Positions 1-64,000 of a stretch of DNA of 64,000 nt are shown piece by piece (the stretch's first letter is position 1; every line of letters starts with the position of its first letter). The stretch spans positions 6,324,001-6,388,000 of the forward strand of contig NC_088300.1 in NCBI RefSeq assembly GCF_032854445.1. The letters are read 5' to 3'. The translations under genes were made by a program, and so were the position numbers. This DNA comes from Liolophura sinensis. Lineage: Eukaryota; Mollusca; Polyplacophora; Chitonida; Chitonidae. The notes below the pieces were generated by a model. That model was not told the origin of the DNA. It made no database searches and saw only the letters and a program-made list of their open reading frames with translations.

Positions 1-1763
1 CACTGCACTCAAGACTTCTTCACTCAGGTGGTGACGGTCAGGTTTGTGGGTAGAGGAAACCAGAGAACCGGCAGGCTACCAAGGTCTTGTGATATTTACT
101 GCTGTCATAATTCTCTGTTAATGTTGAAAATAGTTCTTGGACGCAGACAGATAGAAGATCATGTCCATGAGCTGCTGTTACATACCTCGATAAGTTATGA
201 GAGTCAAAATATACTATACCTATAGGACGTCACCCGCTCAAAGTTTTCCAGCGGCACATCATACCCACACTCCTCCAGCACTTCCTTTTTGGCAGTTACC
301 TGTGGGCTTTCATCTTTGTCGATCAGACCAGCGCACAACTCAAATGACACACCCAGTGACCCTGGAAACTCATCCGTGTCGATCGTTTTGACTCCATCCT
401 CTTCTTTTTCCATTGACATACTCAGATATACAGCTGCACAAAGAGAAAGTGGGAAAGGTTATTTTGGTCAATACATGAGCCCAATAATATTTGGCTATTT
501 TTTTTCTTGTTTTTAACCATTTTTTGTAACCAGTATCAATGTAAATATCACAATCAAATTGAAACCATACTGCACGCCATAGCCACTGTGTCAATACTGA
601 TATAGTATACTTCTGACATGCTAACAACCACAGGTCACCATTAACACTGTTAAGTGAAAAATTCTTGGTGTTCAACAACAATCAAATAAATAAAAAAAAT
701 TACATATCGATACCAAATTTTGAATTCAAAGAAAGGATTTCTGGAGCTGGCCCCACTGGATGAAATATGCACATGATAACATGGTTAAAGGTGGCTGGGT
801 GCATATCTAGAAGTGTGGAAGATAGGATTTGTGAAGAAGTCAAGAATACATAGTCTTAAAGTAATGTTTGTCACCTTTCTATTACATTTAATCAGTCTAC
901 ATAGCATGGTTATTCATGTCTTACCTGGCCTGAATTGCTTAACGAGTACTAACACTTGTCGGGTCTTGTTGTAGATGAGCACGCAAACACTGTAATCATA
1001 AATCGCAACCATCAAAGCTAGACATTGGAGGTAATTATATTTGACAAAACCAGAACAGCTCACTTTATATTAGAGACCTGCAGTTGAAAAATGTATGTAA
1101 TATATTTACATGTACATGAACAGGTCAAGGGGGAGGGTGGGGTGGAAAGAGAGCAAATATCAGAATAGCTACATTCCATAAAGCAGCTGGCATTAACCAT
1201 AGCATAAGAACTTCTCTTACATAAGATCACTAGATGATACAGTTACCATATACCACTAGGGACCATATCCATCTCTTTTTTCTGGTGCCACAGCTGTCAA
1301 TGAACTAGCAGTCTACCCATGTCGTGACACAACTGATAGATATGTCTGCCCAGTTGGTATGCCACCTACGCCTTCTTTAAAAACACGTCCTGTATATCAT
1401 TTACTTGTCACAACAAACCCTAGGAACATGTTGTTTTTGCTTACAGAGTGGAACTGTTTTCAGTTTGAGTGGAGTGTGTTGGGTTCACCTGTTTTTACAG
1501 TGTAGAACATTCAGGACTGCCCAGTGTAACAGACCTGCGATTTACATGTACACTTGTTATACTGTGTCATGTTCTAGCTCAAACAGCCATGTGTAGGCCA
1601 CAAACAATGGATCATAACAGATATGGTCCCTTAAGTTGATTAATTTAACAGACAAAACAGCTCTTAATATGGCAGGGGAAGAAAATATGTATGGAGGGCA
1701 GCAAAAGAAAACCAATTACCTGTCATGAACTTTCATAGCATCCCATACTTTTGGCACACCATT
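1..1763 (-). CDS. NUDT14: NUDT14-like Nudix hydrolase (UDP-sugar pyrophosphatase), partial
   Basis: Minus-strand exons in transcript order are 1720-1763, 925-989, 220-433 and a final base pair at 1-2 that starts the next exon outside the window. All have AG/GT borders and their phases join. The translation contains NGVPKVWDAMKVHD, then a strand ending LVLVKQFRPAVY, then ELCAGLIDKDE and KKEVLEECGYDVP. The last motif is the start of the Nudix box (E..EECGY) of NUDT14, which hydrolyses UDP-glucose and ADP-ribose to sugar phosphate plus nucleotide monophosphate in the cytosol. The order NG..K.WD..K.HD followed by VLVKQFRPAVY matches NUDT14 rather than the related NUDT5. The N-terminal exon, expected above 1763, was not located. 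The rest of the Nudix fold lies left of the window. The gene is divergent from UBR2, about 2 kb away. Confidence 0.85.
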
Positions 1764-3802
1764 CTAAAAATAGAGCAAGATAATCCAAAGCACAACATTT
1801 ATTTATAAGTAGCCATAACCTGCTTAAAGGAAAAGAAAATTTAAATATCAGTCAAATGCCACTGAAAAGAGAATGCTTTTCCTCGCAAGTGCATGCCATA
1901 AAAAAAATTCTAATATGTACCTCAAGTTGATAAATTATAAATAAAGTTAGCGCCAACATCCGATGTGGACGACTCTATTTTGCCTAAGATCTAGTCCTAA
2001 AGTCTTCTGTGTTAGGAGGAGAATTGCCGTCGGAAACCGCCGAAGAGCAGTTCGTAGGTTTTCGGTAGAACTCTTCTTCCCGGAAGGTTGCAGTGCAGTT
2101 CGTTTTTCGCTTGATGATCGGGAAACCGAAATGTTGGACGTAGGTTCCGAGTTTACACGAACAAGCCCGCAGTTTTAACGACTCTCACTGGCTGAGAGGC
2201 AACACACCTCCAGCATTAATTACAGGGTGTTAAAGATGGTGGACACAATGAACTCAGTGATTTATGCCAGCTTTGCTGTTTTCAGACACGTTTTATGTGC
2301 ATGGCGAGGAAAAATTGCAAAATTTTGCAGCAGGCACCACCAGGTAGAAAAAATGTGCTCTTTTCAGCCTATAATGTCATGTTTTTAAGTTTTCTTCTCC
2401 TTTAACTGTAACAGAACAATTTTGCTGTTATTTCAGCCATTTACTTCTAGGTCATTCTTAATTCATTACCTATATGATTTGCCTTAGGTCCTTATTTATT
2501 TATTTATTTATTTATTTGATTGGTGTTTTACGGCATACTCAAGAATATTTCACTTACACGACGGCGGTCAGCATTGTGGTGGGAGGACACCGAGCAGAGC
2601 CCAGGGGAAACCCCCTTTGGTATTGAGGCAATATTAGCTTTATTTTGACCATATGATGGAACACTGAACATGTAACAAATAACAATGCATAGAACTATGC
2701 ATATCATTGAGCCACAAGAGTAATTACCACCGACAAAAAATGCATTATTTGCATACTGAATATGCCAAGTGCTCTTCTGCTTTCATAAATCTTGCGATTT
2801 GACTGCGAAGTTTGTTCAATACTGTGGTCAAAATTACATTGAAAAATGGATTGATCTTTTTTGTTCTTAGTTTCCATAGCATTATTGTGATACCTGTAAA
2901 AAGGCAGTATGTGCTATGGTAAAAATGTCAGTTTAAATGAACTTGATTTTTTTTTACCAGCTCATCTTGCAGCATGCACTTGCAGGGATAATAGAACAGC
3001 CAGGCTTCAATGATTATTATATCTGCCTGGGCCCTGAAGTTGGACCTCAGCGATAAAACTGAAACAAATACTTAGCTTAAGTGATCATGTGCAGTTTCAG
3101 TTTTGAGTGTCTTAGAATAAGATATAACAACACATGTTTTTCATTCGGGCATCAATAAAGTACATGCTGTGGGCACCACCGTACCTGTTGGTAGCGTAGC
3201 CTGACTGGTTTGATGTATTTGGAGTCATCACACGGGTGTATCGTGACGTTCGATACTGATTCCATCATTCTGGAACAAGGCCTCCTGATTCAGCAACTGC
3301 TCATCCGCCACCTCCGGCTCCGCTCTCCAGCAACCGCCCCTCAAACCCTACGATGCAAGCCGCCGGGATATAAGCAGAAGACTTGCAACCACCAACCCGA
3401 TGCAACTGAAAATAAATGTAGCTAATAGGGCGTCAAATGACACCAAGGCTCCGCCAATCCAATGAGATTTCCAGAACTGGTGATAGTGCTGAAACCGGTG
3501 ACCATCAAAATTTTATGTTTGTATGTTGTCACATTCTCCACCACTCGGGATGACCCGCCCACTGGCCCCGCAGTTTCGTATTTCCCTGTCTAATGTAAAT
3601 GCTGGAAACAGGGACTAGCTTTTAATATTTATACAATTTTTATTAAATTAGAAAGCTATAAAGTATCTAGAAAGTCTGCTGTCAATTTTTACACACGTGT
3701 AAAATGGTACGAAACTACGTCTAAATAATCATTCTCTTATAAATAGACAGGTAGTAATGGATACCGTACCCTGACAAGTGGAATTTCTTCCTTTTTCCAG
3801 CA
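1764..3802. other. Head-to-head intergenic region between NUDT14 and UBR2
   Basis: No conserved coding exon was recognised here. It must contain the missing first exon of NUDT14 (minus) and the non-coding first exon of UBR2 (plus), so it should hold both promoters. The stretch 3270-3480 is richer in GC than its surroundings and has CCAAT-like pairs near 3456-3466, but no TATA box could be assigned. A small open frame begins with ATG at 2236, about 50 codons, unrecognised. A SINE fragment lies at 2491-2625. Confidence 0.5.
2491..2625 (-). mobile_element. SINE 3' fragment (tRNA-SINE family 1)
   Basis: The plus strand reads (TTTA)n, then GATTGGTGTTTTACGGCATA, then TCAAGAATATTTCACTTA, then a GC-rich block with GGTGGGAGGA. 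This is the reverse complement of the 3' half of the family seen intact at 18352-18627. The tRNA-like head is missing, so it is a 5'-truncated copy. Confidence 0.8.
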
Positions 3803-6800
3803 ATGGCTCAAAGTTTCCGGAGTGGTCAGATCCAAGAATTTAGTTCGAAGGCAATCATAGAGGTAACTAGTCAATAGTAAACCTTCATTGGCCTCAATCT
3901 GTTTCTCTCACTTTTTAATCATACGTTTCTTATCGTAATGCGTTTCTGACTTAGTGAGTGATGGCGTTTCGTCTTTCCTCAATTTTTGCACTACAGGCCC
4001 CGATGACCTCCATATGACCGTCCCATCTTCAGTCAGAAACGCATTTCCACTGAACAGCAAATGTGTACACGTGGTTTGCGACGCAATAGTTACACTGTCA
4101 AATTCAGTGCCTGTCAGACATAGAAATTTATTTCTAACCTCCCAAGAGTCTACCAGGACCAGTAAGCTAGATCAAACTCATGGTACTGTTAAAGGCTCAT
4201 GGCCAGATGCCACAGAGAGTTGCTCTTTTCCTCCATCCACAAAATCTTATGGAAGCAGAAAAATTCTTTTTATCACTTTTTTTTCTCACCAACATGTAAA
4301 ACAGTTCTGATTTCTAAGCATATGTAGGTTACATATTTTTTAGTATTTGGGACAAGTAGACTGTGGTTTGGTGCTGTGGGGGTTCATTTGAAAATTTTAC
4401 ATGCAAAATGTCCACCTCTCCATTCATTTAGGCCAGACCTCCTTTTGTCCATTTCTACAAGTACAATGGATCTTCTGTCAGAACGGCACAACTCTACAAT
4501 ACTTGTACATTTATTCTGCTTCTCACTCTAGAATATTGTCCAGTTGCTAATTGTTGTTTGGAGGTGTTGTTTTATTGGACAGACCCCACATTCTCAGTCC
4601 GATTCTTAATTTTTAAGTATGGAATTAGTCCATTCAAAGGGGTGTTTGGTACGGATAATTGAGTCAGGAGATCTCCATTTTCATTGAATGGACTGTTAAT
4701 AAACTTAATGGTAAAGAAGATGATCAAGCCAGGTTATTGACAAAGTGAGACTTTTCATGACACCCTACATAGATTTACATTTCATTCATACTTTGAGGAT
4801 ATACATATCTGCGTTAGTCCGGAAAATAAATCTGATTACCCTTATTCTTAAACCTTTTGATAGAACTGCATAGAGTAAAGCAACTTTTACAGTGGAGATA
4901 AATAAATAAATATGTATATATTACAATTGAATGTCACATGTCCAATTTTGCTATGACTTCAGGACTGGGTTGCACACTACAAGAAGGGTGACTTACTCTC
5001 TGCTCTGAAGAAGCACTGGCGTAAGTATGTGCCTCAGGTGTACTATACCTACAGTAACCCGGCCAAGGAAGAGAGGGTGGCCAGGAAGCTGCTGTTTAAC
5101 CCCATGGAGGTGTTCCTCTGCAGTGGTGACCCAGAGGACATGTTTCAGCAGCTAAAAGGACTGGACCGACCTTCACAGATCTGTGGTCATGTCTTCAAGA
5201 TGGGAGAGCCCACATACTGTTGCAGGTGGGAAACACTAGTACAGAATATCTGAATTACTCTGATTGGTCAACCTTTTCAGATTTTTAATACATAACCCCT
5301 ATGTTGTAGAAAAGCTTTATACAGTATATTAACTAGGTGCAAGACTTCAAGGTAGAAATGTTTTAATGTCTTTCTGTAATATTATTGCAATTGTTGGTGT
5401 GTCTTTAGTACAGAATAGCAAATTATACAAAGCAATGGAACGAACATCCTGAGACTTTACTCAGCAACTGTTTTTGGTTTATTAAAGTTTAGATACACAG
5501 TGTTTGAGCGTCACCTTTGGCACAGATTTTGGTTTTGTTCAAGTGAGGTTACAACCAGAACATATATGTACATGTACCAATGAATTTGTTTGTTAGGGTT
5601 TATGCTCATGCTGAGCTGTTGCTTTTCTCCTCTCTTTATCAGGGACTGTGCCAGTGACCCTACATGTGTTCTGTGCATCGAATGTTTTCAAAAAAGTGCT
5701 CACAGAAAACATAGGTATAGGGTAAGTTTGCACACCTGCAACCATGAAAACTCACTTACCTTCAAGATGTTCAAAGCTGAACCTTCAAGGAATCAACATT
5801 TTTTCCTTGTTAAGCTCAGTGGACCAGATGGTAGAGGAAAAATCTGTTAAAAATCAAGTTAAATGATGCAATGATCATGTTTGTTTAAGGAGATGTTTGT
5901 ATTTCTGTTGGGGATATTATTTGGTTGTTCTGGTTCAGTGTAATTCACTTTGAGTAGGATTGATTTCCCTTATGTTATTTAAACAGATGGATTTTGCTGG
6001 TTCATTTATGCTAGACAATGATTTAATACAATTAAGACAGTTTCTCAGGAGATATGTTTGTCACCTAGGTGATATTATTGGAGAAGCACTGAAGGGATAA
6101 TGCAGTGATACCATTAGAGAGACCAAATATTAGACACCCTGGAAACAATTGATGTTTGTTTGTTGGGAGGGAAAAGATCAGCAGGGTAAATTGATAACTA
6201 TATGTCAAAGTTGGTGACAGTGCATATTTCAGGGTCTCAGAATCTCCGTTACAACACATGGGGCCTTGTACATGTAACAGCTCTACAGGACACAAATTTG
6301 ATGATACTGCCAAGTTTACAGTATTGTACTCGGACATATTCCACTCCTAACACCTACCCCTTCATACATGTGGGTATATCTAAAACATCAAAACTTATAC
6401 TCCACAGAAAAAGCGATTCTATGCACCGATGTGCATACCACTATCTAATTCCAGAGTAACATTATATTGTTACTGCTTATACCAGCGTATGGAAATTATA
6501 AAGCTATAACTATACCTGGAATAACCTGTACCTCCCTTACTCTGTTTTTATGCATTCTGGCCCATTTGAATAAGTTATTAAAACATCACATTCTCCATGA
6601 GTTGTTCAAAGGGGTGTGCAAAAAGTTTTTTTTTTTTTTTTGTAAAAACTTTCACCTCACATGTAGCTAGTACACTGTAAAACTTCAGACTACGGTCACC
6701 TTCAGTGTGATAAATACACCATATAGATGTGCATGTTGCTTTGTTAAGATGTGGAGGTGTGTTGTTTTCAGATGAACACCTCTGGGGGAGGAGGGTACTG

Positions 6801-9800
6801 TGACTGTGGAGACACAGAAGCCTGGAAAACAGAGCCCTTCTGTGAGACACACAAACAAGGCCTAGCCCAGGAGGAACCAGTGGTATGTACACACAGTACC
6901 TGGGGCACCATATATACACTTAGCCAGATGGATTAATATGGACCTGTTTCACAAAGTCGTCATAGCATAGTATGCATGTTGGTTAAACTAACATGGCGAC
7001 CAGTACCAGAGAAATATAGCCATGGTAGTTTTATGCTTAAACCCCTAAAAGCACCTGTCTAAAATTTCAGAGTGATTCGGCCAATGAATAGCATAGCAGT
7101 ATTTTCAGGATGGCTGACAAGGTGATTTAGTTCTCATTTAATTGAAAAACTATTATGACGGGCTTGCTTAAATTTGTCATGTCCTCTCAGAACCCTATTG
7201 AAGCCCTACCTGATGATTTGGTGGACAGAGCAAGTACATTGTTTATGTCAGCCATGCAGTATGCTGTGGAACTTCTCACCTGGGAACAGCATGACAGCTT
7301 ACCTGTAGGGCTCCAACCTGAGGGAGAACTACCCAACACCTACGTCACCATGCTGTTCAATGATGAGGTTCACACATATGAACAGGTATGTTATCTTGGC
7401 ACAGGTTCTCCTATGATGGAAGTGGTTCTTGTTATAAATGTGTTACAGCATGCAGTGCCCATTAAAAAATTCATATCTGCCACACAGTGTATAAAGTTGC
7501 GTGCCTCCACTTTTTATCAGATTCAAGAAAAATATCTGTGAAAATCTTGAAATATTTGTAATGTTATCATTACTTAGTTTACTTCAGTGATGTGCATTTT
7601 TTTTTTTTTCGAAATACTTAATACTGCGCTCCTAGGGGTCCCTGAGCAGTTCACCTGCCATAACATGACAGCGATGTGTCTGGCCATGCTGGCTATTTCC
7701 CTGATCATTTTTGTGTTATTCCTTTCCTGGTTTCATCTTCTGACAGGTGATCAACACTTTGATAGTAGCTGTGAACTGTAGTCAGAAAGAAGCCACAGAC
7801 TTTGCCACAATAGTTGATAGAGAGGTATGTCAGCTTTTTGTTTTTTCACTTTTGCCTGATGTGTTAAAACATTTGATCGTGAAAATCATACATAAAGTAT
7901 TAAATAGTATGAAAACAAGACCAGCAGTATGACACAATATATCAGTATTCGTAATTCCTGTGAGGTGACACTTATGTGAAGCTGGACCGTGAGCCATTGT
8001 TATCATAGTGAGCTGGGACGGAGTATTTGATGTCAATTAAATGACGCCAAGATTCTGCATCTACTCGGAGCCTTGTCCTTTGTATTGCCACTCAATTTGG
8101 TTGTGTTACTCTTGATTCATCATGTTCAAATCATTCAAAGCTCAGTTTTGAACACATGAAGATCTCATTTCTTTAGGGACGAAGCTGTGTGAGGACTGGT
8201 CAGTTTGAAGATTGTGAGAAAGCTAGAAGTGTTATTGAGGTAAGTAGCAGTTTCTTATTGGGCTTGTGTTTAAGTTTATATCAAGTTTGTCTCTGTAACT
8301 TTCCTCTCATAGTGATATACAATGGTGATAGTAATAAAAAAATTACTCTCTGCTCTGCCATAAATAGTATTAGAGATGTCCCCTCGACAGAGTTTTCTTC
8401 ACGTATAAATAAAATGCCCTTAACCTGGATATACATGTACATGAAACACATTTCATCACCATTGAAATCCATTTTAATTGGTACTAGTTGAACAAGTGCA
8501 GTTTGAAATTGGGTTGGGTGGGGGGATGCTAGCGTTATACTTTATAATGTGGTCCATTTTCTGCATTAACACAGCTGTTTTTGTATTATCTGCGTTAACA
8601 GAAAAACACATCTCGTCATGGCAGTAAACCCCTTAGAGTCCATGTCATGCACACCACAGTGGTAGCTCATCAGCAATTTGCCCTCAAATTGATCCCCTGG
8701 TTACAGTCTGTCATATCCCGGTCAGGTAAGTCATTCTTTCACACCTCACTTTTGGTAGCAGATATCTGGCATATCAACTTGATGAGTTTTTAGTTGATGT
8801 TCATGATGATGTTCAGCCTCCCACCATGATGTTGGTCGCCATTGTATGAATGAAATATTCTTGAGTACGACATAAAATTCCAATCAAATAAGTAAATACA
8901 TGAATATGTTCCTTAGTTTTGCCAAGATCTTGTTTGGAGACAGTTGTGAATTGCATTCCTGTTCCCAAGTCTCGAGATACAGTAAATGACATACAGTTTC
9001 GCCCATCGGTTACTGTCGCATGGGCTAAGTTAGCAACAAGATGACGATGATGAAGTTGGTGATTAGCCCCACCAGTATCTGTCACCAATGCCCTGTATAA
9101 TGTGAATGAAGTATGTCATTATAGGCGCATATTTTGTTTCATTACTTTCAGAACTGTACTGAAATTGCGGAAGAGTTATCTTTCCCACATTTTGAAATCG
9201 TATGTCTGCATGCATATTAACAGATATTTGACATGCCACTGCATATCTGTAAAGGTACTGAGTGGTCGTGCCCACGCTTATTAATCTCCAGAGAGTTTTC
9301 TCCCAAATTCCCTTTCATTATAAAATGGCAATCATAAAACAATCAAGGTGCACCTTTTGTCAAGTAAACCTTTATGTACTAAATTCATCATGATTAAAAC
9401 TGAGGAAAACATGAACAGTTGGTGGCAGGAGCATATACTGACTGCACAGTGAAGCTTGTTTATTACATTTGGGAACTGTCCTTATAATCCCCTGGCCACC
9501 GTTGATGCTCTCCCGCAGCGCCCAGTCAGCAAGAACTACAATCAACACAATGAATCATGGGATACACTTTTCAAGCCTAAGGGCAAAACTTGAAGTCATT
9601 TACCATAGCTCCGATATATATGTAGCAGAACATGTGTGTTTGTTGTCAGAAACATTTTTGTGTTGTGTATTTGATCTTTAGCTTAAATTGGATCACAATG
9701 TTGTAATGAAATGTTCAGACAGAGTTGATTATGTGTGCCATGTGTGTTGTATTACAGATGGTTTGCGGCGGTTGTTTTGTATCCTCACCATGAAACCCCA

Positions 9801-12800
9801 GCAGAATGAGATGGGTCTGTCATTGATGGAGAAAATCCTGTTAGCAGACACCCAGCTCTGGAAAGGTAACAGCCATGTAACAATCACGGTTGTAATGACA
9901 TTTTGGTGACTTGTGGATGTTTCTATTGAAGTGTGATTAATTGTTGTTTACTGTTATCTGGTAGTTGACTTGAAATTATCTTTAGGGTGTTGCAAAGTAT
10001 CATATGTTTAAGTAAATGGTTTTGTCTGCTATTTTCAGTTGCCCGTGTACAGAGCCACCAACTGTTTATGTCAGGGTAAGTATTCCAGGTTAGTGGGCTG
10101 ATGTACCCTGTTCAATACATCTCTGTCCAAAACTTTTAAGAAAGAGTAGATTGCAAATAAAAAGAAAGGTAATGTAGTAATTGTTTAATAAGAATACATT
10201 GTCACATTGTAGGCTCTCGTAGGATACTTAGTAGTTTTTCTGTGTTGAGATACATGTAAGCCTCTAAAAAGTATAACCTCTTCATGTGTGAACGGGACCA
10301 ACTGAAGTTTCAAAACTGCATTTCAAACAGTGCTGTGTAAAGGACACATGTGACACATCAACATTATATCTGCTCTCTGTATGAAATTGTGATGAACTAT
10401 TTAACACTGTATTAAAGTAAACTTTCTTTTCCATGTGTTTTAGGGTCTTGCTCGACCAGGAATGCAAAAAGCAGTTTGCAGCTATGTTCACTAAGGTACA
10501 TACAAAAAGTATATTGTATCATATATACAACATATATCAGTGTTTACTTTGTTTACCTGTACATATAACACTAACATTAATAATGTACGTGACAACCACT
10601 ATTCATCTCTCCGTTTCCTCTTCTCACTTTTATTGGTATGTATATATGTGAAGAAGCCAAGGTAAAAGGTTTTCAGTATTATATGGTATTAACTCAGCAT
10701 TGCATGCCATCAGAAGTATATAAATAGAGAGAGGTATGCAGTTCACATGTCTGCACTCCCCCCAGTCTATCTGTCGAGGGTACTGAAAATTTGATGCTGA
10801 AAATGCAGATACTGGGGAGAGTGACTGGCCCCTGGAGTGATGCTAGTAAAACTAGATGTCATGATACTCAGGAATATTTTGTGAGGACCCCTTATTTTTC
10901 ACTCCTAGGGGTCAGTGCAAAGCCATATTCAATTCATGATTCCTGTCAAATAGTTTGCCAAATGATTAAGTTGGTGCATGTTGCAGAGTGGAATGTTGTA
11001 ATTTGTCAGCTCGACTGTAGGGCATGAATGATGAGAGAGAACAAAACACAGTGTTTCACTCTGCAACATGCAATAATTCTTTCATGTATGTATTGAATGA
11101 CTGGCCATGATCTTAATTGGGATAGCATGTGGATTTCGCTTTGCTTTATACACCAGACAGAACAGGCTGAAGGAGACAGTGCTCAGAATGAATTTCAAGG
11201 GACTCATCTCATGTCATAAATGTGATGTAGCACAGTTTAGCATGGTAAATAAAATTGCATATGTCACAGGTTGCAACATCATGAGTTGCTGAACCTTAAG
11301 TGACATTGGGGGGTGGGGTGCCTCATGGCCAAAATGGTTAGCATGCCAGCCCTGCGCAATGGCCCAGGAGCCTCTCACTAATGGGGTTGCTGTGAGTTCC
11401 AAATCCATCCCATGCTGGCTTCCTCTCCAGACGTAATTCGTCGTGGGAAGGTTTCCCCCTGGCTTTGCTAGGTTTCCTCCTACCATACTGCTGGCCGTTG
11501 TCATATAAGTGAAATATTTTTGAGTACTGCGTAAAACACCAATCAGATAAATGAATAAATCAACCAGTTTTATGCAATTTTAAAAAATAGTTTTATCCAA
11601 TGAGGGAAAGAAAACTTACATGTGGTATAATATTTGTATCTAATGCATTCAGTTGTGGTGGTTTTGGATAGGTGTTTTCTAAAATTGATAAGTATGAAAC
11701 TCTAAGGGAAATCGTGAACAGTTGTCACACACTCCTGAGATCCACTCCTCGTTCATGAAAGTCTGACTTACATGTAGGGTTTAAATTCTGCTATATACAT
11801 TCTATGAACAACATCTGTGAAACTTACAGTCAAAACTACTGTGCTTGATATTGATTAAGATATTTTAATTTAATTCTTGTTTGTGATTTTCTTACGCATT
11901 TTGGCCATTTTTCAGTAATGTACGTTTTAAATTGTCATTGTTGAATTTGAGATATGTGTACACCCATTGTCTGATTCTTCAAGCTGAAATCAAATTTCTG
12001 TAGTTGCAATTAGAAAATAATTAAGATCATTGTAAATCTATTACAAAGTTTATGCAACACGTGAAATTTATAATACATGTATTAATGTGAAAGATGTTTG
12101 TTTTGTTGCCATTACAAGCAACTGTCAATGCATGCAAATTAAACATTTCTACCTACATATATACTAATATTTTTTTTTAAATTAACACAAATGAGGAATC
12201 AGTAGAAACAACACTGCCTTGGGTTTTTTCTTCAGTGGTTCCCGCAGATGCAGCGCGATTTCTGTGAAGACGATCATGATCAGGAAGTGTCAGTCACATC
12301 ACTGTCTGTTCAAATCTTTACCGTACCCAGTTTGGTAGGTTACAAACCCTTCTGGTTGACCATGGTGGGGTTTGGGTGGGGCCAACACCACATGTTAGGG
12401 ATGTTACACGGATGTCCACTGAAATAAAAAAAATAAAGTTTATTTGAAACTTTGAATTTTTAGAATGAAATCAAGCTGATTTTGTGTTTTCCTTACAGTT
12501 ACAGCGTCTGAAAAACTTTAGGAATTACTTAAATTCCTTGTATCAACTCCTGGCATGTTGATTGGCATAAGGGCGCAGGGTTGGGATGTAGAATTTCATT
12601 TTACATGTAATGTTAGCTGACTGCCCTCTACTTCTGTTCTTGTTTTGTAGCAATATGCCACTCTCATGAAGGACTTTATTCAAGACGACCACTATCGTTC
12701 CGTCTCGATTACTTCAATATCTGTCCAAATTTTTACAGTTCCAACTTTGGTAGGTCCCTCTGTCTTAAAAAGGTTTTCTCTGGCTGCTTGCATTACTCTG

Positions 12801-15800
12801 AAGTTATCAACTCATGTTGTATTTTTACACACAACTGACCTTGACATTTCAACACTTCGACAAGTCAGCTGCATTTCCTCTACCTGACTTTTGCTGATAT
12901 TTTTTTTTTCTTTTTGACTTTTGTTTCAGCATATTTTGTTGAATCTGTATATGTTTGATCTTCATTTAGGGTGAAATATTAAGTTTCAAGCAATTTGTTT
13001 ACTTATTTATATATGTTATTGTAAATTCAAAATATAAAATAACCCAGGGCTGCTATTCATGTCAACTGAACATGACTTCACACACATGAAGACTTGAAGG
13101 GTCTAATACATGTATACTATTAACCATACATAGTTAAATATGTTTGTAACAGTAAATGAGGATAGGTAGGTACAGCACTATATAATTGATGACCCAGACT
13201 GGCACTCTTACTAATTTCCTCTAGCCATGTTGAGGAGGAAATACATGTAATAATAGTATTTACCACTGTTCCTGCCTTCTGTTACAATTGGTGGGAATTG
13301 CTGACGAAAAACAACACCTGACATGGAGACTATTACTGAGCTATCATTACCTGTACTGTAATTCCTCAACGTTCTGACATGTGAAAGAGTAACTTTCTGT
13401 GCGAGTTATGCACCACTTAGTATGATTTTGGAAACAAAATTACAACGATTGTGTTGGCCAATTTCCAAATTTAACAAAAAATGAAAATTTATCAGTCTGC
13501 ACATAATATCCTCAGAAAGTGTTGGAATAAACATCTTGCAAACCTGCGAAAAAGGTTGTGGAATTACAATATACTGTGCTCAATGACTGTGCAAGCAGGG
13601 TTGTGTCATGAATGTATAGTCATTTTAGATTCTTTCTTGAGAGTGAAGAGATGCAAATTTACGTATACTTTTTGTGAATGATATATTAATGTGTATGTAG
13701 TATGTTTTGTTCACAACGTTCCCTTTAGTTTCACCCTAAAGTTAAGCATGAGAAACCCACTACCGTTTAGGACTTTTGAAGAAGAGATATAATTTGTGCC
13801 CAACTTAGAGTGTATACATGGAATTTCTTGTTTGGTCCTCTGCGTGTGTCTTTCTTTGTTTACTGGATTGGTATTATTTCCCTAAACCGTACACCATAAT
13901 CAAGCATTTCTCACTTCCCTGGTGTTCAGATTGGATGAGATTTATTGGTTGAGAAGATTAACCAGATTTTTAGGTAACCACTGCACCTTTCTACACCTCT
14001 GGCAGATTTGTTGACGATAAAATCCTATACAGATGATCACTTCACAGCTGGATTTAAACACATGGTCTATTCAGTCAGGAGCCAGTAGCCTTTAAGGAGA
14101 ATCCACCAGATCACATGATGATCTACACTCAAAAGACGTTTTTCATTTTTGTAATGTCTACCAGGTGGCCCCCTAAATATGTAATAATTGGTCGAATTGA
14201 ATTAGTTGCTTTTAAGAGCCTTATGTTGATATATTAGTCTAGTTGTAGGTCATTGACATCTTGTATTGTTACACTTCGTATTTCATCTTTTCTACAGGCA
14301 CGCATGTTGATAGAAGAGCATGATTTGATGACTGTGATTATTAAAGCCTTCCTTGAGCACTGTGAAGGCAAACTGAGTAAGTACTGCTTTACTCTATTAT
14401 GAAATTCAGATCATGCTCTGAGCATGTGTTTGTGATGTGGTTAACTGCTTTTTCTCAATAATATATACACGTACTTGTTTGACCCTTAACATGCATCAGT
14501 GTGTTGCTGAATTCAATTGCTTACACACAAGCCAGTACAGAAGGGTATTGCCTTGTCAGTTGATTCATCATAAAAATGATGTGTTATTTGTGAATTTTTC
14601 TTTTTATTCCATGTCAACAGAGGATGGTCGTCTGGTGTTTGATCGCAATGAGCGGAATCAAGCATTTAAGAGGGCCTGGTATATGCTATATGATCTCAAG
14701 TAAGTTATGTCTTATATAAGTAGGGGTCAGTCGGTTAGCACGCTAGTGCAGCATAATGACCCAGGAGCCTCTCACCAATGCGGTCGCTGTGAGTTCAAGT
14801 CCAGCTCATGCTGGCTTCCTCTCCGGCCGTAAGTGGGAAGGTCTGTCAGCAACATGCGGATGGTCGTGGGTTTCCCCCGGGCTGTGTCCGGTTTCCACCC
14901 ACCATAATGCTGGCCGCCGTCGTATATGTGAAATATTCTTGAGTACGGCGTAAAACACCAATCAAATAAATAAAATAAATAAATCTTATATAAGTTTTGT
15001 CATGGTTTTGGAATAGGCCTCAAGCCTGTCACCAGAGTAAGTCAGCCTTAGTTTGAATAGGCCTCAATCCTATCACCTGATTAAGTCACTCGTAGTTTGA
15101 TAATTGGCCTCAGTCCTCCCCTCTGACTAAGTCGGCCTTAGTTTGAATAGGCCTCAATCCTCTCGCCTGAGTAAGTCAGCCTTAGTTGGAATTTGCGTTA
15201 ATCTTCTTCCCTGAGTAAGTCAACCTTAGTTGGAATAGGCCTCAATCCTCTCACTAGAGTGAGTCAGTCTAAGTTGGAATTGGCCTCAATCCTCTCACCA
15301 GAGTAAGTCAGTCTAAGTTGGAATTGGCCTCAATCCTCTCACCAGAGTATGTCAGTCTAAGTTGGAATTGGCCTCAATCCTGTCACCAGAGTATGTCAGT
15401 CTAAGTTGGAATTGGCCTCAATCCTCTTCCCTGAGTAAGTCAGCCTTAGTTGGAATTGGCCTCAATCCTCCCCTCTGAGTAAGTCAGCCTTAGTTGGAAT
15501 TGGCCTCAATCCTCTCACCTGAGTAAGTCAACCTTAGTTGGAATTGGCCTCAATCCTCTCACCTGAGTATGTCAGCCTGAGTTGGAATTGGCCTCAATCC
15601 TCTCACCAGAGTGAGTCAGTCTAAGTTGGAATTGGCCTCAGTCCTCTTCCCTGAGTAAGTCAGCCTGAGTTGGAATTGGCCTCAATCCTCTCACCTGAGT
15701 AAGTTAGTCTAGGTTGGAATTTGCGTTAATCCTCTTACCTGAGTATGTCAGCCTTAGTTGGAATTGGCCTCAATCTTCCCCTCTGAGTAAGTCAACCTTA

Positions 15801-18800
15801 GTTGGAATAGGCCTCAGTCCTCTCACCTGAGTAAGTCAGCCTTAGTTGAAATTGGCCTCAATCCTCTCACCTGAGTAAGTCAGCCTTAGTTGGAATTGGC
15901 CTCAATCCTCTCACCTGAGTAAGTCAGCCTTAGTTGGAATTTGCGTTAATCCTCTTCCCTGAGTAAGTCAACCTTAGTTGGAATAGGCCTCAATTTTCTC
16001 ACCTGAGTAAGTCCGTATAAGTTGGAATTGGCCTCAGTTCTCCCCTCTGAGTAAGTCAGCCTTAGTTGGAATAGGCCTCAATCCTCCCCTCTGAGTAAGT
16101 CAGCCTTAGCTGGAATTTGCATTAATCCTCTTCCCTGAGTAAGTCAGCCTTAGTTTGAATTGGCCTCAATCCTCTCACCTGAGTAAGTCAGCTTTAGTTG
16201 GAATTGGCCTCAATCCTCTCACCTGAGTAAGTCAGCCTAAGTTGGAATTGGAGTCAATCCTCTCACCAGAGTAAGTCAGTCTAAGTTGGAATTGGCCTCA
16301 ATCCTCTCACCTGAGTATGTCAGCCTTAGTTGGAATTGGCCTCAATCCTCTCACCTGAGTGTTTCAGTCTAAGTTGGAATTGGCCTCAATAACCTCACCC
16401 GAGTAAGTCAGCCTTAGTTGAAATTGGCCTTAGTCCTCTCACCTGAGTAAGTCAGTCTAAGTTGGAATTGGCCTCAATCCTCTCACCTGAGTAAGTCAAC
16501 CTTAGTTGGAATTGGCCTCAATCCTCCCCTCTGAGTAAGTCAGCCTGAGTTGGAATTGGCCTCAATCCTCTCACCTGAGTATGTCAGCCTGAGTTGGAAT
16601 TGGCCTCAATCCTCTCAGCTGAGTAAGTCAGCCTGAGTTGGAATTGGCCTCAATCCTCTCACCTGAGTAAGTCAACCTTAGTTGGAATTGGCCTCAATCC
16701 TCTCACCTGAGTATGTTAGTCTAAGTTGGAATTGGCCTCAATCCTCTCACCTGAGTAAGTCAGTCTAAGTTGGAATTGGCCTCAATCCTCTCACCTGAGT
16801 ATGTCATAGCTCAATATACTTCAGTGCTATCACATGAATCAGTCACTAAGTAGCTGTCACTTGAGTAATAAAGTTCGCCTTAGCTGAGCAGTCTTTAATG
16901 CTCTCAGCTGAGTATACAAGACATATGAAGTATAAATGTATGTGCCTAGATCAGGAATTAAGTGAATAGCTTTTGCCTTCAACCAGTGTCGTGTGCATAC
17001 TCTCTTTATGTCACAAGGGATAGTGTACCAGTCACTTGCCAGGATTGATCGTTTTACCCCTTTCAAGCATAAAACCAACTGCCATCATATAAGAGAAATA
17101 TTCTCGAGATTGGTGGTAGCAAACAGTGAAATAAACGATGTGCCACTCCATTAAAGCTGAGGTGCTTCATTTGTTGTAGGTATACTTTATCCTGCCGCCC
17201 ATCCGCTGAGGAGTGGACCCCCAAACTCAGGTCAAACTTCCTCAACGGATTCAATAGTCTACTGGAACTTCTCAAAGCTATGCAGGTAAAAACATATGTC
17301 ATATCTAAACTGTATAATGTCTGAATGAAATGATGTGTGGCAAAAAGGGTTTAAATAAAGTTTAGCATGTTTGATATTTGGAAACCTGTCTGAAATTTGA
17401 TGAATAATTGATTGGTCTCATGTATGTGTCTCTATATGTTGATGGTAGATATATGCTGAGACGTGCGTGCTGGGTGTTGGGCCACATATATTTGGTCAGG
17501 TTCATTCTAACAACTTTTGGCAATACTTACATTAGATTATCAGTGTTGGATCTAGACATCTACACTTAGCTTGGAATCAGCCAAATGTTGTGGATTTATA
17601 ATATAAAGCTTTATGTTGAGATGTGTGCTATAAATGTGTAACCTATGGGTGTTGTAGGGCATGGACGCTGTGACCAGACAGACGGGGCAGCACCTGGTGT
17701 TTGAGCCCGAGTGGGAGAATGCCTTCAACTTACAGCTGAAACTCAGGGATAACCTGGCATTGGTGCTGGACTGGTGTTCATCTGATGTAAGATAAGCTGC
17801 CGTCTTTTAACAGTCTTCATCACCTCCAAGAATTGAATAATCATTCAAAGTCATTGTTGTATGTTGTATTAAATGTACATTGCTTGCAATACCATGTTTT
17901 TTCTTATAATATCTGTTAAAATGTTAGATTTAACATTGATCTCCACTATCAATACCTTTTTTAATTTACTCTGTGTAAATATAGTACAGTGTATTAAGCA
18001 GAAATGTGGCTGAGGAAAGTAGTTCTGTTTCCATGGCATTTTTTTGTTTCATTTGTGCCGTGCCTGTGATCATAGTGTGTTTGTTACAAATTATTAATTA
18101 TAAAATAGTTGATATAAATTCAGTGGCTTAGACACTGAAATGTGTTGTTGGCATTGATGGTGTTGTAGAAAGAGGTGCTGATATCTGCATTCCGGGCCAC
18201 CATGAAGACTCTACAGTCCTGTAAGGAGAAACCAGAACTTCTCAAGAAGGAAAAAGTTACCAGTATGTTGTTTTCCTCTGTTCCTCACCATTTTTATGCC
18301 CTCCTTATATAGGGAGTAAAGCTTTACTTATGTGTAGTGTATATCCATCTTGGGGGCCTCCGTGGCTCAGTCGGTTAGCGCGCTAGCACAGCGTAATGAC
18401 CCGGGAGCCTCTCACCAATGCGGTCGCTGTGAGTTCAAGTCCAGATCATGCTGGCTTCCTCTCCGGCCGTAAGTGGGAAGGTCTGCCAGCAACCTGCGGA
18501 TGGTCGTGGGTTTCCCCCGGGCTGTGCCCGGTTTCCACCCACCATAATGCTGGCCGCCGTCGTATAAGTGAAATATTCTTGAGTACGGCGTAAAACACCA
18601 ATCAAATAAATAAATAAAATAAATATATCCATCTTCATAATTTGGCTTAGAGACCGTGTAAAGTTGTTAAAAGGTTGAGGAATTTGACTACTTCAAATAT
18701 AAAATGTCTCCAGATTGAGTCTACCTTTATTTACCTGAGTTATTGTCCGCAGCTTTACCTGAGTATTTCATCTGGTGAGGAGGCAGGTATGATGCTTTCC

Positions 18801-21800
18801 TCTGAGTTTTTGTCTCTTTGCATGATCTTCGCAACTTGTTTCAAGACACAAACTAAATTGGTGGCAAAATGATATTCATTCCTGTGACACTTATTCTGCT
18901 CCTTTGATGACATTACAGTTGTGAATCGTACAGCTAAGTGTATCAAGTATGATGTGGCCAATCAGCCAGTGTCCATTCACACACCTGTGTCCAGACTGAT
19001 GGCAGGTAAGTATGTTTTATGTTGGCTAAGGCTAAATGTGTATATTCCGGACCATGTACCACTTTGCTTTCTTTTTTCCTGACACCATCCTCTGTCTATG
19101 AAATATGCCTGTTATCAAGTATTGTTATTTGTAAAGCAGAAAATAGAAAATTACAAGATGTTGAATGGCACAAATCAGGTAGATAGATGTATTATGTGTG
19201 TACGGTATCTATCAGCAGACTCATCCCACTGTGACAGCCAGATTTGTCATGCTATGAGCATGTATTGACGCTTAACATGGGTGTCACAGTGCTGACTGTG
19301 GGAATGGTTCTCTTAGGTCCTTAACTTCCAGCTTGTAACTATATTTTAGAGGTGAGCCCAAAAACTGAAGAGTGGTCAGAGTAAGTAATGGAACTTCAGC
19401 GCAAAACTTAAGTGATGGCATTTATGCCGTTCATACAAGAAGGCATACAAGTGACAAAGATAATGTTGAAGGGACATTTAACAGGAAGCAAGCAAAGTCA
19501 GGGAGGATGTTGTATTCTCACCTTCATCAATTTTTGTCCTGTTACAGGTCTGTTCATACAACTGGAAAAGTTTGGTTTGACTTATCATTCTCCAGAGATT
19601 TATATCAACCCGGTAAGTCTGTAATATTTCATTTTTACTGAAGACAAAGGCACAGTACACTCATCTAAATCCTTGTGGCTTTCTCTCTGGTCATATATGG
19701 GAAGGTCTTCCAGCAATTTGCAAATGGTTGCGAGTTTCTTCCCACCATAATGCTGGCTGCTGACATATACTTAAAGTGAAATATTCTTGAGTACAGCATA
19801 AAACATAGCTGTAATGTCACAATAGATAGTAATATTGGTCAGTTTGTGTTGGCAATAATTATGTAATGTTAAGAGAAAAGCGCTAGTGAAATGTGTGACA
19901 TATTTTACATTGTGTGTTTTGTGTGTTTGTGTGTGTAGGCTAAGTTGGATGCTGTGGAGATGCTGGAGGCCCCTCTCCGTGTCCAGGTGCTCATCTCACA
20001 GACCCAGGCTGGTATGTGGAGACGTAATGGTTACTCACTTCTCAACCAGGTGCGTAATCATAGCCCACCGTGTTTTTGATTTGATTTGATTTGATTTATT
20101 CACCAGAAAGAAAGTAGAAAAGGAAGAACATCTCAATACCTCTCTGTACCTAAATCTCTGGTATCCGCATGGTTATATATAAATATGTATGTACATGTAC
20201 GTATATTCATACAAATACATCTTAAATATTATCGTAATGTGCACAGTATGAGTAGGCCTATATAATAATGGTTTTTCTTAATCAAGGTTAATACAAACAG
20301 GTATATACACACACACATAATTACATATGTACGGATACATCAGTTTGTCAACATAATACAACTTATAGCACTCTGGCGGGATCAGAAACCCCAAAGGGCT
20401 TATTGTATCCCATAACATGTTTAAATTTAATTGACAAGAGATGCTAACTGGTTAATACTCATATGTTGGAATGAAGCACTTGCACATACGTACACGTGTA
20501 CCTGATTATGCATACACATAGTAGTTACTACTGTAGCACCCACTCCTAAATGTAAGGATATACAGACAGTAAAGAGTATTTACATTCGTAAATATGTGTA
20601 CAAATATGCACACGCACACATGTGCACTTATGTATTAATATTCATATCAATCAAGGCGACAACAATATACTATCAAGAGAAAACGTTAAGCAAGCAACTA
20701 CGTGTCGCAACTGGGTTAATTCAAAACGTATGTACAATTGTGGATGACTTGGTGTAGTAATGATTATAGCTATATAATTCATCAGCTGTATATTTTTCTC
20801 AGGAGTAAAGTTTTCAAAGATGCTTTAAATAATGATAAAGAGGTGATTTCTTTTAAATTGGAGGGCTGTTTATTCCATTCGATCGGTCCTTTTATTTTAC
20901 AAGTGTGTAGGGATAGATTGCTTCTATGAAATGGTTGGTGTAAGTTAAAATATGATGTTCTAGTTGGATAGCAGTGAATATCAGACTGTTTTGTAAAGTA
21001 AGTACAGGTGTATAATGGAGTAATGCTAGGATTGTAGAAGTATTTGTGAACTAACTGGAGTGTCTGAAAGGTGTTAAAGATGTCTAAAAATAGGCGCGGT
21101 GTGTTCGTATTTATGAGAGGAGGTAATAATGCATAATGCTCGTTTTTGAAGACGGATCAGGGGAAGAAGATGTGTTTCATAAGTATTTCCCCACACAGCA
21201 TTGCAGTACGTAATATATGGGTTAATAAGTGCATAGTACAGGATGAACAGAGTATTTTTCTTTAGGGCATATTTAATATGATTTATCACCCCTAAATTAC
21301 GGGATATTTTTTTGCAGATATTATTTATGTGGTTTGTCCACGTTAATCTTTCATTGAAAGTTATACCTAAGAAATTGAAGGTCTTGATTTTTTCGATATT
21401 TACGCCTGCTATAGCCAGGAAAGGAGTAGCATGATTATTTATTCTGCGATTGGGAGCGATGTACATAAATTTGGTTTTCTTAATATTAAGAGACAGTTTA
21501 TTGCAACATAGCCAATCGTAAATTTTTTCAATTTCACAATTAAAAGTTTCCAGGAGGTGTGCTGGATCATCATTGCAAAGGACAGCACTAGTATCATCAG
21601 CAAACAATATGATATCAAGTAGAGATGAAACATCTTTAATGTCTTTAAGGTATATTAAAAAGAGAAGGGGTCCTAGGATTGAGCCCTGAGGAACACCAAT
21701 ATTCATGTATCTAGTAGTTGATCGGCAATCGTTGTATAAAAGGCAATGTGATCTGTTTTTCAGATAATCATTAAACCATATATTACTAAGACCTTTGACA

Positions 21801-24800
21801 CCATAATGGTCGAGTTTTTTCAACAATATATTGTGGTCTACAGTATCAAAAGCCTTTGCAAGGTCTAGAAAAAGAGTGATGCTGTACTTATTTGTTTCTT
21901 TAGCAGTTACTAGTTTATCATATAGAGCATTTATTGCATGTGTAGTAGAGTGATGCGATCTGAAACCGAACTGTTGACTGTATATAATATCGTTCATTTC
22001 GAGGAACGTCGTCAGACAGTTAACCACCAGTTTTTCGATGATTTTGCTAAAGCACGGTAAGACAGATATTGGTCGGTAATTTTTAAACCCCTTCATTTCA
22101 CCCGATTTATACACTGGTGTGAGTATAGCACTTTTCATTTTATCAGGGAATATTCCAGTTTGAAACGATAAGTTTATTATATGGGTCAGCGGTTTCGCTA
22201 TTGCTGTGGCACAATACTTTACAACTGAAACACGAATCTCATGTAGGCCGGAAGAGCTATTCTTCAGTCCCATGATAACATCTACAACTTCTGCTGAGGT
22301 ACAGGGATCGAGACTGAAATTTGGTACTGATGGTGTTTTGAGAAAAGTTTCAAAATTTTGCCCCATATGCGGTATCTCCCCAGCAATAACACTTGGGGCT
22401 GTGTTAAAGTAACCATTAAAATTGTCTGCTATGCTCTGAGGATCACTGTCTTCAATATCATTTATATAAAAAGATTTAGGTAGTACATTATTACGTTTCG
22501 TCTGTATATGTTCATTTATTATTTTCCATGTGCCCTTTATGTTATTGTTGACCAGATTAAATTGATTGTCATAATAAGATTTTCTGGAAATATGAAGTGT
22601 GTGATTTAATTTATTTCTATATGTTCTGTATTGCTTGCTTATGGTGCTGTCATTATGCTTCAGGTGTAGTTTATACAATTTATTCTTTTCTTTGCATGAA
22701 TTTAAAATGGCTGAGCTTATCCAAGGTTTTGTTTTTTTATTGCTATGTTTAAATTTACGAAGTGGAAAGCACTGATCATAAATGGATTTAAATTGCTCTA
22801 GAAAAGAGTCATATGCGACATTGGTATCGCTTTCATTAAACACGTGATTCCATTTATAATTATTCAAACATGCTTTAAAGTTAAGCTTATTATTTTCAGA
22901 AAAAAGACGTTTATAGATTGGGATAGGTTTGCTTTCGTTCATATCATATAATGGCTGACTGCTAAAATGGAAAATGGGAAAATGATCGGTTATATCAGTC
23001 AAGAGAATGCCGGAAGTCAATGCACTTTGGTGATGATTCGTAAATATGTTGTCGATCAAAGTTGCAGTCCTATCGGTTATTTTTGTGGGCTTTGTAATTT
23101 TGGGGGAAAAATGGAACGATTTAAGGTTTTCTAAGAAATACTTTGATGGTAGGTGTGTGTCTGCTTTGAATAAATCAATGTTGAAATCACCAAATATTGT
23201 ACAGAGTTTGTTTTCAGGCTTGATAGTCTCCAAAATTGAGGACAGTTGATCGTTGAAACAATCAACACTTTTACCCGGTGGCCTATAAAAGATACCTATG
23301 ATTTGTTTATTTTGTTTTTGAGTAGTTTCTATGAACAAACTCTCATATTCGCCATCATCATCAACAAGACTGAGATCTTCTCTAATAAAACATTCACCCA
23401 GGCTGGTATGGACAAAAAGAACTAGGCCTCCCCCTTTTCTTTTAGAGCGAGATGAGAAGAACGATTTATAATTAGGGATATCATAAAGGTGTTCTGTTCC
23501 TGGGTTGAGCCAGCTCTCAGACATTCCTATGATTGAAAAAGGATAATCTAGACTTATGATGTAGGGCAAAATCTCAGAGTAGTGTTTTTTTAAACTTCTT
23601 GCATTTAAGTGTAACACAGAAAATGGTTTGTTTTTGCTATCTAAGAAAGGTCTTGACAAAGTCTTAAAAGACTCTTCAAGAAAATAATTAGCCTGGTGAT
23701 CGTGGATCTCTCTCCAGTAATCTTGTTCCTCGGAGGAATTGTCAGTTATCGATTACATTTATATGTATTGGGTTAAAACAAAGATTGTCAAGGTCTAAAA
23801 CTGCAGAGGTCGATTTTATCACTGGGTTTACAGGCTTGTTATGCACAGTGGAGTCAGTAAAATCTATGCAATCATAATAAGGTAACTGTTCAAGAGTCGA
23901 TGTGCCCTCATCGTTGTTATTATCAGCCATAATATTGCAAGACAGATTTCAATGATACGGCTGATGAGAGGCATACATTCTTTAAGGTCCCAATTTTAAT
24001 ATTTCCTATCTCAAAACTGCACAAGGCATGCCCCTTAAACATTACTCATTCTCAAAAGTGCCTACAGCATTTTCTAATAATTTAGTGACTCATACATGTA
24101 GTAATCTGAATTTTTTTTAATCATAGTATTAGAGGATAATGTAATGTATATATAATGTAGGGAGGGTCGAAATCTGTTCACCACTTGTAATTACATACTG
24201 TTAGTCAGATGTGGAAGAGTTGCAAGAACAGACTATAATGGCCCCATATGGCCCCATGATGATCACACATCCTTGCTTATCATTTTCAGATTTTTTTCTA
24301 CCATAATGTGAAATGTCGAGGGGAGATGTATGACCGTGACATTGTGATGTTACAGGTAAGCTGTCAGCTAGAGTCAGCTCTCTGCAGTGGGAATTTGAAA
24401 TGCTTCTGGCCCTCAAATAATTTTGAAATATCAGTGACAAAATGGGTATTCCATATACCACATCAGTTCTATGCAAGTGTCAGTAGCATATCAGAGAATA
24501 CACATGTACATGTAATTTACTGAAGTGTATGCTTATTTCACAGCTATTATAAGCTTTATTTCTACTGCTGATATTAAAAAGTTATGCTTTGGGAGCGAAC
24601 CTTACCCAGTACCCAGTGTTGCACACTTAGTATAGATGATGCAACTCATTGCAATGTTCTTGTCCATCCATTGGTGAAAATAGGGATTACCTGTACAATA
24701 TAGTATTTGAATGTAAGTGTAAGAGTACTCAAGTGGACAAGAACTGTCCCGTAGCAAATTTATTTTGTTTTGACACCTGCTATAAGATTATGAATTTGTC

Positions 24801-27800
24801 TCGAAAATAATCCATAATCAGTCCACAAACTATGTATGTACATGTGTACTGTGCATGGGTGAACCTTTCAACAGTCCACACTGTAGACTGTACTGTATTG
24901 ATCTGGTATGTTTCACTCTCACAGTTAGGGGCAGCTCTTCTACCCAGTGATGAATTTATGATCCATGTGCTGAATAAATACAACCTTATCCAGTGGGCCA
25001 GGTAAGCCTATAAGCCATAAGTTTGCATATTGGTATATACATGTACATGAAAGACAATAAGAACATAAACTTTTAAAAATTCAGTACAAGGAGAACAGTG
25101 TTTTGCCTATAAAAAAGTGTTACAGTGGCATTATCAATAAATTAGTAGCATTATCAATAAATATCAGTTTAGTTCCAGCAGCCCAATTTGTCAGGCTACC
25201 TGTTGTCAGTGTTTTAGGTAAATTAAATGACTTGTTAAAAGTGAGTGTTTTGATACTGACTGTAAAGGTATGTGATGTTGTATGTATGTTTGTGTTGACA
25301 GGGAGTTGTATGAGATTGGAGGACAAGATGACCCTGTAAGACACTCAGAAACACTGGCAGAGGAGTTCCTCAGTTTACTCATCATTCTGCTTAGTAAGTG
25401 TTGTCACCTATTTTATATCATACCGTATGTGTTACTATATGTACTACTAGTTATGACAGACTACATGCTGAAATTTCCTCCTTCGTATGTTGGAAAGTTG
25501 ATGTAAACAGAGTTAATTTTAGTCTCTGTACCAAAGCAGCTGACAGGTTCAGTCCTTTGATCACCGTGGATGAAATTTTATGTCCTCTTTCAAAACCAAC
25601 CAGAAAGTGCCACTTTGTCCTAGGAAACATATTGGTCAGTGAATTCCTTCATTAAACCAAGTCATTACCGTATACCATTGCCGTGCACATAACATAGTAC
25701 TTAGGCACACAGCAGCTGGGAACAAACAGTTGATTACTAACAACTGACCAGTCACATAACAGTAGTGGACTGTGAATAGTGCTTCTTGGATTCTGATTTA
25801 TCCCATCTTAGAGGGACTTACCTGTATTTAATACTGGGTAATTACTGATTGAGAAACATTACTCAATACTGATTGAAAGACATGTAATTATTGTCATGTT
25901 TTTTTTTAGGTGAGCGATATGTTCCTGGGGTCGGAAAGGTCACACCAGAGGATGTGGTGGAAAGGGAGATAATCCATCAGCTTTGTATTACTCCTATGGC
26001 TCATAGTGAACTAGTCAAAACCTTACCAGAAGATGTAAGTACTAATACACATCTTAGGTGATGTAGTGTATGTATGTAATGTATAGTTAGAATGTGCTTG
26101 CCTTAGAACTGGAGAATTGGGTATATGGTAGGTGATAGTTGTGGTCCCTTCAAATATGTTACAGTCTTACCCATACTTTGTAAAAATATTGACATCCTCA
26201 TCAAAATAGATTTGTCATTATCTACATATACATCTGTTTTTTGTGAATTGAAGTAAATTTTGTTCGGAAGCGTGTATTTTTTTTTTAACTTGGAAGATTA
26301 TACAGGGAATGATTCTTGAGGCATTATCAGACATTATGGCCAGGTGTCGCATTCCTCCCTAACTATCATGTCATGCAATGTGGAGCGTTTCTCTGAAAAA
26401 CTTAGGTGAGACGCGGCATTGAACCTGACTTGGTTCAGGGTCGTAACAAAACCTTACGAAGTTTTGTGGAATCAGCCCAGTTTAATATGGTTAGTGAAGA
26501 GTTTCTTTTTGGGTTTTGTGCATGCTGAGTGTTCTGTGGTAATCATATGACCAAAAAAGATCAAAGGCCATACAGAAAATGGTATATCTTTTTTGCATAA
26601 TAATATTTTGTAAATTATGTGAACATCTTCTCTTACCTTTGCAGGCAAACCATGAGACAGGAATAGAGGCTGTCATTCATAATGTGGCTGACTTCAAGTA
26701 AGAGAACTTTATGTATTAATAGTAATTTACTTAAAATTTGACCCATGACTATGTTGTAAATTGTTCTCCTGATTCTGAGAGATCTGCTGACCTTACAAAG
26801 GTGTTTTGAGGTTTGTATGGAAGGTAGGATGATATTCTAGTGGAAAAATGTATGTTTCATCACCAAAATAATTTTAAAGGACATTTTTAGCCGCTTAAAG
26901 CGCACTTTTGAGGGCAGAATGTTAGGTCATTTACCCTCCATATCAGTTGTCTGTTTGATTGTACCAGTATACTTAGGTCTGTTTGATTGTACCAGTATAC
27001 TTACGTCTGTTTTATTGTACCAGTATACTTAGGTCTGTTTCATTGTACCAGTATACTTATTTCTGCTTATTTACACAAGTCACTGTGGAGGCATTTCTTA
27101 CAGCAGTTTTTTGGTTAAATTTTTTTTTTAAATACAGTCCTACATGTACTAGCTCTGCAAAGCTGTGATTAGGTATACTGTGACAGCCCAGTGTTGTACC
27201 TTAAGCTTACCTTGAACACCTCTGTACTTCCTGAACTGCCCTCAACACGCTTATCCTGTCTGCCAAATACTTTGTCTGTGCGTACTCATAGCCGTCTCAG
27301 CCATCAGTTCCAAGTAGGCGTATGTGTGATCAGTAAGACCGCACAGGCATGAAACTGGTGGAAATTCCAATGGCCATGTTTGAATACATATTCCTCCCTA
27401 CTGATTCACAGTTTTACAAATCTACACATGCTCTTTGTGGTAGAATGTGTTAAGGATCAAGATATTATACCAAGTAAAAGTTCTCACCATCATTTGGTTA
27501 TTGATGGCAGTTGCAAATGCTGTTTGACATTTAAACTGGACCACAAAGCATATTGAATCTATACAGAGTGGATACTTGCTGAGACTATTGTATTTGCTAT
27601 GCCTTTTGATTTGATTTTGTGTAGAAAACCTACAGAGGAACAGAAAGGGAAGTTTGATCTGAAGCCAGAATGCTACTCCAGATACAATCCATTCTTCTAC
27701 CACTACAGCAAGTCTGACCAGTCCAAGGTACAGTCATGCTGTGTTACTGTACACAATTCTGTTCCAGCCTTCCTTCTGTCTTAACCCTGTGAAGACATGA

Positions 27801-30800
27801 CGTAATGCTATAGCATATGAGTAGAAGGTGAGATATCAAGTTGCTAAGATTTTGATTTATTTTTATTTGATTGATCTTTTACACAGTACTTAAGAATATC
27901 TCACTTACACACCAGCAGCCAGCATTATGGTTGGAGGAAACCGGCAGAGCCTGGGGAAACCCACAACCATCCACATGTTGCTGACAGACCTTCCCACATA
28001 CGGCCAAAGAAAAAGCCTGTATGAGCTGGACTTGAACCTGTATGAGCTGGACTTGAACTCACAGCGACCGCATTGGTGAGAGGCTCCTGGGTCATTGCGT
28101 CACGCAGGCCGGTAAAGACTGAGATAATGAGGCATCTGCATCAACATGTGTGTAACTAATTCATGACTTTTATTGGACTTTCTTTCAGTGCACTTGTTGG
28201 CACATATCACTCTTTTCACTAATACATATGTTACTGGTGTCACTCTGTTGTACAGTCTGAAGAAGCACAGTTGAAGAGGAAGAAACAGGCAGGATTGGAT
28301 CAGGGTAAGACTGGCTACAGGTCGTTCATATTCAGGACTGACCTCAGGGCAAACTGGATTTAAATAGAGACGCATTCATGGGTTAATAGCTAATCTTAAC
28401 ATTCTGATTTGTATACATTTTACAAGACAGTGCGCTGCAGGTGATCCTGGTTTCCTCCGGGCTCTGCTCGGTTACCTCCCACCATAATGCTGGCTGCTGC
28501 ATGCTGCATTATGTTTCCTCCAAAGTTTTGTTGCATTATACGTGAAATATTCTTGAGTACAGTGTAAAACACCAATGAAATAAATTTGCACTTGTGTACA
28601 CTAACGTCTAACTCAGTCTTTTAGTTGTGCTTTCCTCAACTTGTAAAAGCTACACACTACAAAATTATGTCTCCTTTCTGCATGGCCAGCTATTCTAAGT
28701 GAACCTTTGTGTATTCACTTGTAGCCCTGCCCCCACCAGAGCCCCCACCCTTCAGTCTGCAGTTCACCCCAGTCATTAACCTACTGGAGTGTGATGTCAT
28801 GATCCAGGTGATGGAGGTCGTCCTGGCACGTACACAAAGACAGAGGTCAAGGTCATGCCCTGAAGGACAGTTTGAGAGGGTACGTTACAGTACTGTCTGT
28901 GATCAAGGAGTGTTGTCTTAGCTTTAAGTACTGGTGTAGAGCAGCTTCAAATTTCTAAATCAGTATATACCTTAATTCTTCAACCTCATCAGCCACCTCT
29001 GTGACCAATATTTTGAAACATTCTGAGAGAACTGTATTGTATAGAGGAATATTTTGTACAGTTTTATGAAGCTTGCATCTTTAGTGACACAAACAAATCA
29101 TTTTAGCATCATTATCGTAATAATTATATGCATACATTCCATTGACAAAAGTGCTTTATATTTCGAAAATTTTGAAGATTTTACACTAACTCTCTTGAGA
29201 GTTTGCCTGATTTGATTTCTCAAAGTTGGGATTTCGGAGTACTTTTCTCTGGGTATACCCGCCAAATGCAGTGGTGGCCGACATAGAGATAGAGGATTAT
29301 CACAAAGAAGATCACCACAAGAATTCAGCTACAGCTATATACACAGAGCTGAGCTGTGATACATCATTGTTGTGTACATGAATATAATGGTCTGAATTGC
29401 TACAAACAAGATGTCTTGTGAGGTGTAACCCACATGTATATTCATCAAATTGTCTGCGATGTTACTAATGTTTTGCTCCATTTTAGATTCTTCATTTAAT
29501 TGGATTGGCTTTGCATGAACAACGACGGGCAATTGTGGATGGAAACACAGAATTTGACTTCCTCTCCAAAGCTACGAAACGTAATTATATCTATCCTACA
29601 GACATTTTTTTTTGTGATGAAATCTAGTAATCCAGGTATAGATTCATTTGCTGTTGGCTTCCATGGTAACTATATAGAGATAAACATATATAGGGCTTGT
29701 TTTAGAAAATGTTCCATTGAAGGCTATATTTGACATTATTCAATAAAGTGGCAGACCAAATCTTAAGTGACCTACTACTTTTTTCATATGACACGCTGTC
29801 AAAACACGCTGTCAAAACACACTCATGGCACAGTGGTAGGCTGGCATACATGTATTTTCCCTAGACCCTAATTTGAAGATGCTTTGGGAATACCACAAAG
29901 TTTTTGGTCATCACCACATTATGCAGATTCATAAATCACACTTTAATCTTTGTGTTATAGGCAGATTAGAGGAGGATGTTGGGTATGGATTACGTTTAAG
30001 TATTATGATATTATGGACAAAGAAAGATGTAGATTTCATTTATGTTCTTCTTTTGTTTTTGTTTTCAAACAAATTTAAGTGCACAAAAAAATTGCTTTAT
30101 AAGTCAGAAGGTTTTTTCAGCCAGCTGTAGCCCTGGAGTCTGAGGGCAAGGTCATTAGGCGTGTGTAGTGCTGTAGATTGCCCATTTTTTCAAGCCCTGA
30201 TATAACATTTAGTCCCAAATAACATTGATGTTGAAAGTCCTGCAAAGTAGAGAATATTTGCTACTTTGAATGAAACTTTGTATTACAGCGGATTGAGCGC
30301 TGGTGAAATGTGAGTTTTACCGTTGATATATAGGTGGAAAGAGTATCCTGTATTACCTGGAGACTTTAGTGGGAGATCCCAACATTACACATGATGCACA
30401 AAAAGATCTACTCACTTGGGTGTTAAAGGTAAGCTGCTGAAGTCACTGAAACGACCTGCAAGAGTGCTCCATACAGTAGATAATCTAAACAGAAATATGT
30501 ATTAAAAAAATATAGAATGATAAAAAATCATACCAGCATATACAGAGCATTTCTGTTATCATTTACTTGGTATATTCATTAGATAATGATAATTCCTGAA
30601 TGCTGTGTTAAAACACATGCATGAGAATGCACAAGTCTGTGCATATTTGTGAGATATGATTTTTGACTGAACTTTCATTGAAGACGCTGGCGGAGGTAAG
30701 GCAAATGAAAAATGAACCCGTTGCCATGGAAACATTAGAATCTTTGACAACGTTTGATAGCAAACAACAGGAGGAAAAGAAAAAGAAAGCAGCAAAAGCT

Positions 30801-33800
30801 GCAAAACGACGTGCAAAGATCATGGCCCAGATGTCAGCTATGCAAAAAAACTTCATCAAGGACAATGCTGAGCTCTTTGAAGAGACAAGTACAGATTTAC
30901 CTCATGCTGGATCAGACATGGATATCAGGTACAGTTGTTCAGGGGATACCCCACTCCACATACCACACAAGTACACCCTACATTGTTTAGGCAGTGCCAT
31001 CTCATGCTGGCTCCGACATGGGTATCGGACACAGTTGTTCAGGGGATACCCCACTCAAAATTCCACACAAGCACACCATGCATTGTTTAGGCACTACCAC
31101 CTCATGCTGGATCAGACATAGGTATCGGATATAGTTGTTTAGAATATACTACAGCTACTCAGTGTACATTTATTTGATGGCACATCATGGTAGGTCATCA
31201 TGTTGGGACTGTCACTTTCTATTCCCATGCTCACTCAGAAAATTGATTGTGCTAGGTCACAATTTCATCTTTGCCAATTTCTAGCTAAAGTATATGACTA
31301 AATAATTACCTCTCATTCATTGAAGTCATTGTATGTTTGCATGTGCCAAAGCTTTTATCCTCACATGCTGTACTTTGATACATGACAGCTGATACTACTT
31401 TTGTAATATATATACCAAGGTCTTGAAATCCAGGAAAATTCCTGGTCTTGTACCAATCTGTTTTATCTCCATTGTTCTATATTCAGTGAGACAGCAGGGC
31501 CCCGGTGTCGTGTTGCACTGGGCCCTATGCAGACCCCTGTGCAAGTGACAGGTGTCAATAAGGGCATGTGTATTCTGTGTCAGGAGGAGCAGGAGATCAG
31601 CTTCAGTGGTAGAGCCATGGTTCTCTCTGCATTTGTACACAGGTAAGCTGGTCAGTCAAATCAAATGTACATGTATGTACCGGTAACCTTTTGTAAATCT
31701 AGACTCCGGGCCTCGGGATCACAGAGTGGTCTTACACTTACGGGAAAACTTCAGTTATTAAATTTGGTGTATTCCTTTTTATTATTTTAGCTGAAATTTG
31801 TTGAACAATAACTTACCCTGAATTTATGGTGTCAAGCAAAATTTTGACATTGTTACATAAGAAACAACAATTTCAAAGTGATTTGAAATTTTGACTTTAT
31901 TCTAAAGTCGCCTCATGATCCTGGGGCCTGTACTTTTCATCGTTACTTTTTTTAAGTTTTAAAATTTTAGAATTTGTTTGTAACAGTTAGGAATACATTG
32001 TATTGCCAGGTACAAATGGACAGGATTCAGGTAAGGCAGGAATCCAGTAAAGCACAGTTTGTTATTATAGCCATTTTATTGGTGGTTTCAGGTCTACTGT
32101 GTTGTCAACTGCTAAGTCCTCTGTAGAATGTGATGAGGAGAGAGACCCTCTGTTGACACCCTCTACCTTGCCCCAGGGTACCCACACGTCAACCTGTGGA
32201 CATATCATGCATGCTGACTGCTGGCAGAGGTAAGCTACCCTCCCTCCACCCTCCACACAGCATCCCTATGCATCGATATTAGTTACACTTCTGAAGGCTG
32301 GGAGGTATATGGTGCTTAGCCTAATCTCATTTAGTTACATATATGATCTCTAGAGTGTGAATCTACAAGTCCATGACATCGGACATATTTCCAGCATTTG
32401 TCGAAATTGTTAAAAATGTGACTTTGAACAGAGTAGGGTTCAAAAAAGTGAGGTTTGTTGGTTCATTTAACCGGTCACTTTCATATGAAGTGCAATAGGT
32501 TAATTAGAGAGTTCTATTCATTCAGTATATGAATAGAATACTTATATAGGATAAGAATTTTCCTTTCTGGAACTGATATATGTTGTTTGCAGTGTCCAGG
32601 TAGAAACTCAAGAAATATCATATTCAGAGTGATAAGGCTATATATGTATGTATGTAAGGCTGTAACATGAAACAGTAAACTCAGTATGATCACCTGTGTA
32701 CCTGATATTTTCTGTTCTGGCAGGCTCTTTGACTCTATCCTGGCCAAGGAGCGTAGAAGACCATTACGTATTCGTCATCACTTGAGCTATGACATAGACA
32801 AACTGGAGTTTCTCTGTCCTTTGTGTGAATGTTTGAGCAATACTGTGATCCCATTAGTGCCTCCCCTGGCCACATTGTCTTCAGACAGGTAAAGTCTGGT
32901 TTACTGGCCATGCCTAAAGGTATTGTGACACCTAAGTTAGTAGTCAGATGCACACATACATGTACTTTAACACATGAGTTATCAATTTGTTTCCAAGAGA
33001 CTTCATGTATAACATAAATAAGTTGCCAACAGAAGCCTGTTTAATTATATTTGGTATTAAACATGAAACTATTTACTGAATGTACCAAATGTGTTTGACT
33101 TGTTCAGTGAGAGACGAGAAGTTGACCTGAGTTTTAACGACTGGCTGGATGGTATACAGAAGACTGTTCATGCCAGCATCATGGCAGAGAGAGACAAGGA
33201 ATCGGAAGGTTTGTCAACTTCCTCCCCCAAATCTGGGGAGGATCATCACCAACAGACAGCAGACAAAATCATACAATCTAGACAAAAGGCTAGGTGATAA
33301 TTGTACTTTATATGCAGAAAGTATCAAATACAATGTAGTGTCACAGAAATCAAGGTATAAAGCGCATTAATAGGTTTTAACATTTTTACATGTACGAATT
33401 TGTTCTGTAGTATAAACATTTAGTTGTCATTGTTAGTACTGTTATAAAGAAATACAAATTCAAATGTCCATGTGTGATACCTCAAAAATGCTTTTTGTGA
33501 AAAAAAATATGAACATGTGGGCAGAGTTCTTAAAATAAATGTCAATTGTGTTTCAGAGGAGTCTCTTCTCTTCCAACCCTGCCCCATTTCTACAATCACC
33601 AAAATGATGGCTGAGAGTGTGGCCAGGAATTTTCAGCTGCTCTGGGAATATGTTTATGATGATGCCAGGTACAATCAGTTGCTTTTTACTTTTTGGCCAG
33701 ATTAAGCCCTATCTCAGTGCTGATTCAAACGTCAATTGCACTGTGCAGTGATCATCAGTTGCTCAGGTACTAAGACATGAAACTCCCATGATTTGTGAGA

Positions 33801-36800
33801 GTGTACATGGAGACTTTTAAACCAGGACTTCTCTCATTAAACCTTTCCTTTCTGTATGATTTTGAAGTAGTCAAAAGCACACTGTAGCTCTAAGCGTGTT
33901 ACTTGGATCCAACAGTGCAGGAGTTTGGGTGGCATTGCTTCTTTGCGTTTTGATCCCTCTATTTTCTTACACTATGTTCTTTTTGTCAACATCAAACTCA
34001 ATTTTGTCCTTTCAGTGGTCAGTTCTCAGAAGGAATGAAAGACATGCTGAAGAAATTTACCAGGGATGTATACTGTGTAAGTTTTCTGGGTTACAACCCA
34101 GTTTATTCCTCTCAAGGAAAAACTTCATAAGATTTAAGATCTGTCAAATGCCTGGTAAAGAGCTTTCAAGGTAATTTTTTGTTTATTCATGACTTATTTC
34201 CTCTTTGTTTAATTGACAGTGAGATGATACACGTACATGTCATATACATGTATTCTACCATCTGTCAGGGAAGCCCTGTAGAAAATATAGTGGGAAACAT
34301 TAAGTGTTTTTTTTTTTATAATCTTTGCTGGTGAATCCAGTAAGCAGTAGTGAAACAAAAATGAGAGTGAATGCAAAGTTTTTATTTAAGGGTAATTTTG
34401 TGTAGACAAGACGGTTGGTTGTATTGTTGCAGGTGGGTCTTTCTGTGCACCCAGATGACGAGAATGTACGTGTACCAGTACTCACCTGGAACACCTGTGC
34501 TTATACTCTGCTGACTGTAGGTCAGTAGCCCTCAGCCATGTCTATGTCGGCTACATTTGGATTAAGTGTCAATCAGATGAGAATTGGGATAACTCAGACA
34601 AAGTGTTCTATTAGGATTTGTTAGTAATTTACTTCTTTGGTTAAAAAAAATACAGGATTAAGCTGTCATACTATGAGTTTTCATATTTGCCAATATTCAT
34701 TCATTTGGACAACTGTGGACAATAACAGAAGATAAATTGTTACCTTTGCTTTTTTATTTTTTTTAACTGTTACTGTGATGCTTAAGCTTTTGGTCAAAAT
34801 TTAATTTTTTGTGATTTAGAGTCACTTTAGTGCTTGTAATCACTGGAAAATTTGCATACATGTTGAATCAGCTTTTCTTTCACCTGTATTTTAGAGCAGT
34901 GTTTGCGTGAGGAACAAAAGCCAGTATTTGCTGCTCTCTCCTCCCGACAAACCGACTGTCTGGACTCGCTGGTGAAAGTCTCGGCTGTTGTCAGTCAGAT
35001 TATCTCCCCTGATATGATCAAACGCCACTGTGTACGTCTGTTGAGTGGTAAGTAGTTAATAATAGTAGTTGTAATCTTTGTGCTACATGACTGTAACAGA
35101 AACATTTTGAGCCATACTTTGACAAAGTGATACAAATTTACGCTCTGAACGTTTGTTTTCATTAAATTGTCTGTCTTCATGGGTAGATTGATTTTCTGAG
35201 CATGGCAGAGCAGCTCCTTGCACCTACCACCATGTAATTGGTAAGCTTGGTAGGCATGACCCTCTAGTGGTGTCTGTGAAGGACCATTTGCCAGAGGGCA
35301 GGAGATTAGATGGTTACTATACTTTTGTGTAAGATGTGGTGTTTGTGTTGGGGCAGCTTTAATCCCTGACAGTCTGGGGAAGAAGAGGAAGGAGAGTCAG
35401 TGTTTACTGGAGATGGACCTGTTCAGCTACCTGACCGTGCTGACCATGACTCTACCCAGCCTCCATAGCGACGCCCAACTCTTCTCCATCAACACCATCC
35501 CTATGGGTGGCCTGAATGACCTGCACGCTCTACATCTCACCCTAACTGCACACCTGGTACAGATCATACTGCAGCATCAGCCAACAGGTAAGACAGACCC
35601 CTCTTGCCCACATCATAAATTTGTCCTTAGATTGCCATTGACTTCTCACTTCTGACAATAAGAACCTGGCCTGTGCTCTCATCTGAAGGTTTATTGGCCT
35701 TCCAAAGCAGTCATGGGTTACTTTGAAGATTATAAATAGTTCACAGGTAATGGGAAATTTGTGGACCTTTCATTTTTTTTCATTTTTGGTAATATTTATT
35801 AGAATATCAACTGATGAACATTGATGGATTGGTGCATTGAACAGGCTAGTACCAATTTATATTGAGTTTCTGACACTGAAACAACTCTCTCAAGACCAGT
35901 GGAAATACTAGCTCATTGAGACAAGTTCATGCCTCACTGTTTGCAATTTGCTTGTTGTGGCAGAAGCTCGATATTAATAGATGTATTCCTTGACAGTGAT
36001 GGCAGTTTGAGGTTATCATTATTTGAATGTGTATGTACAGAGGGAGACAGCATGGAAACTGAGAGTGACCCCCAGGCTGAGGCTTTCGCCCAAGTCTACT
36101 GTAAACTGAGGTCTCAGGCAGGGTGAGTACTGTGTTAAGTATGGTGACCAGGTCACTGGAGGAATCTCCAGTGTGGGTGGGTGTGTGAAAGTAGTTCATT
36201 GTACAATCTTTCTAAATGACTTGTGTTCTCATTTTTCAATTGGTCTGCAGTCCCTGTCAAGCAGGCAAATCTACTGCAGCAGGCAACTCTAACAGTTGTA
36301 TTGACTGATTTAAATGCATCCGTATAAGTGTGTTGGCTGTCCTAATCAAAAGTAGCAATTGTTACATGGTAAGTCCTGTCACTGCCTTGTGTCAGAATAA
36401 TGAAGCGTTCCATGGCTTGACTACAACAACCAGCTGTTCACAGTGACAGTACATTACTGATTTTCATCACCTCAGCTCTTAGTGGTGTTCTACACAGAAA
36501 CTAGAACTTTTGAAAGCATTTGATGTTTTTGCCATTGTGGAAACATTAGAGTGTGTTTTGTGTTTGTTTCAGTTTGCCATGTGTGGAGGACTTGATTCCG
36601 TGGCAGGTTTTTCACTATGTGAAGGAAGCTTGCTTGCCCTTCCTGCGCTCAGCCGCGCTCCTCTTCCACTTCCTCACGGGTGTCCCTCCACCGCAGGAGC
36701 TGATGGGTAAGTGTGTCGCCAGGTGAAAGAGGTTTGCTTGCCCTTCCTGAGTTCAGCCACGCTCTCTTCCACTTCCTTACGGGTGTCCCTCCCCCTCAGG

Positions 36801-39800
36801 TACTGATGGGTAAGTGTGTCGCCAGATGAAGGAGGCTTGCTTGCCCTTCCTGCACTCAGCCATGCTCTTCTTCCACTTCCTCACGGGTGTCCCTTCCTCT
36901 CAGGTGCTGATGGGTAAGTATGTCGCCAGATGAAGGAGGCTTACTTGCCCTTCCTGCGCTCGGCCGCACTCCTCTTCCACTTCCTCACGGGTGTCCCTCC
37001 ACCGCAGGAGCTGATGGGTAAGTGTGTTGCCAGATGAAACAGGCTTGCTTTCCCTTCCTGTGCTCAGCCACACTCCTCTTCCACTTCCCCACGGGTGTCC
37101 TTCCCCCTCGGGTGCTGATGGGTAAGTGTGTCGCCAGATGAAGGAGGCTTGCTTGCCCTTCCTGCGCTCAGCCGTGCTCTTCTTCCACTTCCTCACGGGT
37201 GTCCCTTCCCCTCAGGAGCTGATGGGTAAGTGTGTCGCCAGATGAAGGAGGCTTGCTTGCCCTACCTGCGCTTAGCCACGCATCCCTTCCCCTCAGGAAC
37301 TGATGGGTAAGTGTGTCGCCAGATGAAGGTTTGCTTGCCCTTCCTGAGCTCAGCGGTGCTCCTCTTCCACTTCCTCAAGGGTGCTTCTCCCACTTAGGAG
37401 CTGATGGGTAAGTGTTTCACCATGTGAAGGAGGCTAGCTTGCCTTTCCTGCGCTCCTCTTCCACTTCCTCTCGAGTGTCCCTCCTGTGTAGCGGATGGGT
37501 AAGTATTTCACCATGTGAAGGAGGTGAGTTTGCCTTTTCTGCATTTAGCCTCTCTCCACTGTCTACCTTTGATGTGATGACAGTGTGACCTGTGTTATGA
37601 TAATTCTCCACTGTCTGCCTCTGTTATGATGACAGTGTGACCTGTGTACCTGTGTTATAATAACTCTCCACTGTCTACCTTTGATGTCATGACAGTGTGG
37701 TTTGTGTACCTGTGGTGTGATAACTCTCGACTGTCTGCCTTTGATCTGATGATAGTGTGATCTGTGTATCTTCAGAGCCATGCAGTGTATCTCAGGAACA
37801 GGTGACAATCTGTGGTTACCTGTCTCTCCCCACATCTTTACTGAGTCTCTTCACTGAGCAAGGGGATGTGATCACCTCACTTATATCAAGGTAGGAAGTA
37901 TTTCACATATACTTTTTTGCCACGTCACACACCAAACAGATGATGAGTTATCACTTGATGAATGAGATATTCATGAAGCCCAGCTCAGTTGTAAAAAGGC
38001 TGAAAAGATAGATGTATATGTATATTATGCAGTAGGTCTATAGGTAATGCCCACAACACAAAGAAAAGTTACACCATATATTATACATGAGTAACTTCAT
38101 TTGATTTATCATAAATTTACATACAGCTTGAAACATGGAATTTTTCCAAAAGAAAATGTTTACTGACAAAAACATTTGAGATATTTGTTGGATCATCATG
38201 AACAGGCAGTGTGTCATGTATATTGTGCTAAATCTTCATGATCTTGAAGATTTGTTTTATTTCTGCTGGTATAGTCTGACTTGTGTCTGACACTGATCTT
38301 ATTTTCACCTTTACGTCTAGATGGTGTAGCAGCCCTGTGTTGAAGGCTTATATGGCAAAGAATGGGAAGGACATGCCCAGGTATCCGTTACCTGTCAAAC
38401 AGCTCGTCCCCCTGCCACATGATTACAGTGACCTAATTAATCAGGTGTCCACCTTCACGTAAGTACTGGATGTCCTACCACCGCTCCTTGGAAGAGGAGT
38501 CAACAGGCTCTTCAAATCTCTCTCAGAACATTCACAATGCAGACAGATTCCACTATTAACTTGCATAGATGGTTCGTATATAAATGCATACCAGAATATT
38601 TTCAGGCAGGTGATACAATGCGATTTATTTCTTTAGTACAGCATTGATCAAAAGTCAAAAATAAATACTTAACCCTTTACTGAACTGCGTGCATAGTGTT
38701 AAACTGGTACACATAGTGTTAAACTGGTACATAGAGTGTTAAACTGGTACATAGAGTGTTAAACTGGATATAAAACAGTGAAAGTACCAGGTGAGGTCAA
38801 CTAATGATACCTGAGAAAAAATGTAGTATCTGGTATATGACATGGCAGACGCTGTGGTAGCTCAAGGTGAGTTTGTGTTGTAGGTGCCCCAAATCTGAGG
38901 GAGATGACAGCCGTGCCCCAACCATGTGCCTGGTGTGTGGTCAGATGTTGTGCTCTCAGAGCTACTGCTGTCAGACCGAGCTACACGGGAGCACTGTTGG
39001 AGCGGCTACCGCCCACACGCATTCCTGCGGGCTCGGCACAGGCATTTTCCTCAGGTCAGATCACATCTGAAGAATTATCATGTTTTGTATAATTCCACAA
39101 CCATTTTACCCATAAAACAAAATAATACCTCTAAATAAAATTTTACTTCTGAATAACGCTGCTAACATTTCAATATCTTTAAATATGAATATAGTAATGA
39201 TCAATCTGCAGATGATGAAATCACTGTATGAACTGAGGGTGTTTATTTTTGACAGAGTAAGGGAATGTCAGATTCTGCTGCTGTTTGGGAAGACTAAGGG
39301 TTGTTTCTTCCCTTCTCCATACCTGGATGATTATGGAGAAACAGACCAGGGGCTCAGGTAAATATCACTACTACACCCTCGTACTTCAGCTGTTCTTCAC
39401 ATGTACATTTGGTGTATGTGTACATGTACCGGTACCAAATAACTACTTCAGCTGAGAGAGATACTAGTCTTAATTTTTTAAAAATGTTTCTGTATATATA
39501 TTATAGTGTACATGTCTCTTTCTATTTAATGAGTGTAACTATTAAAAGTGTGATAAAAACCAAGATTTTTGGTAATTTTGTGTAGATCTTGTGTTACATG
39601 GCATGAACCTTGTGTTCTTTCATGTGTTCAATTCTATCAAGACTGAAAACGATAACTTTATTGTATGAGGTCCTCTTAAGATGTGTGAAAAACATGTTGA
39701 TACTGTGTAAATTGGTAATGCTTTAGGAAAGGTATTTTGAAAGGTATCTCAACTGTTGTGTCAGGTCCCAAATGCTCATGTATGTGAAATAACAACGTGA

Positions 39801-40396
39801 CTTAAGATAGGTCGGTCAGTCTTGAATTGTATGGCCACTAGCCACGGGGACCAACTCCATACCACCAATTGCGTATATGTCAAGCTTTAGTATACGATGC
39901 ACAGCACATTCTAATGATAAAGCATCTGTGTTACAAGCATGATGTAGTGTGTACAAGTACTTCATGGTAATGCATCTAGTGTGGAGAAAAATTTCATAAA
40001 AACGTCGGTAATTATTTTCAGCCCAAAAGCCAAGAGCAGAGACTTTTGTCTGAGTCTTCCCATCACTGGAACTTCCCTCAGTGAGAGAGATTATGAACCG
40101 TAATTTTTCTTCCTCATGCAAATTATAGGTGTGAAGGAATATTATGGAGCTGAATATTATAATTATAGAAATATGTAAAGATGTGTTTGCTGGTTTGACT
40201 AGTGTCAAGACCAAAAGTACTCATGTGTTGGTTATACTAATGTTTGTTCTGCAGGCGAGGTAACCCTCTTAAGTTGTCCCCGGAGCGGTACAGGAAGCTA
40301 CACAAACTCTGGCTGTCCCACGGAATCCCTGAGGAGATAGGCCATCAGCTGGAATCCAACAATAGTCTCATGGGAATAGAGTGGCAGCATCTATGA
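3803..40396 (+). CDS. UBR2: E3 ubiquitin-protein ligase UBR2/UBR1-type N-recognin, complete
   Basis: This is an E3 ligase of the N-degron pathway. It binds destabilising N-termini (basic type 1, bulky hydrophobic type 2) and ubiquitinates the substrate with a RAD6/UBE2A-type E2, in cytosol and nucleus. Forty-seven coding exons with AG/GT borders join in phase to 5262 nt, or 1753 residues; human UBR1 and UBR2 are about 1750. Domain order: UBR box about 94-161, ClpS-like domain about 218-300, a long helical middle, RING with Cys1086/1089 to Cys1187/1190, and a C-terminal Cys/His-rich UAIN domain from about 1616 ending WQHL. The C-terminus ([27 protein letters not shown]) is closer to my memory of UBR2 than of UBR1; an invertebrate may have one gene ancestral to both. 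Exon 1 is 3803-3862. A pyrimidine-rich acceptor ending CAG at 3800, two bases before the ATG, implies a spliced 5' UTR. Exon coordinates are in the block entries. Confidence 0.95.
4963..6882 (+). CDS. UBR2: UBR2 exons 2-4: UBR box
   Basis: Exons are 4963-5225, 5643-5721 and 6772-6882. They encode residues 21-171. The UBR box, a zinc-binding fold that recognises type 1 N-degrons (Arg, Lys, His), runs from Cys94 in [12 protein letters not shown] through [11 protein letters not shown] to [11 protein letters not shown] and His161. All Cys and His positions expected from the family are present, so type 1 binding should be intact. The introns hold no recognisable gene. Confidence 0.95.
7191..8725 (+). 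CDS. UBR2: UBR2 exons 5-8: ClpS-like N-domain
   Basis: Exons are 7191-7385, 7747-7824, 8177-8239 and 8602-8725, residues 172-325. The ClpS-homologous domain, which binds bulky hydrophobic (type 2) N-termini in UBR1 and UBR2, starts near [15 protein letters not shown] (about 222-236), where the N-D-E signature common to ClpS and UBR1 is preserved. It continues through [14 protein letters not shown] and ends near [16 protein letters not shown]. Exons 5-7 are all phase 0. Confidence 0.92.
8815..8898 (+). mobile_element. SINE 3' fragment (family 1) in UBR2 intron 8
   Basis: It holds CTCCCACCATGATG followed by GAAATATTCTTGAGTACGAC and an (AAAT)-type tail, the 3' block of the family. It is diverged and 5'-truncated. 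Confidence 0.7.
9758..10495 (+). CDS. UBR2: UBR2 exons 9-11
   Basis: Exons are 9758-9865, 10039-10075 (a 37-nt micro-exon) and 10444-10495, residues 325-390. The translation includes [27 protein letters not shown] and [17 protein letters not shown]. This is the helical region after the ClpS-like domain. Exon 11 ends in phase 0, so either form of exon 12 can be joined without a frame change. Confidence 0.9.
11317..11565 (+). mobile_element. SINE, near full length (family 1) in UBR2 intron 11
   Basis: A diverged tRNA-like head lies near 11318-11350. A B-box-like TGTGAGTTCCAAATCC is at 11390-11405. The central block with CTGGCTTCCTCTCCAGACG follows, and the 3' block ends GAGTACTGCGTAAAACACC plus an AAAT-rich tail. 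It is a copy of the family best preserved at 18352-18627. Confidence 0.8.
12236..12334 (+). CDS. UBR2: UBR2 alternative exon 12a (33 codons)
   Basis: A 99-nt exon with acceptor TTCTTCAG and donor GTAGGT, phase 0 at both ends. It encodes [16 protein letters not shown], then a [16 protein letters not shown]-type segment. It is homologous to the exon 317 bases downstream (12651-12749), which has the same length, phase and conserved core DDH.....[12 protein letters not shown]. The two must be alternatives: including both would duplicate the segment, and the total length fits the family with only one. The region lies just after the ClpS-like domain, at residues 391-423. Confidence 0.85.
12651..12749 (+). 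CDS. UBR2: UBR2 alternative exon 12b (33 codons)
   Basis: A 99-nt exon with acceptor TGTTTTGTAG and donor GTAGGT, phase 0 at both ends. It encodes [16 protein letters not shown] followed by [17 protein letters not shown]. It pairs with 12236-12334 as a mutually exclusive alternative. The last third is nearly identical between the two in protein, while the first 11 residues differ strongly. Selection has therefore kept two versions of the N-terminal helix of this segment. Confidence 0.87.
14298..20049 (+). CDS. UBR2: UBR2 exons 13-20 (middle helical region)
   Basis: Exons are 14298-14376, 14621-14699, 17180-17285, 17658-17786, 18169-18262, 18919-19005, 19548-19612 and 19939-20049, residues 424-673. 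Recognisable family blocks are [77 protein letters not shown] and [14 protein letters not shown]. Phases are consistent throughout. Intron 14 carries the 44-bp minisatellite, introns 14, 17 and 19 carry SINEs, and intron 20 carries the LINE. Confidence 0.92.
14722..14988 (+). mobile_element. SINE, near full length (family 1) in UBR2 intron 14
   Basis: It carries a tRNA-like A-box region GTCAGTCGGTTAGCACGC, a B-box-like GTGAGTTCAAGTCCAG, the central block CTTCCTCTCCGGCCGTAAGT, and the tail GAGTACGGCGTAAAACACC plus (AAAT)n. It is highly similar to the copy at 18352-18627. It ends about 20 bases before the 44-bp minisatellite. Confidence 0.88.
15011..16807 (+). repeat. 44-bp minisatellite, about 40 copies, in UBR2 intron 14
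   Basis: The consensus contains GAATTGGCCTCAATCCTCTC, then ACCTGAGTAAGTCAGCCTTA, then GTTG. About 1.8 kb holds roughly 40 copies. Variants differ in blocks (CCCTCTG or ACCAGAG before GTAAGT; TTGCGTTAATC for GGCCTCAATC), with higher-order mixing. Most units contain GAGTAAGT, which includes the consensus 5' splice site GTAAGT in the sense orientation of the host gene. No unique spacers are present, so it is not a CRISPR array. Confidence 0.95.
18352..18627 (+). mobile_element. SINE, best-preserved copy (family 1) in UBR2 intron 17
   Basis: A 5' tRNA-like head GTGGCTCAGTCGGTTAGCGC (A box) is followed by GTGAGTTCAAGTCCAG (B box), as in an RNA polymerase III internal promoter. A conserved body follows with GGTTTCCCCCGGGCTGTGCC and ACCATAATGCTGGCCGCCGT, then GAGTACGGCGTAAAACACC and an (AAATA)n tail. 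It is about 275 bp long. The head is a SINE promoter and does not fold as a complete tRNA gene. It is probably mobilised in trans by a LINE. Confidence 0.92.
19668..19808 (+). mobile_element. SINE fragment (family 1) in UBR2 intron 19
   Basis: It matches the body and 3' block (GGGAAGGTCTTCCAGCAA, CCACCATAATGCTGGCTGCT, ATATTCTTGAGTACAGCATA) but lacks the tRNA head and tail. It is an old, diverged copy. Confidence 0.75.
20073..23940 (-). mobile_element. Non-LTR retrotransposon (LINE, Jockey/CR1-like), antisense in UBR2 intron 20
   Basis: A single insertion, antisense to UBR2, carries an endonuclease plus reverse transcriptase reading frame (pseudogene entry 20782-23930), a 3' UTR of about 0.7 kb (20098-20781) and a 3' terminus made of a 5-bp tandem repeat (GATTT on the plus strand, 20079-20097). 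A short tandem-repeat 3' end instead of poly(A) is usual for CR1- and RTE-like LINEs. The 5' border is not clear; 23940 is the minimum. No clear target-site duplication was seen. Clade placement is a guess from the RT motifs. Confidence 0.85.
20782..23930 (-). pseudogene. LINE endonuclease/reverse transcriptase ORF, broken by two frameshifts
   Basis: The longest uninterrupted stretch is 23659 down to 21074, 861 codons without a stop. The APE-type endonuclease comes first, with [31 protein letters not shown] and the catalytic-type TDITDHFP. Reverse transcriptase follows with [33 protein letters not shown] and LFADDTS (catalytic Asp pair), then [12 protein letters not shown]. Upstream, ATG at 23928-23930 opens a 62-codon frame that ends at 23742 just as the main frame opens. 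Downstream, the frame stops near 21074, yet the next frame continues for about 95 codons to TGA at 20782-20784 with a family-typical C-terminus (RGP.EWN-like [15 protein letters not shown]). Each junction is explained by one indel. The element is recently inserted but probably inactive, unless these are assembly errors. Confidence 0.85.
24290..30928 (+). CDS. UBR2: UBR2 exons 21-31 (middle to lysine-rich helix)
   Basis: Exons are 24290-24355, 24925-25001, 25302-25393, 25910-26034, 26645-26697, 27625-27727, 28256-28304, 28725-28879, 29487-29580, 30334-30428 and 30684-30928, residues 674-1058. Family blocks include [66 protein letters not shown] and [13 protein letters not shown]. Exon 31 encodes a charged helix rich in Lys ([20 protein letters not shown]), then [12 protein letters not shown]. 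This is the linker before the RING that is present in UBR1 and UBR2. The 3' end of exon 31 is duplicated in the following intron. Confidence 0.92.
26949..27060 (+). repeat. 28-bp tandem repeat, 4 copies, in UBR2 intron 25
   Basis: Four near-identical units of GTCTGTTTGATTGTACCAGT plus ATACTTAG, differing by single bases. No other feature was found in this 0.9-kb intron. Confidence 0.85.
27862..28115 (-). mobile_element. SINE (family 1) with duplicated B-box segment, UBR2 intron 26
   Basis: A reverse-complement copy: 3' block near 27880-27960, body near 27960-28020, tRNA-like part 28020-28115. The segment TGTATGAGCTGGACTTGAAC, whose reverse complement covers the B box, occurs twice in direct tandem (about 28018-28060). 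The A-box end is degraded. Confidence 0.8.
28440..28588 (+). mobile_element. SINE fragment (family 1) with internal insertion, UBR2 intron 27
   Basis: It holds GGTTTCCTCCGGGCTCTGCT and CCACCATAATGCTGGCTGCT, then about 40 bases of duplicated or inserted sequence, then GTGAAATATTCTTGAGTACA and GTGTAAAACACCAATGAAAT. It is 5'-truncated. Confidence 0.75.
30899..31135 (+). repeat. About 101-bp tandem duplication spanning the exon 31/intron 31 junction
   Basis: About 2.3 units begin at CTCATGCTGG inside exon 31 (30901), cross the real donor at 30929, and run to AGGCAGTGCCAT. The second (31003) and third (31100) copies keep the exonic part but have TATCGG in place of TATCAGGT, so the donor dinucleotide context is lost in the copies. 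Confidence 0.85.
31487..32888 (+). CDS. UBR2: UBR2 exons 32-34: RING-type ubiquitin ligase domain
   Basis: Exons are 31487-31642, 32092-32229 and 32724-32888, residues 1058-1211. The RING, which recruits the ubiquitin-charged E2, starts with CILCQEEQE (Cys1086, Cys1089), continues with [14 protein letters not shown] (Cys1145, His1147, His1150, Cys1153) and ends with [11 protein letters not shown] (Cys1187, Cys1190). The insert between the first Cys pair and the CGH block is as long as in vertebrate UBR2. All zinc ligands are present, so catalytic competence is expected. Confidence 0.95.
33108..37890 (+). CDS. UBR2: UBR2 exons 35-43
   Basis: Exons are 33108-33208, 33557-33668, 34016-34076, 34433-34520, 34895-35047, 35357-35587, 36041-36122, 36573-36706 and 37776-37890, residues 1211-1570. 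Family-like blocks include [33 protein letters not shown] and [19 protein letters not shown]. Exon 35 uses the weak donor GAAG/GTTTGT; reading through it adds about 30 codons and then TGA. A second possible donor at 33296 would put exon 36 out of frame, so the weak site is the likely one. Exon 42 is the founder of the tandem array that follows it. Confidence 0.88.
36707..37520 (+). repeat. About 104-bp tandem array of exon 42 3' half plus splice donor, 8 intronic copies
   Basis: The unit runs from GTGAAGGAAGCTTGCTTGCC inside exon 42, through the coding part to GAGCTGATGG, over the donor GTAAGTGTGTCGCCAG, and then restarts. Authentic donor: 36707. Copies carry donors at about 36810, 36914, 37018, 37122, 37226, 37307, 37408 and 37499, most keeping GATGG/GTAAGT. 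Spacing is 103-104 bp for the first six and shorter for the degraded last three. Each copy also has GCCAG just before the exon-like part, a possible acceptor. Confidence 0.92.
37555..37772 (+). repeat. About 65-bp tandem repeat, 3-4 copies, in UBR2 intron 42
   Basis: Units contain CTCCACTGTCTACCTTTGAT, then GTGATGACAGTGTGACCTGT, then GTTATGATAA. The array abuts the acceptor of exon 43 (37776), so its last copy supplies part of that acceptor context (TGTGTATCTTCAG). Confidence 0.8.
38321..40396 (+). CDS. UBR2: UBR2 exons 44-47: C-terminal UAIN domain and stop
   Basis: Exons are 38321-38458, 38884-39054, 39256-39357 and 40255-40396, with TGA at 40394-40396. They encode residues 1570-1753. The Cys/His-rich C-terminal autoinhibitory (UAIN) region has [52 protein letters not shown], then [19 protein letters not shown], and ends GIEWQHL. 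This is the typical full-length end of UBR1 and UBR2. Confidence 0.95.
38690..38770 (+). repeat. About 22-bp tandem repeat, 4 copies, in UBR2 intron 44
   Basis: Four units of GTGTTAAACTGGTACATAGA with one or two base changes. Confidence 0.8.
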
Positions 40397-40429
40397 TGCT
40401 GGTGGCTGTTAGTGTCATGTACTGTACAT

Positions 40430-41665
40430 AACAGATCATCTAGTCTCAGGGCTGAAGCCTAGACCCATATACTGTAGAGTGACTATATCCTCACAGCATT
40501 ATCCTGTCCTTCGGGATTGAAGCCTAGACCTATATACTGTACAGTGACTATATCCTCACAACGCTATCTGGCCCTTCGGGATTGAAACCTGGACCCATGT
40601 CCTGTACAGTGACTATATCCACACCATGAAGTCTCTAATCCTTCAGGACTGAAGCCTAGACTCATGTACTGTACAGTGACTATATCCAGACAACGCTATC
40701 CAATCCTTCAGGACTGAAGCTTAGACCCATACACTGTACAGTGACCATATCCACACAGCAGAGTCTCTAATCCATAAAGGCTGAAGACCCAGAGACCCAT
40801 ATACTGTATAGTGACAATATCCTTCAGGGTTGAAGCCTTGGACTGTACAGTGACTATATCCACACAGCAGTCCCTGATCCTTCAGGGCATTAGCCTAGAC
40901 CCGTATACTGTACAATGACTATATCCACACAGCAGAGTCTCTGGCCCTTCAGGGCTGAAGCATAGATCCATATACTATACAGTGACTATATCCACACAGC
41001 ATAGTCTCTGATCCTTTAGGGCTGAAGTCTAAACCCATATACTGTACAGTGACAGTATCCATACAGCAGAGTCTCTGGCCCTTCAGGGCTGAAGCCTAGA
41101 CCCATATACTGTACAGTGACCATATCCACACAGCAGAGTCTCTGGCCCTTCAGGGCATTAACCTAGACCCGTGTACTGTACAATGACTGTATCCACACAG
41201 CAGAGTCTCTGGCCCTTCAGGGCTGAAGCCTAGACCCATATACTGTACAGTGACTATATCCACACAGCATAGTCTCTGATCCTTTAGGGCTGAAGTCTTA
41301 ACCCATATACTGTACAGTGACAGTATCCATACAGCAGAGTATCTGGCCCTTCAGGGCATTAACCTAGACCCGTGTACTGTACAATGACTGTATCCACACA
41401 GCAGAGTCTCTGGCCCTTCAAGGCTGAAGCCTAGATCCATATACTGTACAGTGACTATATCCACACAGCAGAGTCTCTGGCCCTTCAAGGCTGAAGCCTA
41501 GACCCCTGTACAGTGACTATATCCACACAGCATAGTCTCTGGCCCTTCAAGGCTGAAGCCTAGACCCATATACTGTACAGTGACTATATCCACACAGCAT
41601 AGTCTCTGATCCTTTAGGGCTGAAGTGTGAACCCATATGCTGTACGATGACAGTATCGACACAGC
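40430..41665 (+). repeat. 67-bp minisatellite, about 19 copies, in the UBR2 3' UTR
   Basis: The unit contains CAGAGTCTCTGGCC, CTTCAGGGCTGAAG, CCTAGACCCATAT, ACTGTACAGT and GACTATATCCACA. Each unit holds two self-complementary pieces: CTTCAG-GG-CTGAAG and the perfect palindrome ACTGTACAGT. The array begins about 35 bases after the UBR2 stop and lies before the first AATAAA, so it should be in the mature mRNA. Confidence 0.92.
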
Positions 41666-42084
41666 AGCCTGTGATCCTTCAGAACCACAGCAAAGACTGC
41701 TGCTGCCAAAACGCATAGTTGAATTATGATTGAGATTGAGATCTCCCATGGAGTGATGACAGGCACTCCTATCTGAGGCTGGCAAATGTCATTAACCAGT
41801 GTGGGTCTGTTCTCCATATGTGATTCCTTGTAAACACCCTTTTAATGAAACACTCCATTCTTTTCTTATTTCTTTCCTTTGTTTTATTATTATTATTTTT
41901 TTGTTGTTGTTTTTGGGCCGTGAAGAAAACGTGCCTGATTTGACAAGTGGATTATATTGTATGGGTATAACTATATTTGTGTACAGTATACAGTATGTAG
42001 TCATACATCTACTTGTACTTTATACATGTACTGAGTTACTGCTGTCCCAACCTTTAGACTTATTTCAGACCATTGGATATCTTG

Positions 42085-42090
42085 AATAAA
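42085..42090 (+). terminator. UBR2: UBR2 polyadenylation signal AATAAA
   Basis: CTTGAATAAAGAACAACG is the first canonical AATAAA after the stop codon on this strand. It predicts a 3' UTR of about 1.7 kb. Confidence 0.65.
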
Positions 42091-43158
42091 GAACAACGTA
42101 TTCATTTAAACAGTTCACAGCATTCTCATCTTCACTTACAGTTTTAACCATTAAGAATGAGTGTTTTTGCTTTGTCAAATGCCCTAAGCTTCCTTCTTAC
42201 CTTGACTAGTAAATAGTTTTTATAAGTTCCTGAAACCAAGCCATTGTGGCCTCCTGAACACATTATTATCATGCAGAAGTCTTAACTAAACTGTCATAAA
42301 TAGTAATGTAGACTTCCAATAAGCTTTGGGATCTGTAGGGAAAATCAAGGATTCAGAACAGTTCAGGTGGTGTTTATATTTAGCTTTAAAAGTATGGTGG
42401 TTTTACATTCTATTTTTAGCTTTGATATACTGAACTTGCAGGCTGAAGTACATGGCATAAATTTTGTCAAAAATACTGTATTTCACCTATAGTTTGGCCC
42501 ATAAATATGCACTTTCAGAAGTACATAAAGGCCGTAAAATGAAACTGTTGATGCCAACACTTCAGTTTTTCTGCTATCAAACTTCACAAAAAATCTCTTA
42601 TTTTGAGCACATCACTCAAAGGAATGCATTCACATGATGAACTCCCCAGTCCAGCTCTGCATTCACATAATGAGTTCGTCATGCGAGGGATGCATTCACC
42701 TAATGCCAAGTGTCAGCTACAGAGTTTTGGGCTTAGTAATATGGTTACAAAATTTTCATGTTCAAGGCCACATTTTATATTTCGCCACAGCTGTCTGATA
42801 TGAAGACAACTGAGTGTTTTACTGTATATTATGACTGTCCATCTGCATCTAATGTATGGCAGGATGGTTTTTTTTTGGGTTTTTTTTTATCAGTGTGTTT
42901 ACAATTTCTTTCTGTTGTCATTATACTTGGTAGATATATGGCACACTCAGGTTGAAAATAGTGGAAACTTTGCATGAATTTGTATTTTACATGTACAATA
43001 AAAACCATACATGTATTGGTTATATACATATATAAGTATATACATATAAAGTATTATAGTCTTGTTTATATAATTGGCATGAGCATTTTCAAAGTAGTTT
43101 TGTATAATCCTTATTATATTTGTGGACACTTGGTGTCCATGAAGACGTTTAGTACACC

Positions 43159-43166
<8 letters not shown>

Positions 43167-43222
<56 letters not shown>
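43167..43222. repeat. (TA)n microsatellite
   Basis: About 28 TA dinucleotides, flanked by (TG)4 on the left and ACACAC on the right. The YIYIYI open frames across it on both strands are artefacts. Confidence 0.97.
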
Positions 43223-43229
<7 letters not shown>

Positions 43230-43289
43230 TACTACATATCCTCTTATTGTAATTAAAAGTGTGAGAAATTGATTCTGATCTAGACAACT

Positions 43290-43530
43290 GTGACAGACAA
43301 GTTCAGGCAGATACAGGTGTAAATGATGCAGCTCCTTGTCATACAAAGCCAGTGAGTCACATATGTTCCAGTGGATACAGGTTTGAATGATGCTGATCCT
43401 TATCACACAGATCCAGTGAGTCACACATGATCAGGTGGATACAGGTTTAAATGATGATGCTCTTTGTTATACAGAGCCAGTGAGTCACACATGTTCAGGT
43501 GGATACAGGTGTAAGTGATGCTGCTTTTTG
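43290..43530 (+). repeat. About 65-bp tandem repeat, nearly 4 copies
   Basis: Units contain GTGGATACAGGTTTAAATGA, then CTCTTTGTTATACAGAGCCA, then GTGAGTCACACATGTTCAG. The copies differ at about one base in six. Confidence 0.85.
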
Positions 43531-46010
43531 TTCATATACAAGCAATAATCCAGTGCCATCAAAGTCAATCACAGAGACTGCTACATTTTTGCCTCAGCTG
43601 AAGTTTGTCCACAGAGAGGAAGTCTCCTTTTCTGCTTCAGCAGACGGTTTGGCCTATACCTGTACAGAGGCAGTGTTTTGTCAGACTTATGGACATGTCC
43701 TTTCAGCAGACTCCGCTGTTACATTATTACAGCAGCAATTCATATGAAGTGGGATGTTAATTAAATTAAATGTGTGGCACATGTGTTCGTGGTACTTCAG
43801 GATTGTTTCCTTGACGTGAACGTACATGTGTACTGTATATTGCATTTTGATCGAGATAAGACTGTTTGTAACATGCATGTGAAATATTGTGTAAAAATGT
43901 AATATAACACCTTACGTTCATGTATATATTCTGTTTTGACTTATATGCAGACATAAATAAGAAAAGTTGTTTAATTGTGTCTTTTGTATATTTCTTTAGC
44001 GTTATGATTTGTACTCACAAATTCTAGACTTTTGTTGTGCCATTGAGTTACATGTACGCTTTCAGGTCTCAGTAAACCTCAGGGTCAGAGGTAGCTCACT
44101 TTGATCAAAATGGTGGCATGATAATTGATGACAGTGAATGGTGAGCTGTATATGCATGAAGCAGATGTGTAGGATTGTACAGATCAACGTGGGCTGTCAT
44201 CTATGAAGACTTCTTTTAAATATTACATGTTCACGCTCTTTACACCCGACTCCAGCTCCCAAACACTGTTTGCAAACGTACACTGCACAGCTTAATTTTA
44301 TCCATTTGTCTTCACATCTGATATTAATACATGCTTAAAATGTGAAGACATATGGTATGGGTATGTGCAGGTTAATGTGTTAACGGTTCAGTTTATATAC
44401 GTAATGCTACTGCGGAAATGAGGATGAAGATAGACTGAAAGGTGGGTTATGTGCAATGGACCTATGTTACATGCAGAGATTTGGTGCCCATTACAGAAGC
44501 AAGAATTTTATGTATTGATTAAAAAACAAGCTTAAACAGGATGGAAAATAGCATGAATTGCGCAAAAGGAACTTGTTTAGCCCCCTTTAAAAAAAGAAAA
44601 TAATGTTTTAAAAAGAATGTCTTTCAGAAAGTGATTTTCACATTTCCAAATAGTTATAGATTGTCTTCCTTTTACACTTATTAGTTTATAACTTAAACTA
44701 ACAGAATCCAAGAACAAGCATTTTAATCCGTTCTTGACCCCTGTTTTGTATATAACAATAAGTCTAAAATGTATAGTTGTTCTTGATTTCATAAATTGTT
44801 TTTGAGACGGAGGCATTCAAGCAACAAAAGAGATCTACAATTGGGCCACTCATTTTCTGACTGTTGTGCAAGCATGCAGTTGTTTTGGTTCTTCAGGTTA
44901 TAAGCATAATGCTGAGTTGCTCTACATGTGGCACAGACACTCGTTTAACCTGGAGAAAGAGTCACCACACCAATTGTTCTAGTGATGCGTGCCCCACTTG
45001 AATGTCAGACAAATTCTGTCTCTTTGTATCTAAAATGCATGAATAGGTTCAACTCAAGTTTTCACGTGTACATATTTAGTGTATAGAGGCGTTGTTATGG
45101 AGGGTAAGGATGGGGTACATGCAGCTAGTTGCTGGATTTACCAGCGATGTAAAAGCTTGCTTTCAGTATCTGTTTAATACTATTTGTGTGCTTGGTTTTC
45201 TGTAGTGCTGTAAGTGATAATAAAATAATTTGATGAGGATTAATATGCTTTGTAAGATTTATTTATTTTGATTCTGTTGCGTTTGCATACTATATTAATT
45301 TGTCCAATGTATGCTTGTTTGTGCATGATTGTCGTGTCGCTTTGTGACTCAACGTAACTGTAAACTGGAGTAAATGTACACTCGTGTACAAACACAGGCA
45401 CATAGTCGTTGAAAAAAAACATGTCTTACGTCATAAGACAAATTAGTTACAGTTTCTCTCCACTCTCTTTGAAGTTATAGGCTACTGTTACACAGTAAAC
45501 ACAGGTCCACATTTGCTTGAACTTCATCCAGGAATATAGGGACTTCTACTGGGACTTCAAAGTCCTACTGTGTGACCACGATAAGTTTTAACGCTTTCCA
45601 CAGTTGAACTGTCCTTTCTGTGAGCCGGATAACGCCCACAGAGTTAGGAACAAAGACGATCTGATGACTTGTTCCACGACTGTGGCACTATGTACCGGTG
45701 TGTGGAGTTCAGAGGTTGGTACCAGCGAAGAGGCGGGTTATGATATATTGAGAGAGTATACTATTTTTACTTCACACGTAATATGATACAGAGGGATGGG
45801 AAAGAGCTAGGCGCAATGCAATGGTGTAAACAACCATATGGGAAGATCAACACGTGTATAACACAGCAAAGTCGAGTAATTTTCTTGTCAAGTTTGAGGA
45901 TCTTACAAAATGATGGCGTAAACACAATTATCTAAAATCTGGTGTCAAGTAACAAGTAGCATGTCTATTTCTTTGCCGTTTTGTGATGTTATTTAATGTT
46001 GGTTGCCACC

Positions 46011-46384
46011 ATGATTGTGCGACGATGTTGTGTTAGAGGCCTGCTCCTGTCAGTGGTGTGTGGCCTGATTGTACTACTACAGACCGGTGAGTTTTACAGC
46101 AACTTACCTTAGTTTCGAAGTTAACAGAGTACCGTTATATAATTACCGTGCCGCTAACTGTTTACGGCAATCTGTAACCAGGTGATCCTAACTGGCACAG
46201 TATATGTACGAAAAACCCATGTTTGACCTCTTCGGTGACCTGATAGCTAGAGTGGCCGCCACGAAGAGGGGAGATCAAACCCTGGTCGGGTCATACGAAA
46301 GACTTTAAAAATGGCAGTGGTCGGCATGATATTTCAATGGTGGCAGTACTTAACAGAAAAAAGTACAACGTATAAGTCTAAGCA

Positions 46385-46445
<61 letters not shown>

Positions 46446-49248
46446 GAAGGCCTATATAAAGAAAGAGATAAAATAAGGTCTAAGAAATTCGGCATTTGAC
46501 CATACCCGGGGAGTTTTAAGAAACAAAATCATTCAGCGCAGACTCAATCAAATTTGTGTTATTGTTTTAAAATAGCCCAAATAATTACCTTTCACAAAAA
46601 TATCAGCAGTTAGCGAGATCTTATACCAGGGTCTGCCAAACTGACCCTCATGATTTTCCTCTGGGCAAGTCTCGTTGATTGCATCTTGACCATGCTCGAA
46701 CTAAAGGATGCAAGGCGAGAAGGAATCCATGAAAGGCGTATTCTCTGGGTTCCTTACATCAGAGACACAGTGATAAATAAGGATTTCCGCAGACCACACA
46801 AACATATGAGAGATCCATCGTGCGACTACTTCACCTACACCAGGCACGGAAAGAGACACAGTGGACACTTTGACACCAACGCTATTGAATATTATTCGGA
46901 CACATTTTTTAATATAAATAAAGAAATCATCTCGCGGCTGTATCATAAATATTACTTTTGCTCCAGATCAAAGGCATAATCCATGAGAGATTTGCTTCTT
47001 GGGGCTTGCCTTTAGTTTCTCATAGGAACAACATTTATGAGCTAGCCAAAGCTCATTCTGGGATATCCTGTATTGATCTGTCCTGACCCAACCAATATTT
47101 GGCGATTTTTATGCCTTTTTTCTTGCAGAGGCTCATACCAGACCTGAAGTTCCGACCAATGGGAATCAGGTTTCCAGCCGGAGGGCCGACCTCCTCCTGA
47201 AGCTCTGGCGACAGCGTCTCCAACGCTCAGATACCACTACCTCATCTTCTCCTACACCCACCAGCGACTCAGGGCAAATCACAACATACGGGGACCCAGG
47301 CAGCCATTTCGCAGAGACCACTGTGTTACCATCTTCAGATGATCCTGTACAGAGTATCACCAGTAACACGACGAATCAAGAATCAAAAACGTCAAACGAA
47401 TCTGAAACTAGCCATAAAGCAAATGACACCAACAGCACTTATATAAATGAGATGTTAAAAGCAGTCCCTTCAGAACTGAATCAAAGTTTTGTTGGAAGTT
47501 CAGGAAAATCTTTACTGTATGCACTGACTTCCAACCTAACTCAGAATCAGATTCCCTGGGACGGGGCCTCAAATGTGGGCCTTAGTGACAATTCCACGTT
47601 TTTAAACCAATCGAAAGGAAATGACACAGAAAACTTCTGGGAAACATCCGAATTTAGTGCATCAGTCGAAAGTGTTATAAACAATATTACCACAAATTTA
47701 ACGGACTGGTTAGACAAAGACAACAGAGTAACACACGGTGAACATAGATCCAACATTACCTGTGTTAATTCTTCAGAAGGTGCTTCAGACAACCTTTTGG
47801 ATTCTACACAGAGTTCGACGACAAAAGATCAAGTTTCGGATTTCTCTGATATAGTGATACTTTCGGATTTCTCGCCAAATGTAACAACAGAAAATCAGGT
47901 TTCAAACATGGGCCAAAACTTTACAAAAGAGGGAACGTTAGAGGAAAATGGACCACAGAACGTGACGTCATACATGAAAGACGAATTGTTACAAGAGAAT
48001 GACACCTTGGCCTCAAACAAAGATACTACTTCTGATGTGCCGACCTCAGACAAGTATACTGCTTCTGGTGTGTCGACCCCAGACAAATACACTTCTTCTG
48101 ATGTGCCGACCTCCGACAAATACACTTCTTCTGATGTGCCGACCTCAGACAAATACACTCCTTCTGATGTGCCGACCTCAGACAAATATACTCCTTCTGA
48201 TGTGTCGATCTCAGACAGATATACTCCTTCTGATGTGTCGACCTCAGACAAATATACTCCGTCTGATGTGCCGACCTCAGACAAATATACTCCTTCTGAT
48301 GTGCCGACCTTAGACAAATATACTCCTTCTGATGTGTCGACCTCAGAGAAATATACTTCGTCTGATGTGCCGACCTCAGAGAAATATACTCCTTCTAATG
48401 TGTCGATCTCAGACAAATATACTCCTTCTGATGTGTCGACCTCAGAGAAATATACTTCGTCTGATGTGCCGACCTCAGAGAAATATACTCCTTCTGATGT
48501 GCCGACCTTAGACAAATATACTCCTTCTGATGTGTCGACCTCAGAGAAATATACTTCGTCTAATGTGTCAACCTCAGAGAAATATACTCCTTCTGATGTG
48601 CCGACCTCAGACAAATATACTCCTTCTGATGTGCCGACCTCAGAGAAATATACTCCTTCTGATGTACCGACCTTAGACAAATATACTCCTTCTGATGTGT
48701 CGACCTCGGAGAAATATACTTCGTCTGATGTGCCGACCTCAGACATCAAGTCCAGCGTAAAACATGTACCATCTGAACCAAATCCTCTGTTAACAAATTG
48801 CCAACCAGAAGCAAACCACGAGGCGCCTATATCCCAAAGCCAATCTCCAACCATACCCAATGAACACACAACTATTAACTCAAAAGAAGAAATATTGACT
48901 TCTCTACCGACATCATCCAAAGAAGCTAAATTTACTCACACGTCAACGGCACTCACACAGCTCACATCTCAGGAAGCCACACCTGTAGCTGTTACAACCA
49001 CTCCCAAACAAACCACATCGGGCTATATGTATCGCACAACAGAGTTCGACCCATTGACCAATCGCGGTGGTCCATTTTTGAGAAAGCCCAACGCTTTTGA
49101 CTTTTTAATGATGGGACAAATAGCAACTGCTCAAAGAAATGAAAAACAACGTGAGTTTCGAGAAAGTAACTACGAAGCCTCTGCTCAAATCTGTGGTTTG
49201 CTCAACAAAAAGTTCTGCAGATTGTCCATTGGAGGCAGGTGCTGTTAG
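46011..49248 (+). CDS. Secreted Ser/Thr/Asn-rich repeat protein, mucin- or matrix-like
   Basis: Two coding exons, 46011-46086 and 47129-49248, join in phase to 731 residues. The ATG sits in GCCACCATGA, a textbook Kozak context. Exon 1 encodes a signal peptide: basic MIVRRCCVRG, then hydrophobic LLLSVVCGLIVLLQ, with likely cleavage after TEA. The mature protein starts with a short basic stretch (SSRRADLLLKLWRQRLQRSD). It continues with a Ser/Thr/Asn-rich region holding many N-x-S/T glycosylation sequons, then twenty-two 11-residue repeats (DKYTPSDVPTS type), a Pro/Thr-rich spacer and a tail with four Cys ending CRLSIGGRCC. This fits a heavily glycosylated extracellular protein such as a mucin or shell/tube matrix protein. 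No known family was recognised. Exon 2 may be spliced at 49151 to a second C-terminus. Confidence 0.8.
46215..46325 (-). mobile_element. Possible tRNA-derived SINE fragment (third family)
   Basis: On the minus strand, AGGGTTTGATCTCCC resembles a pol III B box and is followed by a GC-rich body. No A box or tail was found, so this is tentative. Confidence 0.3.
46388..46444. repeat. (TA)n microsatellite in intron 1 of the secreted protein gene
   Basis: About 28 TA units, starting after GCATGCA. Confidence 0.97.
46650..46979 (+). CDS. Unrecognised 109-codon ORF inside the secreted-protein intron
   Basis: ATG at 46650 opens 109 codons ending TAA. Composition is mixed and protein-like (HERRILWVPYIRDTVINKDF, then SCDYFTYTRHGKRHSGHFDT), not repeat-driven. 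No family was recognised. No clear acceptor/donor pair joins it to the flanking exons in frame. It may be a decayed transposon fragment, an alternative exon or chance. Confidence 0.22.
   Translation: MIFLWASLVDCILTMLELKDARREGIHERRILWVPYIRDTVINKDFRRPHKHMRDPSCDYFTYTRHGKRHSGHFDTNAIEYYSDTFFNINKEIISRLYHKYYFCSRSKA
48016..48741 (+). repeat. 33-bp coding minisatellite, 22 in-frame copies
   Basis: Each 33-nt unit encodes 11 residues of the type (D/E)KYT(P/S)SDV(P/S)T(S/L). Length is strictly conserved over 22 units, with no frame-breaking indel. A higher-order block recurs three times: a unit ending PTL, a DKYT unit ending STS, then an EKYTSS unit. Each unit offers several Ser/Thr sites for O-glycosylation or phosphorylation and one Tyr. 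Confidence 0.95.
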
Positions 49249-49429
49249 AAGTTCAACAAGAACCATTAGTGTAACACCTAATGCCGATGATAATTTTCAA
49301 TTTTTACAGCCACTCAGTGCGCATGGAAGTGACTGTATAAAATATGTGTATCCCAGGGTTTATATTTTTTTTTTTCTGGTCAGTGTTACTTTTATGCGCT
49401 TATATAGGTAAAATTTCATGTGTTACAAA

Positions 49430-49435
49430 AATAAA
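49430..49435 (+). terminator. Polyadenylation signal AATAAA of the secreted-protein gene
   Basis: TTACAAAAATAAAGATTA lies 180 bases after the stop codon and is the first AATAAA on this strand. Confidence 0.65.
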
Positions 49436-49449
49436 GATTAAATTCGATC

Positions 49450-52039
49450 CATATTTTACATAGTTTACGTAAGCATAACAGGTTTGTATCTTATAAACTT
49501 TAAACTGAGGAAATCCGCCTTTCAGTGACTGAGACATGAACTGAAACCCTTGCGTTAGTTTGTGTTTTTTTTTTCTTCTAAGGGTAGAATCTGTATCGAA
49601 GTGCATCCACGTGGGATCGTCATGATAAGCATGAGGACGTCATGAGGACTTGATTTTGTGCTTTTGTCACTCAGCGTCCATCTCAGATATGTCAGCAAGT
49701 GTACCGTACGCTATTTAGTAATTCTGAGTGCATATGTGAAGACTTTTGGAATTGTGCAAGATCAGGATGCTGGGGCATTTACTTGGATTCACAAAGCTCT
49801 CCGAAGCTGGGTTCATATGTATGAAGGAATTAATAAACGCCACATGTGAATAAAAATTCCCCAATATTAGTGTTTTACTTTAAGAATAATTATCGCAACG
49901 CTTTTAGTAAGCCCACACTCAAGCTGATAGCCTGTCCGTCTGTAACGTCTTGTCCCACCTGTACATGGGCAATTTTCATATATTTCACTGTGGTTAGGTA
50001 TGTTTCCCAGCAGCCTCGGAAGGAAATTAAAAGTGGGGTGCCCAACTATCACAGGCCCCTGGCGATGTCCATTTTGGAGATATCGAGACACGCTGGTCTG
50101 AAGGGTAGAGAGCCGTAAAAGTGACATTCAGAAAAGGAAAGTCTCAAAAGGCTAACCCAGCACATTAGGGTAGGACCCCGGGGGCCGCTTAGGTCCCGGA
50201 GTCTCCGCGACGTTACATTACCGTAGACGTCATACTTAAGCAGACATTCAAAGTTGGAGCATGGGGTTTAAAGGCAAAAAGAAGAAATGCACTACCCTGA
50301 AGTATATGTCAGATGAAAGCCCATTAAAAAGTGTCCATAGTGGGATTTTCTTTTTAAGGAATTTTTGTTAACCCAAAAAGATGCATTTGGAACTTTTGCT
50401 TCTATGGTCATCTTTTCTGACCATATTAAGAACGGTAATGTCACATCAGTTTTTCGCCACTTAAGACACATAGGGGGTCTACACCACTTGATTGCATCGT
50501 TCTAAATACATGTAAATATAAGAATGCATTCGTCGAATAGACCTTAAAACAAATTTTTTCGAGAAAAAAATATGGATGTGACATCACAGATATACCCTCT
50601 GGCTCACTACAAACTACCATAGAATCTCATGTTTAAAAACCATTTTACTCGGAACAATTCTAACAAAATAAATTGAACTGTTTTACTGGAGAGCGTTGAA
50701 CGGCCTTTAGTCTGATATGTACTTCATTCTAGTGTTTTCTTTGCCCTAAAGAGCACAACGGCGTAAAAGTGACATGGTTAAAAGTTTTTAAAAGACTGAA
50801 AATGGGGCAGTGTGGGGGATGGCAGTTCAAAAGTCTATCCGAGCACATAAGGCAAGGGTCCAGGGGCCGCCTATAGGTCTTGAAGCTCCTCGACTGTTCT
50901 GTGGACGAGTTTTCAGCCGTTCAGAGTTAAAGATGCCCCCGAGAAGTACATGGATCTAAAACAGTACGTAGCCTAAAGCTGAAAATTTATTTAAAGATCA
51001 GAAGTCAGTGCGCCGAGTTTAGGATTGGAGGTTCCAAATATAACATTGGGGCCCCGACAGGTACAGATAAGCCGCTTTGGCGAATTTTTTTTTTTTTCAT
51101 TACGTAAAAGACTTCGTGAAACAGCCTAATTTGTTCGACAGAAAATAAAGAATTTCAAAACTCTTCATGTAATTTGTAATACTTTTCTACACGTACATAT
51201 AATTCACGTTATGTGTGAAAACCAAAGAGAATCTAGCTCTAAAGTGTATAGTGGATAGAGTAAAAAGCAACACCCCCCACCCTTGACAGTCGAGTCCGAC
51301 CCTGCTGCTTCGTGTCCGACTTACCCTCCACCTGGGTTATATCTCCATATCTTGTATATGATTAGAAAATAGTGCTCTTTAAATATATAGCCAGGCGCCA
51401 AGTTTTCCAAGTTTATATTTATGCAGATGTGTGCAATTTACTCACAATGGGCAATCCATTCTTGTTAGTTTGGACTGCGATTGCAGCTCACTTTCAACGG
51501 CGTCAGTGGTACTAAGGACAGTCTTAATGCCGACTTGCATAGTGTCACGAGAGTCTATGCCGGAGTTATAATAATAGTTGAATTCTTCGCAAAATTGTTT
51601 ACTCATACCATAGCTGTTTAGCGCCATATCATTCAAATAAAAACTTAGACTTGGTACCACGGCTGTCTGTCCTGTAACTGTGGACAGACAGCAGACACAC
51701 AGATTTCCCCTCCACAGTAACGTTATTGTGGACATGCAGACACAAAGATTTCCCCTCTACTCCCCAATTCTGTGATTGTGGGCATGCACAGTGAGAAATG
51801 TTTGCTCTCTACACCCCTCTATCCTGTTATTAGAGACCTTAACCTGAAACTAGAATAGGTAAACTAATTCTAGTATGAAGTTAAAGTTATAACTTGTCAC
51901 TTCTAACTAAAAGTGTCTAGTGTGGACATGCACAGACACAAAGATTTCCGCTCAACACATGTCTGTACCGTAAGTGTGGGAACTTGCACAAGCAAACATT
52001 AATTTGAATACAAACAGAATCACATGACGAGCCTTGCAA
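49450..52039. other. Intergenic region between two convergent genes
   Basis: Mostly unique AT-rich sequence. Two diverged copies of a block of about 150-200 bp lie at about 50100-50290 and 50755-50950 (shared GTAAAAGTGACAT, then AGCACAT, then GGGGCCGC..TAGGTC). Degenerate repeats with GTGGACATGCACAGACACAA and AAAGATTTCC occur between about 51660 and 51980. One minus-strand exon candidate is listed at 51446-51677. Confidence 0.55.
51446..51677 (-). CDS. Unassigned exon candidate
   Basis: The minus strand has an acceptor (GTCTGTCCACAG at 51678, or GTTACAG six bases on) and a donor (CCATT/GTGAGT at 51445). Between them one frame is fully open and protein-like: LSFYLNDMALNSYGMSKQFC, then EEFNYYYNSGIDSRDTMQVG, then IKTVLSTTDAVESELQSQ. 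The same frame also extends to an ATG at 51735. No partner exon and no family were recognised. It could be one exon of a small gene, a remnant or chance. Confidence 0.35.
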
Positions 52040-52058
52040 CTTGTAGTTAAATATTTTC

Positions 52059-52064
52059 TTTATT
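52059..52064 (-). terminator. STRN: Striatin polyadenylation signal AATAAA
   Basis: On the minus strand, GATCAATAAAGAAAATATT. It is the first canonical hexamer found downstream of the striatin stop on this strand. Confidence 0.55.
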
Positions 52065-54235
52065 GATCATGGCAGAATGCTCCCCAGGACCAGGGAATTG
52101 GATATTATAATATATAATAATAATAATAATAACTATTGGTAAAGATGAGCTATAGGTTATTTCATGGTGAAGACAAGTCATACAGAAGAGGGTAGGAGGA
52201 TTAGCTGGATGACCACACCTCCTTCCACTTTATCCTACAGATCAGAGACACAGCTGGTTAGTGAGCAGTCACCTTGGACGTGTATATTTGAAATGGGGGT
52301 TACACAGGGTTAAAATAAGGTGATTACTGCATTACATGGACAATCACAGGGTCAGGAGGACAGAAACTGTCAACCCTGTGCACATGTTTATGATGGACAG
52401 ATCTATACACAGTGTATTTTAACACTGGTATACATGCAAATACGGCAGAGCCTTTCTAGAATACCTGTGAAGTATTGTAAGCAAAAGGGGCACACCTCTT
52501 CAATAGGCTGAAAAGGTCTACGTACATCAGGACACACAATAAATACAGAATATGTGACACTGAAAACTACACAGCCACATCCAGGTGGATAGATTACATG
52601 CATGACAAATACACACATGATGTGCCCTTCAAGCACTAATATTATTTGCTGAGTGCACTTGTGAAACAGTATCTTATTCATCACTCTACTAAAACCGTAA
52701 ATACTGTCCTGGTCACAGGCACAAAGTTCTTCAAAGGAATACAGAATCGATGCTGACGAGCTGACACTGGAGCTTGGAGTTCCTGGTTTTGGTCATGCAT
52801 CAAGAAATGCACAGCATCTAAGTCAACTTTAATAGGCTAGGCATAGCCCAGACTCACTTATCTCTTGTAACAGCCAAACAGTGACGATTCTGTATTACTT
52901 TAAGTTGCAAAACAAAAAATAATTCCTGGTACTATACAGGCACCTGAGACAATGATCACTCCACAAGAGCAGCTTCATAAAGACGCCTGTACATTGATTG
53001 CACAGTGAGAAGACAACTAGCACTTCCTAATGTACCTGTGTAGGGGAAGAGGTCTGAAGAGCTCTACTATCCTGACACTCCACCGTCACCCTGGCAGCCA
53101 GTTTACTCTTGTTTTTTTCTAAAATTTATACATAAGGATGATTTATAATTAAATTGCCACAGATGATAAAACCAGTTGACAGGACAGAATGTGACACAAG
53201 TGTAGATAACTACCACTGCTAACCATTCTAAGAATTTTCTAGTATTTTTATGAAATCTTAAATAAAGACACAAATTTAGGAATTGAATGGAATTTACACT
53301 GCCCTGTTGTGTTTAGCCTGAACTATACAGAATTCCTGCTACAATAACATTCACATTAGTACAGCAATCAACTCAGTGAAATTTCATCTTAATCTGTAAT
53401 CAAATGGCACCCCGTGTGTCGCATAGCTCAAAAATATTGCAAAATAATTCTAATTTAAAAATTCCAATTATATTTCTAGCTAATTTACAGTCACAAGTTC
53501 AGGAAAATCGACAGTTCAACAGCATGTATTGTTCAACCATGAAATGCAAGCAACTTTCCATTACATGTTTTGTGAGAGTGTTTTACCCCTTGTGCCATGT
53601 TCGTCAATGCCATCTTGGAGGTACATTAAAAACAATGGAATCTTACTTTCTTAAAATATTTCACTATTTACCCCTTTCTTCCAGAATTTTCAAAGATTAT
53701 ATTATAAGGATATTTCCTGCAGCCATAGGACCCACAGGACTAACACACAAATCAAGCTCAGAAAACTTCTCTTGCCTTCATTCCAAACTTTGATTACAAC
53801 TGGCTGTATCTCACATTGCGAGATGATCAAAATGTTTCAAAGTTTTGAAATCATATCAGTGCTTGACAGATCTGACAACAACTTTGTAGAACATTTAGTA
53901 GAAGCAATTATATTTACCAAGCAGCACTTCATACATTCTTAGAGTTGGAAGGTGGGGGTTAACCTGGAGGGGCAAGTCTGATTCAGAGATCAGACAACAA
54001 CAACAACACATTCATCAATGAGCCTAACCAAGCCAGTCACTGCCTCTTGGACACCAGTGTTCCACACAGCTACCAGTTGAAGGGACGTCAAAGCTTCCAC
54101 AGCATACTAACACCTTAGTGTTCACCTCTATTTACACTTAACAAAAAAAAAAAAAAGTGAAAACACTGAAACCGCCCACAATAAGCTTGCCACACCTATT
54201 TACATGACAATACACTGTGGCAGAAGAAAAAAAAC

Positions 54236-54591
54236 TTAATGTAGGAAACCGGCGTTTAAAAAAAATTCAGTCATGTTGTTTTGTGCATAAGTTGATGCCT
54301 TTAAAAACCACTCCATGTTATCAAATAACTTCGGTCCATAGGTTTCAAAGTTATCTTTAAGGGGTGGATTATTTAAAGTTAGGCCTAACATTTTCCTAGG
54401 CTGAGCTTCTGCTTGATCACCATACTTCAGTAGAGTTAAGACTACTTGTGTCAGGAAAGCCCTGATACCCTTTTCGGAACCACCTACGTTCACTGAATAT
54501 GTTAGCGCACCAGTCCTTCTCCACTGAGTTTCCTCCCTTGGCGAGCTTATGCTCATCTTCAGTCCTGATATTGTAACAGATGGAGATGTAT
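54236..54591 (-). CDS. Unrecognised 118-codon open frame inside the striatin 3' UTR
   Basis: After an acceptor-like TATATTTATAG, the minus strand is open for 117 codons to TAA at 54236-54238. The composition looks like a folded protein: SPREETQWRRTGALTYSVNV, then GGSEKGIRAFLTQVVLTLLK, then NPPLKDNFETYGPKLFDNME. An internal ATG lies 13 codons in. It has the sense of striatin but follows the striatin stop. It could be a nested gene's last exon, a retroposed fragment or a second cistron. No family was recognised. Confidence 0.35.
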
Positions 54592-54791
54592 CTATAAATA
54601 TATATATATATATGTGTGTGTATATATACATATATGATAGATTAACCCGATACATCAACAGTGTTTACAAGACAACATCAGCCTAGGAGCCTATATACCA
54701 CATGTGTAAGAGTTCTGGTGAGAAATAGGGCCCTGTTCTCTACATACAACAAGTGAACAGCCATGACCCCACGCAGACTGAAGGGGTTCAG

Positions 54792-54930
54792 GATGCTCAG
54801 TTATCTCCCCTGGCATATGAAGACCAGTTGTCTCCCCTGTCAGATGGCAAAGATCAGATAACTCCCATGTCAGATGGCCAAGACCATTTAATTCCTCTGT
54901 CAGATGTCAAAGAACAGCTGTCCCCACTGC
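54792..54930 (+). repeat. 30-bp tandem repeat, about 4.5 copies, open in frame on the plus strand
   Basis: Units of GACCAGTTGTCTCCCCTGTC plus AGATGGCAAA. On the plus strand every unit reads as 10 codons (DQLSPLSDGK type) with conservative changes. It lies antisense in the predicted striatin 3' UTR. Confidence 0.85.
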
Positions 54931-55061
54931 AGACTTCGTTATCAGCTGAAGGGTAGTGGGCCTATCCTCATGCTGGGATGCATCACTTCACATCCAGGTT
55001 AAAGGATGGCTACTTTGTCCACTATAAGCTTAAACTGTAGTTCTATAACGGGCAGTCGCTA

Positions 55062-58000
55062 TCATACAAACACTTTGGCTAGAGCGTCAGCGCCAGCACT
55101 GGCTATGTAAGGTTTAGACGGGTGGAAAGCCACGGCGTGTATTGACTCGTCGAACTTCTTTCGGTGTGATGTAATCTCCTGCACACAGGTTTTACTGTCA
55201 AGATTCCATAACCTGATTGAAGAGTCATGACCTGAGGAGAAGAAGGTAGGAGAACCAACGCTATCAAAATCCTATAGTTCAAATTTTAACCAAATTAGCA
55301 TAATGGAAGAAAAAGAAAACAAAAGGCTTGTATATAAAATGTTTAAATTGACTAGAATATGTATGTCCAAACTAAATCCCTGCCATCCCCCAATATTCCC
55401 AAACATAAAATAAACAAAAGAAAACATGTTGCTTTGTTTGGCTCTATATAGATTGCTTCATGGGCCATATATGGTGTACACTGATTGCACTCCAGTTTGA
55501 ATGGAGAAATGTAGCAATTAAGTGGATACAGTGCACATCAACCTCCATTATTGCACTAAGTACCTGAACAGGAGTGATATCAAAATAATAATACTAATGC
55601 AAAAGTTTCGGGAACATTCTAGGGAACATTTGTGCTAAGCTTCACAGAAATAGTTGCAGTACTTTAGGACGAGTTGCATGGACAAAATCTGAATACATGG
55701 AAAAGCATGGTTATGCAAAGGCCTGAATGCCGTTGAACATAAGCATGCACAAGTTCAGATGATGAGCAAGATGTATGCTTACATACAATCATTCCTACAT
55801 ACAGTAGTTTGGGAGGAGATGCATCGAGGAAATCATGCCTACATACAGAGAGAGACACTATGATTCTGGAGTCGAACTGACCTATATACTTGTGTGAAGT
55901 CAAATATTATATCTGAAAAGCTTTCAAATAACACCTGATCAAAATAAATCAAAACTCTAATCACCATCATCCTCAGACTGTAAGATTAGTGAAGACTGAT
56001 CCTGTCCTATCCTCTTTTAATGAATCATGGGGTCTAACATTACTTCAGTCAGCTATTCTACACTTCACTGTAACACTGACGTTTTTATTTCTCTACACAC
56101 ATCTTTCATACTGTGGACTTATTTTGGGTGGAATTTATATTCATTGTGTGAGGAGAATGGACTGAAATGTGACTTACTTCCTGATAACAGGTAGAGACCA
56201 TTAGGATCCACAGCTAGACTGGTTACAGCATTCAGGTGAGCTACCATTGAGTGAATCATCTGACCTGAAAACAAGGACAACATTGCCCTTACACAACCAT
56301 CATGCAAGAATAATCATGCATCACTGCAACATACGCATTCCTTGGCTCATGTCAGAATTTAACCTGCCAGAGAAGAATACCTTCACATCCACTCTCATTT
56401 TACAACCCCCATATTCATTAAATCCTTAGTCAGCCTCAATATTCTTATTAAATTCAATGCAGCAAGAGGTTACGGCCAAATTTATGATTTCTTGTTTCTT
56501 GATTGAATCACTGAACTATAGTTATAGATATGTGGACAGCAGGGTCTTACCTGTGGTGTTATCGAAGAACCTAATGTGCCTGTCCTCATGGGCAGTGATA
56601 GTGACAGGGAACGTTGGGTGACTCACCACTGCATTGATTTGATTACTTCCTGTGGTGTCTAAACAAATACATATCCATCAGCAACTCTGATGTGTAACTG
56701 ACAAATTTCAAGTCTGAGAATGTTTGTTATGTTAAGGGAATAAACTCATCCACAACTACTGTTGTATACCTGTTTACATGCATCTTAAATATTAGTATTC
56801 TAATCCTTCTCTATTTAAAATAGTACTATGACGCTAAACAACGCTTGCAATTAAGAATACATGTAATTTCAAGCTCTACTTACTAACATATCACCCCCCC
56901 CCCCCCTCAACCCAAACAAAAAAACACACGTTCATACAGCGGGTTTGTGCCTTTATTTGTATATATATATGATCGATGTTTTACACTATACTAAAGAATA
57001 TTTCACTTATACAACGGCGAAAACGGCAAAAAGCATTATGGTGTGAGGAAAATGAACAAAGCCCAGGGGAATTTAAGACCATATGCAGACTGCTGGCAGA
57101 CCTTTCCACTTACAGCTGGAGAGGAAGCCAGCATGAACTAGGCTTGAACTCACAGTGACCGCATTGGTGAGGGGCTCCTGGATCATTGTGCCATGCTGGC
57201 GTGCCAACTCCCTTGGCCACGGAGGCCCCTTGTGCCTTTAGAGCTTTCTTCATAATGGTCTCATCACAGGAGTGGACAACAACATATAAACATCCCAAAT
57301 AACTAATACTGTCCCCTCTACTACTTTGCTAAAAAAGATTCTGTATGCAACAGAGTGTCCCTGGTTACTTAAGGGCGATATAATACCAAATCTGACTCTC
57401 CAACTGAATCTTGTGTTACCAAACTGAATGCTTGCTTCAATCATATGTGAATTTAATGGTGCATTCATTCCATCTTTTAGTGGTGCAACTAGTACGAGAT
57501 TGCTACAATGTTAAGTTTGGCAAAATTTTGGTCAGCCAGGGATCGCCCAAAAACATCATCAGAGTGAGCTTCATTTAAAAACCTGAGGCAGTTGCTCGTC
57601 AAATATGTTGAAGCTGTCAGTACAGCCGTTCTCTCTGAGCATCACCAAGTAATCTCGGCCCATGCGGCCTAAAAAATACCCGACTGACATTGTGCTTATG
57701 ATACATCCACAGGCAAAAAGATAAGGAACACAAGCATCTGCAAACTTCGGCCTTGGAGACGTATTTGATGGGTGATTTTTGTCTCAACCGCTGTGACAGG
57801 CTGCCACAGCGACTGCATCACGTCTTTAAATGGAGTGAGCTCTGAGGTTGCTTTTGAGCCATCCCCAGCCAAACAAAATTTAGCCAAACCTAACGTCTGT
57901 GAAATCTCAGACTATAGTACAACTTACCTGAATTCTGTTGTGTTTCTAACAGGGTGACCTGTTTACCAGTCTCCAGGTCAAAAATGTAGGTATTAGATGA

Positions 58001-61000
58001 GGTATAGGAGACGACCATCTGACTGGGGTCACAACGCACGAAGTCCACACAAGTGGGCACTCCATTGCCTGAAAAACACCAACACTTTGAAAGAGTCTGA
58101 TGACCGGCACACAGAGACATCAATAGTTAACAAAGGGTTTGAACTTGGAAATCCATTTGAAATCCATTCATACGTGTAATTTTGTAATGTCACAGCTCCT
58201 GAAAAGTAAAGCTTTCATATCTATCTTCCTTTCAGAAAAACAGTTAAAGATTCAGTGAGAATTATCTAGTTTTTGATACAGATGTTTAACAGCATAATTA
58301 TTTTCCAGCTATTATAACATTCCTGTATTTCTTATTCTTTTTAGACAATCAGAATTTCATGACACAAAGACTAATTCCATGAAAGTCTCCTGAAATTCAT
58401 CACAGGTGACATAACAGGTTGTCATTGCAATTTTATGTACATGTACTGTTACTTCTCGCCGTCTTATAGCCAAGTGCCCATGAGAAAAACAAATTGTAAA
58501 ATTCATATTGCACCAAATGAATTATTAAACAATGAAACTCAAATGCAAACTAGGATGTGTATTCAAGGAACCAAATGGTCAGGGTTCAGGACAATAATGT
58601 ACACGTCTTGTACGGGGAGCTACATGTAACTGTTCTCCTCAACATCATCAACACAATTTAACACTGCTATATTCTTCTTACCAGTTCACTGATGTCAAAC
58701 AATAGTCTCATAACCACATAAAACAAACTCTAATAGCTTCGTGAGACAAACTGTATCTTACCCTTATCTACGGTGAATGTGTTAAGCAGTGGGGAAGTGC
58801 TGCCTGGGCTCCACAGTCGGACTGTCCCATCCCCAGAACATGACAGTAATTGCATCTTCGTACTATGTATAGAGAGACCCCACACAGCATCTGTGTGCGC
58901 GTCATAGGTTTCTTGTAAAACACTGGGATCTACAAAGAAACACAAGTGATATTAATTAACAAATAATAAAACATCCTATGATGGTTTGATATTTATTTCT
59001 TTATTTATTTGATTGGTGTTTTACGCTGTAATAAAAAATATTTCAGTTATATGATGGCGGACAGCATTATGGTGGGAGGAAACCGGGCAGAGCCCGAGGG
59101 AAACCCACGACCATCCGCAGGTTGCTGAAAGACCTCCCCACATACAGCCGGAAAGGAAGCCAGCATGAGCTAGACTTGAACTCACAGCGACGGCTTTGGT
59201 GAGAGACTCCTGGGTCATTATGCTGCGCTAGCGTGCTAACCAACAGAGCCATGAAGGCCCCCTGATGGTTTGGTGTAGCACTATCAGTAACACTTGTTAC
59301 CCATAATGTAACATTATTACACTTTGAGTAGTCAAGGCAACGATAGATCTGTCGATACATTTGTGGCAAGTGCTACACATAGTGTAATAATCATTACATT
59401 ACGGGATTTTGTAACATGACAGCCACGTACAATGATTAATTTCACATTCACTCTTAACCAACACAACCACTGTATTCATTTCATTGGTGTTTTACGCCGT
59501 ACTCGAGAATATTTTACTTATATGACGATGACCAGCACTATGGAAAAAGGAAACCGGGCAGAGGCACAACTACTGCTATATTTGTATCTAACCAATACAA
59601 CTAGATACAACACTGGGTAATATGTCCTGTTATCCATACAGAACATCAAAATCCATCAATTCCTTTTACGACGAGTGAGGTGAGATTACCATATGAATCA
59701 TATGGGTCGATGTTGGAACTGGGAATGTTCCAGCACTTGATGGTGGCGTCCATTCCTCCACTAAAGCACTGTTCCCCACTAGCACTGACCGTCAGACTCA
59801 GCACTGGGCCAATATGCCCACGAAATGTATAAACTGGTTCTACATCCAATGATGTGGCTCTGAAACAAGACAAGAAGCCAACTTCATGTACAAAGCACAC
59901 ATTTGTTAGCAGACTATAACACACGTCACTGAACACATTGTTAAATATTAAACTCCCATTGTGCTGTTTCACGATAGGCTGATCCTTGGTGTTTTACATT
60001 CACATGCGATTCAAATCATCGTTTTTTCTATATTTTGCTTTCTAGTTTAGTGACAAATTATGAGTGATTGAGCGCTTGGGGTTTAACATCGTACTTAATG
60101 ATTTTTCACCCCACCCATGCCATTGTACTGATATGGGTCAACCAGTCATTGCTCTATCCCCTTAATGCTGAATGCCAAGCAAGGAAGTTACCACTTCCTG
60201 TTTTAAGGTCTTAGGAGTGACCCGATCCAGAACTGACTCTGAACCTACTGTCCCTGAAGCAGACATTCTACCAACTGAGCAATCGAAGTCAGTGTGAGTG
60301 AGCGAGTGCTTGGGGTTTAACGTCGTACTGAGGTCAGAATGAAACACTATGACACAATGAATCAGAAGCTAGCATATTCTATATCATGCCTGATAAACCT
60401 TGTACTCTGCTGCACAATGTTTTAGCCAAACTAGCAGCAGCTGGAAATAGCCTACAGGGGAAATGCACCCTTTTATGTATCTGACAAACCCCCTATTCCC
60501 CCACACAATGTCTTAGCTGAACAAGAACGAGTTATATACAAACATTGTATTGGTCAATGATTAGACATCTGAACTGAGACAGTCCAGACCTCTAGGCTGT
60601 AGAATAACATAGGCATCCAGTAAATACTGAAACAGATATTCCTACATCAATTTATGTAACAGACTCAATTTTGCAATTTAAATCCATTCAGCATTTTCAG
60701 GACATTGTTTACAGATCATTAGATGATGTGATTTCATTGTATATCCCAAGTTCAGGATTAGCCGTAACAGTTGCACAGCAGACTTACTTCTTGGCTGGTA
60801 ATGTTTTCTGTAGGTTCCACAGTTTGAGAGTATGGTCTTCTGATGCAGTTAGCAGCACGGGTTCTACCGGGTGGAATGCCAGGGCACGAACACCGTCGAA
60901 ATGACTAACAAATAGTAAAGACACAAAATGCCAGTTTTACTTTCATTACATTTTCAATGAAACCTTCAGTAATTGTTCAGTAATTTTATTCTCACTTTTG

Positions 61001-63183
61001 TTATTTCAAGAACCACCATTCTGATAAAACAGGGTTTAACATTAATAGCGCACATGAAAGGTTATATGTAAATGTGTATAATTCATACATACTTACCTTC
61101 TTAAAGTATACTTAGCATTCCAAGTTTTCCTAAATGGTTCTTTTGATGCGGCTATCTGTAAAACAAAAGCAACAAATAATATCCTCATTTCTACATATGT
61201 AAGTGCTCTTTTCATTTATTGGGGTTTAACACTGTACCCTAGAATACATGGCAGGCTTACATGCGTACAGGCAGGAGCTGAATGCAAGTTTGAAAAATCA
61301 CTGGTATAGGGCCGCTTGGCTGTGGTGAGAACAATGTGTAAGATCGATGAGCCACCATGCTACTGGACACTTTTTCTGATTTATCCAGTAATTTATCTGA
61401 TTGTTGTTTATTGCACAGCTCTTTACCCTAGTGAATTTTAATGATAAAATATGGTAATATAACGCATCAAACAAATATGAAATTTGCATTCAGAGTCAGT
61501 TAGTCGCATCATGGTTTATCCTTTCTCTTACCAGTTGCTCGCATGATAGCCTATGTCCAGTCTTTCTTCAGATGCTCACATCATTGTTTTGGCCAGTCTT
61601 CTACCAGTTACTTGTGTCTTGGTTTGTCCTTTCTATCAGTTACTCACCTAGTATTCTATGTTCAGTCTTTCAGTGATTAATTACATTGCTTAGGCCCCGT
61701 CTTCTACAAGCTCTATTTACTCACATTATGGTTTGTTCTTTCTTTTACCAGTTACTCACACGATAGTCTATGTCCAGTATTTCCTAAGATACCAACATCA
61801 TTGTTTACGCCCAGTAGTATTCTATCAGTTACTCATGTCATGGTTAAAGCCCAGTCTTTTAACAGTTACTCACATCATAGTTTAAGGGATCCGCTTCATT
61901 ATTTACAGTGAGACCTGCCAGTTCGCCCAGGCCTAACACATGTTCCAGAGACTCGTCCTCAGGGCCAGGGATACCTGGCACAGCCTTACGATTGGCCGCT
62001 GGGAATGCCCCTCCGCTATTTCCCTGTACACCTGCATCGCCAACAATACCGAACACAAAAAAACAATGGTAAGTCATTTCCACACCTAAATTTGTTAATT
62101 TATTTATTTGACTGCTGTTTTATGCCATATTCAAAAATATTTCACTTATACTATGGCGGCCAGCATTATGGTGGGAGGAAATAGGGCAGACCCCTGGGGA
62201 ACCCATGACCATCCGCATATTGCTAGCAAACCTTCATGCGTACATCTGGAGAGCCTTGATTATTGCCTTTATCCAAGTTCATGGAGTTGTGAAGTGTAAA
62301 TGTATTAATATCTTCTCCCTTAATTTCCTATTGAATTGAATTGCAAATTGACAAAAGATCAGCGGCTATCTGAAGCTCCAACAACGGTACATGGAACTAA
62401 GTAAAATGAGCAAGCAGACACATCTTAACCTTGAAGAGCATAACATGATTATTAAACAAAACACAATTAGCAAAAACAAGGTGAATATTATCACAGAACA
62501 TAGTTAAGATGAGCCAGGCTGTGTTAGTAACATTGTGCTCATGCTGACAAAGCAGTTAACACAATTTATCTACAGGAGGCACAACACCCTAGATGTAAAT
62601 CAAACTGGCTGTGTATGATCAAGTTTCGCTAGGGTTTTGCGGAATAGAACCTCAAATAAAACAGGGCTTCCATTCTACAGTACTGTCCTTATAACACTAA
62701 CACAGCTTGAGAAATTCAATAAAATTTAGGCTGTAAGTTGTTCGCAACAGTTTATTTGCATAATTATTTACTATTTTCATTGTAGGTCTTAATGTAAAAC
62801 TACATTACATTAAAAATGTTTTAAAAATCACATTTTATCTGCTACACAACCATGATTCCCAATAGGAAATGGAACACTAAGAAATTTAAGAGATTTTCTA
62901 ATCTAGATTATATTAGAGTAAATGAAGACTGAGGCAAGTGTTACAAGGGTCAATCTGAAAGAGAGGGCATGATTTCTATTCCTTCTTGTCTGTCCCACTT
63001 GATGTACTGATGTTGTTTGTTGATAGACTGATGAGAATCATAAACTGTTCGTACCCTGGTCATCTACATCAGTGATGTTAGAGTTTGTCCGAGGTGGGCT
63101 GGCTGTTCCAGACTGTACAGATGACATTTCTTCCTCACTACCCAGGTTAGCAAGCATGGCCTGCAAGGTGGACCGCTTGGGCC
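55062..63183 (-). CDS. STRN: Striatin, C-terminal half with WD40 propeller (partial)
   Basis: Ten minus-strand exons in transcript order: 63055-63183, 61874-62031, 61097-61155, 60788-60904, 59690-59859, 58762-58929, 57928-58068, 56551-56658, 56178-56264, 55062-55231 (stop TGA 55062-55064). All phases join; about 435 residues. Striatin is the regulatory B''' subunit of PP2A and the scaffold of STRIPAK, which silences MST/Hippo and MAP4K kinases. Diagnostic blocks are LGLGELAGLTV, KTWNAKYTLRSHFDGVRALA, ASEDHTLKLWNLQKT, SLDVEPVYTFRGHIGPVL, NIDPYDSYDPSVL, HTDAVWGLSIHS, GQMIHSMVAHLNAVTSLAVD and the terminus AGADALAKVFV. The exons cover the linker and the whole propeller. The caveolin-binding, coiled-coil and calmodulin-binding N-terminal exons must lie beyond 64000. 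STRN, STRN3 and STRN4 cannot be separated; a single invertebrate orthologue is likely. Confidence 0.95.
56963..57233 (-). mobile_element. SINE, near full length (family 1) in a striatin intron
   Basis: The plus strand reads GATCGATGTTTTACACTATA, then the body, then AACTCACAGTGACCGCATTG (B-box side), and ends CTTGGCCACGGAGGCCCC (A-box side). It is diverged from the 18352 copy, with a small insertion near 57020. Confidence 0.85.
58988..59263 (-). mobile_element. SINE, full length (family 1) in a striatin intron
   Basis: It runs from the (TTTA)n tail complement and GATTGGTGTTTTACGCTGTA to CAACAGAGCCATGAAGGCCC at the tRNA-like end. The B-box complement CTTGAACTCACAGCG is intact. Confidence 0.9.
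59474..59562 (-). mobile_element. SINE 3' fragment (family 1) in a striatin intron
   Basis: It matches the 3' block only: CATTGGTGTTTTACGCCGTA, then GAATATTTTACTTATATGAC, then AAACCGGGCAGAGG. Confidence 0.8.
60067..60347 (-). mobile_element. Second tRNA-derived SINE family, in a striatin intron
   Basis: On the minus strand, TTGCTCAGTTGGTAGAATGT is a good pol III A box and AGTAGGTTCAGAGTC a weak B box. The body ends GTACGATGTTAAACCCCAAG. The terminal motif GCTTGGGGTTTAACGTCGTA recurs at 60308-60330, suggesting two adjacent or nested insertions. It has no similarity to family 1 outside the tRNA-like head. Confidence 0.65.
62093..62236 (-). mobile_element. SINE 3' fragment (family 1) in a striatin intron
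   Basis: It has TTTATTTATTTGACTGCTGT, CAAAAATATTTCACTTATAC, GGCGGCCAGCATTATGGTGG and CCATGACCATCCGCATATTG. It is 5'-truncated. Confidence 0.85.
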
Positions 63184-64000
63184 CTGCCACAACAACAACA
63201 ACACAGTCTAATCAGGCAGCAACAACTAGGTTATAGACACATCACACCAGCCTGACTCAGGCAGACTTGTAGCCATCTAATCTCAATTCAAACAGTAAAC
63301 GTATCAAATTCCAGCAGATCTCCATAGTCTGACTGTTTTCCAGTATCCTTTCTCTTATTATGGTAGATCATAAACAGCAATATTAGCATCTTCACAAAGA
63401 CAATCTGAATAATTCAAACGTACAGTTAAAGTAGCGGAGTGAAAACATACAGCAAAACAAAACCAAATTAGATGAAAACACGTGCAGTTAGTATTCTATG
63501 ATGACATAATACTACAGAAGATACTGGTACACCTTCACAGAATGATTTGTTCAGCCTTCACTGTCCACAGCTAAAACATGTACACTAACATCAAAACTGA
63601 AAAAATTTTTTTTTCAGAATTAGCCTGTTTCAGAATTCACTGCATGGTTTAAAATTCTGCACCCATTGCTACATGACTTGCTTAATCATATCCCAAGCAT
63701 CCACAAACTGAATCACCGTCTTTTGACAACAGTTGTCTCCTGCAGTGGTTGTACCGAGATTGGAAACAATGGCTAACCCAAACATTACCAGTACGCAAAG
63801 TATCCTTGCACCAATGTCATCAGAGAACACAGTTTCAATATTAGTAATGTATCAACAGAAAGGAACAATAACAACTGCCGACATCTCAAGCAAATACATA
63901 CACTGATCATTATGAATATAGATGCAATCTTTTAAAATACTTATTCATGTTTACTTTACTTATTCATGTCATTGGTATTTGCAAAATTAAAGAACTTGGA
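63184..64000. other. Striatin intron, nothing recognised
   Basis: This is upstream intron sequence for the gene's minus strand. I could not identify a further striatin exon, repeat or SINE here. Confidence 0.55.

Follow-up and report, generated by a model that had tools for sequence, protein, structure and literature searches.

A tandem duplicated pair of putatively exclusive exons in a UBR1/UBR2-type N-recognin gene of Liolophura sinensis

Tandem duplicated or mutually exclusive homologous exons form a described class (Martinez-Gomez et al., 2022, PMC9741552; Abascal et al., 2015, PMC4465641; Hatje et al., 2017, PMC5740500). The pair reported here resembles its members in adjacency, in equal length and phase, in occupying one slot of the protein and in keeping most of the conserved residues, and differs from the surveyed exclusive exons in being known from sequence alone. 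In the available portion of PMC9741552, 236 human tandem duplicated exon substitution events are counted; 21 of the events analyzed by proteomics are of bilaterian age, and where a family has events in human as well as in fly, common ancestry was evident for 7 of 42 human events. Paralogues that each keep one exon are described in the same portion, these being the FYN pair set against FGR, SRC, YES1 and FRK, and CACNA1F/CACNA1S. The exclusive exons 4a and 4b of OGDH are separated by a short intron, as are the two exons here (excerpted text of PMC7969005). Removal of double inclusion by a frameshift is a feature of some exclusive exons and is absent from the present pair.

Vertebrate UBR2 presumably carries alternative exons at the site considered here, a point also raised in an earlier, sequence-only reading of this DNA. 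A human UBR2 splice event labelled ME (UBR2|127390|ME) is listed in a cancer survey, the available part of which gives no exon position (PMC7227031); the suggestion is therefore matched as to the event and not as to its site. Further UBR2 variants comprise an early-termination isoform (PMC11285346), the isoform UBR2-202, which is up in young adult cortex (PMC12397408), and an entry among the top skipped-exon events (PMC13053314); the exons concerned are not located in the available parts of these three sources. No description of a UBR2 exon pair was present among the matches listed for open-licence PubMed Central, and the string 'ubr' occurred 0 times in the main text of each of PMC9741552, PMC4465641 and PMC5740500.

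The exon pair and its gene

The DNA analyzed, referred to as the window, was a stretch of 64,000 nt from the Liolophura sinensis assembly GCF_032854445.1 (contig NC_088300.1, positions 6,324,001-6,388,000, forward strand). Positions given below are those of the window, exons 11, 12a, 12b and 13 carry the numbers of the sequence-only reading, and the gene lies on the plus strand. Upstream coding exons for a UBR box and a ClpS-like domain were located within the outer limits 4957-9865, with borders placed for some of the exons. An approximate partial protein was used for domain and human comparisons. It matched the UBR box (PF02207, 76.8 bits) followed by the ClpS-like domain (PF02617, 67.1 bits) in Pfam, and scored 453.5 bits against human UBR2 and 341.6 bits against human UBR1. 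The 3′ exons of the gene aligned with both human proteins to approximately residue 1536 of UBR2.

Judged by these matches, the gene is a UBR1/UBR2-type N-recognin. It had been called UBR2 previously; UBR1/UBR2-type is the better label. A query with 12b against the 609-Mb genome (E ≤ 10) returned 12b and 12a only, and a query with 12a plus exon 13 returned these two copies, exon 13 and a single match elsewhere (another contig, E = 5.6). These matches place exon 12 at this locus and do not prove a single gene in an assembly with gaps. The UBR box exceeded the family cut-off at four further places in the genome beyond that of the window. The ClpS family, when searched for across the genome, gave 0 matches because the search reads exon by exon.

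The upstream constant exon 11 (10444-10495) ends in phase 0 with a lysine; in human UBR2 and UBR1 the corresponding position runs directly into the exon-12 segment. Exon 12a (12236-12334) and exon 12b (12651-12749) were both placed from translation, borders and human alignment, and are separated by an intron (12335-12650) that has no second match in the genome at E ≤ 0.001. The downstream constant exon 13 (14298-14376) starts in phase 0 and follows the exon-12 segment without a gap in both human proteins. Each of 12a and 12b is 99 nt (33 codons) long, begins and ends in phase 0 and has AG/GT borders. The acceptors read CAG before 12a and TAG before 12b, and the donor TTG|GTAGGT is common to both.

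The two copies are identical at 18/33 residues and 56/99 bases. In tblastn searches of the window they matched each other at E = 3e-10, the next-best matches having E = 0.03 with the 12a query and 1.1 with the 12b query. The BLOSUM62 score of the pair was 100, against a maximum of 37 among 100,000 shuffles, and on these sequence scores the similarity is beyond chance. Coordinates, borders and search score thus agree with the original description of two neighboring exons, homologous and alike in length and phase, that lie 316 nt apart. No third copy of exon 12 was found in the window. When 24 exon pieces of the UBR gene region were compared with the window, 12a/12b was the only diverged pair, and another of the pieces has a young tandem array. 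The earlier reading had confined the divergence to the first third of the segment. Divergence is indeed early, and it extends over the first half, with 5/17 residues identical at positions 1-17 and 13/16 at positions 18-33.

In human UBR2 (PDB 9wbv) and UBR1 (9wbw), residues 395-427 constitute a single 33-residue exon-12 segment. The upstream lysine and a downstream ARxLI are continuous with it, with no gap at either border, so that one exon-12 copy fits, and the claim that only one copy fits the family length was upheld. The two human proteins compared here are all the relatives of the segment found in the PDB; the PDB profile search returned these two and one unrelated weak match (E = 1.2), and yeast Ubr1 was not among its matches for the exon-12 region. 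The human proteins share family and segment with the window gene and differ from it in that each deposited chain has one form, whereas the window gene has two.

Inclusion of both copies in one longer protein would be permitted by the reading frame, as 11-12a-12b-13 reads through in frame and without a stop. There is no room for a second segment in human UBR1 or UBR2, and double inclusion would duplicate the segment mid-way through a conserved stretch; we regard it as very unlikely.

At third codon positions 11/33 bases are equal between 12a and 12b, compared with 45/66 at positions 1 and 2 (Fisher p = 0.001, one-sided). The dN was 0.40, and dS was not computable because of saturation. Among the 20 columns that are identical between human UBR1 and UBR2, 12a keeps 15 and 12b keeps 16. 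The excess of equal residues over equal third positions, an argument that draws on 33 codons of one genome, points to an old duplication after which both protein sequences stayed under constraint. That one of the copies is dying or unused is accordingly very unlikely, since each has an open frame and canonical borders and retains most of the human-invariant residues at saturated silent divergence.

Mutually exclusive splicing of 12a and 12b is the best explanation of this arrangement, and we infer that one copy enters each mRNA. It is very probable that the two exons are a functional tandem duplicated pair used one copy per mRNA, which would give two ligases differing only in the 33-residue segment. 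On the features read here, 12a and 12b are classed as a new case within the known class of tandem duplicated substitutable exons.

Each mRNA would take either 12a or 12b, producing two full-length ligases whose variable segment would follow the ClpS-like domain by about 94 residues. The earlier description of the pair as adjoining the substrate-binding domain is loose, as the Pfam ClpS match ends that far ahead of exon 12. The more constant second half of the segment may keep the fold. The variable first half is probably a helix end and a loop around an invariant DDH, and its replacement may alter a contact surface, thereby tuning substrate or partner binding rather than catalysis.

Origin of the pair

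Origin was examined with four 33-residue segments, namely 12a, 12b, human UBR1 and human UBR2. The tree was limited to these because the PDB search and wider scans yielded few relatives; scans of collections of genome contigs and of viral contigs with a four-sequence profile gave 36 and 41 pattern matches, none of which was confirmed. Two readings, each possible and each given somewhat less than an even chance, were weighed. In the first, the pair is ancestral to bilaterians, and the vertebrate paralogues became fixed by subfunctionalisation for 12a (UBR2) and 12b (UBR1), with UBR2 perhaps keeping both. In the second, the duplication is specific to the lineage of this animal, and any vertebrate UBR2 pair is convergent.

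Identities out of 33 were 21 for 12a-UBR2, 21 for 12b-UBR1, 20 for UBR1-UBR2, 19 for 12b-UBR2, 18 for 12a-12b and 17 for 12a-UBR1. Each copy is therefore nearest to a different human protein, and 12a resembles 12b no more than either copy resembles a human protein. This hints that the pair is older than the split from vertebrates and that UBR2 and UBR1 later divided it between them. The same low identity of 12a to 12b, together with saturated silent positions, counts against a lineage-specific duplication, although faster change after duplication could still account for it. S22 and I27, which are common to 12a and 12b where both human proteins have A22 and F/M27, favor a lineage-specific origin, and convergent tandem exon duplication is described as common among orthologous genes in the available portion of PMC9741552. 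The ME event listed for human UBR2 in the accessible part of PMC7227031 fits an ancestral pair.

Over 372 flank columns the window protein agreed far more often with UBR2 (199) than with UBR1 (158), and the closeness of 12b to UBR1 thus runs against the background. This reversal speaks for an ancestral pair. One as strong was obtained in 27/340 overlapping flank windows and in 2.4% of random 33-column samples. Bootstrapping of sites recovered the pairing of 12a with UBR2 and 12b with UBR1 in 16160/20000 replicates when identities were summed, in favor of the ancestral pair, and in only 9617/20000 when BLOSUM62 scores were used, which weakens it. In maximum-likelihood tests (LG, JTT+G4 and LG+F) all three topologies were kept, with a RELL value of 0.58-0.65 for the best and AU values of 0.21-0.41 for the others, again to the detriment of the ancestral reading. 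Just two columns (R/K and V/I) group fully as an ancient pairing would, and one (S22/A22) groups as a lineage-specific duplication would.

In a simple simulation of lineage-specific duplication with an internal branch of 0.1-0.4, the observed excess was reached in 0 to 12% of runs, which supports an ancestral pair. With the duplication placed near the split (zero internal branch) it was reached in 7-18% of runs, which tells against it.

The segment tree proposed in the sequence-only reading was thus run on four sequences; it retained every topology, and the identities lean toward an ancient origin. Taking the identities with the undecided tree tests, an old pair is favored, and one-to-one orthology with the human forms is only a hint. 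A shared ancient origin of 12a/12b and the vertebrate forms is plausible but unproven. The fuller proposal is that the founding UBR1/UBR2 gene had an exon switch of bilaterian age, which this animal has kept and which vertebrates have split, with the 12a form in UBR2 and the 12b form in UBR1; on the present comparison it is rather unlikely. Subfunctionalisation of the FYN type would be the model for a 12a-like UBR2 and a 12b-like UBR1; as far as the available portion of PMC9741552 shows, the FYN-type cases come from annotated exons of many genes, whereas the UBR case comes from four 33-residue segments.

The design of the gene is known, and any novelty would lie in the age of the pair. Exon pairs common to protostomes and vertebrates are few, to judge from the 21 bilaterian-age events (PMC9741552, portion available). 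If the pair is ancient, animals have long made two forms of the main Arg/N-degron ligase by splicing, and the difference between UBR1 and UBR2 would be an inherited isoform difference, testable by a swap of the 33-residue segment. In that case the difference between the human N-recognins at this site would go back to an ancestral splicing choice of which each received one half. A lineage-specific duplication would make the pair an ordinary, tidy case. The interest of the pair hinges on its identity with the presumed vertebrate UBR2 pair.

Control of exon choice

Skipping of both copies (11-13) is in frame, as is double inclusion, so a frameshift with NMD cannot enforce the choice and was ruled out as the enforcer of exclusion. 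Steric exclusion through a branch point crowding the 12a donor was not supported when nearby words were examined. A branch-point-like word, CTGAC, is normally placed in the intron between the exons, its A lying approximately 31 nt before 12b; OGDH exons 4a/4b, in contrast, have distant branch points (excerpted text of PMC7969005). A simple branch-point pattern had no match in the last 50 nt before 12a. In a crude count against the donor consensus, the donors of 12a, 12b, 11 and 13 each agreed at 6/9 bases. By this count the donors of the pair are as strong as those of the constant exons, and give no obvious sequence sign of regulation.

Competing RNA-pairing elements had also been suggested, and no convincing case was obtained. 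The strongest pairing was between the upstream intron at 11306-11390 and the intron between the copies at 12543-12631, at -69.1 kcal/mol (shuffles, n = 30: -52.6 ± 3.6, minimum -60.9 kcal/mol). No rival partner for this pairing was seen, and its upstream arm overlaps a dispersed repeat. Ten further partial copies of this repeat (11306-11570, perhaps a SINE) are spread over the two strands of the window. Pairing of the intron between the exons with the downstream intron (-54.2) did not go beyond shuffles (-47.5 ± 3.9, minimum -56.7), and the same intron folded alone was slightly more stable than its shuffles (-81.3 compared with -74.8 ± 4.8).

Eight splicing-factor motifs were counted over 10496-14297, exons included, and compared with shuffles. 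GCATG (9 compared with 3.9 ± 1.9) and a GGT-rich word (5 compared with 0.5 ± 0.8) were above expectation. TGCATG (3 compared with 1.9), YGCY, TCTT, YCAY and ACTAAY were not above shuffles over this interval, and TGTGT was below them (6 compared with 11.2). Some of the counted motifs fall within a dispersed repeat, and the GCATG and GGT-rich excess is taken as a lead only.

With frameshift and NMD excluded, the most likely means of choice would, in our opinion, be tissue-specific splicing factors that act through differences between the acceptors and between the introns. Given the unconvincing pairing, equal donors and ordinary branch-point placing, the mechanism is left as presumed trans-acting control.

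Other features of the window

A 44-nt tandem repeat of approximately 41 copies, with short open segments, occupies positions 15008-16806 in an intron of the UBR gene. At 36574-37560, a UBR-gene exon that matches human UBR2 residues 1501-1536 and Pfam PRT6_C runs directly into a tandem array. The 104-nt unit of this array consists of the 3′ part of the exon plus the donor GTAAGTGTGTCGCC, with shifting frames; 6.5 copies were detected at 36620-37290 (TRF), followed by more decayed ones. The array looks like a young minisatellite born from the exon.

Downstream of the UBR gene, a 33-nt tandem repeat of 22 copies was located at 48011-48745, with one frame open and encoding the 11-residue unit SDKYTPSDVPT. 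On the minus strand at 204-458, an open segment matched NUDIX (PF00293, 28.6 bits) and was attributed to a neighboring gene.
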